From assembly GCF_002924445.1 (NCBI RefSeq), contig NZ_PIGG01000045.1, positions 124,001-188,000 of the forward strand: DNA of 64,000 nucleotides, in the 5' to 3' direction. Below the pieces are notes generated by a model. That model was not told the origin of the DNA. It saw nothing but the letters and a program-made list of their open reading frames with translations, and did no database searches. Position numbers and translations under genes: made by a program. The stretch comes from Minwuia thermotolerans. Lineage in GTDB: Bacteria > Pseudomonadota > Alphaproteobacteria > Minwuiales > Minwuiaceae. Positions 1 through 64,000 of this stretch are shown in pieces (position 1 is the stretch's first letter; each line of letters begins with the position of its first letter).

Positions 1-1769
1 GTCCAGCCGTCATGATGAGCCGAGCGGTAGCCGTCATAATAGCCGCTGTCGATCAGCAGGGGCCGGCCATGGCCCATGACCATGAACGAGTTCTGGTCGG
101 CATGGCTGTGGCTGAAGGAACCGAACTGGCTCGACTTGAACAGGATCGAGTAGCGCTCCGGGTCGGGCAGATCGCTGTGCACGGCGGCCCAGCCGATATC
201 GGGGAAGATCGCAGCGTCGGGAATCTCCCCGAGAGCGCGCGGCGCCCCCGATCGCGCGGCCTGAACCCCGAACAGCCGGGGCCACAGAAGGGCGTTGGAC
301 AGTTCATCGGCCTCCGCGCCGGCAATGTCGAGATGCGCGCGCCAGGCGGCAAGCAGGGCTGTGGCGTACTCGCCGCGGCCGCGCTCCACGTAGAGGCGGC
401 TGATCTCCGCCCAGAGTTCGGGACGCAGCTTTTCCGCGCCGTCGCCGAAGCCCGCCTGGGAGACGCCGGGCGGCGCGAAGTAGGTCAGGAACTCCGCGAA
501 GTTCCGCACCCAGGCCGTCTCGAAATAGGGGAAGCCGACCACATTGTGGATGACGTCCCAGCTGTCGACGTGATTGACGAACTCCCAGACGCCGTAATTG
601 ACGCCGTTGGAATAGCCGCCGTCGTCGCCGCCCCAGGGCGTCACGATCGTGGAGACCAGCGGATAGGTATCGCGGAACCAGAGCGTCGCGCGGTCGGAGT
701 CCCCGGCCATCAGCGCAGCGATCGCCAGCACGTGCGTGGCGATCTGGAAACCGTGGGAGCTGAGCGTGAACTGGCCCAGATTGCCCCGATCGTTGAGCAG
801 GAAGAAGTCGAAGGCGGCCTGGGTGCGAAACTCCACATGGCGTTGCACTTCCCCCCGCCGTTCCGGATCCATCCGGCGGTAGAGGATGTCGTAGGCCCGC
901 GCCACCGCCTTGGCGATGCGGATGTTCAGCAGGTCGTCGCCGGCGTGGCCGGTGCGCCCGAAGGCGTCGAAGCCGACGATGCCGTCCAGGTAGACCCCGG
1001 CGGTTCCGGCGGCGCGGTCGCGCACGGCCTCGTCCGGGTGCAGGACCGAGACCGCGAGAGCATCGTTCATGCGGCGGATCATCTGGCGCAGTCGGGCGCG
1101 AACCTCGCGGCTGCGGGCGATCCCCTCCCCTGCGCCGGCGACGCTGCCGCGCAGACCGGCGAATGCAGGCGCGGACCCGGCCTCCTTCAGGTAGCGCGCC
1201 AGCACCACGTCGAAGACCGCCTGCTTCGCCTCGTCCAGCCGGGCTGGCCGGGGCGGCAGCGCACGCGGGCGCCGGGCGGTCTCGGCCTTCCCGAAGGCAG
1301 TCCAGATGTCAGGCACCTGCAGGGTGATGCTGTCCTCGCGCAGGTTGAAGGTGCGCGGGACCGACCAGCCGCCATTGTCGCCGGCGCGGCGCGGCCGGCC
1401 GATCTGATCGAGTTGCCTGACCCGCCAGTTGAAGGCGCCCGGCGGCAGCGGGCTGTCGGGGCGGAAGATGTTGGAGGTGGTGACGAAGGTCAGATAGGGC
1501 TCGCCATCGCGCTCGATCGCCACCTCGAAGGAGTACATATCGCGTCCGGACTTCCAGCCGAAGACGGGCGGGTTCTCCAGCTGCACGGAGCTGTCCTCGG
1601 GCCGTTCCCTGAGTTCCTTGCGGTCCTCCGGCGTCAGCCAGTCCTGGACATTGCGCGGCACGTTGGGCGGGCTCTGGTGCGGGTCGAAGCGTTCCGCCGT
1701 CCCCGGCGTGGCCAGAACCACGATGCCGGCCGCGGCCAGCATCACAGCCCCCATGCGCCGACCCGGCAT
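1..1769 (-). CDS. Heparinase II/III-like polysaccharide lyase, 3' part missing
   Basis: Reading the minus strand from ATG at 1769 gives 589 open codons that run off the left edge, so the C-terminus is absent. It opens with a Sec-type signal peptide (hydrophobic residues about 7-22, then TPGTA before E), pointing to export to the periplasm or outside. After it comes a beta-rich segment of the kind seen before DUF4962/heparinase domains, then a helical alpha/alpha-toroid-like region with HGFQIATH and GGYSNGVNYGVWEF. Near the edge lies SFSHSHADQNSF, the H-x-H-x-D-x-N signature of heparinase II/III C-terminal domains. The family degrades acidic polysaccharides such as alginate or heparin-like chains; the substrate here is unknown. 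The start overlaps the stop of the upstream signalling gene (ATGA), so the two are probably co-transcribed. Family call is good; the start is likely. Confidence 0.8.
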   Translation of the reverse strand, partial: MPGRRMGAVMLAAAGIVVLATPGTAERFDPHQSPPNVPRNVQDWLTPEDRKELRERPEDSSVQLENPPVFGWKSGRDMYSFEVAIERDGEPYLTFVTTSNIFRPDSPLPPGAFNWRVRQLDQIGRPRRAGDNGGWSVPRTFNLREDSITLQVPDIWTAFGKAETARRPRALPPRPARLDEAKQAVFDVVLARYLKEAGSAPAFAGLRGSVAGAGEGIARSREVRARLRQMIRRMNDALAVSVLHPDEAVRDRAAGTAGVYLDGIVGFDAFGRTGHAGDDLLNIRIAKAVARAYDILYRRMDPERRGEVQRHVEFRTQAAFDFFLLNDRGNLGQFTLSSHGFQIATHVLAIAALMAGDSDRATLWFRDTYPLVSTIVTPWGGDDGGYSNGVNYGVWEFVNHVDSWDVIHNVVGFPYFETAWVRNFAEFLTYFAPPGVSQAGFGDGAEKLRPELWAEISRLYVERGRGEYATALLAAWRAHLDIAGAEADELSNALLWPRLFGVQAARSGAPRALGEIPDAAIFPDIGWAAVHSDLPDPERYSILFKSSQFGSFSHSHADQNSFMVMGHGRPLLIDSGYYDGYRSAHHDGW

Positions 1770-3802
1770 CAGTCGCCGCCGCGCTCGACAGCCTGGACCA
1801 GCGCAGCCACCACCTGCCGGTCCCAGACCTTGCCGGCCTGTGGCCATAGCTGGTCCAGCGCCTGGGAAGTGGTGCGCGCGGCGCGATGCGCGCGTTCGCT
1901 GATAAGGGCCACATAGGCGTTGGCCAGAGAGACGATCTGCGCCGGCTGAAGGAAATCCGGCCCCGAGATCCCGGCCGGCCGGCCGGAGCCGTCGAGCCGC
2001 TCCTGAAGCTGGCGCAGCGTCTCGACCACCGGCCCCTCGAAGTCGATGTTCGCGACCAGATCGGCCGAATGCAGGATGCTGTCGCGCACCAGGGCGAGTT
2101 CGTCCTCGGTCAGGTCGCCGGACTTGGTGAGAATGGCCGGATCGATACCCAGCTTGCCGAGATTCATCAGCCGCGCTGCGGTTTCGGCGGCGTGGACCAT
2201 GGCCGGCTCCAGCTTCATCTCCTCGGCCATGCGCCGTGACAGGTGCGCGACGCGCTGCGAATGATTCGCGGCATAGCGGTCGCGGGCGTCGATGAGATTG
2301 ACCAGCACGTCGACCAGCGCATCGAGCTGCGCGGCGCGGCGCTCCCGCTCCTGGACGATTTCCGTCATGTCCTCGGCGACCATCAGCACGCCGCCGGCGT
2401 CCAGCGGCACATGGAAACGCCGGACCACCCGCCGCCGGCCCTCGATCTCCGTGTCGTCGATCTCGTGAACGATCTCGTTGTCCTGGCGCACCCGGGCGTT
2501 GGCCTGAACCAGCGGCGTGGCCACCGCGGGGCCGAAGATACTGGCTATGGGCTTGCCCTCGGCTTCGGCCGCGTCGATGCCGGCGCCCTCGAAGGCTGGC
2601 GTGTTGCCGAAAAGGATACGGTCGTCGGGACCGACGGCGACGATCGAGTTGGGAACGGCGTCGGCAAGGTTCTTCAGCAGGCGCCCGAGACGGCGCGACT
2701 CGGCAAGCGCTTCCGAGAGATCGCTGGCGGCGGCGGCCAGGCGGTCGGAAATCGCATTGCGCCAGACGGCAACGACGGTGACACCCACCAGCAGCACGAC
2801 CAGCATCAGGGCGCCGGCAATGACCTGAATGCGTTGCACGCCCTCGGCCAGCGCCGCCTCCCGGTCGACGCTGCGCACCAGGGTCCAGCCGGTGCCGGCG
2901 ATGCCGCGGCCGGTGGCGAGCACCTCCCGTCCCGACAGCCCCCTGTAGGTTCCGGAAGCCGGCGCGGTCGCCGTCAGGGTGGCAACGGACTCCGCGCCGC
3001 TCACAGCAGCAAAGAGCGGCGGGCCGTCCTCCAGCGGCGAGATGAGCCGCGGCCCCCCTTCGGCACTCTCCAGAAGGTAGGTGCGGGCTTCGCGCAATAC
3101 TTCGCCCGGCTGACGGAGCGTCGCGTCGAAATCGTCGCCCAGGCGGCGGAAGGCGACGACATAGCCGATGCCCGCTTCCGTGCCGCCATCGGGCGACAGC
3201 ACGGGCGCGAGAAAGGTCACCATGCGCTCGCCGTCGCCGGCCGGGTAGACCGGAGAGACGAAGACGCCGCCCTGCAGGAGTTCGGGCGGCGCGGCCGGCA
3301 TGATTCCCTTCACGAAGGACATGCCGGGGCTGAGAGCGATGACCTGCAGATCGGCATCGAGCACGGCGACGCCGCCGGTCGCCGGCGTGTCCAGGTCGGC
3401 ATTGCGGGCGATCTCGCTCTGCGGCGTGGCGTAGCCGCCGCGTTCGGCCTCCAGACCCAGCAGTTCCTCGATATAGCGGCGGCGGCTGTCCAGCGCCTCC
3501 GGCGGCAGGTCGGGGTCGGTCAGGTCGATCAGGTAGTATTGTATGGCGCGGTTGCGCGACAGGCGCAGCAGTTCGCCGCGCCGGTGATCGAGCCATCCCT
3601 CGACCGCGGCCTTGCGGCTGTCGGCAACGATGCCGAGCCGCACCTGCCACTGTTCGATCAGCCTTTCGCGCTCGCTCGCTGCATAGAACAGGATCGCGAC
3701 GATCGCCGCCGCGGCGACCGTCAGCAGGGCTGCAAGCGCAAGCCCCGCGCGCCGCCGCATGCGGCGGCGGTCCCGGACGATCGGGTCCGCGCTTGCACTC
3801 AT
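1769..3802 (-). CDS. Membrane sensor with dCACHE, PAS and degenerate HD-GYP domain
   Basis: This 677-residue protein has an N-terminal membrane segment (about 17-42), a large extracytoplasmic region that looks like a double CACHE ligand-binding domain, and a second membrane segment (about 325-350). A PAS domain (IVAVGPDDRILFGNTPAF) and an HD-GYP-like domain in the last 170 residues follow. The HD-GYP fold keeps NHSQRVAHLS, but the catalytic HDIGKIG block reads MNLGKLG, the HHE block reads LQE, and GYP reads GRP. Most metal ligands are therefore gone, and it probably binds or senses rather than hydrolyses cyclic-di-GMP. It overlaps the heparinase-like gene downstream by 3 bases and follows a GGDEF gene on the same strand. 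The signalling role is inferred from domains only. Confidence 0.82.
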   Translation of the reverse strand: MSASADPIVRDRRRMRRRAGLALAALLTVAAAAIVAILFYAASERERLIEQWQVRLGIVADSRKAAVEGWLDHRRGELLRLSRNRAIQYYLIDLTDPDLPPEALDSRRRYIEELLGLEAERGGYATPQSEIARNADLDTPATGGVAVLDADLQVIALSPGMSFVKGIMPAAPPELLQGGVFVSPVYPAGDGERMVTFLAPVLSPDGGTEAGIGYVVAFRRLGDDFDATLRQPGEVLREARTYLLESAEGGPRLISPLEDGPPLFAAVSGAESVATLTATAPASGTYRGLSGREVLATGRGIAGTGWTLVRSVDREAALAEGVQRIQVIAGALMLVVLLVGVTVVAVWRNAISDRLAAAASDLSEALAESRRLGRLLKNLADAVPNSIVAVGPDDRILFGNTPAFEGAGIDAAEAEGKPIASIFGPAVATPLVQANARVRQDNEIVHEIDDTEIEGRRRVVRRFHVPLDAGGVLMVAEDMTEIVQERERRAAQLDALVDVLVNLIDARDRYAANHSQRVAHLSRRMAEEMKLEPAMVHAAETAARLMNLGKLGIDPAILTKSGDLTEDELALVRDSILHSADLVANIDFEGPVVETLRQLQERLDGSGRPAGISGPDFLQPAQIVSLANAYVALISERAHRAARTTSQALDQLWPQAGKVWDRQVVAALVQAVERGGD

Positions 3803-3870
3803 GACCGATCCTGCCTCAGCCGCGCCTTCATCGGCGCCATTGGAATCCGGAAACTATGAGTATTCGTTAA

Positions 3871-3899
3871 CCGCGGATCAATCTCCGCGGACGCCGCGG
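3871..3899. terminator. CCGCGG repeat stem-loop downstream of the GGDEF gene
   Basis: Three copies of CCGCGG at 3871-3876, 3885-3890 and 3894-3899 can pair to form a strong GC hairpin, directly after the TGA of the GGDEF gene read on the minus strand. Only a weak TTAACG follows, with no clear T tract, so termination activity is uncertain. Confidence 0.3.
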
Positions 3900-4529
3900 T
3901 CAGGAGCGTCCACGCGAGGGATTGCGGCTGAGCGCCTTCATCCGGTACATGCGCCGGTCGGCCTCCTCCATCAGCGCGTCGGCGCTGGCACCCGGCGTGA
4001 CCTCGGCGACGCCGAACGCCAGATCGATGGGGATGGTCTCGCCGGCGGCCTCGAATCCCGTCCGCCGCACCTTTTCGACCAGGCTCCGGCACTTGGCTTC
4101 CGCCGCGGCCTCGTCCACCTGGGTCAGGATCATCGCGAACTCGTCGCCGCCCATCCGGGCGACCACATCGGTGGCCCGCGTGTCCTCGGTCAGCACCCGC
4201 GCCACCGTCTTCAAGGCCGCATCGCCGGCCGGATGGCCCCAGTTGTCGTTGATCAGCTTCATACCGTTGACATCCAGCGAGACCAGGCAGGCGCGGTCGC
4301 CGTGACGTTCGGCGGCGGCGACGCAGCGCATCAGCGCACGCTGGAAGGCGCGCCGGTTGGCGATGGCCAGCAATTCGTCTGTATCGGCGAGCTGTTCCAG
4401 GCGGACGATCCTGGCTCTGGCCTGCTCGAGCTGGGATTCGAGAGCCTGCACCAGGCTGGACAGTTCGCCGTCGCCTTCCGGCCCGGCCGTGTTCTGGCCT
4501 TCGTCTCCGCGTCGCGCCTGCGCCTGCAT
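3900..4529 (-). CDS. GGDEF diguanylate cyclase
   Basis: This 209-residue soluble protein has a short coiled-coil lead (about 22-47, SLVQALESQLEQARARIVRLEQ), followed by a full GGDEF domain. The domain shows the DTDELLAIANRRAF opening (about 49-62), LDVNGMKLINDNWGHPAGD with the substrate-binding Asp and Asn, and an intact GGDEF at 127-131. RATD (118-121) sits five residues before the motif, matching the RxxD inhibitory I-site, so product feedback inhibition is expected. It should make cyclic-di-GMP from GTP as a dimer. I chose the ATG at 4529. A longer reading to 4685 would run into the neighbouring HD-GYP gene and adds no recognisable domain. It is flanked on the same strand by two HD-GYP-type genes. 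Confidence 0.85.
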   Translation of the reverse strand: MQAQARRGDEGQNTAGPEGDGELSSLVQALESQLEQARARIVRLEQLADTDELLAIANRRAFQRALMRCVAAAERHGDRACLVSLDVNGMKLINDNWGHPAGDAALKTVARVLTEDTRATDVVARMGGDEFAMILTQVDEAAAEAKCRSLVEKVRRTGFEAAGETIPIDLAFGVAEVTPGASADALMEEADRRMYRMKALSRNPSRGRS

Positions 4530-4656
4530 GCCCCTCGATCCGCCCTGCCGGGCCGTCGGCGTTCTCGACCGCCAATTCTGTGCCCGCTGCCTGTTCCCGA
4601 CCGGCGAGCCTAGTGATCTTTGCCTTGGCGTAAAGTTGCAATGGTTCGAGGTTTTT

Positions 4657-5562
4657 CTAGGGACGCCGGGCGGATTGGCCTGCATGGGCGGCGGCCCGCC
4701 GCGCTGCGGCGGCCGCTTCCGGCCCCTTCTCCAGCGTGAGCCGGAAATCCGGATCGCGAATGATCGAGATGCAGACGCGGACCACGGCCGAATGAAGTTT
4801 CACCCCGGCGTCCTTCTCCAGCCGCTCGACCACAAATCGGGTCTCCAGCGCGGCGCGGTAGGGACGGTGCGCTGTCATCGATTCGGCGACGTCGGCCACG
4901 GCCACGACCTGCGACTCGATGTCGATCTGGTCGCCCTTCAGCCCTCCGGGATAGCCGCTGCCATCCAGCCGCTCGTGATGATCGCGGACAATCCTCGGCA
5001 CGACATTGCCGAACCTGATTCGCGATACGATGTCGTAGCCGATCTCCGGGTGCGTCTTGACCACGTCGAATTCCGCGTCGGTCAGCCGGCTGGGCTTGAC
5101 CAGTAGATCGGTGGGCACGCCGATCTTGCCGATGTCGTGCAGCATCGCGCCGAGTTCGACGTCGGCGAGCCGTTCGTCGCTCAGCCCGATCCGCCGTCCG
5201 ATCTCGACGGCCAGCATCGCGACCAGCACCGCGTGCCGCGCCGTGTAGGGATCGCGCCGCTCCAACGTCGTCGACAGGGCGGCGACGGTTTGCGTGAGAA
5301 TTTCCTGCTGACGTTCCAGATGGAGGTGGTCGCGCCGGGCCAGCAGGTAGGCAATGGCGCCGAACATGGTCGCGGTCACCAGCACGAAAGCCGCGCCCTT
5401 CAGGCTCTGGGCCACCGGCGCATCCTCGGGCGACAGGGCCTGCAGGACGATCCAGTCCGAGAACAATATCCAGGCGACGCCAAAAACCACATAGACCAGC
5501 GTCACACGCAGCGCGAGCGAGACGGCGCCGTTGACGATCAGTCTGCCACCGATGAACCGCAT
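4657..5562 (-). CDS. Membrane-anchored HD-GYP cyclic-di-GMP phosphodiesterase
   Basis: This 301-residue protein has two N-terminal membrane segments (about 10-35 and 55-78), a short helix, and a canonical HD-GYP domain. The catalytic blocks are complete: TARHAVLVAMLA, LHDIGKIGVP, THPEIGYDI, HHERLDGSGYPGGL and ADVAESMTAHRPYR. It is expected to hydrolyse cyclic-di-GMP at the inner membrane, opposing the cyclase encoded just downstream at 3900-4529. The start at 5562 is preceded by GGGAGG at good spacing; an in-frame ATG eight codons earlier lacks this. The contrast with the degenerate HD-GYP at 1769-3802 suggests one active enzyme and one receptor in the same cluster. Confidence 0.9.
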   Translation of the reverse strand: MRFIGGRLIVNGAVSLALRVTLVYVVFGVAWILFSDWIVLQALSPEDAPVAQSLKGAAFVLVTATMFGAIAYLLARRDHLHLERQQEILTQTVAALSTTLERRDPYTARHAVLVAMLAVEIGRRIGLSDERLADVELGAMLHDIGKIGVPTDLLVKPSRLTDAEFDVVKTHPEIGYDIVSRIRFGNVVPRIVRDHHERLDGSGYPGGLKGDQIDIESQVVAVADVAESMTAHRPYRAALETRFVVERLEKDAGVKLHSAVVRVCISIIRDPDFRLTLEKGPEAAAAARRAAAHAGQSARRP

Positions 5563-5677
5563 GCCGCCTCCCGCCTGTGAAGGCACTACAATGCTTCATT
5601 CGCGTCGAATGGTCTGCTCCGACGGATCAATTGGCAATGGTGGAAACATGGTCACGACACGCATGGGTGGACTGCGC

Positions 5678-6160
5678 TCAGCTGTCGGTGAAGTCGACCG
5701 TCACGAACAGCATGTTCACGTTGAAGCCATCCCGCGAGAGCGGCATGATCAGCGGCTCGATGGCGCTGTAGCCAGGCTGCTTGCCGACATAGGGGATGTC
5801 CGCAGGAAGGTGCGGGCGGCGTTGCGCGACCACCGCGCAGCAGGCGTCCCAGACGCGCGACGGCGCGCGTTGATGAGGCAGGTCGCTCATCAGCCGGCCG
5901 GTGTCGTCGCGGCCGAAATGCCAGACCCAGCGCGTGCCGACCAGTCGATAGCGGAAATCCCGCGGTTCATGGAGAACGTCGAGCAGGATGATCGAGGGCA
6001 GAAGCTGCGGAATGTCGAGCGGATCGAGATCCGTGCGCGCCGGCATTCCACGGCTGTCACGAATCGAGTTCCAATACCCGAAGGCTGCGGCGTTCAACGG
6101 CCGGCATATGGCGCCGTCCGGATCCCGGATCGGCTGGATGGACGCCGGATCATGCAACAT
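5678..6160 (-). CDS. PAS_5 family PAS-domain protein
   Basis: This 160-residue single-domain protein contains LLPSIILLDVLHEPRDFRYRLVGTRWV, the hallmark of the PAS_5 family that is abundant in Rhodospirillales-type alphaproteobacteria. The fold continues to the C-terminus (GYSAIEPLIMPLSRDG), with no output domain, signal peptide or membrane segment. The start at 6160 has GGAG seven bases upstream. Earlier in-frame codons exist up to 6232 but add only a low-complexity lead. A second member of the family lies at 39335-39907. Role unknown; a small sensor or adaptor is likely, and its position next to cyclic-di-GMP genes is suggestive only. Confidence 0.75.
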   Translation of the reverse strand: MLHDPASIQPIRDPDGAICRPLNAAAFGYWNSIRDSRGMPARTDLDPLDIPQLLPSIILLDVLHEPRDFRYRLVGTRWVWHFGRDDTGRLMSDLPHQRAPSRVWDACCAVVAQRRPHLPADIPYVGKQPGYSAIEPLIMPLSRDGFNVNMLFVTVDFTDS

Positions 6161-6419
6161 CGGTTCTCCGCCGGAAACTGGACATGGGGGCCCCTGCGGC
6201 AGGCCTTTCGGCTGGGCGGGTAGGTAAAGCAAGATCCGGGCCGCAATAAGGCGAGAATCGGATGAATATTTCGCGCCGCCTGCCTGTTGACCGGGCGGCG
6301 CAGGCTCCGGATCCGTATCGCCGCGCGCCGGAATGCGATAGTTATTGTGACAGGCTGCCGGCGCGCCGCCACTGTATCGTGAACAGACGGCCCGCGCGGA
6401 TTACCCCGGGGAACCTGCG

Positions 6420-8885
6420 ATGCCGTATTTCCGATTTGTGCCGTCCGTGCTGCTCGCCGGCCTGCTTGCGCTCCTGGCCTTGTCCACAGCGCTGGGACAG
6501 GCCCTGCCGGTACAACAGCTCCAGCAGCGTCAGGCTGCGGAGCGCGCTGACGCCGAAACGCCGCCCGGCGGCGCGGGACTGGAGGAGGCGCTGCGCCCCA
6601 CCGTCCGCCGCCTGGTCGCCGAGGAACTGGCGCGCCAGCCGGAAGCGGGCACGGCGACCGCCCCAGCCCCGGTCGCCGCCCCCGCCGCAGAGGCGCAGAT
6701 GGCTGATCCCTTCGCCATGGTCATCGACCGGGCGAGAGGCAGCGTCGAGAACCTCTCCCGCAACGCCGCGAGGCTGGCCGAAGCGCTGCCCGAGCTGGGC
6801 GACAGCTTCGATCACGCCTTCATCCTGATGACCGACCTGGAAGGCTGGCCGCGGATGTGGGAAGGCGTCGCCAACCTGGCAGCGATGCTGGCCGCGGCGG
6901 CGCTGCTGATGGGGGCGCTGCGGCGGCTGCTCCGCCGGATCATGCCGCTGCCACGGCCGGCGGCGGACGACATGCTGTCCCGGCTCTGGCCGTCGCTGGT
7001 CCTGATGGTGCGCGACACGGCGCTGGTGGCCGCCTTCGTCGCGGCCGGATTCCTGCTGTCGCTGGTCTGGTTCGCCCAGCACGATCCGATGCGCATCTTC
7101 CTGATCACCTATCTGGGCGCATTCGCGACCGCGCTGACAGGCCGCGCCGTGGCGCGCTTCCTGTTCGCGCCGGACCGGCCGGAACAGCGTCTGGTGGAGG
7201 TCGACGACCGCACCGCCCGCAAACTGGCACTATGGCTGACAGCCGTGTTCGCCACCGTGGGTCTCGTCGGGTTCAGCGTCGGCATGGTGCGCCTGCTCGG
7301 CATGCCCCCGGCGACAATCGGCTGGATGCTGCTCGCCGCGGGGCTGTTCACGGTGGCGATCACCGCGGCGCTGACGCTGCTGGCGAGCCCGCGGGACGCC
7401 ATGGCGGAAGCAGCGGACGCGCCGCGGAGCGGGCGGTATCGCCGGCTCTGGCTGATGATCGGCATCGGCTTTCTGGCCCTGCTCTGGGGGCTGGCGGTGC
7501 TGTCGGCCGACGGCACCAAGCTGCTGGCGGTGGTCGTGATCTTCGCCGCCGCCGCGGCCAGCGCCTATTTCGGCATCCTCCGCCGACCGCTGCCCGCGCC
7601 GGAGCGGCCGGCGCGCGCGGCGATTCCCGTTGATCCCGAGGAGATGCAGCCGGAGGCTGCCACGGACGAGCCCGAGGCGCCCGAGGCCGGCGACGTTGCA
7701 CGCCCGGCCCCGCCGCCTTCGCTGCTGCCGCCGTTGCGCCGCGTTGCGCAGTCGGCGCTGGGCCTCGTCGGGGCCCTCGCCTTCCTGCACCTGCTGGGCG
7801 TCGACATGGTGGCGGCACAGCAAAGCCCGACCGGCGAGCGGATCACCGCCGTGCTCGGTGATGTGGCTGTCATTCTGATCGTCGCCGCCATCGGCTGGGC
7901 GCTGGTGGAGCGCACCATCCGCCGTTTCGTAGAGCGCGAGGAGGCCAAGGCCCGCGCCGAGGCGGCGGATCACGCCATCGACGAGGACGGGCTGGGCGGC
8001 ATGGTCACATCGCGTTTCGGGACCCTGCTGCCGCTGATCCGCGGCTTCATCCTGTCGGTGCTGGCCGCCGTCACGATCATGGTCGTGCTGAGTTCCATGG
8101 GCCTCGACATCGGCCCGCTGCTCGCCGGCGCCGGCGTTGTCGGCATCGCCATCGGCTTCGGTGCCCAGGCCCTGGTGCGGGACATCATCGCCGGCATCTT
8201 CTTCCTGATCGACGACGCCTTCCGCGTCGGCGAGTACGTGGAGTTCGGCGACATCCGGGGACAGGTGGAGCAGATATCCATCCGCTCCATGCGGCTGCGC
8301 CATCACCGCGGCGCGATCCACACGATCCCCTTCGGCGAGCTGCGCTCCATCACGAACTACAACCGCGACTGGGCGATCTACAAGCAGGAATTCCGCCTGC
8401 CCTACGAGACCGACACCGACAAGGTGCGCAAGATCATCAAGAAGGTCGGCATCAGGCTGATGGAGGATCCTGAACTGGGGCCGAAGTTCATCCAGCCTTT
8501 GAAGTCCCAGGGCGTGTTCAAGATCGAGGAAGGCGCCCTGATCGTGCGCACCAAGTTCATGTGCAAGCCGCGCGAGCAGTTCATCATCCGCAAGGCGGTC
8601 TTCCAGGAGGTCAAGAACGACCTCTACAAGGCGGGGATCGAGCTGGCCCAGCGCCGGGTGCAGATCGAATGGCCCGAATGGGTGGAGAAATCCGGGCCGG
8701 GCGCCAAGGCGGACGGCGAACCGGGCGGGGGCGGCAATATCGGCGGACCCGACGTCCCCTCGCCGGTCCGGGGGCCCGGTCAGGGCGACCCGGTTCAGGC
8801 GGCGATGGTCGGTGCGGCGGTGGGCGCGGCCGGGCTGGTGGTCTCCCAGCAGACGACGAAACCGGTCTACCCCGACGAGCCGTGA
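6420..8885 (+). CDS. MscS-family mechanosensitive ion channel, large
   Basis: This 821-residue inner-membrane protein starts with a signal-like hydrophobic stretch (LLAGLLALLALSTALGQA), followed by a periplasmic Ala/Pro/Gln-rich region. About eight membrane segments come next, then the MscS pore and beta domains at roughly residues 520-740. The pore helix is recognisable in GAGVVGIAIGFGAQALVRDIIAG. After it come the beta-domain sequences VGEYVEFGDIRGQVEQISIRSMRLR and GAIHTIPFGELRSI. The last 70 residues are Gly/Pro-rich and probably disordered. It should open under membrane tension to release solutes on osmotic downshock. It is monocistronic, divergent from the PAS_5 gene across 259 bases, and convergent with the dioxygenase gene. 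The extended N-terminus is like the large MscK/YbdG-type members rather than the minimal MscS. Confidence 0.9.
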   Translation: MPYFRFVPSVLLAGLLALLALSTALGQALPVQQLQQRQAAERADAETPPGGAGLEEALRPTVRRLVAEELARQPEAGTATAPAPVAAPAAEAQMADPFAMVIDRARGSVENLSRNAARLAEALPELGDSFDHAFILMTDLEGWPRMWEGVANLAAMLAAAALLMGALRRLLRRIMPLPRPAADDMLSRLWPSLVLMVRDTALVAAFVAAGFLLSLVWFAQHDPMRIFLITYLGAFATALTGRAVARFLFAPDRPEQRLVEVDDRTARKLALWLTAVFATVGLVGFSVGMVRLLGMPPATIGWMLLAAGLFTVAITAALTLLASPRDAMAEAADAPRSGRYRRLWLMIGIGFLALLWGLAVLSADGTKLLAVVVIFAAAAASAYFGILRRPLPAPERPARAAIPVDPEEMQPEAATDEPEAPEAGDVARPAPPPSLLPPLRRVAQSALGLVGALAFLHLLGVDMVAAQQSPTGERITAVLGDVAVILIVAAIGWALVERTIRRFVEREEAKARAEAADHAIDEDGLGGMVTSRFGTLLPLIRGFILSVLAAVTIMVVLSSMGLDIGPLLAGAGVVGIAIGFGAQALVRDIIAGIFFLIDDAFRVGEYVEFGDIRGQVEQISIRSMRLRHHRGAIHTIPFGELRSITNYNRDWAIYKQEFRLPYETDTDKVRKIIKKVGIRLMEDPELGPKFIQPLKSQGVFKIEEGALIVRTKFMCKPREQFIIRKAVFQEVKNDLYKAGIELAQRRVQIEWPEWVEKSGPGAKADGEPGGGGNIGGPDVPSPVRGPGQGDPVQAAMVGAAVGAAGLVVSQQTTKPVYPDEP

Positions 8886-8904
8886 GCCGCCGGCGGTAGC
8901 AGGT

Positions 8905-10065
8905 TCAGATGCTCAGGTCTTCCAGGTTGTAGTCGAAGACGTCCAGCTTCGCCTTGTCGTCCCAGGCCCAGCTCTCGCCCGCTTCGGCATGGGGCTTGTA
9001 GACGAAGGGCGTCTCGTCGGGAAAGCGCTGGCGGCGGGCGTCGATCGCATAGCCGATCATGCGCGAACGGCGGCGGATGCGGGCGTCGTCATAGACCGCG
9101 CGGGCGTTGTGGATGCCGCCCGCTTCCACGTTCAGCACCGACTTGCGGCGGTGGAAACCGAAGTTGAAGGTGACGCGCCAGTCCTTCGAATTGTTGGCGA
9201 AACTGCCATGCACGACCTGGCGGTTGGTGATGGCGAGGTCGCCGGGCTTCGCCACCAGCGGCACCGCCTCCGGCAGGCGGTCGGTGCCGGCCGCCTCCAC
9301 CATCGCCGCGATGTCGATCTGGCGGAGCTTGTGGGTGCCGGGCACGACCCAGAGGCCGTTGGCCGGGGTGCAGCCATAGAGCTGCGCCATGCAGTTGAAA
9401 CCGTGCGTCCCCTGGTCCCACTCGGGATCGTCCCAGTGGGTGACGCCGTCGCGGTGCCAGGCGACGGAGGCGCCCAGGCCCGGTTCCTTGATGAACAGCG
9501 CCTCGTTGAAGGGCGTGAAATCCTGACCGTTGATGGCCGACACCATCTTCAGCACTTCCGGATGGCCGTAGAGCCGGAGCGCGGCCTCCGAATGCTGCAG
9601 CGTGCCCAGCATCAGGTAGACGATCTCCTCGGGCGCGTCCTTCGCGGCCTCGGGCTCGTACATCTTCACCGGATGGCGCCCGTTGGCGGCGGCGGTGCCG
9701 CCGAAGGGATCGGCCAGCGGCTTCGACCAGAACAGCGACGGCGCCTGCTGGCCGACGCCGATCGCCTTGCGGCCCTGCGCGTCGACTTCCTCGCCCCTGG
9801 CCACGGGGAAGCGGGACATGATGTCCTTCAGGTCGCGTTCCAGATCCGCCAGTTCGTCCGCCTTCAACACGCCCTCGAAGACGTAGAAGCCGCAGCGCCA
9901 GTAGGCCTCGACGATGTCGGGATGCAGCGCCCCGTCGCCGGCGAAGCGGATGGGGCCGCGATTGCCCAGCGCGTGGGCGCGCTCCTCGCCTTCGGCCATG
10001 TACTTTTCCATGGCCGCGGCCTGGGCGGCGTGATCGATGGTGCGGGCGACAACAGGCGGGTTCAT
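8905..10065 (-). CDS. Phytanoyl-CoA dioxygenase (PhyH) family protein
   Basis: This 386-residue enzyme belongs to the Fe(II)/2-oxoglutarate oxygenase superfamily. The iron triad is visible: WHRDG supplies His204 and Asp206, and VVHGSFANNS supplies the distal His near 286. NGLWVVPGTHK and KPGDLAITNRQ are typical of PhyH members. The start is the ATG at 10065, which has GGGGAGG at ideal spacing; seven codons further upstream there is another start without a good site. Members hydroxylate fatty acyl chains, small acids or natural products, and no substrate can be assigned here. Monocistronic, downstream of the cbb3 cluster on the same strand. Confidence 0.85.
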   Translation of the reverse strand: MNPPVVARTIDHAAQAAAMEKYMAEGEERAHALGNRGPIRFAGDGALHPDIVEAYWRCGFYVFEGVLKADELADLERDLKDIMSRFPVARGEEVDAQGRKAIGVGQQAPSLFWSKPLADPFGGTAAANGRHPVKMYEPEAAKDAPEEIVYLMLGTLQHSEAALRLYGHPEVLKMVSAINGQDFTPFNEALFIKEPGLGASVAWHRDGVTHWDDPEWDQGTHGFNCMAQLYGCTPANGLWVVPGTHKLRQIDIAAMVEAAGTDRLPEAVPLVAKPGDLAITNRQVVHGSFANNSKDWRVTFNFGFHRRKSVLNVEAGGIHNARAVYDDARIRRRSRMIGYAIDARRQRFPDETPFVYKPHAEAGESWAWDDKAKLDVFDYNLEDLSI

Positions 10066-10132
10066 GGCGATCCTCCCCAGGACCATGCTGGAAGCTACGG
10101 CGTTTCGCGCAGTGTACCCTCACGCCACGGAA

Positions 10133-10158
10133 GGCGCAAAGCATGCGCGCCCTGCGCC
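10133..10158. terminator. Stem-loop after ccoS
   Basis: GGCGCA (10133-10138) pairs with TGCGCC (10153-10158) just beyond the ccoS stop on the minus strand. This could end the cco transcript. There is no T run, so confidence is low. Confidence 0.3.
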
Positions 10159-10162
10159 GACG

Positions 10163-10300
10163 TCAATCGTCCAGCAGGATCCGCTCGGCGTCGCCCTCGG
10201 GGTCGTCGTACTGACCCGAACGCAGCGCCCAGATGAAGGCCCAGAGGCCGACGCCGCCCAGCAGCAGCGCCACGGGAATGAGATAGATCAGCACGTTCAT
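10163..10300 (-). CDS. ccoS: CcoS, cbb3 oxidase assembly protein
   Basis: This 45-residue protein begins MNVLIYLIPVALLLGGVGLW, a single membrane helix, followed by FIWALRSGQYDDPEGDAERIL. The W-x-xx-GQYDD-E-A-ILLDD pattern is the classic CcoS signature. Its start overlaps the ccoI stop (ATGA), giving translational coupling at the end of the ccoGHIS operon. CcoS is needed to place haem b and copper cofactors in the CcoN subunit of cbb3 oxidase. The short length matches the family. Confidence 0.93.
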   Translation of the reverse strand: MNVLIYLIPVALLLGGVGLWAFIWALRSGQYDDPEGDAERILLDD

Positions 10301-12528
10301 GCCCTTGCCTCCCGAACCGTGGTGACGGCGGCGTTGGCCGCTTTGCGGTTCCGGCCCTCGCCGAGGCGCAGGCGGAGCGCGTTCAGCGTCACGACGACCG
10401 ACGACGACGACATGGCGATCGCAGCGACCAGCGGCGATGCCCCGCCCAGGACCGCCACGGGAATGGCGATCAGGTTGTAGATCAACGCCAGGCCGAAGTT
10501 CTGCAGGATCAGCCGACGCGCCTTGCGCGAGACGGCGAGCGCGGCCGTCACCGCGTCCAGACCGTCATGCATGAAGACGAAATCGGCGGCCGCCCGCCCG
10601 ACATCGGACGCGCTGGCCGGCGCCATCGACACGTGGGCCGCGGCGAGCGCCGGGCCGTCGTTGATGCCGTCACCCACCATCAGCGCCCGGTGTCCCTCAT
10701 CCGCCAGCGCCTGCAGCGCCGCGATCTTGTCCCCCGGCTGCTGGCCTGCGCGCCAGTCTTCGATGCCGGCCTCGGCGGCGGTGCGCGCCACGGCGGCGGC
10801 GTTGTCGCCCGACAGCAGCATCGGCCGGAAACCCAGACCGTCCAGTTCCGCGATCATTGCCGCAGCCCCGGGCCTGAGCGCGTCCTCGAACTCCACATGC
10901 CCGGCGGGGCGGCCGTCGACCATCAGCCAGAGCTCCGTCGCGCCGGGCGCGCCAGCTTCGGACGGGCCGGCGAAGGCGCGGCGCCCGAGGCGCAGTTCGT
11001 GGCCGGCGACCCGTCCGGAAAGCCCTTCGCCGGGATGTTCCTCGACCGCGTCCGCCTCGGGACCGGCAGGCGGTCCGGCATGCGCGGCCAGCGCCAGCGC
11101 CAGCGGGTGGCGGCTCCGCCGCGCCAGGGCCGCGGCAAGCGCCAGATGCGCCTCGTCCAGCGTGGCGCGGACGATGCGGGGGCGGCCCGTGGTCAGCGTG
11201 CCGGTCTTGTCGAACACCGCCCGGTCGGATTGCGCCATCCGCTCCAGCGCGGTGCCGTCCTTGACCAGAATGCCCTTCGCGAACAGCACGCCGCTGGCGA
11301 CCACCTGGACGGCAGGGACGGCGAGGCCCAGAGCGCAGGGGCAGGTAATGATCAGGACCGATACGGCGATCCAGAGCGCGTGGCTCCAGTCGCCGCCGGT
11401 GACGACCATCCAGCCGACGAAGGTCAGCAGCGCGATCAGGTGCACCGCCGGGGCGTAGACCTGCGCGGCGCGGTCGGCCAGGCGGACATAGCGCGCGCGG
11501 CCGTTCTCCGCCTCCTCCATCAGCCGCACCACCTGGGCCAGGAAGGTGTCGTCGCCGACGGCGGTGGCGCGGATGGTCAGCGGGCGGGTCAGCGGCATGG
11601 TGCCGGCGCGGACCATCGCCCCCGGCCCCACCGCGACGGGCTGGGATTCACCGGTGACGATGGCGCAGTCCAGGTCGGCGGCGCCGTCGACGACGACGCC
11701 GTCGACGGGAATGCGCTCGCCGGCCGCCACCAGCAGCCTGTCGCCGGGCGCCAGGTCGTCGACGGCCACCCGCTCCTGCCCCGCCGGAGTCAGGCGCGTG
11801 GCCTCCGTCGACCAGAGCGAGAGGAGCTGGCTGACGGTCGCGCGGGCCCGGGCGCGGACGCGATGGTCCAGATAGCGGCCGAGCAGCAGGAAGAAGAGCA
11901 GCATCACGGCGGCGTCGAAGAAGGCCTCCTCGCCGCTGAGGAATGTCGCATGCAGGCTGAGCGCCGCGGCCAGCACCACGGCCAGCGAGATCGGCACGTC
12001 CATGTTGAGCGTGCGCGCCTTCAGGGCCTGCCAGGCGGAGCCGAAGAACGGCCGGCCGGCATAGAGGATCGCCGGCAGCGCGATCAGCGCCGAGACCCAG
12101 TGGAACATGTCGCGTGTCGCGCCCTCGGCGCCGGACCAGACCGAGACCGAAAGCAGCATGACATTGCCGGCGGCGAAGCCGGCCACGGCCAGGGCGCGGA
12201 GCAGTTCGCGCCCGCGCCGGTCCTCCTGCTGCGCGCCGGCAGCATGGGGGTCGTAGCGGCGGCAGTCATAGCCCAGCGCCTCGACGGTGCGGACGATCTC
12301 GTCCGGTTCATTGGCGCCGTCCATGACGACGCTCAGCCGCCGTGTCGACAGGTTCACCCGCGCGTTGCCGACGCCGGGGACGGCGCCGACCGCGCCCTCG
12401 ATCTTCGCAATGCAACCGGCGCAGTGGATGCCGGGCACGATCAGGTCGAGGCGTACGCTTTCCCCGCTCCGGGCCGCCGGGCGGGACGCTGGCCGAACCG
12501 AATCGGCGACATGGCCGCAACAGCTCAT
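10297..12528 (-). CDS. ccoI: CcoI/FixI copper-translocating P1B-type ATPase
   Basis: This 743-residue inner-membrane pump has the N-terminal Cys pair MSCC and an HMA domain with GIHCAGC (Cys36, Cys39). The P-type ATPase signatures follow: TGES actuator motif, intramembrane CPC in ITCPCALGLAVP, phosphorylated Asp in FDKTGTLT, and GDGINDGPAL hinge. Eight membrane helices are expected. CcoI-type pumps supply copper for cbb3 oxidase assembly. ATG at 12528 overlaps the ccoH stop (ATGA), which fixes the start; a longer reading to 12612 enters ccoH. The terminal gene ccoS overlaps its end. Confidence 0.95.
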   Translation of the reverse strand: MSCCGHVADSVRPASRPAARSGESVRLDLIVPGIHCAGCIAKIEGAVGAVPGVGNARVNLSTRRLSVVMDGANEPDEIVRTVEALGYDCRRYDPHAAGAQQEDRRGRELLRALAVAGFAAGNVMLLSVSVWSGAEGATRDMFHWVSALIALPAILYAGRPFFGSAWQALKARTLNMDVPISLAVVLAAALSLHATFLSGEEAFFDAAVMLLFFLLLGRYLDHRVRARARATVSQLLSLWSTEATRLTPAGQERVAVDDLAPGDRLLVAAGERIPVDGVVVDGAADLDCAIVTGESQPVAVGPGAMVRAGTMPLTRPLTIRATAVGDDTFLAQVVRLMEEAENGRARYVRLADRAAQVYAPAVHLIALLTFVGWMVVTGGDWSHALWIAVSVLIITCPCALGLAVPAVQVVASGVLFAKGILVKDGTALERMAQSDRAVFDKTGTLTTGRPRIVRATLDEAHLALAAALARRSRHPLALALAAHAGPPAGPEADAVEEHPGEGLSGRVAGHELRLGRRAFAGPSEAGAPGATELWLMVDGRPAGHVEFEDALRPGAAAMIAELDGLGFRPMLLSGDNAAAVARTAAEAGIEDWRAGQQPGDKIAALQALADEGHRALMVGDGINDGPALAAAHVSMAPASASDVGRAAADFVFMHDGLDAVTAALAVSRKARRLILQNFGLALIYNLIAIPVAVLGGASPLVAAIAMSSSSVVVTLNALRLRLGEGRNRKAANAAVTTVREARA

Positions 12529-13019
12529 TGGCCCGGGTCCTTGACGAAGAAGCGGACAATGCGGCGGAACTCCGCGCCCGCGCCATCGCGCGCCACGGCG
12601 TCCAGTTCCCATTCGCCGGCGCCCAGCGCGGCATCGGTCCGGTAGAGGCCGCTGCCGGCCTCCCGAAAGGCGACCGGACGGTCTTCGCGGTCGGTGACCG
12701 GCCGGCCCAGGCGTCCGGCGATCTCCAGACCGGTCAGCGGCGCGCCGGCGCCATCGGTGAAACGCAGTTCGACCACACCGGCCCGGTGGGTCACGGCGGC
12801 GCGCCAGCCCAGTTCCTCCTGAGCGCGCGCCTTCGCCATCATCCGGTTGTAGTCCTGGCTGGCGACATAGCTGTTCTTGACCACCAGGCCGTTGTCGCTG
12901 TCCAGCGCGAAGCCGAGCAGCCCCAGGTTGACGACGATGATGACGCCGAAGAAGGCCAGCATCGACAACAGCATCTTGCGGCCGGTGAATGGGCGGGCGT
13001 TGCTTTCGATCGCGTCCAT
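12525..13019 (-). CDS. ccoH: CcoH/FixH, cbb3 oxidase assembly protein
   Basis: This 164-residue protein has one N-terminal membrane helix (about 14-38, MLLSMLAFFGVIIVVNLGLL) and a periplasmic domain starting NSYVASQDYNRMMAKARAQEELGW, the FixH signature. It assists maturation of cbb3 oxidase together with CcoG and CcoI. The start at 13019 has GGAG upstream and lies four bases after the ccoG stop; the alternative codon seven residues earlier would overlap ccoG. Overlaps ccoI by 4 bases. Confidence 0.92.
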   Translation of the reverse strand: MDAIESNARPFTGRKMLLSMLAFFGVIIVVNLGLLGFALDSDNGLVVKNSYVASQDYNRMMAKARAQEELGWRAAVTHRAGVVELRFTDGAGAPLTGLEIAGRLGRPVTDREDRPVAFREAGSGLYRTDAALGAGEWELDAVARDGAGAEFRRIVRFFVKDPGQ

Positions 13020-13023
13020 GGCT

Positions 13024-14499
13024 TCAGTCTCCGGGCGCATAGAACGTGGCGCCGTAATGAGCCTCCTCGATACCGCCCAGGTCGGTGACGCTGAAGCGGA
13101 AGGGCGTCGCGCCCAGCTCGATCTCCGGGCCGGGGACGGTGACGAAGACCTTCAGCTCGCGCACCTTGTCCGGTTCCAGGATGAACTCGCGGGTGCGGCT
13201 CGGCCACAGGTCCTGACCGACCACGGTCATCAGCCCGCCGGGCAGATCGGCGACACGCAAAAGGACACGCCGTTCCTCCAGTTGCATGTTGAGGATCTTG
13301 ATCGTGTAGCCGTTGCGGACCGCTCCGTCGGAAAGAATGACGTATTGCGGGTTGCGGTCGTGCAGCACGTTCAGCTCCAGCCGGTCCCGCACCGCCAGCG
13401 CGAACAGCATGGCGAGGCCGACCAGGGCCCAGATACCGGCATAGATGAAGGTGCGAGGCCTGAGCACGGTGCGCTTCAGCGGCGGCGCTTCGCGGCCCGC
13501 CTCCTGGGCGTCGTAGGTTCTCAGGTTGTTGTAGGAGATCAGGTTCGGCGTGCCGCCGGTCTTCTCCATCACGTTGTTGCAGGCGTCGATGCAGAGCGCG
13601 CAGTTGATGCACTCGAGCTGTCCCCCGTCGCGGATGTCGATGCCCATCGGACAGACGGCCACGCACTGGTTGCAGTCGATGCAGTCGCCCAGCTTGTGGG
13701 CCTCGGGGCCCTTGCGGTGCCGGCCGCGCGGCTCGCCCCGCCAGGCGTTGTAGGTGACGCTGAGCGAATTCTCGTCCAGCATCGCGCCCTGGATGCGCGG
13801 CCACGGACACATGTAGGTGCAGACCTGTTCGCGCATGAAACCGCCGAAGACGAAGGTCGTCGCCGTCAGCACGGCCACCGTGGCATAGGCCACCGGCGCG
13901 GCCTCCCCCGTGAACAGGTCCACGAACAGGGTCGGCGCGTCGGCAAAATAGAACACCCAGGCGCCGCCGGTCGCCACGGCGATCAGCAGCCAGATCAGCC
14001 ATTTCGCCAGCCTCTTCCGCGTCTTGGTGAAGGTCCAGGGGGTCTTCTCCATGCGGAAGCGGGCATTGCGGTCGCCGTCGATCCAGCGCTCGACGTGGAT
14101 GTAGAGGTCGACCCAGACCGTCTGCGGGCAGGCATAGCCGCACCAGGCGCGGCCCAGCACCGAGGTGACGAGGAACAGGCCGATACCGGCCATGATCAGC
14201 AGGCCGGCAACGAAATAGAATTCCTGCGGCCAGATCTCGATGAAGAAGAAGAAGAACCGGCGATGCTCCAGGTCGATCAGCACCGCCTGGTCGGGCATCC
14301 CCGGACCGCGGTCCCACCGGATCCAGGGCGTGATGTAGTAGATCCCGAGAAGTATCCCCATCAGCCACCATTTCAGGCGGCGGAAATGGCCGGCGACGCG
14401 CATCGGGTGGATGCTTTCGCGCGCCTTGTAGAGCGAGCGCCGCTTCCGGGCGTTGACCGCCTCGACCTCGATCCGGTCGACCCGATGCGCGTTGGCCAT
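13024..14499 (-). CDS. ccoG: CcoG/FixG/RdxA iron-sulfur membrane protein
   Basis: This 491-residue protein has about five membrane helices and two ferredoxin-type Cys clusters: C273-x2-C276-x2-C279-x3-C283 and C297-x2-C300-x2-C303-x3-C307, enough for two 4Fe-4S centres. Additional membrane-proximal motifs RAWCGYACPQTVW (about 118-130) and CTYMCPWPRIQGAM are characteristic of FixG/RdxA. A C-terminal Ig-like periplasmic domain follows. CcoG is proposed to reduce Cu(II) to Cu(I) for delivery through CcoI into the cbb3 oxidase. It follows ccoP by six bases and precedes ccoH, the usual order. Confidence 0.95.
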   Translation of the reverse strand: MANAHRVDRIEVEAVNARKRRSLYKARESIHPMRVAGHFRRLKWWLMGILLGIYYITPWIRWDRGPGMPDQAVLIDLEHRRFFFFFIEIWPQEFYFVAGLLIMAGIGLFLVTSVLGRAWCGYACPQTVWVDLYIHVERWIDGDRNARFRMEKTPWTFTKTRKRLAKWLIWLLIAVATGGAWVFYFADAPTLFVDLFTGEAAPVAYATVAVLTATTFVFGGFMREQVCTYMCPWPRIQGAMLDENSLSVTYNAWRGEPRGRHRKGPEAHKLGDCIDCNQCVAVCPMGIDIRDGGQLECINCALCIDACNNVMEKTGGTPNLISYNNLRTYDAQEAGREAPPLKRTVLRPRTFIYAGIWALVGLAMLFALAVRDRLELNVLHDRNPQYVILSDGAVRNGYTIKILNMQLEERRVLLRVADLPGGLMTVVGQDLWPSRTREFILEPDKVRELKVFVTVPGPEIELGATPFRFSVTDLGGIEEAHYGATFYAPGD

Positions 14500-14505
14500 T
14501 CCGTA

Positions 14506-15429
14506 CTACTCCTGCCGGATGTCGATGCCCAGTTCGCCACCGCCCAGCGAGTGCACGAACAGGGTGAGCTGCTTCAGGGTGGCGTCGCTGAGACGGAAGT
14601 CCCAGGCGGGCATCACCCCGTGACGCGGGTTGACGACCTGCGTGCGGATTTCCTGCACCGAACTGCCATAGAGCCAGATGGCGTCATCCAGCGCCGGCGC
14701 GCCCTGACTCTGGTCGCCACCGCCGTTCTCGCCGTGGCAGACGGCGCAGTTGTCGGCATAGACCGTGGCGCCCGCCGCGGCCAGATCCGCGTCGTGCTCC
14801 AGTTCGGCCAGCGAGCGGACGTGGTGGGCGACCGCGTTGATCTGCTCGCGGCTGAGCAGGCCGTCGCCGAAGGCCGGCATCTGGGAGAAGCGGGTCTCGT
14901 CGTCGCGCTCGTAGCGGATGCCGTGCTGCAGGGTCTGGTAGATGTCCTGCACACTGCCGCCCCAGAGCCACTCGTCGTCGTTCAGGTTCGGATAGCCCGG
15001 CGAACCCTGGGCGCCCGAACCGTGGCACTGCGAGCAATTGACGGCAAAGGCCGCGCGGCCGCCGTCGGTGGCGAAGCGAAACAGCGCCGGATCCTGACGA
15101 ATCTCCTCGAGCGACAGGCGTTCGAGCGCGTCGAACTTCTCCTGCTGCGCGGTGATGGCGTCCTCGATGTCCCGTTCGACCGCGGCGCGGCTGGAATAGC
15201 CCAGCACGCCCTGCGTGGCGCTGTCGATCAGCGGCCATGCCGGATAGGCGATGGTGTAGCCGATCGCCCAGATGACCGTGGCGTAGAAGGTCCACAGCCA
15301 CCACCGCGGCATCGGATTGTCGAGTTCCTTGATCCCGTCCCACTCGTGGCCGGTGGTTGCCGTGCCGGTGACGGCGTCCGTCTCGGTCGCCGCTTCCTTG
15401 CCCTTGGCCGCGTCCGGATCTGTCCTCAT
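14506..15429 (-). CDS. ccoP: CcoP, dihaem cytochrome c subunit of cbb3 oxidase
   Basis: This 307-residue subunit has one N-terminal membrane helix (about 43-68), after the family motif DGIKELDNPMPRWWLWTFY. Two c-type haem sites lie in the periplasmic part: CSQCH at 132-136 and CAVCH at 228-232, each followed later by the distal Met region (SQMPAFGDG, GVMPAWDF). It passes electrons from CcoO and soluble cytochromes to the oxidase. The start ATG overlaps the ccoQ stop (ATGA). Confidence 0.96.
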   Translation of the reverse strand: MRTDPDAAKGKEAATETDAVTGTATTGHEWDGIKELDNPMPRWWLWTFYATVIWAIGYTIAYPAWPLIDSATQGVLGYSSRAAVERDIEDAITAQQEKFDALERLSLEEIRQDPALFRFATDGGRAAFAVNCSQCHGSGAQGSPGYPNLNDDEWLWGGSVQDIYQTLQHGIRYERDDETRFSQMPAFGDGLLSREQINAVAHHVRSLAELEHDADLAAAGATVYADNCAVCHGENGGGDQSQGAPALDDAIWLYGSSVQEIRTQVVNPRHGVMPAWDFRLSDATLKQLTLFVHSLGGGELGIDIRQE

Positions 15430-15590
15430 GACTTCGGCTCCTGATCGTCCTGGAGCGGCTGGTGAGCCGCGTTGCGGTAGTACTCGCGGGCGCCCGGGCG
15501 GAAGAGCCGGAGAACGGCCGCGGAGAAGACGAGGACCAGGAAGACCAGTCCCCAGGTGTCGGCGAAATGCCGGAGGGTTTCGTGATCCAT
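15426..15590 (-). CDS. ccoQ: CcoQ, small cbb3 oxidase subunit
   Basis: A 54-residue protein with one membrane helix (about 12-30, TWGLVFLVLVFSAAVLRLF) followed by RPGARxYYRNAA, the usual CcoQ/FixQ pattern. CcoQ stabilises the interaction of CcoP with the CcoNO core. It is placed exactly between ccoO (5-base gap) and ccoP (4-base overlap), which supports the call despite the small size. Confidence 0.93.
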   Translation of the reverse strand: MDHETLRHFADTWGLVFLVLVFSAAVLRLFRPGAREYYRNAAHQPLQDDQEPKS

Positions 15591-15595
15591 CGCGC

Positions 15596-16318
15596 TCACC
15601 TGTAGTTTTCTTCGGAACGGTAGGCGGAGAAGTCCACCAGCGTGCCGAGCATCTGCAGATAGGCCACCAGGGCGTCCATTTCCGTCAGCCGGCGCGGATC
15701 GCCGTCGAAATCGCCGACCTGGGCTTTCGGGTAGCGGGCCAGCAGCCCTTCCCAATCGCCCTCCGGATCGGCCTGGGCCCGCATGTCGGCCTCGGCCTCG
15801 GCGATCATCTCCTCGCTGTAGGGCACGCCGACGGCGGCATTGACCTCCAGATGCCGGGCGATGTCGTCGGTCCTGAGCCGGTTGTCGAGCAGGAACGAGT
15901 AGCGCGGCATGATCGACTCCGGCACCACCGACCGCGGGTCGATCAGGTGCTGGACATGCCACTCGTTGGAGTAGCGCTGTCCGACCCGCGCCAGATCCGG
16001 TCCCGTCCGCTTCGAGCCCCACTGGAAGGGATGGTCGTACATGCTCTCCGCGGCCAGGCTGTAATGGCCGTAGCGCTCCACCTCGTCGCGCATGGGCCGC
16101 ACCATCTGGCTGTGGCAGTTGTAGCAGCCCTCGCGGACGTAGATGTTCCGCCCCGCCAGCTCGAGCGGGGAGTAGGGACGCACCCCCTCCACCTCCTCGA
16201 TGGTGTTCTCCATGTAGAACAGCGGAGCGATTTCCACGATGCCGCCGATGGACACCACGAGGAAGCTCAGGACGAGCATCAGCGTGGCGTTCTTCTCGAT
16301 CTTTTCATGCTTGAACAT
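15596..16318 (-). CDS. ccoO: CcoO, monohaem cytochrome c subunit of cbb3 oxidase
   Basis: This 240-residue subunit is anchored by one helix (about 11-33) and carries a single haem c site, [11 protein letters not shown], with Cys65, Cys68 and His69. The flanking text [13 protein letters not shown] and [30 protein letters not shown] is highly conserved in CcoO/FixO. Start at 16318 ([10 protein letters not shown]), 16 bases after ccoN. It accepts electrons from CcoP and feeds the CcoN haem b-copper centre. Confidence 0.97.
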
Positions 16319-16334
16319 GTCTGCGCTCTCCGGT

Positions 16335-17939
16335 TCAGGCGGTCTGGCTCTGGACCACAGGGTCCGGCCCGGCGGGTTCCCGCTCCGGCGAATGCATGAT
16401 CGTCCGCCAGACGTTGTAGACCATGAGAACGGCGCCAGCGATGTAGCAGAGGCCGCCGATGGCGCGGATGACATAGAAGGGATGCATCGCGTCCACGGTC
16501 TCGGCGAAGCTGTAGACCAGGAAACCGTTCTCGTTGTACTCGCGCCACATCAGGCCCTGCATGATGCCGCTGACCCACATCGCCGCCGCGTAGATGACGA
16601 TGCCGATGGTCGCGAGCCAGACGTGCCAGCTCACCAGCTTCAGCGAGTACAGGCCCATGCGGTTCCACAGCCGCGGCACCAGGAAGTAGATGGCGCCGAA
16701 GCTGATCATGCCGACCCAGCCGAGCGCACCCGAATGCACGTGGCCGATGGTCCAGTCGGTGTAGTGGCTGAGGCCGTTGACCGACTTGATCGACATCATC
16801 GGACCCTCGAAGGTCGACATGCCGTAGAACGCCAGCGCGATGACCATCATGCGGATGATCGGGTCGGTGCGCAGCTTGTCCCAGGCGCCCGAGAGCGTCA
16901 TCAGGCCGTTGATCATGCCGCCCCAGGACGGCATCCACAGCATGATCGAGAACACCATGCCGAGCGTCTGCGCCCAGTCGGGCAGCGCGGTGTAGTGCAG
17001 GTGATGCGGGCCGGCCCAGATGTAGAGGAAGATCAGCGACCAGAAGTGCACGATCGACAGCCGGTAGCTGTAGATCGGCCGCTCCGCCTGCTTGGGCACG
17101 AAGTAGTACATCATGCCCAGGAAGCCCGCGGTCAGGAAGAAACCGACGGCGTTGTGGCCGTACCACCACTGGGTCAGGGCGTCCTGCACGCCGGCGAAGA
17201 CCGAGTAGCTCTTGGAGCCCAGGGGCGACACCGGAATCGCCATGTTGTTGACCACGTGGAGCATGGCCACCGTGACGATGAACGCCAGGTAGAACCAGTT
17301 CGCCACGTAGATATGGGGCTCCTTGCGCTTGATGATCGTCCCCAGGAAGACGGCGAGATAGGCCAACCAGACGATCGTCAGCCACAGGTCGACATACCAC
17401 TCGGGCTCGGCGTACTCGCGCGACTGGGTCACGCCCATCAGATAGCCGGTCGCCGCCAGCACGATGAAAAGCTGGTAGCCCCAGAAGACGAACCAGGCGA
17501 GACCGCCGAAGGCGAGCCGCGCGCGGCAGGTGCGCTGCACCACATAGAAGCTGGTGCAGATCAGCGCGTTGCCGCCGAAGGCGAAGATCACCGCCGAGGT
17601 GTGCAGCGGACGCAGCCGGCCGAAATTGGTGAAGGACCAGTCGAGGTTGAGTTCGGGGAAGGCGAGCTGCAGCGCGATGACCAGGCCGACCAGAAAACCG
17701 ACCACGCCCCAGAACACGGTCGCGATCACGCCGTAGCGGATGACGCCGTCGGCATAGCCGCTGGCATCTTCGCGCGCCGGGCGGTCGAAGTTCCGCAGCA
17801 CGAAGTAGATGGCGATCAGGCTGGCGATGACGGCGACCCAGGCATGAGCCTGGAATTGCGCGTCATGCCCCCTCGCGGCGCCGATCAGCCCGGCCAGGCC
17901 GGTCAGGCTGAGCAACCCCAACTGGACGACGTTTCCCAT
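16335..17939 (-). CDS. ccoN: CcoN, catalytic subunit I of cbb3-type cytochrome c oxidase
   Basis: This 534-residue integral membrane protein has 12 or more helices and characteristic segments including [29 protein letters not shown] and [27 protein letters not shown], which carry the histidine ligands of haem b, haem b3 and CuB. It reduces O2 to water with high affinity while pumping protons and supports respiration at low oxygen. The start at 17939 has AAGGGGA upstream. It leads the operon, about 100 bases downstream of a perfect FNR box at 18033-18046, so anaerobic/microaerobic induction is likely. Confidence 0.97.
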
Positions 17940-18032
17940 CGATGTCCCCTTCCATTCTCGAATCCCGGCCGCTTCAAATCCCGGCGGCGCGGGCATCTAG
18001 CGGACAGCTACTGCAGTGCACAACGGGCAACC

Positions 18033-18046
18033 TTGATTTGGATCAA
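18033..18046. promoter_or_regulatory. FNR/FixK box between ccoN and the hemerythrin gene
   Basis: TTGATTTGGATCAA matches the consensus TTGAT-N4-ATCAA exactly, with both half sites perfect. It lies about 93 bases before ccoN (minus strand) and about 73 before the hemerythrin-like gene (plus strand), so it could activate both. The FNR-type regulator is encoded 0.6 kb away. Confidence 0.9.
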
Positions 18047-18118
18047 GATCGCGGGCGGCGCTCTGTGAGAGTCTTGGCCGCGATCAACAGCGTCAACTCA
18101 GGAATTGCCGGTTCGAAC

Positions 18119-18610
18119 ATGCGTATGCCCCTCCCCTATTCCCCGCTTAAGCGGGCGATTACCAAGCAATTGCGCAGTGAAGCGGAAACCGAGACGACGA
18201 TTTCGGAAGAACACCGCCTCATCAGCGAACTCTGCGACCGTCTCGAACACGTCGCCGATGCGCTCCCCGGTCTTCCGGATCCGCAGCAGTTGAGCGAACT
18301 TGTCGCACTGCTGAAAGTCGGCATTCCTGCCCATTGCGCGGCAGAGGAAGCGGCAATGGCCGAATTGCTTCAGAGATCTCCCGAGCCGCCGGAAGCGGTC
18401 CGGGATGCGTTGGAGCTGATCCGTCAGGAGCACGCGGAGAACGAAGCGAACACGATGGAACTGGCGGACATGCTCGAGGAGATGAAGGGTCTGACCAAGG
18501 CAGACGATCCGAACACCCTCGGCTTCATGTTGCGTCAGGTCTTCGTCCTGATCAGACGGCATCTCGCCTGGGAGGAATATGTACTCGCCCACGTTCTGCC
18601 GGAGGGCTGA
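18119..18610 (+). CDS. Hemerythrin-like HHE domain protein
   Basis: This 163-residue, mostly helical protein has the spaced histidines and carboxylates of hemerythrin-type di-iron proteins: EEHR (His32), HCAAEE (His72, Glu76), QEHAENE (His105, Glu109) and RRHLAWEE (His148, Glu152). Such proteins bind O2 or sense O2, NO or iron. It has no membrane or output domain. The start ATG at 18119 is followed by a second in-frame ATG at 18125, and no strong ribosome site distinguishes them. It lies under the FNR box shared with ccoN and is convergent with the fnr gene. A role in oxygen storage or protection of the cbb3 system is an inference. Confidence 0.8.
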   Translation: MRMPLPYSPLKRAITKQLRSEAETETTISEEHRLISELCDRLEHVADALPGLPDPQQLSELVALLKVGIPAHCAAEEAAMAELLQRSPEPPEAVRDALELIRQEHAENEANTMELADMLEEMKGLTKADDPNTLGFMLRQVFVLIRRHLAWEEYVLAHVLPEG

Positions 18611-18616
18611 GCCCGC

Positions 18617-19357
18617 CTATTCCTCGTCGATGTTGGCGGCTTCCCTGAGGGTGGCCATGTCCCGGACGGAGAACTCCCGGCTGGCATGAAGCCGAAGGAT
18701 GCCGGCAGACTTCAGCTTGCCGATCTGGCGGCTCACCGTCTCGATCGTCAGTCCCAGATAATCGGCGATCTCGCTGCGGCTGAGCGGCAGGAAGACGTGG
18801 ACGTTGTCGGGATCCTCGTCTGTATGGCTGCAGCCGATCATGGGCGTGCGCCGTGCGATCATCTCGACGAAGCTCGCAACCTTTTCCGAGGCGGTCTTGC
18901 GGCCCAGCAGCAGCATCCAGTCGCGCGCGGCATCGAGCTCGTTCAGGGTGTCCTGGAACAGCCGCATTTCCAGACCCGGCTTTTCCTTGAGCAGACCTTC
19001 GAAAGCCTTCCGCGGGAAGAGGCAGAGCTCGACGTCGGTCGCCGCCTCGGCGAAATAGGGGCTCCGCTCCTTGTAGGCGCGGCCCAGAAAGTCGGGCGCG
19101 AACTGCAGGCCGACGATCTGCTGACGGCCATCGCCCAGCATCTTGGTCAGCTTGACGGCGCCGGAAACAATGTTGGCGAAGAAGTCCACATGGTCATCGG
19201 CGTTCAGGATCATGTCGCCGGGCTTGTATAGCCTGCGCTTGGCAATCGCGTTGATCGACGAAATTTCCTCGTCCGAAAGTGCGCCGCAAACCGCCCGATG
19301 ACGGATCGCACACATGTTGCATCGGAGCTTCGTGCTGTCGAAAGGTGCGGACTGCAT
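18617..19357 (-). CDS. FNR-type oxygen-sensing transcription regulator (FnrN/FnrL-like)
   Basis: This 246-residue CRP/FNR-family regulator has an N-terminal cysteine cluster C13-x2-C16-x7-C24 and a central Cys112, the four ligands expected for an O2-labile 4Fe-4S cluster. The cAMP-binding-like beta barrel follows, and the C-terminal helix-turn-helix reads LSRSEIADYLGLTIETVSRQIG. The E-x2-SR in the recognition helix is the FNR code for TTGAT half sites, matching the two perfect boxes nearby (18033 and 19478). I chose the ATG at 19357 rather than a TTG eleven codons upstream. It should activate cco and the adjacent stress gene when oxygen falls; the box at 19478-19491, upstream of its own start, may also allow autoregulation. 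Confidence 0.92.
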   Translation of the reverse strand: MQSAPFDSTKLRCNMCAIRHRAVCGALSDEEISSINAIAKRRLYKPGDMILNADDHVDFFANIVSGAVKLTKMLGDGRQQIVGLQFAPDFLGRAYKERSPYFAEAATDVELCLFPRKAFEGLLKEKPGLEMRLFQDTLNELDAARDWMLLLGRKTASEKVASFVEMIARRTPMIGCSHTDEDPDNVHVFLPLSRSEIADYLGLTIETVSRQIGKLKSAGILRLHASREFSVRDMATLREAANIDEE

Positions 19358-19477
19358 CAGCCGATTTCCGAAAAAGGTTCGCGTGGCCAACTTGTGCTCG
19401 AACGCGGAAGATGGTGACGCTGTTGGTCAGAACCCGCCACGCGACGTTCTGACTATGAACGCAATCTGGAATACTAT

Positions 19478-19491
19478 TTGATCCGGATCAA
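19478..19491. promoter_or_regulatory. FNR/FixK box upstream of tandem universal stress gene
   Basis: TTGATCCGGATCAA is a perfect TTGAT-N4-ATCAA palindrome, centred about 66 bases before the ATG at 19551 and about 127 bases before the fnr start on the other strand. Activation of the stress gene and autoregulation of fnr are both possible. Confidence 0.9.
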
Positions 19492-19550
19492 GACATTCAG
19501 CGCGCGGGGCAGGCATGTTCGCGTGCGACCGACGGCAAAGGAGGACTGTC

Positions 19551-20396
19551 ATGGCGATCAAGGATATATTGCTACATCTCGATCCGGCGACGGACATGGA
19601 GGCCGACATCTCGGCAGCCATCGGCATCGCCGAAACCAACGACGCCCATCTCGCGGCGCTCTATACGGCGGCGTCGATGCCCGCTTGGCCGGCCTACACC
19701 TATGCGGGGCTGCCCGGCGACGTGCTGGACACGATCGAGAGCCACGAGGCGCGGGCCGCCGAGGACATCCGCGCGACCTATGAGAAGGCCATCGGCCGGT
19801 CCTCCCTCAGCGTCGACTTCCGCCATACGCGTGTCTACAGCGCCGAAGTGGCCGAAACGGTGGCGCGGCACGCCCGCCACGCAGACCTGCTGGTGATGGG
19901 CCAGTCGAAGCCCGACGAGCCCCGCGCCGGCGGCGCCGAGGTCGTCGAGGAAGCGGTGCTGGGCGCCGGGCGGCCCGTGCTGGTCCTGCCCTATGTCGGC
20001 AACCGCAAGTCCATGGGCACCAATGTCATCGTCGGCTGGGACGGCAGCCGGGAAGCCGCACGCGCGCTGAACGACGCCCTGCCCTTCATGAAGAACGCCA
20101 AGACCGTTCACGTCATGATCGTCAACCCCGATGCCAACGCCGCGAACTACAGCGAACTGCCCGGCGCGGACATCTCCTTGCATCTCGCCCGGCACGGCCT
20201 GAAGGTGGACCTGATCACGGAGAAGGCGTCCGGCATCGACCCGGCCAACCTGATCCTCTCGCGGGCCTCCGATATCGGCGCCGATCTGCTGGTCATGGGC
20301 GCGTTCGGGCACTCGCGCATCCGCGAATCCCTGTTCGGCGGCGTCAGCCGCAGCATCCTCCGGCAGATGACCCTGCCGGTCCTGATGTCCCACTAG
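19551..20396 (+). CDS. Tandem UspA universal stress protein
   Basis: This 281-residue cytoplasmic protein is made of two UspA domains. The first (about 1-145) starts MAIKDILLHLDP and has a DLLVMGQSK strand. The second (about 155-281) has VIVGWDGSREAARAL and ends with GADLLVMGAFGHSRIRESLFGGVSRSILRQMTLPVLMSH, where the G-x2-G-x9-G(S/T) ATP-binding loop is recognisable. AGGAGG lies upstream of the ATG at 19551. The perfect FNR box in front suggests induction under low oxygen, as known for several Usp proteins in FNR regulons. Exact role unknown. Confidence 0.88.
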   Translation: MAIKDILLHLDPATDMEADISAAIGIAETNDAHLAALYTAASMPAWPAYTYAGLPGDVLDTIESHEARAAEDIRATYEKAIGRSSLSVDFRHTRVYSAEVAETVARHARHADLLVMGQSKPDEPRAGGAEVVEEAVLGAGRPVLVLPYVGNRKSMGTNVIVGWDGSREAARALNDALPFMKNAKTVHVMIVNPDANAANYSELPGADISLHLARHGLKVDLITEKASGIDPANLILSRASDIGADLLVMGAFGHSRIRESLFGGVSRSILRQMTLPVLMSH

Positions 20397-20416
20397 AACT
20401 CCCAGCCGGGCGGTCG

Positions 20417-20761
20417 CTACGCCGGCGCCGGAAGCCGCACCTCTATCGCGGCGCTGGCGATGACCGCCCGGTCCTTTCCATCCTCGTCGGGGACGTCCAG
20501 GCCGCCGGTCACGGCGCGCACGCTGACCCGGCCCACGGGCAGCGCCCGCTTCACAGCTTCCGTATCGACCTTGTCGGGACGCGCCACGCCGATGGTGACG
20601 TCGACCGCAAGGCTCGCAGGGTCGAGACCCAGCACGCGCACGAAGGTCAGCGAACTGTGCTGCAGCGCGTCCTGCACCGCGCGGACCGCCGCCTTGGTGT
20701 AGTCGCCGCCATGCAGGTCGGTGCCTGCGCCCATCTCCAGAATCACCCGCGGCCCGCTCAT
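20417..20761 (-). CDS. Lin0512 family protein, copy 2
   Basis: This 114-residue protein shares with its upstream neighbour the pattern VILEMGAGTDLHGGDYTKAAVRAVQDAL..SSL, the fingerprint of the uncharacterised Lin0512 family, plus a second conserved half (VTIGVARPDKVDTEAVKRALPVG). Its ATG overlaps the stop of copy 1 by 4 bases, so the two are translationally coupled and may form a heteromer. No biochemical role is established for the family that I can name with confidence. Convergent with the universal stress gene. Confidence 0.78.
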   Translation of the reverse strand: MSGPRVILEMGAGTDLHGGDYTKAAVRAVQDALQHSSLTFVRVLGLDPASLAVDVTIGVARPDKVDTEAVKRALPVGRVSVRAVTGGLDVPDEDGKDRAVIASAAIEVRLPAPA

Positions 20762-21114
20762 GCCCGCGCGCCCTCGTCGAGGTCCAGATAGACGGCGGCG
20801 GCCGCATGCGCCATCACCGTGACGTCGTCGCCCGCGTCATTCGGAATTTCCAGGCCACCGGCCATGACTTCGACCGTGCCCGTACCATGCGGCAGCACCG
20901 CCAGCACCGCGTCGCGGTCGACCGTCTCGGGTCGCGGCGCGCCGATGCGCACCTCGACGCGCATGGCGTCCGAACTCTGGCCCAGCGCGGGCGCCACCGT
21001 CAGCGAGTTCCGCCACAACGCGTCCTTCAGCGCCCGGACGGCCGCCTTCGTGGCGTCACCGCCGCGGATGTCCGTCCCCATGCCGATTTCAAGAACCACC
21101 CGCCGCCACGCCAT
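20758..21114 (-). CDS. Lin0512 family protein, copy 1
   Basis: This 118-residue protein begins MAWRRVVLEIGMGTDIRGGDATKAAVRALKDAL, the Lin0512 signature, and has the second conserved half VRIGAPRPETVDRDAVLAVLPHGTGTVEVMAGG. By eye roughly half of the positions match copy 2, pointing to an old tandem duplication. It has no signal peptide or membrane segment. Most genomes I would expect to see carry such genes singly or in pairs. The function is unknown; the coupled arrangement suggests a two-subunit complex. Confidence 0.78.
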   Translation of the reverse strand: MAWRRVVLEIGMGTDIRGGDATKAAVRALKDALWRNSLTVAPALGQSSDAMRVEVRIGAPRPETVDRDAVLAVLPHGTGTVEVMAGGLEIPNDAGDDVTVMAHAAAAVYLDLDEGARA

Positions 21115-21148
21115 TGTCTTCCCCTGCCCGTTGTCCCGGGGACCGAAG

Positions 21149-23548
21149 CTAGCGCGCCTTGCCCCGCCCGCCTACACGCCCCTTTCCGCGCGTCACTTTC
21201 GCAGCGGCCTTCGGGGCCTCCGCCGCCGCAATGTCACCGAAATCGGCCTCGTAGCGGGCCATGAGAGCCTCGAAGGCCGCCGACGCAGCGGGGTGCCCGG
21301 CGACCTTCCCGCTCTCGGCGATCTCGATCTCCTGGGTCTTCTCCCGAACCAGGTTCGTCTTCTCCGGCCGGGCCGCGAATTGCTTGCGTACCTCGCCGTT
21401 GCCGCCGAAGAAATGCTGCTCCGCCTTGCGGTCTTTCAGGGCGCCGGCGTCGAACGGCAGGTCCAGCAGCTGACACAGCCGCTCCAGATGCTCTTCCTCA
21501 CGGGCGGTGAAATTCTCCCACCTGAGACAGAGCAACCGGCCCTGCGGTTTGCCGAGGTTCAGAAAGCGGAAGTAGTTGGTTGCATAGGAGCGTCCGAACC
21601 GGATGCCGGAATAGGCGTATGCCGGGTTGTCGGGATTCGACTCCTCGCGCTTCCGCATGGAGCGATAGGCGTTGACCGGACTCTTGAACAGGACGACGCC
21701 GTCATAGCGCTCCAGCGGATCGAGCGTCGGCGCCATGTGCTTGTCGCCGCTCACGAGGATCTCGCTCCCCAGTCTCGCCGCCAGGCGCTGGAACCAGTTG
21801 GTCGGGTCGTCGGCCAGCGCCGCACGGAAATCGAAATCGAAGACCCGGCACTCGGGGCCGCAGTGTGCGCATGGCGTCAACATGCTCCGTGGATCGCTGG
21901 CGAAGTCGAAGGGCACCTCCTGCTGGCCGCCCTCGCCCATCGCAATGGACTTGGTCAGCCGGTGCGACTCGCCGACATGTTCGACCCCCGGCAGCGAACC
22001 GAGGACCGATCCGAGGAAGGTGCTGCCGCAGAAGGAAATGCCGAGGAGGCTGACGACCCTGGCCTCCGGCTCGGGCGTGCGGGAGGACGCCGCCAGGTCC
22101 CCGGCGAGACGTTCGACCCGATCGGCCTCCTCGGCGACGGCCGAGTGCCCCGGCGCAATCTCCTGCAGACGCTTCAGGCGGTTCCGCGCCTTTCTGACAT
22201 TGCGCTCCCTTATGGCCGCCCGCACCAGAGCGAGCATGGTCATGAAATCCGTGACCGCGGAGACCTTCAGACCAAGTTCCTCGATCTCGGCCACCCGGTG
22301 CAGATGCGCAAGTACCGAGGCGAGATGGCCGCGCACCCGGCCGGCCTCCTTCGGGAACTTCGCCATACGCGCGCGCAGCAGGCGTTCGGCCGAGATCGGA
22401 TCGTCCATCCCGAGATAGATCTGGACCATCGTCTCCCAATGCGCGGTTTCAGCCATCTCTTCGGGGCCGCGGCCGCCCTGGTTGACAAGCTCGACGGCTA
22501 TAGCCTGATCCTCGATCAGGCTCGCGGACCGGATCGCCCTCAGTCGCGCGTTCTCGTTCGCGGGATCGGCGGCAAGGGCTGCGCGGAACCATTCCAGTGC
22601 GGCGGCGTAGTTGCGGCGCGCGTAGCTGAGCTGGCCGAGTTGGGCCAGGGGTTCCGCCGAGTCCGGCTCGGTCCTCGCAATATCACGCCAGAGCTCTTCG
22701 GCCCGATCCACAAGACCGGCGTTCACCAGACTCCGGGCCATGACCAGCTTCAACGTGCGGTTGCCCGGATCCCGCTTGAGGACCGGTCCGAGCGCCTCGA
22801 CCGCCGCCTTGTAGTCCCCCTGGCGGTAGAGGACCATCGCCTCGTCCCGCATCTGATCGTGCCGCCGGCGAAGCTCCTGGCCACCGAACCGGCTGAACTG
22901 GATGACGACGTAGTCGTATATCTCGAAATCCTGGACCCAGAAACGTCTCAGATTGGCCCGCCCCCGTTCGGACAACTCGTCGGCGGACGATGGCCCCTCG
23001 GGACGGACGTGGACATGCGCCGGCTCGTTCGGCAATCCGCTCCGGGGAAGCGCCATGCGGCCGGCCATCTCCGGCAGCCTCTGGTCGAGTTCGTCCAGAC
23101 CGGCCACGAAGAACAGCCGATGGCGCACCCGCTCCAGATATTCCGGTGAACCCAGCGCCCAGGCGAAATTCCGCCGCAGATGGCTGATCGCATTCATGGC
23201 GAAGAGCGCGGCCGATTTCAGCCGCTCATCCTCTGCTTCGAGCGCACACGCCAGCTCGTCGGGCGTCGCGAACCACCGGAAGGCCACCGCCTCCTCCGGC
23301 GACCACAGGGAATTCCGCTTCGGCCGGCCGTTCCTGAGACGACTCCAGAATGCCGAGACGAAACGCGCCGCAGGGTCGCGGACAACGAAGCTCATCTTCA
23401 GTTCCGGGTCGGCCGCCAGCGCTTCGCGCAGCCTGACATCATGGCCGAAACGGCGGAAATCCACGTTGTGCGCCGCCGCCAGAGGCCCGATGTGCTCCAG
23501 CACCGCGTTGCCACCGGTCTTGCCGATATGAAGAAATCCGAACGACAC
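21149..23548 (-). CDS. Sulfotransferase-TPR-sulfotransferase fusion protein
   Basis: This 799-residue protein appears to hold two P-loop sulfotransferase-like domains flanking a TPR array. The N-terminal one (about 1-220) opens with FGFLHIGKTGGNAV, resembling the 5'-phosphosulfate loop of Sulfotransfer_2 enzymes, and continues SFVVRDPAARFVSAFWSR, the 3'-phosphate Arg/Ser region. Residues about 230-475 are TPR helices (QGDYKAAVEALGPVLKRDPGN, RNYAAALEWFRAALAADPAN). The C-terminal one (about 495-770) has LLGISFCGSTFLGSVLGSLPGVEHVGESH and VLFKSPVNAYRSMRKR. The last residues are Lys/Arg/Gly-rich. Such enzymes transfer sulfate from PAPS to glycans or proteins. The duplication within one chain is unusual. 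Divergent from the PAS-GGDEF gene. Confidence 0.78.
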   Translation of the reverse strand: MSFGFLHIGKTGGNAVLEHIGPLAAAHNVDFRRFGHDVRLREALAADPELKMSFVVRDPAARFVSAFWSRLRNGRPKRNSLWSPEEAVAFRWFATPDELACALEAEDERLKSAALFAMNAISHLRRNFAWALGSPEYLERVRHRLFFVAGLDELDQRLPEMAGRMALPRSGLPNEPAHVHVRPEGPSSADELSERGRANLRRFWVQDFEIYDYVVIQFSRFGGQELRRRHDQMRDEAMVLYRQGDYKAAVEALGPVLKRDPGNRTLKLVMARSLVNAGLVDRAEELWRDIARTEPDSAEPLAQLGQLSYARRNYAAALEWFRAALAADPANENARLRAIRSASLIEDQAIAVELVNQGGRGPEEMAETAHWETMVQIYLGMDDPISAERLLRARMAKFPKEAGRVRGHLASVLAHLHRVAEIEELGLKVSAVTDFMTMLALVRAAIRERNVRKARNRLKRLQEIAPGHSAVAEEADRVERLAGDLAASSRTPEPEARVVSLLGISFCGSTFLGSVLGSLPGVEHVGESHRLTKSIAMGEGGQQEVPFDFASDPRSMLTPCAHCGPECRVFDFDFRAALADDPTNWFQRLAARLGSEILVSGDKHMAPTLDPLERYDGVVLFKSPVNAYRSMRKREESNPDNPAYAYSGIRFGRSYATNYFRFLNLGKPQGRLLCLRWENFTAREEEHLERLCQLLDLPFDAGALKDRKAEQHFFGGNGEVRKQFAARPEKTNLVREKTQEIEIAESGKVAGHPAASAAFEALMARYEADFGDIAAAEAPKAAAKVTRGKGRVGGRGKAR

Positions 23549-23720
23549 GATACCCCCGCTGGAATCGGGCTTAGACTAGCCACCCGGCTGCCGGCGAAGC
23601 AACTGTCCGGACGCCAGCCCTGTGGGCTCCATGCCACACTCCGACCGCTGCGCGGCCCGGGGGTCCATGTCATGGCATCCGAACTCTGTTAGTGTCGTTG
23701 GCCGACACGGAGCATTGTCG

Positions 23721-25409
23721 ATGGCAACCGCAGATGAACGGACCACGGCCCAGGGGCCCAGGGGAGACGAGACCGACCGCCTCGACTTCCTGCAGGCCAT
23801 CGTCGAGACGACCGACGCCATCGTCGTCGCCGCCGACGCGGAGGGCCGCATCATCTGGGTCAACGACGCCTTCACGCGCATCACCGGTTTCAGAGGCTCG
23901 GAAGCGCGCGGCCGTTTTCTCTGGTCGTTCCGGGTCCCCGAGGAGCAGGAGCCCGGCCGCGAGGCGTTTCTCGAAGCGGTCGGACGCACGGACGAACGCC
24001 GCTTCGAGAGCCGCTGGCTGACCCGTGACGGCTCGGAACTCTGCCTCTCCTGGTCCACACGCACCCTGTTCGACGAGAATGGCGCGGTCCGTTTCCGCGT
24101 CGGCACGGCGGTCGACGTCACCGCCGAAAGGCGGAACGCGGCGCGCGCGCTCGACCTGGGGGAGATGCTCGACCAGGTCGGCGAAGCGGTGATCCTCGTC
24201 GATCCCGACTCCGTCATTCAGTACGCCAACCGGGAAGCCGTCGAACTCTACAGGACGCCGCTGAAGAAACTGATCGGCAAGTCGAACCGGGATTTCATCC
24301 CCGAGGCCGAGGCCGAGCGGTTCGAGAAGTTCCAGCAGACATTGCGGGACAGCATGGAGCCGCAGGCCATCGAGACGGACCGGATCCGCGGTGACGGCAC
24401 GGTGGTGCCCGTGGAGTTGCGCGTCTCTCCAATCCGGGACTCCGCCGGCAAACTCAGCGGGTTCGTCAGCGTGTCCTACGACATTACCGACCAGATCCGG
24501 CTGCAGGAACGCGCACGCGCCATCGCCGACCGCAACGCCGTCCTGGTCCGGCTGCTGGAGAACCTGCCCGACCCCGTCTTCTACATGCGCCCGGACGGCA
24601 CCCTCGGCTATGCCAATGACGCCGTAGAAGACGTCTATGGCTACAAACCGGAAGAACTGCTCGACGGGCCCATGGCCCGGGTGCGGCCGCTCGACCGCGC
24701 AAAGCACATGGCCGAGTTCGTGGCCCGCGCCATCGAAACGGGCGAGCCCTGCATCATGGAAACACAGGCGCTGCACAAGGACGGCCACCGGGTCGAGGTC
24801 GAGGTCCGCGCCGTGCGCATCGACGACGCAGACGGCAACTATGCCGGTCTGGCCGGCTTCGCCCGCGACATCGGCGAGCGCAAGCGGATGGAGACCGAAC
24901 TGCGCCGCCACGCCAGCACCGACACGCTGACCGGCCTGGCCAACCGCCGGCATTTCGAGACCATCGCCGCCGCCGAGGTGAAGCGCGCCGCGCGCTACGG
25001 TCATCCCCTGTCGTTCATTACCTGCGACCTGGACCACTTCAAGCGCGTCAACGACAGCTTCGGCCATGACGGCGGCGACGTCGCCCAGCAGCGTTTCGCC
25101 CAGATCGTGAGCGCCAGCCTGCGTCTGCCGACCGACGTGGCGGCTCGACTCGGCGGCGAGGAGTTCGGCGTGCTGCTGCCGGAAACCGATATCGACAGCG
25201 CCGTGGCGGTCGCCGAGCGGATCCGCCGGCGCACCGAGGAGGCGGCCATCGAGTTCGGCGGCCGCCCGGTGCGCCTGACCGTCAGCCTGGGGGTCAGCCA
25301 GCATGCGGCAGGTGAGTCGTCCCTGGCAGCGGCGATGAAGCGGGCCGACCGCGCGCTCTACGAAGCCAAGGGCGCGGGACGCAACAGGACATGCACGGCG
25401 TCGGCCTGA
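23721..25409 (+). CDS. PAS-PAS-PAS-GGDEF diguanylate cyclase
   Basis: This 562-residue soluble protein has three PAS domains (about 20-135, 145-260, 275-390) and a C-terminal GGDEF domain (about 395-560). Its active site reads GGEEF at 478-482 after DLDHFKRVNDSFGHDGGD. The position of the inhibitory RxxD site reads LPTD, so the Arg is missing and product feedback inhibition is unlikely. It should make cyclic-di-GMP in response to a PAS-bound signal or partner. The ATG at 23721 has GGAG upstream. No membrane segment is present. Divergent from the sulfotransferase gene. Confidence 0.9.
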   Translation: MATADERTTAQGPRGDETDRLDFLQAIVETTDAIVVAADAEGRIIWVNDAFTRITGFRGSEARGRFLWSFRVPEEQEPGREAFLEAVGRTDERRFESRWLTRDGSELCLSWSTRTLFDENGAVRFRVGTAVDVTAERRNAARALDLGEMLDQVGEAVILVDPDSVIQYANREAVELYRTPLKKLIGKSNRDFIPEAEAERFEKFQQTLRDSMEPQAIETDRIRGDGTVVPVELRVSPIRDSAGKLSGFVSVSYDITDQIRLQERARAIADRNAVLVRLLENLPDPVFYMRPDGTLGYANDAVEDVYGYKPEELLDGPMARVRPLDRAKHMAEFVARAIETGEPCIMETQALHKDGHRVEVEVRAVRIDDADGNYAGLAGFARDIGERKRMETELRRHASTDTLTGLANRRHFETIAAAEVKRAARYGHPLSFITCDLDHFKRVNDSFGHDGGDVAQQRFAQIVSASLRLPTDVAARLGGEEFGVLLPETDIDSAVAVAERIRRRTEEAAIEFGGRPVRLTVSLGVSQHAAGESSLAAAMKRADRALYEAKGAGRNRTCTASA

Positions 25410-25530
25410 CTAGACCTTGTAATTCTCTTTGACATTGCCGACATCCCCGTGATCCGCTTCCACTCGAGGAAACAAGATCCCGGCGGCTGCGGGGTTGAAC
25501 TCGTGACCGTCTCATGAAGGGAGGGGCAAG

Positions 25531-25947
25531 ATGTTCAAGAAGATCATGGTTCCGGTGGACCTGAATCACGCCGACAAGCTGCAGAAGGCGCTGAATACTG
25601 CCGCCGATCTGGCAAACCACTATGGCGCGACGATCTGCTATGTCGGCGTGACGGCAGCGACGCCGGGCGCCGTCGCCCACAATCCCGAGGAGTTCGGCCG
25701 CAAGCTGGCCGCCTTTGCCGACGAACAGGCGGGCGCGCGCGGCGTGAAGACGGAATCGAAGCCGATGACCAGCCACGATCCCGCCGTCGATCTGGACGAC
25801 ACGCTGATGGAGGCGCTCGAGCAGACCGGCTGCGACCTGGTGGTCATGGCGACCCACGTCCCCAATATCAGCGACTATCTCTGGTCGTCGAACGGCGGCC
25901 GGATCGCCAATCACACTCGGGCTTCGGTCTTTCTCGTGCGTGACTGA
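25531..25947 (+). CDS. Single-domain universal stress protein
   Basis: This 138-residue UspA-fold protein begins MFKKIMVPVDLNHADKLQKAL and ends with the core strand CDLVVMATHVPN and a short helix before ASVFLVRD. The usual G-x2-G-x9-G-S/T ATP loop is only partly kept (SNGGRIANHTRASV), so nucleotide binding is uncertain. It has AGGGAGGGG upstream and no FNR box, unlike the tandem Usp at 19551. Convergent with the aconitase gene, 17 bases apart. Confidence 0.82.
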   Translation: MFKKIMVPVDLNHADKLQKALNTAADLANHYGATICYVGVTAATPGAVAHNPEEFGRKLAAFADEQAGARGVKTESKPMTSHDPAVDLDDTLMEALEQTGCDLVVMATHVPNISDYLWSSNGGRIANHTRASVFLVRD

Positions 25948-25964
25948 CCTCTCGGGGTCCCCGC

Positions 25965-27905
25965 TCAGCCGGCGCGCCACCAGTTGACCAGCCCGCCGGC
26001 CAGCAGCACTTCACGCTCGCGTGCGCCAAGGTCGAGCCGGAGCACGATCTCCGCGCCCCGTCCCGTCCGCGCGGTGATCGAATCCGCGTCAGCCACTGCG
26101 CCGCGCAGTCCGCTCAGCGTCATCCGGCCATCCTGATCCAGTTCCCCGGGATCGTCCTCGTCGTCCAGGAGCAGCGGCGCGACGCCATAGTTGATCAGGT
26201 TCTGGCGATGGATGCGCGCAAAGCTGCGGGCGGCGACCGCGCGAAGCCCGAGCGCGCGTGGCGCGATCGCCGCATGTTCCCGGCTGGAACCCTGGCCGTA
26301 ATTTTCCCCGGCGACAATGACGTGACCGTCGCGCTCCTCGCGCGCCGCGGCGGCCCTCTTCGCATAGCCCTTGTCGATCACCCGGAAGGCAAACTCGGCG
26401 ATCTTCGGGATATTGCTGCGATAGGGCAGGATGTCTGTGCCCGCGGGCATGATCTCGTCGGTGGAGATGTCGTCGCCCAGCTTGAGCAGCACCTGCAGGT
26501 CCAGTTCATCCGGCATCGCCTCGAAATCCGGAATGCTGGCGATGTTGGGGCCCTTCACCAGTTCGGTCTCCTCCGCCGATTGGGGCCGCGGCGGCGCGGC
26601 GAAATTCTCCCAGTCGAATGCGGGCCGGCGGGGCGGCGCGATCTTCGGGTGCGCCATATCCAGTTCGCGGGGATCGGTGATGCGTCCGGTCAGCGCCGCG
26701 GCGGCGGCCGTCTCCGGGCTGCAGAGAAAGACGCTGTCCTCCGGCGTGCCCGAGCGGTCCGGGAAGTTGCGCGGCACGGTACGCAGGCTGTTGCGCCCCG
26801 TCGCCGGGGCCTGCCCCATGCCGATGCAGCCATTGCAGCCTGCCTGATGCAAACGCGCGCCAGCCGCCAGCAGGGCCGAGAGATGGCCATCGCCCGCCAG
26901 GTCACGCAGGTCGTCTCGGCTGGCCGGGTTGATGTCCAGCGACACCTGGGCCGGGCGGTTGCGGCCGCGCATCATTTCGGCGACGACGGCGAAGTCGCGG
27001 AATCCCGGGTTGGCCGAGGATCCGAAATAGGCCTGATAGACCTCCGCGCCCGCCACATCCCGCACGGGAACGACGTTGCCGGGGCTCGACGGCTTCGCGA
27101 TCAGCGGCTCCAGTTCCGAAAGGTCGATTTTCTCGTGATGGTCGTAGCCGGCGCCGTCGTCGGCGGTCCACGGCGTATGGTCCCCGTCCCGGCCGTGAAG
27201 GGCGAGATAGTCCCTGACCGCCGCATCGGCGGGAAAGACGCTTGAGGTGGCGCCCAGTTCGGTGCCCATGTTGGCGATGACGTGACGGTCCATGACGCCG
27301 AGCGCTTCCAGTCCCGGGCCATGGTATTCGATGACCCGCCCGCGCCCTCCGGCGACGCCGTGGCGGCGGAGCATCTCCAGAATCACGTCCTTGGCGCTGA
27401 CCCAGTCGGGCAGTTCGCCGATGAGCCTGACGCCCCAGACTTCCGGCATGTCGAGGACGAAAGGTTCGCCGGCCATCGCCATGGCGACATCGATGCCGCC
27501 TGCTCCCATCGCCAGCATGCCCATCGCGCCGGCGGCGGGCGTATGGCTGTCGGCGCCCAGCAGAGTCCGTCCCGGCTTGCAGAAATACCTGGTGTGCAGC
27601 GGGTGGCTGACCCCGTTGCCGGGCGGGCTGAACCAGACGCCGAAGCGCCGGCAGGCGCTTTCGAGGAACAGGTGATCGTCCGGGTTGCGGTTGTCGGTCT
27701 GGAGCAGATTGTGGTCCACGTACTGGACGGACACTTCGGTCTTCACCCGCTCCAGCGCCATCGCCTCCAGCGCCAGCATGACGAGCGTACCCGTCGCATC
27801 CTGGGTCAGGGTCTGGTCGATGGCGAGGTGGATCGGCTCGCCGGGTTTCATGCGGCCTTCCAGCAGGTGCTCTGCAATCAGCTTGCGAGTGAGATTCTCG
27901 GCCAT
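25965..27905 (-). CDS. Putative aconitate hydratase (short, Aquifex-type)
   Basis: This 646-residue protein has the aconitase core: GADSHTPAAGAMGMLAMGAGG (about 117-137), two cluster cysteines in GCNGCIGMG (Cys357, Cys360) and the swivel-domain motif ENYGQGSSREHAA. Residues at the usual third cluster cysteine read GSSANPG (295-301) instead of GSCTNS, so that ligand appears to be Ser. The length is about 250 residues shorter than AcnA and fits the putative Aquifex-type aconitase class. It may be an isomerase for citrate or a related hydroxy-acid. It is the last gene of the fatty-acid operon, 15 bases after the acetyl-CoA hydrolase/transferase gene, which suggests a link to acetyl-CoA entry into the citrate cycle. 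Confidence 0.82.
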   Translation of the reverse strand: MAENLTRKLIAEHLLEGRMKPGEPIHLAIDQTLTQDATGTLVMLALEAMALERVKTEVSVQYVDHNLLQTDNRNPDDHLFLESACRRFGVWFSPPGNGVSHPLHTRYFCKPGRTLLGADSHTPAAGAMGMLAMGAGGIDVAMAMAGEPFVLDMPEVWGVRLIGELPDWVSAKDVILEMLRRHGVAGGRGRVIEYHGPGLEALGVMDRHVIANMGTELGATSSVFPADAAVRDYLALHGRDGDHTPWTADDGAGYDHHEKIDLSELEPLIAKPSSPGNVVPVRDVAGAEVYQAYFGSSANPGFRDFAVVAEMMRGRNRPAQVSLDINPASRDDLRDLAGDGHLSALLAAGARLHQAGCNGCIGMGQAPATGRNSLRTVPRNFPDRSGTPEDSVFLCSPETAAAAALTGRITDPRELDMAHPKIAPPRRPAFDWENFAAPPRPQSAEETELVKGPNIASIPDFEAMPDELDLQVLLKLGDDISTDEIMPAGTDILPYRSNIPKIAEFAFRVIDKGYAKRAAAAREERDGHVIVAGENYGQGSSREHAAIAPRALGLRAVAARSFARIHRQNLINYGVAPLLLDDEDDPGELDQDGRMTLSGLRGAVADADSITARTGRGAEIVLRLDLGAREREVLLAGGLVNWWRAG

Positions 27906-27920
27906 GGGGCCCTCCTGCTT

Positions 27921-29807
27921 CTATCCGGGTCCCGGCGCGGACGGCTCCGGCCGGTCGAGCGCGCCATGGATCGCATGCCGCCAGAGCCGCTCCTTCAGAC
28001 CGGCAGGATTCGACAGTCCCATGCGGGCCAGCGCCGCTTCCGCATCGCTGTCGGGCCGGCCGCGGCGCAACCCCCGCCAGACCAGTCTCGCCAGCCGCGC
28101 GGGTGAACCCGACGACCGCTTCAGTTCGGCCAGCGCCGGCAGCAGAGCCTGTTCGGCTTCGGTGTATTCGGTGCCGAACGGATAGGTCGGCAACAGCCCC
28201 GCCTCCGCCGCCGGTCCAAGCGCCTCCGCCAGCGTAGCCGGCGTGTTCCGCCGCCAGGCGACGGGCAAGCGGAAATCGGACGGGAGCTTGCTCGCGGCCT
28301 TCGCCTGCCTGACCAGATCGTCCTGAAAGCGGGCGTCCGCGACCGACAGCATCTCACCGATCACCCGGGCGTCGGTCCGCCCCCGCATGTCGGCCACACC
28401 GTACTCGGTGACGACGATGTCGCGCATCTGCCGGGGCACGGTCTGATGGCCATAGGACCAGAGGATATTGCTCTCCGCCCCCTTCGACGTCTGCCGCGTG
28501 GCGTCGAGCATGAGCACGGAACGGGCGTCCGGCAGGGCGAAGGCCTGCTGCACGAAGTCGAACTGACCGCCGACGCCGCTGACCACCTGACCATTCTCCA
28601 GACCGTCGGAGACGGCCGCGCCGGTCAGGGTCGCCATCATCGCCTTGTTGATGAAGCGGGCGCCGGGCCGCTCCCGGCGCTTGCGTTCCAGGTCGGTGGC
28701 GGCGCCATTGACGAAGCCCACGTCGGTCATCCCGATCAGGTCGCGTTCGGAGCGGGAGAGGTCCCGCAATTCTGCCTGATAGGCGCGCGATCCGACGAAG
28801 AAGGCCGAATGCACCAGGCAGCCGTCGACTTCCCGTCGAATAACGCCGGCGCGGATCAGCCGGAGCAGGCCCTCGACCAGCATCTCGCTGGCCGCATAGA
28901 TGCCCTCTTCGAAAGGGCCGTCATGGTACAGATCCTCCCGATCGTCGGCGGGACCGAGCCGGGCGACGATCTCCCGGAAACGGGCGTTGTCGCGGTGGCG
29001 CAGGATCAGCGCGTTGGCGACCGCGTCGCCGATGGAGCCGATGCCGATCTGGAGCGTGCCGCCATCGGGGACCAGTCTCGCCGCGTGGATGCCGGCGGCA
29101 TGATCCGCCAGGCTGACCGGCCCCTTCGGTATGCCGAACAGCGCGAAGCCTTCGCCGTCGCGCAGCACGTCGTCGAACTCCGCCGCATCGATCTCCGCAT
29201 CGCGACCCATCCAGGGCATTTCGCCGTTCACTTCCGCGACGAAACGGAACGCGGCCCGCCCGTCCCGGCGGGCCTGGAGCAGCGGCAGGGTGATGTCGGG
29301 ATTGCTGCCGAGACTGAATTTTCGCTCGTCGATTTCCTGTTTTCCGGCAACGAGTTGTCCGACGACATTCACATCCGAATCGAGGATGTAACGGAGCACG
29401 TCGGTATAGTTCGCCGAGACGTGGTTCTGCTGTGCCGCCGGCACGCCCAGCCACTGTCCTGCCGCCAGGAAGAACTCACGCACCTCGATGTTGTCCGGTG
29501 TGTCGCCGCGGCGCATGTCGGCGGCGTAGTCCAGCGGCGCGTGATCTGCGAACAGCCGCTCGGCGACCGGCTCGATGAAACGGCGTTCCAGTACGCTGCG
29601 TCCTTCCGGCGGGTTCAGGGTCAGCGCGGTGAAGATGGTGAGCGAGACCGAGCGGTCGGCGCGCGCGCGCCGATAGATCGCATTCACCAGGGTATTGGGC
29701 TTGCCGATGCCCAGCGGCAGCGCCAGCACGACCCGCCCGCCGGTTTCCCGGATGACGGACTCGGCCAGCGCCTCGGCGTCGGACCAGCCCTGCGGCCGGT
29801 CGGCCAT
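27921..29807 (-). CDS. Acetyl-CoA hydrolase/transferase family protein
   Basis: This 628-residue enzyme contains SVSLTIFTALTLNPP near the N-terminus, LQIGIGSIGDAVANAL, and the class I CoA-transferase loop GVGGQFDFVQQAFAL followed by TEYGVADMRGRTDAR. It is expected to hydrolyse acyl-CoA or to move CoA between acetyl-CoA and another acid such as succinate. The chain is longer than the 500-residue Cat1/Ach1 type because of about 100 C-terminal residues. Its ATG overlaps the fadJ stop by one base (TGATG), so it is part of the operon and probably handles the acetyl-CoA made by beta-oxidation. Confidence 0.85.
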   Translation of the reverse strand: MADRPQGWSDAEALAESVIRETGGRVVLALPLGIGKPNTLVNAIYRRARADRSVSLTIFTALTLNPPEGRSVLERRFIEPVAERLFADHAPLDYAADMRRGDTPDNIEVREFFLAAGQWLGVPAAQQNHVSANYTDVLRYILDSDVNVVGQLVAGKQEIDERKFSLGSNPDITLPLLQARRDGRAAFRFVAEVNGEMPWMGRDAEIDAAEFDDVLRDGEGFALFGIPKGPVSLADHAAGIHAARLVPDGGTLQIGIGSIGDAVANALILRHRDNARFREIVARLGPADDREDLYHDGPFEEGIYAASEMLVEGLLRLIRAGVIRREVDGCLVHSAFFVGSRAYQAELRDLSRSERDLIGMTDVGFVNGAATDLERKRRERPGARFINKAMMATLTGAAVSDGLENGQVVSGVGGQFDFVQQAFALPDARSVLMLDATRQTSKGAESNILWSYGHQTVPRQMRDIVVTEYGVADMRGRTDARVIGEMLSVADARFQDDLVRQAKAASKLPSDFRLPVAWRRNTPATLAEALGPAAEAGLLPTYPFGTEYTEAEQALLPALAELKRSSGSPARLARLVWRGLRRGRPDSDAEAALARMGLSNPAGLKERLWRHAIHGALDRPEPSAPGPG

Positions 29808-31894
29808 CAGTCGCCTCTTTCCGTCCAGTATGAGTCCGGCGCGAAGCGGTCGCCGTGATTGTCGCGCAGGCTGGCCAGGGCGTCGGCGACCTCGCCGAAG
29901 CCCCGCTCACGGGCGTAGTGCATCGGCCCGCCGCGGAAGGGCGCGAACCCGGTGGCGAAGATCATCGCGCCGTCCAGCACGTCTTCGTCGCTGACGACAC
30001 CCTCGCGCAGGCAGGTGGCGCAGGCATCCAGCATGGGCATCACCAGACGGTCCGTCATGCCTTCCCCGGGGTCGGGCGCGTCGTCGTCCTTGTCGGCCTT
30101 GCCGTCCTTCCATTCGTAGAAGCCGCGGCCTGATTTCCGGCCCAGGTCGCCGCCGTCGACCTTGCGGCGCAGCCAGTCCGGGGTTTCCGGGATCGGTCGG
30201 TCCAGCCGCTCCCGCAGCACGTCGGCCACGCTCAAGGCAATGTCGAGCCCGACCTGGTCGGCCAGCTCGATCGGCCCCATGGGCATGCCGAAGCGCTCGG
30301 CAGCCCGATCGATGGTTTCGGGCTTTACGCCCTCGTCCACCATGATGATGGCTTCCATCAGATAGGGCGTCAGGCAGCGGTTCACGAGGAAGCCGGGCGC
30401 GGTCCGCACCGGCGCGGGCAGCTTACCGATCCGGCCGAGAAAGCCCCGCGCCTGCTCCAGGGCCGTACCGTCGGCGCCGTCATGGCTGACGACTTCGACG
30501 AGATCCATCTTCGCCACCGGGTTGAAGAAATGGATGCCGACGAAACGCTCCGGACGGTCCAGGGACTTTGCAAGCCGGTCCAGGGGCAAAGACGAGGTGT
30601 TGGTGGCCAGCACCGCATCCGCCTTCATCCGCGGCTCGAGTTCGCCGTAGATCTTCTCCTTGATCTCGGCCTTCTCCGGGCCGGCCTCGATCACCAGATC
30701 GGCATGCGCAACGCCATCGCCGTTCGGGTCGGGAATCAGCCGGTCGAGCGCTGCGCGCACTTCGGCGGGCTTCATGTGTTTCGCCTTCGCCATCGCCGCG
30801 CAGCGCTTCACCGCGTCGGCGATGATCCTGTTGTCGACGTCGCCGAGCGTCACACTCAGTCCCTTGATGGCGCAAAGCCCGGCGATGTCACCGCCCATGG
30901 TGCCGGCGCCAACGACATGAACCCGTCGAACGTCCGAGGAATCCGGCGCCTGTCCCTTCAGGTTCTCGCGCAGGAAAAAGACCCGGATCAGGTTCCGCGC
31001 CGTCTCCCCGGTCAGCAGTTGCGCGAACGAGTCGGCTTCGGCCTCCCGCATCTCGTCGCGGTCGCCGCCGTGACGCCGCCAGATCTCGATGAGCCGGTGC
31101 GGCGCGGGATAATGCTCGGGCGGAGCCTTCTTTGCCGTCTTCGCCCGCATCTGGCGCGCCGCGATCTCGCGTCCGGCCAGCGTGTTCAACGCCGCATCCC
31201 TGAAATCCTGGCTGCGCTTCTCGACCTCGCCGCCGACGGCCGCCTGCACCGCGGCGGCCACGTGCCGCTCCTTGGTCACCGCGTCGACGATCCCCAGCTT
31301 GCGGGCTTTCGCCGTGTGGGCGGTCTTGCCCGTCAGCATCATGGTCATCGCTTCGGTCGGATCGATCAGCCGCGTCAGCCGGACCGAACCGCCGAGCCCC
31401 GGGTGCAGTCCCAGCATGACTTCCGGAAAGCCGAAGCTGGCGCCGTCGATGGCAATGCGATAGTCGCAGGCCAGCGCCAGCTCGAGCCCGCCACCGAGGC
31501 AGGGACCGTGAATGATCGCGATGGTCGGGAAGTCCGCCTTCTCCAGCCGGTCGAGCGCGGCATTGCCGCGGTCGATCTCTTCGCGCACGCGGGCGGGATC
31601 GTCCATCTCCCGGAACTGGGCGATATCGGCGCCGACGCAGAAGCCGCCCGGCTTCGCAGAGCGGATCACCAGTCCCTTCGGCCGATCCGCCTCCAGACGC
31701 TCGAGGATCGTGGAAAACTCTTCCAGCACCTCGCCGTCCAGCGTATTGGCTGACGAGCCGGCCTTGTCGAGCCGGGCCCAGGCAATTCCCTGTCCGTCAA
31801 CGGCGAAGCGCCAGTGCCGGAAGCCACTGCCGTCATCCTCCGGCCCCGGCGTCATGAACCGGCTCTCGAGCGTCTGCAGGATCTGTCCCGTCAT
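29807..31894 (-). CDS. fadJ: FadJ-like 3-hydroxyacyl-CoA dehydrogenase/enoyl-CoA hydratase
   Basis: This 695-residue bifunctional enzyme has an N-terminal crotonase domain (about 15-200) with AIIHGPCLGGGLELALACDYRIA, where the oxyanion Gly and catalytic Glu region sit. It is followed by NAD-binding HADH domains from VHVVGAGTMGGDIAGLCA (about 325-500) and the C-terminal HADH domains with TAPGFLVNR. It hydrates enoyl-CoA and oxidises the hydroxyacyl-CoA. The start at 31894 has GAGGAGG upstream. It lies between the thiolase fadI gene and the CoA-transferase gene; the pairing with a FadI-length thiolase favours FadJ over FadB. Confidence 0.93.
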   Translation of the reverse strand: MTGQILQTLESRFMTPGPEDDGSGFRHWRFAVDGQGIAWARLDKAGSSANTLDGEVLEEFSTILERLEADRPKGLVIRSAKPGGFCVGADIAQFREMDDPARVREEIDRGNAALDRLEKADFPTIAIIHGPCLGGGLELALACDYRIAIDGASFGFPEVMLGLHPGLGGSVRLTRLIDPTEAMTMMLTGKTAHTAKARKLGIVDAVTKERHVAAAVQAAVGGEVEKRSQDFRDAALNTLAGREIAARQMRAKTAKKAPPEHYPAPHRLIEIWRRHGGDRDEMREAEADSFAQLLTGETARNLIRVFFLRENLKGQAPDSSDVRRVHVVGAGTMGGDIAGLCAIKGLSVTLGDVDNRIIADAVKRCAAMAKAKHMKPAEVRAALDRLIPDPNGDGVAHADLVIEAGPEKAEIKEKIYGELEPRMKADAVLATNTSSLPLDRLAKSLDRPERFVGIHFFNPVAKMDLVEVVSHDGADGTALEQARGFLGRIGKLPAPVRTAPGFLVNRCLTPYLMEAIIMVDEGVKPETIDRAAERFGMPMGPIELADQVGLDIALSVADVLRERLDRPIPETPDWLRRKVDGGDLGRKSGRGFYEWKDGKADKDDDAPDPGEGMTDRLVMPMLDACATCLREGVVSDEDVLDGAMIFATGFAPFRGGPMHYARERGFGEVADALASLRDNHGDRFAPDSYWTERGD

Positions 31895-31905
31895 TGCGAT
31901 CCTCC

Positions 31906-33192
31906 TCACGCCGCCTGGATCAGCATGGCGCCGCCCTGGCCGCCGCCGATGCATTCGGTAGCCACCCCCAGCGACTTGCCCTCGCGCCGCATGGCGTTGG
32001 CGAGGTGGAGAACAATGCGGTTGCCGCTGGTGCCCACCGGATGGCCGAGGCTGATCGCACCCCCGTCGATATTGAGACGCGCGGCGTCGAGGCCGCCCAT
32101 CGGTTCGTCGAGGCCCAAAGCGTCCCGGCAGAAGGTTTCGTCCTCCCAGGCGGCGACGCACGCCAGCACCTGCGCGGCGAAGGCCTCGTTGATCTCCCAG
32201 AGTTCGATGTCGTCCAGATCGCGGTCGTTGCGGTTCAGCAGCGGCGTTGCGCTCATGACCGGCCCCAGCCCCATGATCGACGGGTCGAGCGCCGTCCATT
32301 CACTGTCGGCGATCTCGGCGATCGGCTCCAGCCCGTGCGCCTTCACGGCTTCTTCCGAGGCCAGCACGACCCAGCTCGCGCCGTCGGTAATCTGGGAGCT
32401 GTTGCCGGCCGTGACCTTGCCCCAGGGCGGCTCGAACACCGGCTTCAACCCGGCCAGCTTGTCCTCCGAGCTTTCCGGCCGCACCCCGTCGTCGCTCTCG
32501 AAGACCTGGCCGTCAGCCGAGAAGGCCGGCATGACCTCGCCGTCGAGCCAGCCCTCGCTCTGGGCGCGGGCGAGGCGGAGGTGACTTCGGACGGCGTAGC
32601 TGTCCGCGGCTTCACGGGAGATATCGAACAGGTGCGCGAGTACCTCGGCGGTCTGTCCCATGTTGAGTTCGACAATGGGGTCCGTCAGGCCCTTCTCCAG
32701 GCCGATCAGCGGTTTGAAATGACCGGGGCGGAAATCCGCCAGAGCCTCGGCCTTGTCGCTCAGGCCCCGGGCACGATTCAGTTCCGAGAACCATTCCACC
32801 GCCTCGTCGCGGAAGACGAGCGGGGCATGGCTCAGCGATTCCGCGCCACCCGCCAGGATCAGGTCGGCCTTGCCCTCCCGAATGTAACGGAAGCCCGTGT
32901 CGATGGACTGCATGCCCGAGCCGCAGTTGATCTGCACGGTAAAGGCGGTCATCGCCTCCCCCATGCCGAGCCGGAGCGCGGCGACGCGCGCCGGGTTCAT
33001 CTCGTCGGGGACGACGTTGACGCAGCCGAGAATGACCTGATCGAAGCACTCCGGCGCGAAGGGTTGACGCAGGAGCAGCGGTCGGCCGCACTGCACGGCG
33101 AGGTCGACGGGCGAGAACGGACCCGGCCCGCCGCGCGCTTTCAGGAACGGCGTGCGGGCGCCATCGGCGATGTAGACCGGACGGCCGCTCAT
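31906..33192 (-). CDS. fadI: FadI-like acetyl-CoA acyltransferase (thiolase)
   Basis: This 428-residue thiolase has the acyl-accepting cysteine in QINCGSGMQSID (about residue 90), the NEAFAAQV loop, GHPVGTSGNR with the catalytic His, and the C-terminal CIGGGQGGAM Cys. It cleaves 3-ketoacyl-CoA to acetyl-CoA and a shortened acyl-CoA. The start ATG overlaps the fadE stop by 4 bases (ATGA), and fadJ follows 11 bases later, so all three are co-transcribed. Confidence 0.93.
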   Translation of the reverse strand: MSGRPVYIADGARTPFLKARGGPGPFSPVDLAVQCGRPLLLRQPFAPECFDQVILGCVNVVPDEMNPARVAALRLGMGEAMTAFTVQINCGSGMQSIDTGFRYIREGKADLILAGGAESLSHAPLVFRDEAVEWFSELNRARGLSDKAEALADFRPGHFKPLIGLEKGLTDPIVELNMGQTAEVLAHLFDISREAADSYAVRSHLRLARAQSEGWLDGEVMPAFSADGQVFESDDGVRPESSEDKLAGLKPVFEPPWGKVTAGNSSQITDGASWVVLASEEAVKAHGLEPIAEIADSEWTALDPSIMGLGPVMSATPLLNRNDRDLDDIELWEINEAFAAQVLACVAAWEDETFCRDALGLDEPMGGLDAARLNIDGGAISLGHPVGTSGNRIVLHLANAMRREGKSLGVATECIGGGQGGAMLIQAA

Positions 33193-35483
33193 GCCAGACC
33201 TCCGCTGCCGGCGCCGCCGACCAGACGCAATGGCTGATCGGTCGGGTCGCGCTCGGGAGCGTCTTGTCCGCTGCGGCGGAAGGCGTCCGGTGCGAAGTCG
33301 TCGACCGCAATGGCCGCTGCGACCGCCTCCCGGGCGCGCCGCGCCAGATCGGCCTCGTCCTCGCTCAACACGCCCTTGCGCTGGCCCTTCTGCCAGTCGG
33401 GTTCCTTGGCCTCGCGCAGTTTCTTCTCGGCCTCGGCCGCCTCGTTGACCAGGGCATAGGCCTTCTCCAGCCGGGCGACGCCGCGGTCCTCGCCCGGCGC
33501 GCCGAGATAGACGCCCCCGGTCAGCCGGTCACGGGTCTCGCCGGGCTCCAGCAGCAGCGCGGCGCAGCGGCCATTCAAACGGTCGTCGGGACCGAGCGCG
33601 CGGACGCCGCGCGGCATGATGACAAACCGCAGGAACCCGGCCGCAAAGCGGTTCGGGAAGTTGCGGAAGACCTCGTCCAGCCGCGTCTCGATGGTCCGGA
33701 AACCGCTCGCCATGCAGTAGTCGAGAACCGGACGGTCGGTCTCCGGGCTGCCCTCGTCCTCGAAGCGCTTCAGGGCGCCCGACAGCAGGTAGAGTTCGGA
33801 CAGGACATCGCCCAGCCGCGCGGAGATCATCTCCTTGCGCTTCAGCGCGCCGCCCATGGTCAGCAGGGCCAGATCCGAAGCGAGGGCGAGTGCGGCGGCG
33901 TAGCGGCTGAGCCGTCGATAATGGCCGCGCGTCGCCGGTGCATCGGGGGCGTGCGACGGGCCCAGGCCGAACCAGCTCCGCGACCACGCACGGCCCAGCG
34001 TCCGCAGGCTGTGGCCGACATGGCCCCAGAAGGCCTTGTCGAATTCGTCCAGCGCCGCCTCGCGGTCGTTCTTCTCCAGCGCCAGCATTTCCTTCAGCAG
34101 CCAGGGATGGCAGCGGATCGCGCCCTGCCCGAAGATGATCAGGTTGCGGGTCAGGATGTTCGCGCCTTCCACGGTGATGGCGACAGGCACGGCGCGGTAG
34201 AGATTGCCGAGATAGTTCAACGGCCCGTCGATCACCGCCTTGCCGGCATGCACGTCCATGGCGTCGTCCACTGCCTCGCGCAGGCGGTAGGTGGCGTGCG
34301 CCTTCATGATGGCGGAAATCACCGCCGGCTGATGCCCCTGGTCGAGCCCCGCGCAGGTGAGCCGGCGCGCGGCGTCAAGCTGATAGGCGTGGCCGGCCAG
34401 CCGCGCCAGCCGGTCCTGCACGCCTTCGAAGCGGCCGATGGGAATGCCGAACTGTTCGCGGATACGGGCGTAGGCGCCGGTGGTGCGGGCGCAGAACGCG
34501 GCGCCGGCGGCGGAAAGCGACGGCAGGGAGATACCGCGTCCGGCGGCCAGCGCGCTCATCAGCATCTGCCAGCCCTTCCCCGCGTTGTCGGCGCCGCCGA
34601 TGATGTGATCGATGGGGATGAAGACGTCGCGCCCCTTGTTGGGACCGTTCTGGAACATCTGGTGCGACGGCAGGTGACGCCGGCCGATCTCGACGCCGTC
34701 CAGATCGGTCGGCACCAGGGCGACGGTAATGCCGAGATCCATCGCGCCGCCCAGCAGTCCGTCCGGATCCTTCAGCTTGAAGGCGAGGCCGAGCACCGTC
34801 GCCACGGGGCCGAGCGTGATGTAGCGCTTGTGCCAGTTCAGGCGGATGCCGAGCACTTCCTCGCCCTGGAAACGCCCGCGGCAGACGACTCCCGTATCCT
34901 CCATCGAGGCGGCGTCGGAGCCGGCTTCGGGGCTGGTGAGGCCGAAGCAGGGCACCTCGCGGCCGTCGGCCAGGCGGGGCAGCCAGTAATCGCGCTGTTC
35001 GTCGGTGCCGAACTCCATCAGCAGTTCGCCGGGGCCGAGCGAATTGGGCACCATGACGGTGACGGCGGCGTCGGCGCTGCGCGTCGAAATGCGCCGGACG
35101 ACCTCCGACTGGGCCCAGGCGGAAAACTCGAGGCCGCCATAGGCCTTCGGAATGATCATTCCGAAGAAGCCCTTTTCCTTCATGAAGCGCCAGACCTCGT
35201 CGGGCAGATCGCCATCTTCCCAGGAAATGCGCCAGTCGTCGATCATGGCGCAGAGCTCGTCTACGGGGCCGTCGAGGAAAGCTCGCTCCTCTGCACTCAG
35301 CTCCGGACCGGGGACCGCCTGCAGCTCCCGCCAGTCCGGATCGCCGGAGAACAGGGCGGCGTCCCACCAGACGTCGCCGGCGTCGAGCGCTTCGCGCTCG
35401 GTCGCGGACATGCCGGGTAGCACGCCTTTGGCCCATCGGAACAGGGGCCTGGTGAGCAGCTTCTTTCTGACCGTTCCGAGCAT
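33189..35483 (-). CDS. fadE: FadE-type acyl-CoA dehydrogenase
   Basis: This 764-residue flavoprotein is the long FadE class rather than the 380-residue mitochondrial type. An N-terminal domain (DWRISWEDGDLPDEVWRFMKEKGFFGMIIPKAYGG) leads to LTSPEAGSDAASM, the FAD/substrate loop, and LNWHKRYITLGP. A long helical C-terminus (about residues 430-764) replaces the ordinary end. It catalyses the first step of beta-oxidation, passing electrons to the ETF or quinone pool. The start at 35483 is inferred from a well-conserved MLGTVRKKLL start. First gene of the fadE-fadI-fadJ operon, divergent from the 2-oxo acid dehydrogenase genes across 212 bases. Confidence 0.93.
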   Translation of the reverse strand: MLGTVRKKLLTRPLFRWAKGVLPGMSATEREALDAGDVWWDAALFSGDPDWRELQAVPGPELSAEERAFLDGPVDELCAMIDDWRISWEDGDLPDEVWRFMKEKGFFGMIIPKAYGGLEFSAWAQSEVVRRISTRSADAAVTVMVPNSLGPGELLMEFGTDEQRDYWLPRLADGREVPCFGLTSPEAGSDAASMEDTGVVCRGRFQGEEVLGIRLNWHKRYITLGPVATVLGLAFKLKDPDGLLGGAMDLGITVALVPTDLDGVEIGRRHLPSHQMFQNGPNKGRDVFIPIDHIIGGADNAGKGWQMLMSALAAGRGISLPSLSAAGAAFCARTTGAYARIREQFGIPIGRFEGVQDRLARLAGHAYQLDAARRLTCAGLDQGHQPAVISAIMKAHATYRLREAVDDAMDVHAGKAVIDGPLNYLGNLYRAVPVAITVEGANILTRNLIIFGQGAIRCHPWLLKEMLALEKNDREAALDEFDKAFWGHVGHSLRTLGRAWSRSWFGLGPSHAPDAPATRGHYRRLSRYAAALALASDLALLTMGGALKRKEMISARLGDVLSELYLLSGALKRFEDEGSPETDRPVLDYCMASGFRTIETRLDEVFRNFPNRFAAGFLRFVIMPRGVRALGPDDRLNGRCAALLLEPGETRDRLTGGVYLGAPGEDRGVARLEKAYALVNEAAEAEKKLREAKEPDWQKGQRKGVLSEDEADLARRAREAVAAAIAVDDFAPDAFRRSGQDAPERDPTDQPLRLVGGAGSGGLA

Positions 35484-35695
35484 GACGCCTTCGGCCTGTT
35501 CTTGTTCTTGGTTCTGGGTGGCGCGTCGATGGCGCGCGCCTGTTACAGACGTGCGCAGGCGGCGAGGCCATTTCAAGCGGGCAGGCTTCCTTCGCCGGCA
35601 AGAGGCCGCGGTTGATATGCCTGCCGTCCGCTCCCAAGTCGTCGACAGTGCCGCCAGGCACATGCGCAGCCGAAAGAACAAGAAAGAACAGGCAC

Positions 35696-36874
35696 ATGAC
35701 CCGCGAACCCGTGGATTACGGGGACGAGATCCCGTTCATCTCGGTCCTGGACGAGAACGGCGACATCGACGACGACCTGATGCCCGATCTCGGTCCCGAG
35801 GTCGTGCTGAAGGGCTACCGCACCATGCTGAAGGCGCGGCGTTTCGACGAGCGCCGCCTGAAGCTGCAACGCTCGGGGCGGATCGGCACCTTCGCGCCGG
35901 TCGTCGGTCAGGAAGCCTCGCAGATCGGCACCATCTCCACCCTGCGCAAGGACGACTGGTTCGTCCCCTCCTACCGCGAGACGGCGGCCGGCTTCTGGCG
36001 GGGTCTCGACCCGGCCGACATCCTGGTCTTCGACGCCGGCTACAACGAGGGGATCAGCATCCCAGACGATGCACGCGACCTGCCCAACGCGGTGCCGGTC
36101 GGCACCCAGATGCTGCAGGCCGCCGGCATCGCCCATGCGGGGCGGCTGCGCGGCGAGGACGCCATAGCCATGACCTATTTCGGCGACGGCGCGACCTCCC
36201 AGGGCGACTTCCACGAAGCCCTGAACTTCGCCGCCGTCTATAGCGCTCCGGTCGTATTCGTCTGCCAGAACAACCAGTACGCCATCTCCGTCCCCCGCGA
36301 GAAGCAGACGGCCTCGAAGACGCTTGCGCAGAAGGCGGTGGCCAACGGCCTGCCGGCGGTTCAGGTGGACGGCAACGACCTGTTCGCCGCCTACACCGCA
36401 GCCCGCGACGCAGTGAAACGCGCGCGCGAGGACGGTCAGCCCGGCATGATCGAATGCGTCACCTACCGCATCGAGATGCACACCACCGCCGACGATCCCA
36501 CCCGCTACCGCGAGGACGACGAGGTCGAGGCCTGGCGCGAACGCGACCCGCTGGACCGGCTGGGCGACTATCTGCGCGACCGCGACGCGCTCGACGACGG
36601 CAAGCTGGAGAAGATGGAGAAGGAGATCGAGGCGGAGATCGCCGACGCCTGGGAACGCGCCGAAGCGCGGATCGAGGAACTGGAAGGCACCGACCCCATG
36701 TTCGCCCACATCTACGCCGAGCCCACGCAGGAACTGGAGCGCCAGCGCAAGGCGATGGCCCGGCGCGCGCCTCAGGAGGTCCACGCCGGCGAGGACTCCG
36801 AGGCCGAAGAGGACGCCGAGAACGGAAAAGACGAAGACCAGGTGGAAGGCGACGGGGAGAAGGACGATGGCTGA
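35696..36874 (+). CDS. 2-oxo acid dehydrogenase E1 alpha subunit
   Basis: This 392-residue subunit has the thiamine diphosphate fold with TYFGDGATSQGDFHEALNFA (GDG at 163-165) and QNNQYAISV (NN at 192-193), the classic GDG-x(26-28)-NN motif. The pattern is closer to the Gram-positive-style PDH E1 alpha than to branched-chain E1 alpha, but pyruvate and branched-chain 2-oxo acids cannot be told apart here. An unusual C-terminal tail of about 38 residues is very acidic (EDSEAEEDAENGKDEDQ). The ribosome site is weak. It overlaps the E1 beta gene by 8 bases. Confidence 0.9.
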   Translation: MTREPVDYGDEIPFISVLDENGDIDDDLMPDLGPEVVLKGYRTMLKARRFDERRLKLQRSGRIGTFAPVVGQEASQIGTISTLRKDDWFVPSYRETAAGFWRGLDPADILVFDAGYNEGISIPDDARDLPNAVPVGTQMLQAAGIAHAGRLRGEDAIAMTYFGDGATSQGDFHEALNFAAVYSAPVVFVCQNNQYAISVPREKQTASKTLAQKAVANGLPAVQVDGNDLFAAYTAARDAVKRAREDGQPGMIECVTYRIEMHTTADDPTRYREDDEVEAWRERDPLDRLGDYLRDRDALDDGKLEKMEKEIEAEIADAWERAEARIEELEGTDPMFAHIYAEPTQELERQRKAMARRAPQEVHAGEDSEAEEDAENGKDEDQVEGDGEKDDG

Positions 36875-37844
36875 ACTCACCATGGTCGAGGCCATCAACC
36901 TGGCGCTGCACCAGGAGATGGCGCGCGACGAGACGGTGCTGGTGCTGGGCGAGGATGTCGGCGTCGACGGCGGCATCTTCCGCGTCACAAGGGACCTGAT
37001 CGAGGAATATGGCGAGGCTCGGGTGATGGACACGCCGCTGGCGGAATCCGGGATTCTCGGCTTTTCCATCGGCATGGCCATGAACGGCATGAAGCCCGTG
37101 CCGGAAATGCAGTTCTCCGGATTCGCCTATCTCGGTTTCCACCAGCTCGAATCCCACGCCTCCCGCATGCGCTGGCGCAGCCAGGGCCGCTTCAGCGTAC
37201 CGATGACGGTACGCATGCCCTATGGCGGCGGCGTCCGCGCGCTGGAACACCATTCGGAAAGCCGGGAGATCTTCTACACCCACATGCCCGGCATGAAGCT
37301 GGTCATCCCGTCGGGCCCGCGCAACGCGCGCGCGCTGCTGCTCGCGGCCATCCGTGACCCGGATCCGGTGGTGTTCTTCGAGCCCAAGGCCAGCTACCGC
37401 GCCTTCCGGGAGGAAGTCCCCGACGACGAGGAAGTCATGGAACTCGGCCGTGCGCGCACGGCCCGGGAAGGCGGCGACATCACCCTCGTCGCCTGGGGCG
37501 CCATGCTGCCGCGCACGATGGAGGCGGCGGAACGGCTGTCGGAAGAGGGCATCGAGGCCGACGTGATCGACCTGCTCACGCTCTCGCCGCTGGACTACGA
37601 GACGGTCGTCGACTCGGTCGCCCGCACGGGCCGCTGCGTCGTCGTCCACGAAGCGCCGCTGAGTTACGGCCCGGCCGGCGAGATCGTCGCGCGGGTCAAC
37701 GAGGGCTGCTTCCTGTCGCTGGAGGCGCCGGTCGCCCGCGTCGCCGGACCGGACGTCCACATGCCCTATTTCGCGCGTGAACAGCTCTACCTGCCCGACT
37801 CCGACCGCATACTCGACGCCTGCCGCCGCACGCTCGACTTCTGA
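36867..37844 (+). CDS. 2-oxo acid dehydrogenase E1 beta subunit
   Basis: This 325-residue subunit starts MAELTMVEAINLALHQEMARD and has the LGEDVGVDGGIFRVT segment and GIGMAMNGMKPVPEMQF-like region of transketolase-type E1 beta proteins, plus HHSESREIFYTHMPGMKLVIPS, all family hallmarks. It forms the E1 heterotetramer with the alpha subunit, decarboxylating the 2-oxo acid and acylating lipoyl-E2. Translation is coupled to the alpha gene by an 8-base overlap and GGAGAAGG precedes the ATG; the E2 gene follows 23 bases later. Confidence 0.92.
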   Translation: MAELTMVEAINLALHQEMARDETVLVLGEDVGVDGGIFRVTRDLIEEYGEARVMDTPLAESGILGFSIGMAMNGMKPVPEMQFSGFAYLGFHQLESHASRMRWRSQGRFSVPMTVRMPYGGGVRALEHHSESREIFYTHMPGMKLVIPSGPRNARALLLAAIRDPDPVVFFEPKASYRAFREEVPDDEEVMELGRARTAREGGDITLVAWGAMLPRTMEAAERLSEEGIEADVIDLLTLSPLDYETVVDSVARTGRCVVVHEAPLSYGPAGEIVARVNEGCFLSLEAPVARVAGPDVHMPYFAREQLYLPDSDRILDACRRTLDF

Positions 37845-37867
37845 TCATCCGCCAGGGAGACGTCGCC

Positions 37868-39301
37868 ATGGCATTCGAATTCAAGCTGCAGGATCCCGGC
37901 GAGGGTATTCACGAGGCCGAGATCGTCGAACTGCTCGTCAGCGAGGGCGATACGGTGAGTGAGGGCGATGACGTGCTGGTCGCCGAGACCGACAAGGCCG
38001 CGGTCGAAATCCCCTCCCCCGTCAGCGGCGAGATCGCCGAGATCCGGGTCGCGGAAGGCGACACCGTCGAGGTCGGCGACGTGCTGATGACCATCGAAAC
38101 GGGTGACGACGCCGAAGATGCGACCGATGACAGCGGCGAGGACGACGAAGCGGCAGAGGCCGAGGACGCGGGCGAAGAAGAGGCCGAGGAAGAGGAGGCG
38201 GACGAAGGCGAAGAAATGCAGTCCGGCGAATCCGACGAAGGCGCGAGGGACAGGGACCGCGACGAGGAAGACGAAAGCGAAGACCTCGCCACGGGCGCCG
38301 ACGAGGCGAAGGACGAGGAGACCGCCGAGGCCGCCCGGCGCGCCTCCGGCAGCGGCAAGGAGGGCAGAGGGGGCGAAGGCGACGCGGGCGAACGCCCGGC
38401 AAAGGCGACGCCAGCGGTCCGCAAGCTCGCCCGGGAACTGGATGTCGACCTGAAATCGGTCGAGGGCAGCGGCGAGGAGGGCCGCGTGCTGAAGGACGAT
38501 GTCCGCGCCGCCGCCGGCGAAACTGGCGAAAAAGCCGAAGGCGCCCGCGAAAGGAAGGCGGAAAGGCCGAAGGACGCCGGCGGATCCGCCGAGGAGCGGC
38601 GCGAGCCGCTCCGGTCCATCCGCCGCGCCACCGCCCGGCGCATGGCGCAAGCCTGGTCGGAGATTCCCCATGTCACCCATCACGAGCGCATCGACATCAC
38701 CGCGCTGGAGCGGGTGCGTCGCGAGCATGCCGGCAGCGTCGAGGCGGAGGGGGGCAAGCTGACGCTCACCCCCTTCCTGATGAAGGCGCTGGGCGCGGCC
38801 CTGCGCCAGCACCCCCGCTTCAACGCCCGCCTGGACGCCGATGCCGAGGAGATCGTCTACCTAGAAGCGATCAACATGGGCGTCGCCATCGACACGCCGC
38901 GCGGCCTGATCGTGCCGGTGATCCGCGACGCCGACCGCAAGAGCGTGCTCGACCTGGCGCTGGAACTGGGCGAACTGGCCGCCGAACTCCGCGAAAAGCG
39001 GCCGGCGCGGGAAACCCTTTCGGGCGGAACCTTCACGCTGACCAATGTCGGCGCGCTGGGCGGGTCGGGCTTCACGCCGATCATCAATCCGCCGCAGGTG
39101 GGCATTTTCGGCGCCGCGCGGGCGCGCCTCGAGCCGTTGATCGAGGGCGATATCGAGCACGCGGAGACCCGCGCCGCGCTGATCCTGCCCGTCTGCCTGG
39201 GGTTCGACCACCGGGTCAATGACGGTGCGGACGGCGCACGGTTCATGAACAGCGTCAGGCAGATGCTGGAGGAGCCGGCGGAACTTCTGATCCGCAATTG
39301 A
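37868..39301 (+). CDS. 2-oxo acid dehydrogenase E2 (dihydrolipoamide acyltransferase)
   Basis: This 477-residue core subunit begins with one lipoyl domain (about 1-77), where the attachment lysine is Lys43 in AETDKAAVEI. A linker of about 90 residues is dominated by Glu and Asp. Then come a peripheral subunit-binding domain (TPAVRKLARELDVDLKSVEGSG, GRVLKDDV) and the acyltransferase domain, ending GFDHRVNDGADGARFM with the catalytic His and DG. Most E2 linkers are Ala/Pro-rich, so this acidic one stands out. It transfers the acyl group from lipoate to CoA. No E3 gene follows, so dihydrolipoamide dehydrogenase must be supplied from elsewhere. Confidence 0.93.
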   Translation: MAFEFKLQDPGEGIHEAEIVELLVSEGDTVSEGDDVLVAETDKAAVEIPSPVSGEIAEIRVAEGDTVEVGDVLMTIETGDDAEDATDDSGEDDEAAEAEDAGEEEAEEEEADEGEEMQSGESDEGARDRDRDEEDESEDLATGADEAKDEETAEAARRASGSGKEGRGGEGDAGERPAKATPAVRKLARELDVDLKSVEGSGEEGRVLKDDVRAAAGETGEKAEGARERKAERPKDAGGSAEERREPLRSIRRATARRMAQAWSEIPHVTHHERIDITALERVRREHAGSVEAEGGKLTLTPFLMKALGAALRQHPRFNARLDADAEEIVYLEAINMGVAIDTPRGLIVPVIRDADRKSVLDLALELGELAAELREKRPARETLSGGTFTLTNVGALGGSGFTPIINPPQVGIFGAARARLEPLIEGDIEHAETRAALILPVCLGFDHRVNDGADGARFMNSVRQMLEEPAELLIRN

Positions 39302-39334
39302 GCTGCAGCGCCGCCCGGGACGTTTTACGCGCCG

Positions 39335-39907
39335 TCAGTCCGGCGGGGCGTTCTCCGCGCGGACCGCGCCGAACCCGGGCTCCCACTCGTAGCGGAAACT
39401 GGGCCCGATCAGCGCCACCATGTAGCGCGCATCGCCATCATCGCCGAGCAGCGGCAGCAGCAGGCGGGTGCGGACCGACGTCGGCAGCTCGTCCCAGATC
39501 ACCGCCCTTTCCACCAGGGAATAGACGCCGCCCCGGGCCACGCCGTCGAACTCATCCCAGGCCTCATGGTCCGTGTCACCGTAGAGGTCGCTCAGCAGGC
39601 AGCCGCTCAGTTCCTTCTCCGACCGCGCCCGCAGGCCGGTGCCCGCCAGGCGGCAGAGATAGTCGTCCTCCAGGATCTCCCAGAGCATGATGTTGGGCAG
39701 CAGGCGCGCGGGTATGGAAAAGGGGCCGATATCCCGTTTCAGCGGTGCCGCGCGGTCGCCGCGCAGCTTCAGCCAGACATCGGCGAACTCCCGCAGATCC
39801 GCCGGCAGGCGCGCCTCGGGAAGCCTGTCGATGCTGTCGCGCTCCAGATGGAGAACCTCGGTCGTATACCGCAACAACCGGCGTTGCCGATGCTCGTTGG
39901 CAGACAT
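39335..39907 (-). CDS. PAS_5 family PAS-domain protein
   Basis: This 190-residue cytoplasmic protein has the PAS_5 core LLPNIMLWEILEDDYLCRLAGTGLRARSEKELSG, clearly related to the protein at 5678-6160. There are no membrane segments or output domain. It is convergent with the E2 gene and preceded by an AT-richer stretch (about 39950-40010) that may hold its promoter. No function can be assigned beyond a probable sensor or adaptor role. Confidence 0.75.
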   Translation of the reverse strand: MSANEHRQRRLLRYTTEVLHLERDSIDRLPEARLPADLREFADVWLKLRGDRAAPLKRDIGPFSIPARLLPNIMLWEILEDDYLCRLAGTGLRARSEKELSGCLLSDLYGDTDHEAWDEFDGVARGGVYSLVERAVIWDELPTSVRTRLLLPLLGDDGDARYMVALIGPSFRYEWEPGFGAVRAENAPPD

Positions 39908-40031
39908 CGCTTCATCCGATCCCAGTTACTTGTCCGGCGCTGCAGCTGGCCATCGGGGAGGGTCGCGATAGCCGGATCGTTAAGTTACTGTTTCATTTAT
40001 TCGCCATTGAATGCAACGGCCATTTGTCCCT

Positions 40032-40781
40032 TCAGACCGCTTGCGCCGTGCCCGTCCGCTGTTCCGAAACGGCCGTCTCGTCGGGAAACAGGGCCTGCCC
40101 CTTGGTCAGCCAAGCGAACCCGAACGCCCAGATCGCGATCGTCTCCAGCCAGGTCACCAGCGCCCTGGTGCCGATGGCCTCGCCCAGTCCCACCTCGCCG
40201 TCGATGATGATCAGGGCCAGCATCGCCACCATGACGACCGCGCAGGTCCGGTAGATGCGGTTGCGGCGCGCCTTCTGCCGCGGCAGCCTGGCCTCGCTCG
40301 GCAGGCCCGAAAGCGTGAAGCGGAAATAGGCCAGAAAGGCCAGCGTCAGGAAGAAGACGGCGGCAGCCGCCAGGTGAACGTAATCCCCCGCAACGAACTG
40401 GGGCACGCAGCTTGGCGGCGGCAGCCCGTCGACCGCCGCGCAGCGCGCGCCTTCGGGAAGATGGTCGGGATATCCGGTCGGGAACAGCGCGACGCCGATC
40501 GCGCCGAGGCCGGCGATCCGGCCGGGCACACGGTCCTCCCCCTTCGGTCCGCGATAGGCCAGCAGGAACACGCCGATCGCGAACAGGGTGCCGACAAGCA
40601 CCGCATCCGCGTTGGTATAGTAGTACGCGCTGATCGATGAGGGGATATCCAGACCGAACTCCAGGAAGCCCCGCACCACGACAGCCACCGGCAGGATCAT
40701 CCCCAGCAGTCCGACCAGCTTTCGCAGGTCGCGGTAACTCAGGAAGTACTGGCGGCTGTGCGCCGCACCGTTCTCGTCCAT
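40032..40781 (-). CDS. Uncharacterised six-helix membrane protein
   Basis: This 249-residue protein has about six hydrophobic helices (around 22-45, 58-78, 85-105, 135-155, 178-200, 212-235) and the recognisable SISAYYYTNADAVLVGTL segment seen in many uncharacterised bacterial membrane proteins, resembling DUF998-type proteins in layout. A periplasmic loop contains Cys residues (GARCAAVDGLPPPSCVPQF) that could form a disulphide. No ligand residues or transporter motif are evident. It is the last gene before the island. Confidence 0.6.
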   Translation of the reverse strand: MDENGAAHSRQYFLSYRDLRKLVGLLGMILPVAVVVRGFLEFGLDIPSSISAYYYTNADAVLVGTLFAIGVFLLAYRGPKGEDRVPGRIAGLGAIGVALFPTGYPDHLPEGARCAAVDGLPPPSCVPQFVAGDYVHLAAAAVFFLTLAFLAYFRFTLSGLPSEARLPRQKARRNRIYRTCAVVMVAMLALIIIDGEVGLGEAIGTRALVTWLETIAIWAFGFAWLTKGQALFPDETAVSEQRTGTAQAV

Positions 40782-41130
40782 CGCCGTCTCTCCACGCCGG
40801 TTCCGCAGGTTTCGAATCGCGACGGTCGGGCCAGAAACCCGATCATGCCACAGTTTCCCCTGGGGAAGAATGGAGCAGCCGAACGACCGCAGGCTGCCAG
40901 GAGCCCGGCGTCGACCCGCATGCAGCCAGGGACCGCCAAATGGCGTCCGGGCGGATCGGCAAAAAAGGGATGGCGGAGAGGATGTCCCCTGAATCCCTTG
41001 TTTCCTGCCGTCTCACATGCTCTCTGAGAGTCTCAATATATACATACAATTCAATATATTAACCCACAGTACACCACCACGCGCCGTCTCACCACGTCTC
41101 TTGCTATTGCTAGGCAGCGCAGCCATAGTG
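40782..41130. other. Intergenic boundary between core chromosome and island
   Basis: No gene is supported in this 349-base stretch. The left part is GC-rich like the core. From about 41020 it becomes strongly AT-rich (CAATATATACATACAATTCAATATATT), typical of an integrase promoter region, with a small palindrome CTCTCTGAGAG at about 41022-41032. A tRNA-Ser-like 3' end fragment lies at 40971-40981 (separate entry). I saw no complete tRNA. Confidence 0.6.
40971..40981 (-). other. Possible attachment core resembling a tRNA-Ser 3' end
   Basis: TGGCGGAGAGG is the reverse complement of CCTCTCCGCCA, the usual 3' acceptor end of bacterial tRNA-Ser. It stands about 160 bases before the integrase start, a normal int-att distance, at the composition change. 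Only 11 bases match and no tRNA body is present, so chance is possible. The intact tRNA would be expected at the distal end. Confidence 0.3.
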
Positions 41131-41142
41131 ATGGGTAATTTG

Positions 41143-42417
41143 ATGGGTAGGAATCGTGCTTTGCCGCATTCACGCTATCGGCTATCCGCTAGGAAAGTTG
41201 CCAGCACGGACCAGCCAGGGCTGCATGCCGATGGTGGCGGTCTCTACCTGCAAGTCTCCCGGACTGGCGCCCGGAGCTGGCTCTATCGCTACATGCTCCG
41301 TGGGCGACGCCGAGACATGGGGTTGGGCCCCGCCGATAGTGTGAGCCTCAGCGAAGCCCGGCAGCTGGCAGACACATATCGTGCCATGGTTAAGCGCGAC
41401 GGCCTTGATCCGATCGAGGAACGCAAGCGCCAACGTATCGCCCAACAGGCGGACGATGTGCGGGTCATGACTTTCGAGCAGTGTGCCGAAGCCTATGTTG
41501 CCGCCAAGGAGGCTTCATGGCGCAATGCCAAGCATCGTCAACAATGGGTCAATACCCTGAAGACCTATGCTTACCCGGTGTTCGGCAAGCTGCCGGTTGA
41601 CGAAATCGACACATCGATGGTGCTCAAGGTCCTCGAGCCGATCTGGCGCGAGAAGACGGAAACTGCGAGCCGTTTGCGGGGCAGGATCGAATCCGTGCTC
41701 GATTGGGCTACGGTCCGAAACTACCGGAGCGGCGACAACCCAGCTCGGTGGCGAGGGCACTTGAAGACCCTTCTGCCGGAGCCAGGAAAGGTCGCCAAGG
41801 TCCAGCACATGAAGGCCCTGCCCTATACCGAACTGAAGGCGTTCATGCACAATCTCGGCGCCCGCACGGGTGCTGCGGCACGCGCCCTAGAATTCCAAGT
41901 TTTGACGGCCAGTCGCCCAGGCGAGGTCGTCAACATGATTTGGGAGGAGGTCGACCTCGCGCGCGGCACTTGGACGGTCCCTGCGGAGCGAATGAAGGTG
42001 AGCCGAGAGCATCGCGTGCCGCTCTCGAAGCAGGCGCTCGCAGTGCTCGAACGGGCCCATGCGGAGTTCTTGGATGGCCATGGAGATACGCCGGGCGCGC
42101 TGCATGGCTTCGTCTTCCCTGGTGGGCGAGGCAAGGCGCACCTTTCGAACAATGCCGTGCTGGCCCTTCTGAAGCGCATGGACGTCAAGGTTACAGCACA
42201 CGGGTTCCGATCCACTTTCAGCGACTGGTGCGCCGAGTGCACGATCCATCCGGCCGAGCTTCGTGAAATGGCACTGGCCCACGCGGTGGGCGACAAGGTC
42301 GAGGCCGCCTACCGCCGCGGTGACATGTTCGAGAAGCGCCGAGCGCTCATGCAGGAATGGGCCGACTTTGCGTATGCGCTCGATCAGAATGCTGGCGGAA
42401 GGTCAGCGACTTCATAG
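41143..42417 (+). CDS. int: P4-type tyrosine integrase
   Basis: This 424-residue site-specific recombinase has an N-terminal DUF4102-type arm-binding domain (GLHADGGGLYLQVSRTGARSWLYRY), a core-binding SAM-like domain (about 100-190) and the C-terminal catalytic domain. The catalytic residues are seen as TASRPGEVVNMIWEEVDL (Arg), HGFRSTFSDW (His-x2-Arg), ALAHAVGDKVEAAYRRGD (His and the Tyr nucleophile). Starts at 41143 and 41131 are both possible. It should integrate and excise the element. It is the first gene after the composition drop and precedes AlpA and prim-pol genes, the usual order in P4-like elements. Confidence 0.93.
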   Translation: MGRNRALPHSRYRLSARKVASTDQPGLHADGGGLYLQVSRTGARSWLYRYMLRGRRRDMGLGPADSVSLSEARQLADTYRAMVKRDGLDPIEERKRQRIAQQADDVRVMTFEQCAEAYVAAKEASWRNAKHRQQWVNTLKTYAYPVFGKLPVDEIDTSMVLKVLEPIWREKTETASRLRGRIESVLDWATVRNYRSGDNPARWRGHLKTLLPEPGKVAKVQHMKALPYTELKAFMHNLGARTGAAARALEFQVLTASRPGEVVNMIWEEVDLARGTWTVPAERMKVSREHRVPLSKQALAVLERAHAEFLDGHGDTPGALHGFVFPGGRGKAHLSNNAVLALLKRMDVKVTAHGFRSTFSDWCAECTIHPAELREMALAHAVGDKVEAAYRRGDMFEKRRALMQEWADFAYALDQNAGGRSATS

Positions 42418-42461
42418 GGAGAAGTCCGATACCGAAGCATAAGGCGATCACCAATGGCGGA

Positions 42462-43298
42462 ATGTTCATTCGCCGGTATTCAGAGGTCGACCAACAGCTC
42501 GACTGCATCGTTGCCAAACTGAAGACCTACCGTCTTGCGGACAGGTCCAGCCGCCAGTCAGATGGCCCGCAAGATGGGATGCTGAAAGATGACCTCCGCG
42601 AAGCGCTCGCGATGTATGCTGGCATCCTCGCCGAGGATCGATGGGAGCGCCGTTTCCGGTATCGAATAGGGGCTCTCAAAGGCCCTGACGCAGAGAATTC
42701 GAGCAGTTCGTCCTCACCTGGCAGCACGCCGACAGAGGTGAGGCGCCAAATCGTTAATCTCAGAAAGGTAGCCTCCGCCTGGGATGCTGTCGGGTGCTCC
42801 TGGAATGGGAGGCATCGAAACAAGGGCATGCTTCGGGACGCCCTAATGGATCGTCTTGACGAATTGAGTGATCAGACAAGGATCTTGATCTGGAAGCGCT
42901 TGCCGGAGAGCTATAAGCGTCCACCAAATGACAGCAATCTGGGTTTGCGCGCAAGATCGCCGCTATCGCTGTTGGGACTTAGAAATATTGTCGACGATAT
43001 CGAAGAACCAACAGAGAGCATGGCTCGCGTCCGGGATCTCATCCAGCGCCTCGGAGAGTTAGACGACAATATCGTTGAACCAGGTGGCTGGCCCACCCCC
43101 TATACCCACCTGCTCATCGAAGAGCTAATTCCGGTCTGGAAGCAGTGGACAGGACGGACACCCCGGCGCAGCAACGCGACGATCGACCAGAGCGGTGAGT
43201 GGCCATTCTTCGAATGGGTAAAGCTCGTGAATGACAAATTGGATCTTCCCCATATTGGGGAAGATCGTCTCGACCGATTGGTCCGCGTCTACTACTGA
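42462..43298 (+). CDS. Island-encoded protein of unknown function
   Basis: This 278-residue protein has no domain that I recognise. It looks soluble and mostly helical, with a Ser-rich patch (NSSSSSSPGSTP, about 78-89), and repeated Asp/Arg-rich helices (MLRDALMDRLDELSDQ, RVRDLIQRLGELDDN). Start chosen at ATG 42462, because upstream codons overlap the integrase gene; the ribosome site is weak. It sits between int and the AlpA-like regulator, a position often filled by an element-specific accessory gene. G+C is visibly lower than in the core. Confidence 0.6.
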   Translation: MFIRRYSEVDQQLDCIVAKLKTYRLADRSSRQSDGPQDGMLKDDLREALAMYAGILAEDRWERRFRYRIGALKGPDAENSSSSSSPGSTPTEVRRQIVNLRKVASAWDAVGCSWNGRHRNKGMLRDALMDRLDELSDQTRILIWKRLPESYKRPPNDSNLGLRARSPLSLLGLRNIVDDIEEPTESMARVRDLIQRLGELDDNIVEPGGWPTPYTHLLIEELIPVWKQWTGRTPRRSNATIDQSGEWPFFEWVKLVNDKLDLPHIGEDRLDRLVRVYY

Positions 43299-43308
43299 AA
43301 AATATCCC

Positions 43309-43323
43309 CCCCGTCACGGGGGC
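43309..43323. terminator. C5/G5 hairpin after the 42462 gene
   Basis: CCCCC (43309-43313) pairs with GGGGG (43319-43323) across GTCAC, 11 bases after the stop codon. No T tract follows on the plus strand, so this may be a weak terminator or an RNA-stability element ahead of the AlpA gene. Confidence 0.35.
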
Positions 43324-43400
43324 GGCTGTCTCCTTGAGGATGTTTTGGACGAGCCAAGAAGAGCTCGTGGAAAACAACCGCAATCACTTGGAGACGATCC

Positions 43401-43607
43401 ATGAACCTCCCCATGGCAGACCACCGCCTACTGCGACTGAAAGAAGTCCTGACACGCACGGGAATCTCCCGCGCGACAGTCTATCGCCTCATCGCTCGCG
43501 GTGAGTTTCCGCGACCGACCCATGTCACGCCCCACGCCTCCCGTTGGGTCGATCGGGAGATCGACGCCTGGATCGATGATCGGGTAATTGACCGGGACAT
43601 GGCGTGA
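43401..43607 (+). CDS. AlpA family transcriptional regulator
   Basis: This 68-residue MerR-like winged-helix protein has the AlpA pattern LLRLKEVLTRTGISRATVYRLIARGEFPRP, then WVDREIDAWIDDR. AlpA/Vis proteins in P4-type elements regulate integrase and excision. TTGGAGACG lies upstream of the ATG at good spacing, and the prim-pol ATG directly abuts its stop (TGA-ATG), so the two are an operon. Confidence 0.9.
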   Translation: MNLPMADHRLLRLKEVLTRTGISRATVYRLIARGEFPRPTHVTPHASRWVDREIDAWIDDRVIDRDMA

Positions 43608-46600
43608 ATGGTCGGCAGGACTGCGGATCGCGCCAATCTTCCTACCCTGGATCCTCTCAGACTTGAGGAAAGGCTAGCGAAGCCACCCATCGAAGAATCC
43701 GTCATCGAAGCGGCCTCCGCCTACGCTCGTGAAGGCTTTGCAGTCTTCCCCGTTCACGGCACCCAGACCGATGGTGGATGCACCTGCGGTGACCCTGGTT
43801 GCACATCCAAGGGCAAGCATCCGGCGATTGGAGGTGGGTTCAAGGACGCGACCCGCAGGCAAGAGCAGATCGACAGCTGGGTCGAAAAGGATTTGCTGTC
43901 AGACCGCCACAATCTTGGTCTGCCGACAGGTCGTCAGAACGGCATCTGGGTTCTCGACATTGACGGAGAGCACGGCGAGCAAGCTCTGGAAGCGCTTGAG
44001 GCACAACATGGGCGCTTGGCTCCTACCCTGACGAGTACCACCGGCCGTGGCCGGCACCTCATCTTTCGTTACCCCAGCGAAGGTAGCGAGATAAAGACGC
44101 GATCGGCTGTGTTCGGCAAAGGGGTGGATATCCGCGGCAAGGGTGGATACATCGTCGCTCCTCCATCGCGCCATTGGACGGGCGCCAGATACTGTTTTGC
44201 CGATCCGGACGTGCCCATCGGCGTTGCGCCGGACTGGCTGCTGGCGCGCGCCCTGGCGCCGCCACCTCAGAACCGGGAACGCAAACAACCTAACTCACTC
44301 CCAAAGGAGCGACGAGGGTTCTCTGGCTTCGATCACGCTACGGATAATGGATGGGACCGCCTGACCGCTGCGGACGCCGAAGAGGCGCTCAGGTGCCTGA
44401 ACCCAGATACCGGTTACGATGAATGGGTCGGAATCGGGATGGCGCTCCATCACGGCGACTTTGCATTCGATCTCTGGGACAGTTGGTCCACTCGAGGCAA
44501 CAAATACAAGCCCAATGAGTGCCGTCAGAAGTGGGACAGCTTTTCGCCCGATGGCGGCATCACCATGGGGACACTTATCCACCTCGCCAAGAACTGCGGA
44601 TGGGACTATCAGCCGCGTTCCAAGCTTGCCTCAGTGTCCGTGCCCCCCGCCTTCCCAAAAGTCTCTGGAACGGCGGACGAAGCTCATCGAACGATCAGAC
44701 ATGCAATCGGCGGATTCTGGTCGGTCGTCGCGAACCACTGGCAACACGAGACAGATCGGTTGGCCGGTGTAAGGTTCGCGGTCAATGGCGTCGAGACCGA
44801 GGTACCATTGCCTGAGGCGATCGCGCCGATCCACGTGATCCAAGGTGCACTTGCCTCTGGAAAGTCGCACGCTATTCGTGAAGAGGCCGTCGACTATCTA
44901 TCCACAAACAGAGATGCGATTGGCGTCATCGCCGTGCCGGCACACAAGTTGCTCGACGAATACGAGGAACGGCTGGCCATGGCAAAAACAAGGAGCGTTC
45001 GCGTCGCCGTCTTTCGTGGCATCGAACGGCCGGACCCTCAGCAGCCAGGCTTGACGATGTGTTGGCGTCTCGACGCTGCCAGGACCTGGACGGCGTGCGG
45101 CGCGCCGCTTAAGCAGCTCTGCAAGAATTGCCCCTCAAACGGCAAATGCGGGACATCCAAACAACGTGAAAGAGAAGCCGACTTATGGCTCATGCCTTCC
45201 AATATGATCTTTGGCGGGCTGCCGGAGACGATCCACAGAGAACGTTTGAAATGGCTCGTGGTCGACGAAGATCCATCTCCCTTCGCGGTCAGGGGTGTAG
45301 CACGGGCTGGCACAGGCGACGGCGACCCAGACAACCGTGAATTGCTTGTCGCATCGGAGGCGCTCGAAGCTAGGCAGATCCCAAACGACGACGGCGAGGG
45401 AATAAATCCCATTGCGTCCCTGGAATACGCGGCTGCGGCAAAGGCCCTTGAGAAGGTAATGGGACCGAAACGCCTCAGCGTCCATGCGCTTCGCCAGGCA
45501 GGGATGACTGAAGACCTTGCTGCAGCGGCAGTAGGGTACACTTGGCGACTTCGATCCCGACCCCAAGCTGACGGTGGACTTGATGATGAGGTCATCATCG
45601 CTGTAGCGCGAGCCGTCGAGCACGACAACGCTACAGTTCGGAAATTGGGTGCCCTCTGGATGGCGATAAGACGGGCCTTGGCTGAAGACCTGACCAATGT
45701 GCCTGGTGTGCACTTGACCAAAATTCAAACCGAAGGTGGCAAGGTGCCAGCCCTCGAGTTGTCTGTCCGCCGGAATATCGGCCGCGGCTGGCTGGTCCCT
45801 ACTCTATTGTTGGACGCAACCGCCGACCCCGAAATCGTCGAAGCCGCTTTTCAGGCTCGGCCAACTTCGTGGGCGGTGGCAGTGGCTGCCTTGCCTGAGA
45901 GCGTCTCGGTACGGCAGATATCCGATACCTCGTTCGGAAAATCGATGCTTTTTCCGGACACCTCAATGGGCCGCTCAGCGGTCAATGCGGCGACGAACAA
46001 TGTTCAGAAGCTCCTTTGGTACATCGAGGCTCGAGCAGGCGTGTTTCGGGGCATGGGCGCCCAGCTCGAAGATGGTATGCGGCCGGATGTCCTTGTGGTC
46101 GGTCAGAAGGAACTGGTTCGTCGACTGCGATGCCAGAACCTGCCAGAGAATGTCGAGACAGCTCACTTCGGCAACCTGGCGGGCCTCGATCGATGGAAGG
46201 GTGTTCGATGCCTCATTGTTGTGGGCCGTCGAATGATCCCGCCCAATGAGGTCGAGAAGCTCGCCGAAGTTCTTGGAACACGTGATGTTGTCCCCAACGA
46301 GCGTTGGTACCCAACGAGGCCGCTCGGCCTGCGTCGACGGGCTTCCGATATCGGCACGGCGGAAAAGGTCGAGCGTCATTCAGACAAGCTCGCGGAGGCG
46401 CTTCGCTTTCGCGCGGCCGAGGGAGAGATCATCCAGGCGATCGGTCGGGCGCGAGGCATTCGCCGCAACGCTGCCACCCCTCTCCAGATCGACATTCTGG
46501 GACGTGCGCCTCTACCTGGAATCGAAGTGGATGAGGTACTGCATTGGACCGAAGCGCTGCCCACTGTTGCCGAGCATCTCTGGGCACGATGTTGTCTTCG

Positions 46601-46931
46601 GATCGATCGCCAAGCCTATCACGGCAAGGCCGATCTTGTAGCGGCCCTGCTACCCGACCGTTTCACGGATGCAAAGGCAGTCAGAAGCTGGTGTTCTGAG
46701 CATCGTGACCGCTCACTGTCGGAATCCTCTATAGATACTATTATAGAGAAATCTGACAGTGAGAGGCGTTGGTACGGGCAACTCAGGTTGCCCGGTACCA
46801 GATATGCTGTGAAGGCTTGTCGATACTCTGGTGGACATGACTTGCCGGTCCCAATGGTGGTGCAGCGTTCAGAGCGGAGAGGAAAGACCATTCTAACGCG
46901 CGGAAACTGGATCGTAGAGTCGGAGTGTTGA
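43608..46931 (+). CDS. Prim-pol/PriCT-2/helicase replication protein
   Basis: This 1107-residue protein has an N-terminal prim-pol domain (about 30-215). It shows Cys58/60/65 with GKHP, the catalytic DID at 117-119, GRGRH at 146-150 and VDIRGKGGYIVAPPSRH. A PriCT-2 primase C-terminal domain follows at about 252-335 (DYGDEWVGIGMALHHGDF-like, MGTLIHLAKNCGWDY). A helicase-like part has Walker A GALASGKS (413-420) and VVDED (551-555). Between them five cysteines at 485, 497, 505, 508 and 514 recall the Fe-S insertion of XPD/DinG helicases. It probably primes and unwinds element DNA during replication. The last 500 residues match nothing I recognise. Directly follows alpA, so co-expressed. Lower G+C than the core. 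Confidence 0.85.
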   Translation: MVGRTADRANLPTLDPLRLEERLAKPPIEESVIEAASAYAREGFAVFPVHGTQTDGGCTCGDPGCTSKGKHPAIGGGFKDATRRQEQIDSWVEKDLLSDRHNLGLPTGRQNGIWVLDIDGEHGEQALEALEAQHGRLAPTLTSTTGRGRHLIFRYPSEGSEIKTRSAVFGKGVDIRGKGGYIVAPPSRHWTGARYCFADPDVPIGVAPDWLLARALAPPPQNRERKQPNSLPKERRGFSGFDHATDNGWDRLTAADAEEALRCLNPDTGYDEWVGIGMALHHGDFAFDLWDSWSTRGNKYKPNECRQKWDSFSPDGGITMGTLIHLAKNCGWDYQPRSKLASVSVPPAFPKVSGTADEAHRTIRHAIGGFWSVVANHWQHETDRLAGVRFAVNGVETEVPLPEAIAPIHVIQGALASGKSHAIREEAVDYLSTNRDAIGVIAVPAHKLLDEYEERLAMAKTRSVRVAVFRGIERPDPQQPGLTMCWRLDAARTWTACGAPLKQLCKNCPSNGKCGTSKQREREADLWLMPSNMIFGGLPETIHRERLKWLVVDEDPSPFAVRGVARAGTGDGDPDNRELLVASEALEARQIPNDDGEGINPIASLEYAAAAKALEKVMGPKRLSVHALRQAGMTEDLAAAAVGYTWRLRSRPQADGGLDDEVIIAVARAVEHDNATVRKLGALWMAIRRALAEDLTNVPGVHLTKIQTEGGKVPALELSVRRNIGRGWLVPTLLLDATADPEIVEAAFQARPTSWAVAVAALPESVSVRQISDTSFGKSMLFPDTSMGRSAVNAATNNVQKLLWYIEARAGVFRGMGAQLEDGMRPDVLVVGQKELVRRLRCQNLPENVETAHFGNLAGLDRWKGVRCLIVVGRRMIPPNEVEKLAEVLGTRDVVPNERWYPTRPLGLRRRASDIGTAEKVERHSDKLAEALRFRAAEGEIIQAIGRARGIRRNAATPLQIDILGRAPLPGIEVDEVLHWTEALPTVAEHLWARCCLRIDRQAYHGKADLVAALLPDRFTDAKAVRSWCSEHRDRSLSESSIDTIIEKSDSERRWYGQLRLPGTRYAVKACRYSGGHDLPVPMVVQRSERRGKTILTRGNWIVESEC

Positions 46932-47128
46932 CGGCGGTGTTTTGTCTGTCTGCCGATCAGCTTTTTTTGGGGCTATCGGACATGCCACTGTGACGTCGGG
47001 TGCAATATGACATCATTCTAGCGGATAATTGTTCAACGATAACAATCCCCTATACAGACACGGGAAAAAGCGAGACGCGCCCAAGAAGGTTAATTATTAA
47101 TAGCGCTGTGTGACATGGGCATGCATCA
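46932..47128. other. AT-rich regulatory gap before the nuclease-HEPN pair
   Basis: This 197-base gap holds a hairpin CCGATCAGC/GCTATCGG (46953-46979) with a T7 loop just after the prim-pol stop, which could end that transcript. It also has an inverted repeat at 47028-47046, a TATACA box at about 47051 and AT-rich TTAATTATTAATAG at about 47090. A promoter for the nuclease gene is likely here. Confidence 0.5.
47028..47046. promoter_or_regulatory. Inverted repeat ATTGTT-N7-AACAAT, possible operator
   Basis: ATTGTT (47028-47033) and AACAAT (47041-47046) are perfect inverted arms, placed about 83 bases before the nuclease start and overlapping the likely promoter. This is the layout of a repressor site; the winged-helix region of the nuclease protein or AlpA are candidates. 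No copies elsewhere were spotted by eye. Confidence 0.35.
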
Positions 47129-48700
47129 GTGATGGACGAGATCACCAAATATCTGAAACAGAGCGGGCCGAGCCTTAGCAGCGAGGTCAGCGATCACCTT
47201 GCCAAGACGCTTCGGATCAGCGGCGACGCAGCGCGAAAGCGCGTCTCGCGCTTGCCGGAAGGCGTCAAGCGCCTTGGCTTCATCATGTTCCCGCGTAAGG
47301 CCCGATTCATCTATCACGAGCAGCAGTTCAGGTCGGAGCTGTATTGGGAACGGCTGATCGCAGCGCTCCAGCAAACCAACTCCGCCTATGGTTATGCGAT
47401 CGCCGGCCTGCGGCTCCGCAGCGGCATCGTGCCGGAGGCGCACTTCAAGATCATGTGCGGCGCTCCGGTCCGACAGGCAAAGCACCTCTCACCAGAGACG
47501 GTTTTTGAACGTTTGGACAAAGCGGGTCTGCTCCAAAAAATCGATGTGCCGGGGCTCGGTTCTTGCATCTGCTTGGCACAATACGACGGCCGCTATGATG
47601 AGCTCGCGCTTCGCGTGCGCGCGCGCCTTATCACCGAGGGCATCCTTCTTACCGCTATTCGCGGTTGGGTCCGGAAGCTCGGCCTCGTTAGCTACGAGCG
47701 GGTCGCCACACGCGATAATGCGAGCGTACCGATGGTTGGTACCTTCGCGTGGGACATGACCGCGCCGTCGTATCTCGGCCCGATGTCGCGCATCGGTCGA
47801 GATGGCGCGGTGAAGCCGGGATTTCTGGCGTGCGATGTGTTGCTGGAAAGTGAAGTCGATAAGGCGGGCATCGCTCCCTTCGTCCGCAAATGCGTCACGT
47901 TGCGCAAGCTGCGCAATGTGGGTCCATGCCTCCAAATGTTCGTAGCGGAACGCTACTCAAACGACGCATTCCTAGCCCTCAAGCGAAACGGCATCATACC
48001 GGCAACGCCGCGCACCCTATTTGGTGACGAGGTGGCGGAAGCCCTGTCGCAGGTCAGGTCAGTCCTAATCGAAGCCGCCCGGTATGCGATCGATCCGGTA
48101 AAGCTCGACGAACTGTTCAAACGCCTCGGAAAGATTGAGGGTGCTGCGATCCAGTTACGCGGTACGCTGCTGGAATTCATGGCGGCGGGATATTTTAACC
48201 GGCTCGTCGACCACGTGTGGATGAACCGGATCTTCAAGATCGAAGGGCAATCGGCCGAGGCGGATGTCGTTGCCGTCGCTGAGGGCGAGTCTGTCACCTT
48301 CGTGGAGTGCAAGGGGTATAGCCCTTACGCCACGATACCCGACGCGCTTGTAAAGAAATGGCTCCAGAAGAGCATTCCGATATTCTATAAGTCGGCGCTT
48401 GCGCACCCCGATTGGCGGGGTCTTGATATAAAGTTCGAGTTCTGGGTCACCGGCCAGCTGTCACCTGAAGCGGAGGCGATGCTTGCCAAGGCCGCAGCCA
48501 CCATCAAGAAGAGCCGTTACAAAGTGCAGCTTCTTCGGGCGGATGACATCTTGACCAACTTCAAATCGCCCAGGGATCGTTCGCTAGCTGTGGCGTTGCG
48601 AAACCACTTCATGCGACCGCCAGCCGAGGACGAATATGTCGAGTTGGCGTCTCCACCACAGGATGAAGACTGGTCATTCATCATCGAGCGGATCCAATAG
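47129..48700 (+). CDS. Winged-helix and PD-(D/E)XK nuclease-like protein
   Basis: This 523-residue protein begins with a winged-helix-like region (about 1-60, LSSEVSDHLAKTLRISGDAARKRVSR). It ends with a restriction endonuclease-like core: Glu349 in RGTLLEFMAAGYF, Asp379 in EADVVAV and E393-x-K395 in VTFVECKGYSPY, fitting the E...D...ExK active site. The middle (about 60-340) matches nothing I can name. It may cut DNA or regulate, in partnership with the HEPN protein, whose GTG overlaps its last base (TAG-TG). Start GTG 47129 or ATG 47132. A two-gene antiphage module is the simplest inference, given the neighbouring Gabija and Zorya genes. Confidence 0.75.
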   Translation: MMDEITKYLKQSGPSLSSEVSDHLAKTLRISGDAARKRVSRLPEGVKRLGFIMFPRKARFIYHEQQFRSELYWERLIAALQQTNSAYGYAIAGLRLRSGIVPEAHFKIMCGAPVRQAKHLSPETVFERLDKAGLLQKIDVPGLGSCICLAQYDGRYDELALRVRARLITEGILLTAIRGWVRKLGLVSYERVATRDNASVPMVGTFAWDMTAPSYLGPMSRIGRDGAVKPGFLACDVLLESEVDKAGIAPFVRKCVTLRKLRNVGPCLQMFVAERYSNDAFLALKRNGIIPATPRTLFGDEVAEALSQVRSVLIEAARYAIDPVKLDELFKRLGKIEGAAIQLRGTLLEFMAAGYFNRLVDHVWMNRIFKIEGQSAEADVVAVAEGESVTFVECKGYSPYATIPDALVKKWLQKSIPIFYKSALAHPDWRGLDIKFEFWVTGQLSPEAEAMLAKAAATIKKSRYKVQLLRADDILTNFKSPRDRSLAVALRNHFMRPPAEDEYVELASPPQDEDWSFIIERIQ

Positions 48701-49587
48701 TGGATCCCGTGACCGACGCTACAAACAAGATGAGGAAGACACCTCTCGCAGCGCGATTCACGAAGCAGCTCATTCGGGTGAACGACCAGATTTGCTTTGC
48801 TGCGCTCCAGCAGTGGGACTCAGCGAACCGGCTTGAGACGCTTGCGAAGGACCGCCCGAAGGCTTTTTCAACGGAAGTCTTCGAGGACAATCCTTACGCG
48901 AAGTCGATCTATCGCCGTGCCATGGACCTTCCAGAGCTATCGCGTGACGCTCAGGCAATGGCTCTGCAAACCGGTGTTGTGGCCTCCGTCGAGTACGTCC
49001 TTGCCTACATGCAGGACGTGCAGGATCTCCGGGAAGTTCTGGTCGGCGAAACGGGAGAACCCATCCACGAGGATGCTAAAGAGGAGCAACTGCGCCAAAA
49101 GATTGAACGATGGCGAGGGAAGCCGCCTACCAGCAATTACTTCCGAACGCTGGGTTACTTTCGGCATCTGCGAAACCACTACGCGCATGTGAACGAGAAG
49201 CCGACTCAGGCATTCCAGACCTACATCAGGTCATACGGCACGCCGCTGAATACCTTCTGGGACAATAGCGTGACCGACCTTCACGGGGTAGACTTCAAGT
49301 CCCTTGCAATGACCGACCTCACGCCGGAGCTCGCCTTCGGGATCATGAACCTTCTGCGTGTTTGCCTGCGTCACGTGGACGACATGGTCGCCGATACCGT
49401 GTCTCTTGCCGACACAGTGCGGTGTATTGTCATGCAGATTCGGTTGGAACCGCGCAACCGCGAGCTACCGCGTGCTCGGCTTGTTTCTAAAGTGACGGCC
49501 CGCCTGAAGATGGATTGGGGCCGTGAGGGCGATGCAATTCAGATCGAAAAAGCTATTGAGACAGTTCTCGCCGACCTCAAAACCTAG
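48700..49587 (+). CDS. HEPN-domain protein (putative RNase effector)
   Basis: This 295-residue helical protein contains YFRHLRNHYAHVNE with R158-N159-x3-H163, the R-N/D/H-x3-H catalytic motif of HEPN RNases, inside a long helix as in HEPN folds. The rest (about 1-150 and 175-295) has no recognised motif; no signal peptide or membrane segment. The GTG start at 48700 overlaps the nuclease stop; an ATG at codon 11 is a second choice. HEPN toxins in defence systems cleave RNA on activation. The coupled upstream gene could sense invading DNA or restrain it. Functional pairing is an inference. Confidence 0.65.
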   Translation: MDPVTDATNKMRKTPLAARFTKQLIRVNDQICFAALQQWDSANRLETLAKDRPKAFSTEVFEDNPYAKSIYRRAMDLPELSRDAQAMALQTGVVASVEYVLAYMQDVQDLREVLVGETGEPIHEDAKEEQLRQKIERWRGKPPTSNYFRTLGYFRHLRNHYAHVNEKPTQAFQTYIRSYGTPLNTFWDNSVTDLHGVDFKSLAMTDLTPELAFGIMNLLRVCLRHVDDMVADTVSLADTVRCIVMQIRLEPRNRELPRARLVSKVTARLKMDWGREGDAIQIEKAIETVLADLKT

Positions 49588-49609
49588 CCATCCTTGGAGT
49601 GGAGGATGG
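49588..49609. terminator. Stem-loop ending the nuclease-HEPN operon
   Basis: CCATCCT (49588-49594) pairs with AGGATGG (49603-49609), forming a 7-bp stem starting at the base after the HEPN stop codon. No clear T run follows, so termination is uncertain. Confidence 0.45.
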
Positions 49610-49893
49610 GTTCGTCAGCGTTCTCGCTCTTGGTCGATGCGGTCCGTGTCAGGGCGTAACGTCCACTATTGGCACACCTCCGCACGCCCGTCCCCTGCGG
49701 GCAATGGCAACCGACCCTTGAAGCGGTCACTTCACCGGTGAGCATCGGCTCTCGACGCGCCCGGGCATCCGCGAGTTCCCGCCTCGGCAACCACCGATGG
49801 CCCACAGCAGGCACTCAGCTGCTACTTTGATCTCTGGATCTGGTGCCAGTTGATTTATTTTGTTGAGGGTCATAGGGGTCGGGGAAGCTGCCA
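49610..49893. other. Intergenic region before Gabija-like pair
   Basis: No gene is supported. The last 60 bases are AT-richer (GTTGATTTATTTTGTTGAGG at about 49847-49867) and may hold a promoter for the OLD nuclease gene; GGGGAAG stands before its ATG as a ribosome site. The remainder shows nothing recognisable. Confidence 0.5.
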
Positions 49894-51909
49894 ATGTACT
49901 TGCAGAATGTGAAGCTCGCGAACTTCCGTTCGTTTGATCAATGTGAGATCGAACTTCAAAAGGATCTGACTGTTTTCGTCGGAGAGAATAACGGGGGTAA
50001 GAGCAACGCTATCGACTCGATCCGATTGGTGACGGCCCCGCTCGGTGGCCGGCGCGAGATCTACTGCGAAACAACAGACGTGCGTTTCCAGAGCGCGAAC
50101 GACCAATTCGAGCTAGAAGCGCATTTTTCAGACCTATCGACCGGTCAGCAGGGTCGTTTTATCAGCGCTGCCACAAACGCAACGCTGAGTCGGGCATCGT
50201 TCGGATTGCGCTTCGACGGAAGCCAGGACGGTGCGAGGCCTGTATTCTGGGCCGGCAAGGAAGGCAATGCTCCGGAGCCAGGCTGCCATGACATGGTGCG
50301 ACATGTCTATTTGCCGCCGCTGCGCGACGCGAAGCGGGCACTGGCATCAGGCAACCCGACAAGGATCATGGCGCTGCTGAAGCACTTTCTAGGTGACACG
50401 ACCCCGAACGATCTCGCCAAAGAACTCGCGCGGACGCAAGCTCACGACGTGCTCACGAAGGTAGACAGTGCTGTCGAGAAGGGGCTTACAGAACTCACCT
50501 CCGGGATACGTCGTCAGACGGCTTCATTGGGCTTTGCAACCGACGAAGCGCTTATCGAGATTGCGCGAGACCTGCGCTTCAAACTCGCCGACCACGGCGT
50601 CAATCCGGAGGATTTGCGTTATTCCGGCCTCGGGTACGCCAATCTGCTGTTCATGGCGATCACTGCTGTTGAACTGGAAGAGGTCCGTACTGCCGATCTG
50701 ACGCTTTTCCTAGTAGAGGAACCTGAGTCGCATCTGCATCCCCAGCTTCAGGCTGCAGTTCTCGGCTTTCTGCGTGACCGGGCCGAAGACTCACGAAAGC
50801 ACGCGCCTGCTGATCACGGACCCGCTGGCGAACTACAGGTAGTTGTGGCCACGCATTCTCCCAACTTGTCGGCATGGGTCAGCAGTGATCGGCTCGTGGT
50901 TTTCCGATCACACATGGCGGAAGCTGGGGAGGTTTCGGAGGGAGACGTGCCGGCCGAACCATATGCCGCCGATGCCACAGTGTTTGAAAAGGCCCAAAGG
51001 CCAGACTATTCCGCCACTGAGGACGACGAGGCGGAGAGCATACCGGCCACTGGTACCGCCGCCCTCCCACTGCGTCGCTCGACCCACTGTATCGCGCTAG
51101 CGCGGATGGATCTCGACCTGCTTGAGCGGCGCAAGGTGGACCGCTATCTCGACGTGACGAGAGCGGCGCTGTTGTTCGGGGGACGAGTCTTCCTTGTGGA
51201 GGGCATAGCAGAAGCTCTTTTGCTGCCTGCCATCGCAGAACATCGCACACTCAAGGGCCAGCCCGATAAGCTGCGGCTATTCCGCTCGACAGTCTTTGTG
51301 CCGATCGACGGCGTGGATTTCAGCCCCTACGCGACCCTTTTGCTCACGGCTGTAAATGATGTGCGGGTTGCCGATCAAGTCGTCATCATGACTGATGGCG
51401 ATAAGGGTATCGGTGCTGAAGAGGAGAAACAGGAAGAGGCTGTGAAAACCCAGGACGGGGGTGGTGACGATGGCGAACCGAGGCAGGCTAGCTTTGAACC
51501 AGATCCACTACCCGCCGCCACTGGCGAGGAGGAAATGCCGCCGACGTCCCCAGCGATTCCCGGCGAACGGCGCAAGGCAGAGCTTAAGGCGCTGGCAAAA
51601 CGCCTAGGTGCCGAACAGCATCTCGCGGTGCTGACCAGCACTTATTCGCTGGAGACGGAGTTGCTGGAGGCTGGCAACGAGGCGATCTTGCGCAAAGCCT
51701 ACCTGACCTTGCACCAGCGCTCCGCGAGTAAATGGGACAGCGCTGTCGCGCTCTCAGGCGACGAGCGGGCAACCGCAATCCATGATATATTCAAGACAAC
51801 ACGCAAGGGCGATTTTGCACAAGTGCTCGCGAGGCTGATCGAGGACGGCGAAGACTTTTCGGTTCCTCGCTATATCGCGGATGCCATCGAAGCAGTGGTG
51901 GTGCCGTGA
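49894..51909 (+). CDS. gajA: Gabija-like GajA, OLD-family ATPase/TOPRIM nuclease
   Basis: This 671-residue protein has an ABC/SMC-type ATPase domain: Walker A GENNGGKS (30-37), a signature near YSGLGYANLLFMA, Walker B LFLVEEPESHLHP and H-loop VVATHSPNL. It is followed by a TOPRIM nuclease domain with FLVEGIAEALLLP (catalytic Glu) and VVIMTDGDKGI (DxD). An acidic, Pro-rich linker follows (about 510-560). This OLD class 2 architecture, with a UvrD-like helicase gene next to it, matches the Gabija antiphage system, where GajA nicks DNA when nucleotide pools fall. Both proteins are longer than the best-known members, so a divergent subtype is possible. Overlaps gajB by 4 bases (GTGA). Confidence 0.85.
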   Translation: MYLQNVKLANFRSFDQCEIELQKDLTVFVGENNGGKSNAIDSIRLVTAPLGGRREIYCETTDVRFQSANDQFELEAHFSDLSTGQQGRFISAATNATLSRASFGLRFDGSQDGARPVFWAGKEGNAPEPGCHDMVRHVYLPPLRDAKRALASGNPTRIMALLKHFLGDTTPNDLAKELARTQAHDVLTKVDSAVEKGLTELTSGIRRQTASLGFATDEALIEIARDLRFKLADHGVNPEDLRYSGLGYANLLFMAITAVELEEVRTADLTLFLVEEPESHLHPQLQAAVLGFLRDRAEDSRKHAPADHGPAGELQVVVATHSPNLSAWVSSDRLVVFRSHMAEAGEVSEGDVPAEPYAADATVFEKAQRPDYSATEDDEAESIPATGTAALPLRRSTHCIALARMDLDLLERRKVDRYLDVTRAALLFGGRVFLVEGIAEALLLPAIAEHRTLKGQPDKLRLFRSTVFVPIDGVDFSPYATLLLTAVNDVRVADQVVIMTDGDKGIGAEEEKQEEAVKTQDGGGDDGEPRQASFEPDPLPAATGEEEMPPTSPAIPGERRKAELKALAKRLGAEQHLAVLTSTYSLETELLEAGNEAILRKAYLTLHQRSASKWDSAVALSGDERATAIHDIFKTTRKGDFAQVLARLIEDGEDFSVPRYIADAIEAVVVP

Positions 51910-53633
51910 CCGCCCCGTACATGCCAACCGACCAGCAACGCGACGTAATTGGCCACCAAGGTTCTGCCTTCGTGACAGCATGCCCGGGCGCAGGCAAGAC
52001 GCGGACTATGGTTGAACGGGCGCGCCGACTGACCGACAGCCCGGAAGACAGGCGCGGCGTAGCCTTTCTATCCTTCACAAACGCAGCCATTGACGAACTT
52101 GAGGAGCGCCTCCGCGCTTTCGGCTCACTGCCGTCGCCCTTGTTCCCAAGCTTCATCGGAACCTTCGACCGTTTTCTATGGCAGTTCCTGATTGCTCCGT
52201 TTGGCATTCCAGGTAGCACGGCGACTCCGCGCCTGGTGCCTGACAAGGACGATTGGGAAGTGAAGCCGTACGGCAAGGCACAATCCCTGCATCTGAAATG
52301 CTTCGATCGGGCGACCGGCAGTGTGGTTGCTGCATTTGCCAAGGGTGAAGGCTTCGATGTCTCAGCGCGCGACATCAGCCCCTATGAGACGCGCGCGCGC
52401 AACATTATCAGTGTTGCGCGTGCAATAGGGCATGTCGATTTTGAGGATGTACGCATTTGCGTCCGGGAACACCTTGCGGACCCGGCCTTCTCCGCGCGCG
52501 TCGGCGCCGCCCTTGGCGCGCGATTCCGGGAGATCGTTGTCGATGAGGCGCAGGACTGCAATCCCGCTGATCTCGCGATTGTTAGCTGGTTGCGAAAATC
52601 GAGCATTGTCGTGAAGGTGATATGTGACCCGCACCAGTCGATTTATAAGTTCCGCGGCGGCGTGACGGATGAGCTGCTGAGGTTCGCCGATACATTTGTC
52701 GCGGAAGATCGGCTGCCAATGAGCGGGAATTTCAGATCGACGCCAGCGATATGCGCTGCAATCGCCGCGCTTCGTCCGCCCGGCGCTCGTACTGAACCCG
52801 ACAAACCCCTTGGCCGGTATAAGGAGGATCGAACGCCGGTTCACTTGCTCTCCTACAGCGGAAGCGGGGTGTCCGCCAGAATCGGCCCCAAATTCAGCGA
52901 ACTGGTGCGACCGTTTGGAATACCGTTTGATCAGACACCAGTCCTAGCTTCGACACGGGCGAGTGCCGCTAAGGCGATAGGTCAGCCCACCTTGAAGGCG
53001 ACTACCCACAAGACACTGCTGCTGGCGCAAGTCGCTATGAACTATCATTTCGCGTTCGCGGCCGGAAACCGCCGCGAGGCCTTGATTGCGCTTCACCGGA
53101 TTACTTTGGTGGTGCAAGGGCACATCAATAGCGCTGGCGACTATCATACTTACATCGCGGACAATGGGTTGGAGGACGGGCGGTGGCGACCGGCTATCAT
53201 TGCCGTAGCAAATGGACTTCGTTTTGATCCTGCGGACGCGCCTGATCAATGGCTGGCGAAAGCGCGCGCTTTGGTGGGACGGGATGTCGTCAAAGGTCTG
53301 AACATTAACCAGCGTTTGAAGTCACACGGAGATCTTGCCGCAGCTTTGTCGGGGGCACCGCCGGAAGCGTCGCCTCCGCGCACGATTCACTCGGCGAAGG
53401 GGGCGGAGTTCCCCGCGGTCTGCGTGGTGATGACGAGCCAGACTGCTGGCAAAATCATGGACTATCTTGAGGGAAGGACGACAAATAGCGCGGACGAGGA
53501 TGCGCGGAAGATCTACGTGGCCGCCTCACGTGCCGAGCGTCTTCTTGCGCTTGCTGTTCCTAGAAGCAGTGCCTCCCGGATGCGGGCACTCCTCGCCGGT
53601 ACGGGCTGTAAAGTTCAATTACACGAAATCTAG
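51906..53633 (+). CDS. gajB: Gabija-like GajB, UvrD/Rep-type helicase
   Basis: This 575-residue SF1A helicase-like protein has TDQQRDVI (Q motif), Walker A ACPGAGKTRT, motif Ia FLSFTNAAIDELEER, motif II VVDEAQDC, motif III DPHQSIYKFRGG, motif V IHSAKGAEFPAV and motif VI YVAASRAERLLAL. Start GTG at 51906 overlaps the gajA stop; an ATG five codons on is possible. In Gabija, GajB senses or remodels DNA termini and stimulates GajA. Convergent with zorD across a 271-base gap that holds an IS3 fragment. Lower G+C than the core. Confidence 0.83.
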   Translation: MTAPYMPTDQQRDVIGHQGSAFVTACPGAGKTRTMVERARRLTDSPEDRRGVAFLSFTNAAIDELEERLRAFGSLPSPLFPSFIGTFDRFLWQFLIAPFGIPGSTATPRLVPDKDDWEVKPYGKAQSLHLKCFDRATGSVVAAFAKGEGFDVSARDISPYETRARNIISVARAIGHVDFEDVRICVREHLADPAFSARVGAALGARFREIVVDEAQDCNPADLAIVSWLRKSSIVVKVICDPHQSIYKFRGGVTDELLRFADTFVAEDRLPMSGNFRSTPAICAAIAALRPPGARTEPDKPLGRYKEDRTPVHLLSYSGSGVSARIGPKFSELVRPFGIPFDQTPVLASTRASAAKAIGQPTLKATTHKTLLLAQVAMNYHFAFAAGNRREALIALHRITLVVQGHINSAGDYHTYIADNGLEDGRWRPAIIAVANGLRFDPADAPDQWLAKARALVGRDVVKGLNINQRLKSHGDLAAALSGAPPEASPPRTIHSAKGAEFPAVCVVMTSQTAGKIMDYLEGRTTNSADEDARKIYVAASRAERLLALAVPRSSASRMRALLAGTGCKVQLHEI

Positions 53634-53741
53634 CTGCTAACGACAGTTTTGCGCGGCGCCGTTTTCACGTTCCGGCTCGAAGTAGACCAATACTGCAGGG
53701 AACATCCGCTCCTGACGCTATGCGGTCCATCTTATCCGGCC

Positions 53742-53834
53742 CTACACATCGACCCCATAGTGTCTTCCCCCCTCGGTGATCTGCGCCACCGCGTCCCGCT
53801 TGAAATCGTCGCTGAAATTGGCTTTGCCCATCAT
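53742..53834 (-). pseudogene. IS3-family OrfA N-terminal remnant
   Basis: Read on the minus strand, MMGKANFSDDFKRDAVAQIT matches the N-terminus of IS3-family OrfA transposases of alphaproteobacteria, including the leader AGGCAAGGAGGCC before the ATG. After about 21 residues the match is lost and a stop occurs at residue 31; the rest of orfA, orfB and clear ends are missing. This is a dead scar between the convergent Gabija and Zorya modules. About 70 further bases downstream may be more transposon debris. Confidence 0.75.
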
Positions 53835-53904
53835 GGCCTCCTTGCCTCAAAATTAGGGAAGAAGGCGTCTACGAATCCAGGGGCTATCCAAGCCCCCGTC
53901 GGAC

Positions 53905-56900
53905 TCAAGCCAGGATATGATGAGGCCAGAGGCAAAGCTGATGCCGCCCAACCAGCCGTACATCTTCCTTACGCGCCAATTCCATCGCATCTTCCGTGAA
54001 GCCGAATGCGTTCGTAATCACGACGAGCTGGGGGTTTGGCTTCCCCCATTCATAGCGTGCGCGAACGACCTGCCGAACAGCCTGCGCCCCGATAAGCTTG
54101 ACCGGGCTGGTCGTATGCTTGGCCTGCGCGATGGCCCAGTTGTCCTTCCGGACGCGATGCTCAAGCATCACGTCTGCGCCACCTTCCATCGATCGGTGTG
54201 TCAGGCTGGCGTGCCATTCCTTGCCGTTCTTGGCTTGGTCCTGAACCCAGTACTCGAACATCTGCCAGTCCCGATCATCGACTACCGGATAGTCGACTGC
54301 GTCGGTCCCGTCGATACCGGATAGCAGGGCGCCGAGGTCGTTGTCGTCCTGTGTCGGTGGCCAGATAATCGCGCGCGAGAGCGACATCTTCCGCTTCATC
54401 AACTCGTTGAGTACGCAATCGAAAGACTGGTTCTGGCGAGCGGGGTGAACTGCCAGCGGGAGGTGCACTGTTACGTCACGCGACTGTCCGATGCGATAGA
54501 TCCTGTCATTACACTGCTCCTCGACGGCCGGATTCCACCAGCGACTGAGGTGGATCACATGCGTGGCTGCCGTGAGCGTGAGTCCGACACCAGCGGCCTT
54601 CGGTCCGAGCACCATCACATCGAAGCCTTCATCCTTCACCAGATGATGCTGGAACGCCTCCACATTACGCTGTCGTCTGGCCACTGGAGTCTGGCCATTG
54701 ATGATCCGGACCTCGCGCAGGCCATACCGGGCACGCAGCAATTCGGCGACGAAGTACTGCATTTCATGGTCTTCGATGAAGATGAGCGCGCGCTCGCCGT
54801 CGTTATGAATACTGTCGAGAATCTCGAGCGCCGTCTTCAAGCGCGCGGACTCGCCGACGTAGGCGTCCGGGTCCGCAGAAGCCGCTCGCGGCGACCTTGG
54901 GTGAAGCGAGACCCCACGAATATGGTGCAGTAGCTTAAGCGCATTGCCACGCGCGCCGTCCCGCAACTTCTCGCGCGCCTCTTCGTAGACCTCCGCCTGG
55001 ATATCGGGCATTTCCCCAGGGTAGAGGCGATAGTCCTTGCGCGGCAGGTCGCCGATGCAGTCTTCCTTTACCCGTCGTAGACCCAAAGGTGGAAGCTCGC
55101 GAGCTTCCCTCGTTCGAATCGGCCTGAACAGCCTTGCGTGGAGCTCTGTCATCGCCTCTTTGGTGATCGTCCTGTAGCTAGCTGCGAACTGCTTCATCGA
55201 GCCAAGGCGCAAGGGGGCCAGCACGTCGACAATGGCCCAGAGGTCCAGGATATGGTTCTCGATTGGCGTGCCAGTCAGGCCGATACGGAAATCGGCCTTC
55301 ACCGCCCTGGCCGCGTTGGCGTTGATGGTCTGAACGTTCTTGATCTTCTGGATTTCGTCAAAGATCACGACCGAGAAGGGCAATGCATGAAAGCTGTGCT
55401 GGTAGTTCGCCAAAGTCTCATAGCTGGTCAGGATCCACCAACGGTCTCCATGGCCCTTGGCAATGTCAGCATTGATTGCGGCAAAATCGAGCTTCCCGAC
55501 GCCATCCGTCAGGTCGGTCCCGGACAGCCCCCCCTTCTTTAAATGCCGCAAGGAACTGCCATAGGCCGGCATGAGCATGCCGAGCGTGTCGCTGGCCAAG
55601 TGAGTCGCTGCCTCCCGCTCCCAGGTGCGCAAAAGGCCGGTCGGCGCGACCACCAGGATGGGTAGTCGCCGCCCGCCCGGCCCCCTTCGTTGAACCGACC
55701 GCAACCATGCGAGGAACGCCAAAGTCTGGAAGGTCTTGCCTAGCCCCTGATCGTCTGCGTTGAGAATGCCCGGCATACCGGCGCGCCACGCGGCGATCTG
55801 CCAGGCGATGCCTTCCACCTGGTGGACCATCGGTGAGGTTAGAACGGTTTCCGGCAGACCGTCTCCGTCGGGCGCGTGGCGTGGCGGTGTTGCCGGCGAC
55901 CAGTCCTCCTCGACGAAGTTCTCGTGTACCTTAACGACGATCTTGTCCGATGGCGTCGGAGACGGGGGTTCCGGGCGCGGTTGCGACTCCGGAGGCATCT
56001 CGCGTTCGCGCACCTGCCGCTCGAGATCTTCGATGGACTGTTGTGTGGCAGGCACCGCCTTGCCATCGATCTCGACGCTGGCGCGCCCTTCGTCGATCGC
56101 CGCTTGCAGCTTCTTCCGCTCGGCAGGGGCACTGGACTCAGTGACATTAACCCAGGTACCGGCGAGATTGACGGCAAAGGATTCAGGCAGCCAGACATTC
56201 GAGACCTTGGGAAGGAACTCCAGCTCCGGCTTCGTCCACGCGCCAGATCCGATGGCCCTGTCCGCGTATTCCAGAGTCTCCTGAAACAGGCCATCCATGG
56301 CTGTTTCAACGCTCTCGTCGATCTGCATCGCGGTAGTCGGATCGTCGTCGTTGGCTTCTCGTTTCGACCCCAGCGCCTCACGGATTGCAGGTTTGGGATT
56401 GGCGAAGAAGGCCTTTCGCTCCTCCACGGGCGCTTCCTGCTTGTCGCGAACCACCTGAAGAACCGACGCCAGGTCGTCGTCCAGCAGAACGTACTGGCCG
56501 CGCCCGACCACATATGTGCGCTTTACCCGGTCAAAGGCCCTGAAGCCGCGTTCGGGATCGCTCCGGAACGCACCCGCCTGTTCCACGCCAAGAAGGCCGT
56601 CCCGCTCGCTGATCTCCAGTCCTGTCTCGCGCCGGGCATCGATCGTGGCGGTGTCGAACAGCACCGGATCGAACTGGAACTCCTCATCGCCTGAGCGCAG
56701 AGAAAGTGAGAATGCGGCAGCGGTGTAAATCCGGGCTTCCTGAAGTGCCGCTGCCATGCGCACGTGATCGGCGGCGCTCGGTTCTATCGCGATGTCGCCG
56801 CTGGTTTCCGGATCGAGCGTCGCCCGAAACCGCGCCAGTGCGGCCCAGTGTTCCGGCAGGTCGAGCGCACCTGCCTCGAAACTGTCGCATAGCTCAAGTG

Positions 56901-57351
56901 CCGAGAAGATCGGCTCCGGGATCCGAAAGGTCCCGCCTGCGGCCGTCAGGAAGGCACCGTTTCGGCGCGTCGTGACAAGCCGGCCGCCCTCCATCCAGTC
57001 CCCAACCAGACGAAAGCTGTCCTTGCCGATTACGCCGCGGGTGTCGGCATGGAAAGCGTACGGTACCGTTTCAGGCAGTCCTAGCTGGCGCGCCGCATTG
57101 ACACCCAAGGCAGCAATCGCGGCATGATCGGCAACGATACGGTCATCTTCGAACCGGACAGCGCCATCCCGCTCCTCGCCGATGTGGCGCAGTTCGGCGA
57201 TGGCCGTCGCCAGTGCGTGGTCTTCGTAGGTCCAGCTGTCAGTCGGCAGGACAATCGGTTCGTCCCGGCGAATCCTGAACCAACGCTTCGCCCCTTCGGT
57301 GCGAGCCATGAAGACAACGGGATCGGTCAGACTTGCTGCTACTTGGACCAT
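53905..57351 (-). CDS. zorD: ZorD, SNF2 helicase with Mrr-like nuclease domain
   Basis: This 1148-residue protein has a poorly conserved N-terminal half (1-500), then an SNF2-type helicase: Walker A NADDQGLGKT (533-540), motif II FDEIQKIKN (665-668), LTGTPIENH, and HLSRWWNPAVEEQCNDRIYRIGQ, the SNF2 motif VI. The C-terminal about 110 residues look like an Mrr-type nuclease, with GGADVMLEH and the QxK site AIAQAKHT. In type I Zorya, ZorD degrades phage DNA after recruitment by the ZorAB-ZorC signal. It overlaps zorC by 13 bases and closes the zorABCD operon. Confidence 0.9.
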   Translation of the reverse strand: MVQVAASLTDPVVFMARTEGAKRWFRIRRDEPIVLPTDSWTYEDHALATAIAELRHIGEERDGAVRFEDDRIVADHAAIAALGVNAARQLGLPETVPYAFHADTRGVIGKDSFRLVGDWMEGGRLVTTRRNGAFLTAAGGTFRIPEPIFSALELCDSFEAGALDLPEHWAALARFRATLDPETSGDIAIEPSAADHVRMAAALQEARIYTAAAFSLSLRSGDEEFQFDPVLFDTATIDARRETGLEISERDGLLGVEQAGAFRSDPERGFRAFDRVKRTYVVGRGQYVLLDDDLASVLQVVRDKQEAPVEERKAFFANPKPAIREALGSKREANDDDPTTAMQIDESVETAMDGLFQETLEYADRAIGSGAWTKPELEFLPKVSNVWLPESFAVNLAGTWVNVTESSAPAERKKLQAAIDEGRASVEIDGKAVPATQQSIEDLERQVREREMPPESQPRPEPPSPTPSDKIVVKVHENFVEEDWSPATPPRHAPDGDGLPETVLTSPMVHQVEGIAWQIAAWRAGMPGILNADDQGLGKTFQTLAFLAWLRSVQRRGPGGRRLPILVVAPTGLLRTWEREAATHLASDTLGMLMPAYGSSLRHLKKGGLSGTDLTDGVGKLDFAAINADIAKGHGDRWWILTSYETLANYQHSFHALPFSVVIFDEIQKIKNVQTINANAARAVKADFRIGLTGTPIENHILDLWAIVDVLAPLRLGSMKQFAASYRTITKEAMTELHARLFRPIRTREARELPPLGLRRVKEDCIGDLPRKDYRLYPGEMPDIQAEVYEEAREKLRDGARGNALKLLHHIRGVSLHPRSPRAASADPDAYVGESARLKTALEILDSIHNDGERALIFIEDHEMQYFVAELLRARYGLREVRIINGQTPVARRQRNVEAFQHHLVKDEGFDVMVLGPKAAGVGLTLTAATHVIHLSRWWNPAVEEQCNDRIYRIGQSRDVTVHLPLAVHPARQNQSFDCVLNELMKRKMSLSRAIIWPPTQDDNDLGALLSGIDGTDAVDYPVVDDRDWQMFEYWVQDQAKNGKEWHASLTHRSMEGGADVMLEHRVRKDNWAIAQAKHTTSPVKLIGAQAVRQVVRARYEWGKPNPQLVVITNAFGFTEDAMELARKEDVRLVGRHQLCLWPHHILA

Positions 57352-58721
57352 TCAGCAATCCTTCTCCCAACCTTGTATTGCCAGGGGCCGCGATGAACGA
57401 TCGCTTCAACGTTCCGGCGATCTCTCTGAGTCCGCCGAATTTCATCGCAATCGTATGCCTCCTGATATGGGGCTACAGGATCACCAGAATCCCTCGAAAA
57501 AATATGTACCTTGAAATTGTGCGAACCTTCTACAATCCACAGGCCACTGTCCTTGACAAAGAGAAGGCATTTTTCCTTGTCACTTGAGTTTCGAGACTTG
57601 TTTTCTGCCCACGCAAGCGAGATCTCTCCTCTACTCTCTGCATCAAGTCTATTTGCAACAGTTTCGCCCAATGGGCTGAGCGCGAACCACGCTTCCTGAA
57701 TGTAGCCCTTCTCCAGCCGATCCAGCCAGAATGGCCCTCGATCCTTCCACATGTGACTGCCAGCGACCTGATCGATGATCCGGAAGAAGGTTCGGATCGT
57801 CTTGCCGGTAAGCCAGCGCAACATGACGTCGCTGGCGCGCTCCGAAATTCGGCTACAGGCTCCCCAGGCACCAGCTCTCAGGATTCGTGGATCTTGGAAA
57901 GCCTCGACGAGCCGATGTTCCAGAAGATCCCGGACTTCTGCCGGAGGTTCCTGCTCGATCCAAGGCGTCAGCATTGCAGCAATGGCTTCTCCGGCCCCGG
58001 TCAGCATCGGCTCCCTGCCCTCAGGCGCGATCCAGTCAAGCAACAAGCGATAGGCTTCTACGTCACCAGCCTGCAGCCTTCGATCCAGATGACGAATGAA
58101 GTCCCTGTGCACCTCTTGCATAAGACTGAGACCATGTGGGGCCGGCATGCCGAGGCCGCGAATTGTCTCGTAGGGGCTGTCGCTCTCAATCAGGGCGGCG
58201 CGAAGCCTTCCGACGACCTCGTCAGGATTGAACAGGGCGTAGGTCGTGGCGAGCTCGTGGAACCAGTCTTGCGGCACCGTCTTCCGTTGCAAGAGACGGT
58301 GGCCCAGCTCGACGGTGAATGTGGAATCTCGGTCCCAGCTGTCAACATAGGCCCGGGCTGCCGCGGCGATGAAGATCGGCTGTTCTCCGCGCCGAACCTC
58401 CTGGAAGAGGAGGTCGAGAACGGGCCTGTATTGCGTCTGCTTCCAGAATGATTTTCGCGTGTCACCGATGGCACGGATACCATCGCAAAGGTCGCTCCAG
58501 TAGCAGTCTCTCCAGTCGTCTCGCTCGATGCGCGCGAGCAGCCCTCGTACAATGTCTTCCGGGTCGCCGGGGAGATCGCGTCCAGCCACATCGGGCCATC
58601 GGTCGCGAATGGCTTTCGCCGCCCGGTTCACGGCCACCGGCTCAGATGCGATCCTGGGTAGTGCTACGGTTCGCCGGACGGAATCAAGGAGGACTTCCGA
58701 CAGGTGAGTCTCCTTATTCAT
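57339..58721 (-). CDS. zorC: ZorC, EH-signature Zorya protein
   Basis: This 460-residue helical protein has no enzyme motif and lies between zorB and zorD as expected for the EH_Signature-family ZorC of type I Zorya. Recognisable patches include DDWRDCYWSDLCDGIRAIG and PFWLDRLEKGYIQEAWFALS. ZorC binds DNA and takes part in the response to invasion with ZorD. The start ATG at 58721 overlaps the zorB stop region by 8 bases; an earlier reading to 58778 lies inside zorB. The ends overlap on both sides, so the operon is tightly coupled. Confidence 0.8.
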   Translation of the reverse strand: MNKETHLSEVLLDSVRRTVALPRIASEPVAVNRAAKAIRDRWPDVAGRDLPGDPEDIVRGLLARIERDDWRDCYWSDLCDGIRAIGDTRKSFWKQTQYRPVLDLLFQEVRRGEQPIFIAAAARAYVDSWDRDSTFTVELGHRLLQRKTVPQDWFHELATTYALFNPDEVVGRLRAALIESDSPYETIRGLGMPAPHGLSLMQEVHRDFIRHLDRRLQAGDVEAYRLLLDWIAPEGREPMLTGAGEAIAAMLTPWIEQEPPAEVRDLLEHRLVEAFQDPRILRAGAWGACSRISERASDVMLRWLTGKTIRTFFRIIDQVAGSHMWKDRGPFWLDRLEKGYIQEAWFALSPLGETVANRLDAESRGEISLAWAENKSRNSSDKEKCLLFVKDSGLWIVEGSHNFKVHIFSRDSGDPVAPYQEAYDCDEIRRTQRDRRNVEAIVHRGPWQYKVGRRIAEWSK

Positions 58722-59745
58722 CGTCGATCGTCCTACCTGCGCTGTTGCGGAGTGCATCCTTGATCTTGTCGATTTCATCGACGCTTCGGGGCAACTGCAA
58801 GATTAGCCTCAGGTCGATACGTCGGTTCCTCCGATTGTTGTCGGTCTCGCTGGCGCCCGGAAGCCTTGGAAGCTGTCGCAGTTCGCCATAGCCGGCAAAG
58901 GACATCACTGGGTGTCCGGACAAGTTGCGAAATTTCATGAGCCGCCGGTCGTTGCTCCCGATCATGACACGGAACATTTCTGCAGCCCGCCGGGCGGAGA
59001 GGTCGTAATTATCGATCAGTTCGCCACGACCGCTGACGGGCACAACGTCGGTATGACCCTCGATCTGGACAGTCTCGATCAGTACGCTGTTTCGGTTCTT
59101 CTCCGGGTCGAAGTGGCCTCCCTCCCCAACTGCATAGGGTGGCAGCACAGCGATCAGCGCTTCGGCGATGGCGGTGGCGATATTGTATGCGGTACCTTCG
59201 GGGTCGGTTGTCACGCGCCACTGGCCGGAGGCGAACAGTTCGTCGGCCGACAGGCGGATCAGGCCGCTGTCCTGATCGATCGAGACCTTGATGCCGGTCT
59301 TTTCCTCGATCCGTTTCTTCAGTTCTGACAGCAACAGGTTTCGCTGATCCGTTGCCTGCCTCAGATATTCCGATAAGGGATCCGGTACCTGCAATTCCCT
59401 GATCTGCGTCTCGAGTTTCTCGATTTTTCGATTTGCGTCGGCGAGCAGTCGTTCGAGCTCGGCAATTCGCCTGTCGCGCTTCTCCACCAATTCCTCGAGG
59501 TCTGCGATCCGGACGCGGAGCGTGTCCGCTTCCCGACGAGCCTCGTCCCTCTCGGCCGTCAGTTGGCCGACAACACGCACGTGCTCCTCCAGTGGAATGG
59601 TTTGATCTGAGCGGAACTGTGTCGCGAAGAATGCCAGCAGGATGAGCAGGATGAACAGAAACGAGACCGACAGATCGGTCATCGAGACGAAGACGGATTC
59701 GCCTTCCTCTTCCTGTCGTCGCGTCCGTCCGCTCAGGATGGCCAT
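58714..59745 (-). CDS. zorB: ZorB, MotB/OmpA-like Zorya motor subunit
   Basis: This 343-residue protein has one N-terminal helix with the proton-channel aspartate in SMTDLSVSFLFILLILL (Asp24), a long coiled coil (about 60-125), and a C-terminal OmpA-like peptidoglycan-binding domain with VQIEGHTDVVPV and NYDLSARRAAEMFR. As in flagellar MotB it should anchor the motor to peptidoglycan and form a proton channel with ZorA. It starts 9 bases after the zorA stop. The neighbours make the identity clear. Confidence 0.92.
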   Translation of the reverse strand: MAILSGRTRRQEEEGESVFVSMTDLSVSFLFILLILLAFFATQFRSDQTIPLEEHVRVVGQLTAERDEARREADTLRVRIADLEELVEKRDRRIAELERLLADANRKIEKLETQIRELQVPDPLSEYLRQATDQRNLLLSELKKRIEEKTGIKVSIDQDSGLIRLSADELFASGQWRVTTDPEGTAYNIATAIAEALIAVLPPYAVGEGGHFDPEKNRNSVLIETVQIEGHTDVVPVSGRGELIDNYDLSARRAAEMFRVMIGSNDRRLMKFRNLSGHPVMSFAGYGELRQLPRLPGASETDNNRRNRRIDLRLILQLPRSVDEIDKIKDALRNSAGRTIDDE

Positions 59746-59754
59746 GGTGCGCGA

Positions 59755-61842
59755 CTACCTATTCGGCCCGCGATAGGGCTCGATCTGCTCGACTACGGCG
59801 CGCAGCGTCGTCAACGCCTCGGCCGTTTGCGTATTGAGCGTTTCGGCGAAACTACCGATCTCCTGCACGCTTTGCTGAACCTGGTTGCGGATCTCTTCGA
59901 AGGCGCGGCCCAACGCGCTGTCTATGTCCTGGTAGCGATTGACGATGTTGCTGAAGTCGTCGACAGCGGTTTCGAGCGAATCGATAGCCTGGTGCATCGC
60001 GCGCTGCGGTTCCTGGACACCCTGAACTGCCAACTCCATCGCATTGGCTGCGGCTTCGATCATCCGCACGAGTTCACGGTTTGAGGCCTCGATCCGGCCA
60101 GCGGCCTCTGCCATCGGACTGGTTGCGCGCGCCAAGTCTTCCGTCGTCTTCGAAATCTCGGCATTGGCCAGTTCGATTGCGCCCGCGCTATTCGAGACCG
60201 CATCGGCGTGGCGCTGGCTTTGGGTGGTGGCGCCCTGGATCGCCTCGCGCCAGCGATTCAAGCCGACCTGCAATTCCTCAATAGGCGTCAGCAGATCGCC
60301 CCGGAAGGCCTCGGCGAAGCGGCCAGTCTGTCCCTCGATATCGGACATGGCCTTAGTCAGACCGTCGACGAGGCCCGCAAGTCCCTCGCCCATCGCCGCG
60401 GTCGCGCTTTCACCAGCCTGGCGCACCGTCTTGTCGGCTTCGTCAGCTGAGGCCGCGCCAGCCTGTCGGATTGTCTCCGCAATCTCTGACGCGGCTCCTT
60501 GCAGGGTCTGCGCGGACCGCTCGAGGGTTTCGCCACCGCGTTCCGTGTTCTGCTGGATTGCCTGCAGGGCCGTGTCCATTCGCGACAGCAGACGTTCCGT
60601 CCCATCGTTCAGAACCTGTGTGGCACCCTCTGTCGACGCTGCCATCTGACTGCGTAGCTCACCTATCTGTTGCGCTAGCGCGGCTACCGCCGCGTCGACC
60701 TGCCCGGCCATGGTGTTGGAGGAGTTGTCCATCCGCTCGGTCATGACGGAGAGAGACTGGCCGACCTTGTCCATGGTCCTGCCCATCTCTTCCAGGGAGT
60801 CCCTCATGCCCGCGGTCAACTGACCGCTCAGGCCATCCGCAATGTCCTTTGTGGTACTGCCGAGGTTCTGCTCCAGACGCTCCATGATCGGCTGCATGGA
60901 ATTCTGGATGGCTGTCGGCACCCCCTCGTTCAGGGTCTGGAGGCCGACTGTCAGGCTGTTCTCCATCGACGCCAGGCGTTCGGTTTGTTGCTCGGCAGCG
61001 GTCTGCAGCGGGCGACCAAGCTGTGCCACCAGTTCCGGCAAGAGACCCTTCAACTGCTCGGTCTGCCGCTCCTGCTGGGTAAGCATCATTGCCAGCAGGC
61101 TTTCGGGCGTGCGGAACAGGACACGTTTCTCAATCGAATTGCAAAGTCTCAACAAGCGATCGTCGATCTTGCCGGTACGGCCCCGAAGTTCGACAGTGAA
61201 CAAGATTGAGCAAAGCAAACCAGTGAGCGACATGATGAACTTTGCGCTAGCGACGGACAGGAGGTCAGTGAGGGCTCCTGTGGTTCCGGCCTCGGAGCCA
61301 TCCGTAGCCGACCGCAAAGTCTCCGAGGCGGTATCGAGCGCCGCGACGAGACCAAGAAAAGTTAAGAACAAGCCAACTGAAACAAACAGCGCCGGCACAT
61401 GTCGCCAGAAGCCGTCTTCAATCCCGAGATCTTCACGATTGAAATAGGATGATGGACGGACCGAATTGTAAATTCGTTCATTGGCCGAAGACTCCTCTAG
61501 AGTCTCTGCATATTCGCGCCAAGCAGTACCAAGCCGGCTTGCGGGCTCATTCAGACTCCGATTCTCCAGAGCATGCAATTCAGAAGAAAGATCAATGTAG
61601 CTCCGCTGGAAGGCAACTGCGTCCGGTGCGCGCTCAACAATTTCAGAGAAAACCTTGATGGCCTTCAAGATATTACGGGTTTTGAAGTAGTAGCGAATAC
61701 CTACAAAGGCCAACGCGATGACCAGCGCTACGCAAACGAGGCCCGGGGCGTATTCCTGCCGCAACAGGCTTGCGAACAGAAGAACGCCTTGGCCGACAAC
61801 CGTTCCGAAAGCCTGCGCATTTTCCCAGACGGGTCCCCACAT
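59755..61842 (-). CDS. zorA: ZorA, MotA/ExbB-like Zorya motor subunit with long tail
   Basis: This 695-residue protein has membrane segments at about 22-55 and a MotA/TolQ/ExbB-type core (HVPALFVSVGLFLTFLGLVAALDTA, then SVASAKFIMSLTGLLCSILFTVE), followed by an extended helical tail of about 430 residues rich in heptad-like Gln/Glu/Leu. In Zorya the ZorA pentamer tail projects into the cytoplasm and relays phage sensing. I prefer the ATG at 61842; a TTG six codons upstream is also possible. First gene of the operon, divergent from the helicase gene at 62093 across 250 bases. Confidence 0.92.
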   Translation of the reverse strand: MWGPVWENAQAFGTVVGQGVLLFASLLRQEYAPGLVCVALVIALAFVGIRYYFKTRNILKAIKVFSEIVERAPDAVAFQRSYIDLSSELHALENRSLNEPASRLGTAWREYAETLEESSANERIYNSVRPSSYFNREDLGIEDGFWRHVPALFVSVGLFLTFLGLVAALDTASETLRSATDGSEAGTTGALTDLLSVASAKFIMSLTGLLCSILFTVELRGRTGKIDDRLLRLCNSIEKRVLFRTPESLLAMMLTQQERQTEQLKGLLPELVAQLGRPLQTAAEQQTERLASMENSLTVGLQTLNEGVPTAIQNSMQPIMERLEQNLGSTTKDIADGLSGQLTAGMRDSLEEMGRTMDKVGQSLSVMTERMDNSSNTMAGQVDAAVAALAQQIGELRSQMAASTEGATQVLNDGTERLLSRMDTALQAIQQNTERGGETLERSAQTLQGAASEIAETIRQAGAASADEADKTVRQAGESATAAMGEGLAGLVDGLTKAMSDIEGQTGRFAEAFRGDLLTPIEELQVGLNRWREAIQGATTQSQRHADAVSNSAGAIELANAEISKTTEDLARATSPMAEAAGRIEASNRELVRMIEAAANAMELAVQGVQEPQRAMHQAIDSLETAVDDFSNIVNRYQDIDSALGRAFEEIRNQVQQSVQEIGSFAETLNTQTAEALTTLRAVVEQIEPYRGPNR

Positions 61843-62092
61843 GCCGCGCCATACCCCCAAAAAGTCAGGTGAAAAACTACGAACGAGCTGATCTAACCCC
61901 GAGCATTGGAACCAACTTTACGGCGAGTGATCCATGCTGCAACACCCAATGGTCGATTGAGCTTTATTGCCTCCCATCGCGCACGGCATACCCCTTCGCA
62001 ATTGACGGTCTTCCCTCACACCACTGCAAGGAAGTAGCATCCCCTTGCGGTTGCAGAGCTGGGAGTATGCTCGCGACCGCAAGGGAGAGGGC

Positions 62093-64000
62093 GTGGCAGA
62101 TTCATTTTTCGAGAAGCCGATCCTGAACTCGCCCTATGGCTATCCGGGGCGGCACTGGGAACTCGACGACGATGGTCAGCCGACCAATCGGATCATCGAC
62201 ACACGTCGCCATTCCGAACTGATCACGCCGGTCCCCCAGTCCAAGAAGGGCAAGAAGTCGTCCAGGGCCGGCCAGGGTGATCTGCTGACCGAGGCGGACG
62301 GGCAGGAATACGTCCTCAAGCCGATCGTCAACCGGATCCGCGCCGAGGTCGATGTCTGGCGGCGGCTGCCGAGCGAGAGCCAGTGGCGCGTGACGCCGCA
62401 TACGGCCCGCCTGCTGCGCCACTGGCGGGAGCATCAGTTCAACGACGTGCGCCCGTTCTTCTGCCAGGTGGAGGCGGCAGAGACGGCGATCTGGCTGGCC
62501 GAGGTGGCGAGCCGGGAGCGTCCGGCCCATTTCGCGCTGAACCACCTCCAGGATGCCAACGGCGACGCCAATCCGGAACTCTTCCGCATCGCGCTGAAGC
62601 TGGCGACGGGCGCCGGCAAGACCACGGTCATGGCCATGCTGATCGCCTGGCAGACGATCAACGCCGTCCGCATGCCGGGCAGCAACCGCTTCTCCCGAAG
62701 CTTCCTGATCGTCGCGCCGGGCATCACCATCCGCGACCGCCTGCGCGTGCTACTGCCCAATGACCCTGAGAACTACTACCGCACTCGGGAACTGGTGCCC
62801 CAGGACATGCTCGACGATGTGCTGAAGGCGAAGATCGTCGTGACCAACTACCACGCCTTCAAGCACCGTGTGACCACCGACGTCGCCCGCGGCACCCAGA
62901 AGGCGATCGAGGGCCGCGACGGGAAGATGGCGCTGCTGGAGACCGACGGGCAGATGCTCCGCCGGGTCATGCCGGAACTGATGCACGACAAGGCCATCGT
63001 CGTGATCAACGACGAGGCGCATCACTGCTACCGCGAGCGGCCGCTTTCCGCCGAGGAAAAACTCAAGGGCGACGAGAAGAAGGAGGCGGACGAGAACAAC
63101 GCCGCCGCTCGGCTCTGGATATCAGGGCTCGAGGCCATACGCCGCCATCGCGGCATGGGCATCCGGACGGTCTACGACCTGTCGGCGACCCCCTTCTTCC
63201 TGAGGGGCTCGGGCTACCGCGAGGGCACGCTGTTCCCGTGGACGGTCAGCGACTTCTCGCTGGTCGACGCCATCGAAAGCGGCATCGTCAAACTGCCGCG
63301 GGTGCCCATCGCCGACAACATCCCCGGCGGGGACATGCCGCAGTACCGCAACCTCTGGGACACGATCGGCAAGAAGATGCCGAAGAAGGGGTTGTTGAAG
63401 GGCGGCAAGCCTGTCGACTCCCATTCCATTCCGATCCAGCTCCAGACGGCTCTGGAGGCGCTCTACGGGCACTACGAGAAGGTCTTCGATCTGTGGGAAG
63501 ACAACGACATCGGCGTGCCGCCGGTGTTCATCGTCGTCTGCAACAACACCACGACGTCGAAGCTGGTGCACGACTACATCTCCGGCTTCTTCCGGCACCA
63601 CGACGACGAGAGCCGGACCTTCGAACAGGGCCGACTGAAACTCTTCCGCAATTACGACGACAACGGCGAAAGACTGGCGCGGCCGCGGACACTGCTGATC
63701 GACAGCGCCCAGCTGGAATCCGGCGAGGCGCTGGACCGGAACTTCCGCGAGATCGCGACGGACGAGATCGATCGCTTCCGCGACGACATAGTCCAGCGGA
63801 CGGGAGACCGCAACGCCGCCGACAACATCACCGACCAGGATCTGCTGCGCGAGGTCATGAACACCGTCGGCAAGAAGGGCCGTCTGGGCGAGTCGATACG
63901 CTGCGTGGTCTCGGTGTCGATGCTGACCGAGGGCTGGGACGCCAACACGGTGACCCACATCCTTGGCGTCCGCGCCTTCGGCACGCAGCTCCTCTGCGAG
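62093..64000 (+). CDS. Type III restriction-like DEAD helicase/endonuclease, 3' part missing
   Basis: The reading frame is open for 636 codons from GTG 62093 (GGGAGAGG upstream) to the right edge. It has a DEAD-type helicase: motif I LKLATGAGKTTVMAMLIAWQ, motif II INDEAHHCYRE, motif III TVYDLSATPFFLRGSGY, and motif VI-like SIRCVVSVSMLTEGWDANTVTHILGVRAFGTQLLCE. The architecture matches type III Res proteins and the BPTD_3080-like restriction endonucleases. It would translocate along DNA to cut foreign DNA, but any nuclease domain or methylase partner lies beyond the window. Its base composition is closer to the core than to the int region. Divergent from zorA. Confidence 0.82.
   Translation, partial: MADSFFEKPILNSPYGYPGRHWELDDDGQPTNRIIDTRRHSELITPVPQSKKGKKSSRAGQGDLLTEADGQEYVLKPIVNRIRAEVDVWRRLPSESQWRVTPHTARLLRHWREHQFNDVRPFFCQVEAAETAIWLAEVASRERPAHFALNHLQDANGDANPELFRIALKLATGAGKTTVMAMLIAWQTINAVRMPGSNRFSRSFLIVAPGITIRDRLRVLLPNDPENYYRTRELVPQDMLDDVLKAKIVVTNYHAFKHRVTTDVARGTQKAIEGRDGKMALLETDGQMLRRVMPELMHDKAIVVINDEAHHCYRERPLSAEEKLKGDEKKEADENNAAARLWISGLEAIRRHRGMGIRTVYDLSATPFFLRGSGYREGTLFPWTVSDFSLVDAIESGIVKLPRVPIADNIPGGDMPQYRNLWDTIGKKMPKKGLLKGGKPVDSHSIPIQLQTALEALYGHYEKVFDLWEDNDIGVPPVFIVVCNNTTTSKLVHDYISGFFRHHDDESRTFEQGRLKLFRNYDDNGERLARPRTLLIDSAQLESGEALDRNFREIATDEIDRFRDDIVQRTGDRNAADNITDQDLLREVMNTVGKKGRLGESIRCVVSVSMLTEGWDANTVTHILGVRAFGTQLLCE

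Follow-up and report, generated by a model that had tools for sequence, protein, structure and literature searches.

Can two sulfotransferases operate within one bacterial protein, and on what would they act? The question is raised by a gene in a 64,000-nucleotide stretch of DNA from Minwuia thermotolerans (hereafter the window), for which a first-pass annotation had proposed two sulfotransferase-like domains separated by TPRs. The sulfations that make up a pattern are as a rule the work of separate enzymes, and a natural coupling of two different sulfotransferase domains would offer a model for the coordination of two sulfations, as well as a possible tool for obtaining doubly sulfated glycans. 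The proposed layout is borne out in a single open reading frame (Table 1): HIGKTGG occupies residues 7-13 and GISFCGSTFLGS residues 503-514 of the 799-aa protein, the domains around these motifs (here termed N-head and C-head) both match sulfotransferase folds, and TPRs lie between them. It is well supported that this conserved protein has a TPR solenoid with a sulfotransferase fold on either side, the two folds being from different families. With regard to function, a credible though tentative reading is that of a two-headed PAPS-dependent sulfotransferase, in which the N-head would act on a surface glycan, the TPRs would serve for docking and the C-head would carry out a second sulfation.

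Table 1. Features of the sulfotransferase gene and of the genes that follow it, in coordinates of the window.
Feature	Position	Strand	Remarks
Whole gene	21149..23548	(-)	799 aa, GTG start, TAG stop; equal length and 94% identity in the second genome of the genus (G003)
N-head: Sulfotransfer_2-like P-loop sulfotransferase domain, residues 1-228	22865..23548	(-)	Pfam (below cut-off), AlphaFold model, fold matches
N-head PAPS loop HIGKTGG, residues 7-13, Lys10	23510..23530	(-)	H7, G9, K10, T11, G12, G13 invariant in 39/39
His36, candidate catalytic base of N-head	23441..23443	(-)	Invariant in 39/39; putative role
N-head 3'-phosphate motif R57DPAARFVS65	23354..23380	(-)	R57, P59, R62, S65 invariant in 39/39
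TPR / helical solenoid, residues 229-489	22082..22864	(-)	TPR_19 E 6.9e-15; modelled helices 224 to 488
C-head: cysteine-bearing branch of Sulfotransfer_3, residues 490-775	21224..22081	(-)	Leave-out profile; Foldseek; VIA-align
C-head PAPS loop GISFCGSTFLG, residues 503-513	22010..22042	(-)	Phe506 where most relatives have Arg
C-head cysteines C560, C563, C567	21848..21871	(-)	Cys in 17/18 at C560, 18/18 at C567
Lys603 of C-head (VSGDK; D-S-S-K or similar in relatives)	21740..21742	(-)	Lys in 17/18
C-head 3'-phosphate motif K622SPVNAYRS630	21659..21685	(-)	622: Arg 16/18, Lys 2/18; 630: Ser 14/18
Basic C-terminal tail, residues 776-799	21152..21223	(-)	8 K/R, 1 D/E; model confidence <50 from 781
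Lin0512-family gene, possible operon partner	20758..21114	(-)	34 bases past sulfotransferase stop; Pfam E 9.3e-30; same order in G003
Second, tandem Lin0512-family gene	20417..20761	(-)	Pfam E 5.5e-34

An assembly artefact is ruled out, since the same fusion is present in the single-contig genome of another member of the genus (G003), where the orthologue differs at 46 of 799 positions and the surrounding ORFs keep the same order and similar sizes. None of these differences falls on the motif and catalytic-candidate residues named here. The crude dN/dS between the two species amounts to 0.18 for the N-head, 0.23 for the TPR region, 0.15 for the C-head and 0.47 for the tail, a comparison which indicates that both heads are under purifying selection; the notion that the C-head is a decaying remnant was discarded, its dN/dS being the lowest of the three domains. 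The composition of the gene (GC 66%, against 65% in the window; GC3 82%) shows no sign of a foreign gene, and is compatible with a foreign origin all the same. The protein is probably cytoplasmic, because the first PAPS loop starts at residue 7, too early for a signal peptide to precede it.

The domain search suggested by the first-pass annotation gave a divided result. The TPRs were recovered as tandem units above the Pfam cut-offs, with TPR_19 at 55.6 bits on the whole protein (cut-off 25), TPR_14 at 40.3 (23.5) and TPR_16 at 35.9 (32.7); in the full-length AlphaFold model the pLDDT of this block is 78-86 at residues 231-310, 35-52 at 341-380 and 81-95 at 431-490. The sulfotransferase matches both fell below the cut-off. 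Against Sulfotransfer_2 (PF03567, cut-off 22) the N-head scored 16.2 bits (E 0.012) with the whole protein as query and 19.9 bits (E 8.7e-4) alone; against Sulfotransfer_3 (PF13469, cut-off 27) the C-head scored 26.2 bits (E 1.2e-5) within the whole protein and 26.8 bits (E 7.2e-6), just short of the cut-off, as an isolated sequence (residues 490-799). NCBIfam has no name for either head. As neither head reached its Pfam cut-off, further tests were made with relatives, structure models and a leave-out profile.

The N-head belongs to a family that is widespread and mostly free-standing. A search of genome contigs returned 61 related loci from many phyla (27-47% identity), whose open frames mostly measure about 210-280 aa, with frames shorter than 160 aa (broken or cut) in 8 of them. 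A Sulfotransfer_2 match was obtained for 6 of the 7 members of an N-head alignment (E up to 0.1, best 1.7e-7). The residue alignment has 39 rows, namely the window and 38 of the 61 loci (the rest being broken, partial or not chosen), and in it His123 forms a further invariant column besides those of Table 1. The Gly and Lys of the PAPS loop and the Ser of the PB helix are the features shared by sulfotransferases, with His or Glu as the base (available excerpt of PMC11625862). The N-head has all three, its PB-helix Ser preceded by an Arg as expected of Sulfotransfer_2, and His36 is the presumed base. Judged by its residues, it keeps every conserved PAPS-binding position and looks fully equipped.

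The structure model agrees with this assignment. The N-head reaches a pLDDT of about 96 over most residues, those at 171-190 lying lower, in a model built on an alignment of 41 rows that includes two C-type sequences misaligned onto N-head columns. The first-pass annotation had named membership of another fold as a way in which its N-terminal domain could fail; the model instead has the P-loop sulfotransferase fold, and its closest match is heparan sulfate 2-O-sulfotransferase 4ndz (Z 13.9, rmsd 3.1, 192 residues aligned), with 6-O-sulfotransferase 5t03 at Z 12.8 (rmsd 3.8, 190 aligned). Taken together, the heparan sulfate 2-O-/6-O-sulfotransferases (4ndz, 3f5f, 5t03) share a common fold with the N-head over 190-194 residues at Z 12.6-13.9, and both have the PAPS loop with Lys and the PB-helix Ser. 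By contrast, identity over the aligned residues is 15-17%, and the N-head is a domain of about 225 aa attached to a TPR solenoid. A search of the PDB with the sequence profile of the N-head gave no significant sulfotransferase, the 6-O-sulfotransferase appearing at E 0.35 and 0.1.

The C-head can be placed by sequence in a branch of Sulfotransfer_3, grouped here, whose cysteine-bearing members align with it. Its P-loop region is shared with neighbour genes at two other loci (L029 and L045), and a late H-GGN motif with that of L045. A profile of these three members (E up to 1e-6) matched 14 other genomes of 385, the cysteine motif being visible by eye in 6 of the 14 matches, and a fuller C-head profile (E 1e-10) matched 17 other genomes among 398 of the phylum. 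A leave-out profile of 8 relatives, from which the window protein and its orthologue were withheld, gave the C-head 55.4 bits, against 1.5 for the highest-scoring of 200 shuffles and -1.0 for the N-head; these relatives are not a blind set, as 6 of the 8 were found through a profile holding the C-head and 2 through the C-head itself. Residue counts refer to 18 relatives chosen for the cysteine motif, comprising 6 of the 14 three-member-profile matches, L029, L045 and 10 of 23 other rows of the phylum profile search (14 of the 23 were read, 4 of these were dropped for lack of the cysteine motif, and 9 are unread).

All features of the branch (GST loop, GE, cysteines and the Lys of the S-K motif) are present in the C-head, with the middle cysteine of most relatives one residue earlier than C563, and Ser630 provides the PB-helix Ser of Sulfotransfer_3. 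The column of Glu527 holds Glu in 15 of the 18 relatives; this residue and Lys603 we take to be the counterparts of the catalytic residues of TPST and of the heparan sulfotransferases. The C-head departs from Sulfotransfer_3 in its fusion behind TPRs and another head, and in the replacement of the RxG motif of the PAPS loop by F506-C507-G508. A basic residue in this loop is part of the definition of a sulfotransferase (available excerpt of PMC11625862), and the activity of the C-head is uncertain because the Arg is missing. In the 18 relatives the same column holds Arg in 11, His in 4, Tyr in 2 and Asn in 1, and the group poses a testable question, namely whether Phe, Tyr or His can stand in for the PAPS-loop Arg in a working sulfotransferase.

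It is quite possible, if short of probable, that the N-head alone is catalytic and that the C-head is a pseudo-sulfotransferase retained as a binding module, be it for the acceptor, for a regulator (PAP/PAPS sensing) or for a partner. The presence of Phe506 for the loop Arg, of GDK for the usual S-S-K or A-S-K and of Lys622 for Arg would all be in keeping with such a role, as would the intact motif set of the N-head; the low dN/dS fits a binding function too. However, the Arg is also absent in 7 of the 18 relatives, none of which was seen fused, and Lys occupies position 622 in 2 of them, and the changes are therefore not special to the fused head. Glu527, Lys603, Ser630 and the cysteines are moreover retained, which speaks for an active C-head and with it for the two-headed enzyme.

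In the full-length AlphaFold model, where the alignment of this region is in effect a single C-head sequence, the domain lies mostly below pLDDT 50. A model from a nine-row alignment that included known sulfotransferase homologues reached medium confidence (mean pLDDT 64, pTM 0.63). Foldseek placed TPST2 first for this model (probability 1.00, E 2.5e-6, TM 0.44), and VIA-align gave TPST2 at Z 12.8 (rmsd 4.2, 204 aligned), level with NDST1 at Z 12.8 and followed by 3-O-sulfotransferases at Z 12.3. On this medium-confidence model the fold of the C-head is that of a sulfotransferase, and the ranking does not tell the protein type from the glycan type.

Two further readings are affected by these comparisons. 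That the heads are other P-loop enzymes (akin to nucleoside or adenylate kinases) merely resembling sulfotransferases would agree with the kinases found lower in the VIA-align list of the C-head, from Z 11.0 down, and with a GTPase (E 1.2e-4) and ParA-type ATPases among its Foldseek rows. Yet the first 31 VIA-align rows are all sulfotransferases, both heads have the 3'-phosphate motif and both group by sequence with Pfam sulfotransferases, so that this reading is largely refuted and highly improbable. It is unlikely, to a lesser degree, that the C-head acts on a protein or peptide by tyrosine sulfation, as in TPST and RaxST, to which it would be recruited by the TPRs while the N-head does a separate job on a glycan. 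TPRs are usually protein-binding modules, and the best Foldseek matches are TPST1/2 (E 2.5e-6); against this, TPST is not singled out by VIA-align, given the tie of TPST2 with NDST1 and the nearby 3-O-sulfotransferases, and Sulfotransfer_3 also includes the glycolipid enzyme NodH (available excerpt of PMC11625862).

If the protein is a two-headed sulfotransferase, its N-head would use PAPS to sulfate a hydroxyl group of a sugar in the manner of the heparan 2-O/6-O-sulfotransferases, with Lys10 contacting the leaving phosphate, Arg57 and Ser65 the 3'-phosphate, and His36 as the base. The acceptor may be a surface glycan or a lipid-linked precursor, modified on the cytoplasmic side before export. 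The TPR solenoid would either space the heads or dock the protein to the machinery of synthesis or export, and the C-head would sulfate a second position, using Glu527 as the base and Lys603, Lys622 and Ser630 for PAPS, with Phe506 where Arg is usual. A surface glycan sulfated at one or two positions would be the most likely outcome, the glycan being a substrate that we infer. The novelty rests on the architecture and on the odd loop of the C-head; the chemistry itself is of a known kind.

Joining of the N-head family to other heads has taken more than one form. Five of the 61 relatives sit in open frames longer than 500 aa with a second sulfotransferase-like head. In Burkholderia arboris an 831-aa open frame (L042; L018 in a second strain) resembles the window protein in its order of heads, a Sulfotransfer_2-like one (21.1 bits, cut-off 22) and then a different Sulfotransfer_3-like one (20.0-21.9 bits, cut-off 27), a pairing in line with the two-headed reading. 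No TPR was found between these heads, and the frame continues into a long tail that matches a coiled coil weakly. In 504-541-aa frames of Paracoccus, Roseobacter and Roseovarius (L027, L028, L031 and L054) an N-head-type domain is likewise combined with a P-loop domain with sulfotransferase-like motifs, but here the partner is a different head and N-terminal (HxGAHRTGTT), again with no TPR found. One of these four frames has a Pfam match to Sulfotransfer_3 (22.4 bits, cut-off 27), and L054 has no Pfam sulfotransferase match at E 0.1 in either half; their first head may be called a sulfotransferase by its motif.

The window protein, L042 and the Paracoccus type thus represent three different arrangements around the N-head family. 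Profile-profile comparison joins the N-head, the C-head and the Paracoccus-type first head over short motifs only, and the second head of L042 has no match to the C-head profile at E 0.01. Because the C-head matches neither of these other heads, the fusions appear to be independent, a view based on comparisons with the C-head. A possible but rather doubtful extension of the two-headed reading is that of a bifunctional protein, in which two evolutionarily distinct active sites, one of heparan 2-O/6-O type and one of NodH/TPST type with a non-basic PAPS loop, are held by the TPRs so that one acceptor chain is sulfated processively at two positions; on this reading the N-head family would have entered into fusions of this sort on three or more occasions. 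Repeated joining to differing second heads would in any case be a cue as to which sulfotransferases act together.

The description of a double-headed sulfotransferase as uncommon stands for the exact architecture: among 9 genomes searched from the order (E 1e-10), 2 encode the fused protein, and there was no other full-length match. It stands less well for two-headed proteins at large, given the five other N-head loci. Searches with single heads found no further full-length copy (both heads in 385 genomes of the class, the C-head in 398 of the phylum), and neither did a full-length scan of genome contigs, a method that needs exact short peptides and a collection that may lack close copies of the genome to which the window belongs. 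The literature searched, by several phrases, had no match for double sulfotransferases. The N-head alone occurs in two other genomes of the 385, where its open frames measure 227 and 267 aa, and tblastn found it in 6 of 72,556 plasmid records, the C-head having no match there at E 1. Phages gave no tblastn match at E 0.01; viral contigs held no relative of the C-head, and four viral loci that were examined hold none at E 0.01. As a single sequence the C-head gave, besides its own gene, only weak matches, in two of the 385 class genomes (by eye apparently chance matches to DnaA) and in 10 of the 398 phylum genomes. Among the eight of the latter that were read (L087 and L088 are outside these), L082 and L091 are sulfotransferases by Pfam and L086 and L089 by their motifs; judged by eye, two more resemble DnaA and the last two seem to be other chance matches.

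We infer a glycan as substrate by analogy, and the immediate surroundings of the gene contain no glycan cluster (positions 17942-25947), the neighbours being the Lin0512 genes, a universal stress protein, a Crp-type regulator, hemerythrin and, divergent and upstream, a PAS-GGDEF gene. The Lin0512 family is present in G003 and in a genome of another genus of the family (G002), in which the sulfotransferase fusion was not found. Relatives of the N-head can have a different setting. A small protein of Phaeobacter inhibens annotated as 'sulfotransferase family 2' (WP_123628235.1) is 41% identical to residues 3-212 and has the invariant PAPS-site residues in common with the N-head; unlike the window protein it is single-headed, and its gene is set in capsule/teichoic-type surroundings among tagD, CDP-glycerol glycerophosphotransferase, glf and capsule genes. 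A census of neighbours of N-head relatives (n=136; 141 ORFs from 36 loci, 37 having been chosen and one lacking a central ORF, with the 5 longest omitted and no background control) gave, among the 25 of 97 families listed, Glycos_transf_2 5, Wzt_C 5, Sulfotransfer_1 6, Sulfotransfer_3 5 and tRNA-synthetase 4. The first four speak for a glycan link, against which tRNA-synthetase genes are almost as numerous.

The genome also encodes two APS kinases above the Pfam cut-off, which would provide PAPS and so favour the two-headed reading; one of them lies with sialic-acid-type sugar genes (NeuB, UDP-GlcNAc 2-epimerase and a MurJ-type flippase). Beside this kinase there is a weak sulfotransferase-like place, at 22.7 bits and below cut-off, in an ORF without a Pfam match at E 1e-4. 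Apart from the fused gene, Sulfotransfer_3 matches (E up to 0.01) occur at five places in the genome, four of them above cut-off.

Double-headed sulfotransferases may also occur outside Minwuia. An 831-residue open frame of Burkholderia arboris (loci L042, positions 4917-7409, and L018) includes Sulfotransfer_2-like and Sulfotransfer_3-like heads, each below the Pfam cut-off, together with a long tail, and is a candidate for a further such protein. No TPRs were found between its two heads. In Paracoccus, Roseobacter and Roseovarius (L027, L028, L031, L054) a P-loop head with the motif HxGAHRTGTT, poorly covered by Pfam, comes first, and a domain of the same type as the N-terminal head of the window protein is fused after it. 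A different fusion is found in L082, where a Sulfotransfer_3 domain lies behind one of Glycosyltransferase family 41 within a single open frame, given as 997 residues; each of the two scores above the Pfam cut-off.

The arginine of the PAPS loop is replaced by His or Tyr in six sulfotransferase relatives (L093, L128, L129, L130, L134, L045), generating a natural series that could bear on the need for this residue. The tail of the window protein shows lower conservation than its other parts, with a dN/dS of 0.47 over residues 771-799.

The neighboring features are listed below. Since the sulfotransferase and PAS-GGDEF frames diverge across so short a gap, they may be under shared control. The Lin0512 family is also present in another genus of the Minwuiaceae, where the sulfotransferase was not found.

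Features flanking or within the sulfotransferase gene
Feature	Position	Description
Lin0512-family tandem pair	20417-21114	same strand as, and 34 bases downstream of, the sulfotransferase gene
Basic C-terminal tail	21152-21223	Gly/Ala/Lys/Arg-rich; K/R 8/24, D/E 1/24
Gap	23549-23621	73 bases between first start codons of divergent sulfotransferase and PAS-GGDEF ORFs

Elsewhere in the genome, a second APS kinase (L115, G000:C81:50000-66000) is located near a weak sulfotransferase-like place as well as NeuB, UDP-GlcNAc 2-epimerase and a MurJ-type flippase, in what looks like a cluster for a sulfated sialic-acid-type glycan.
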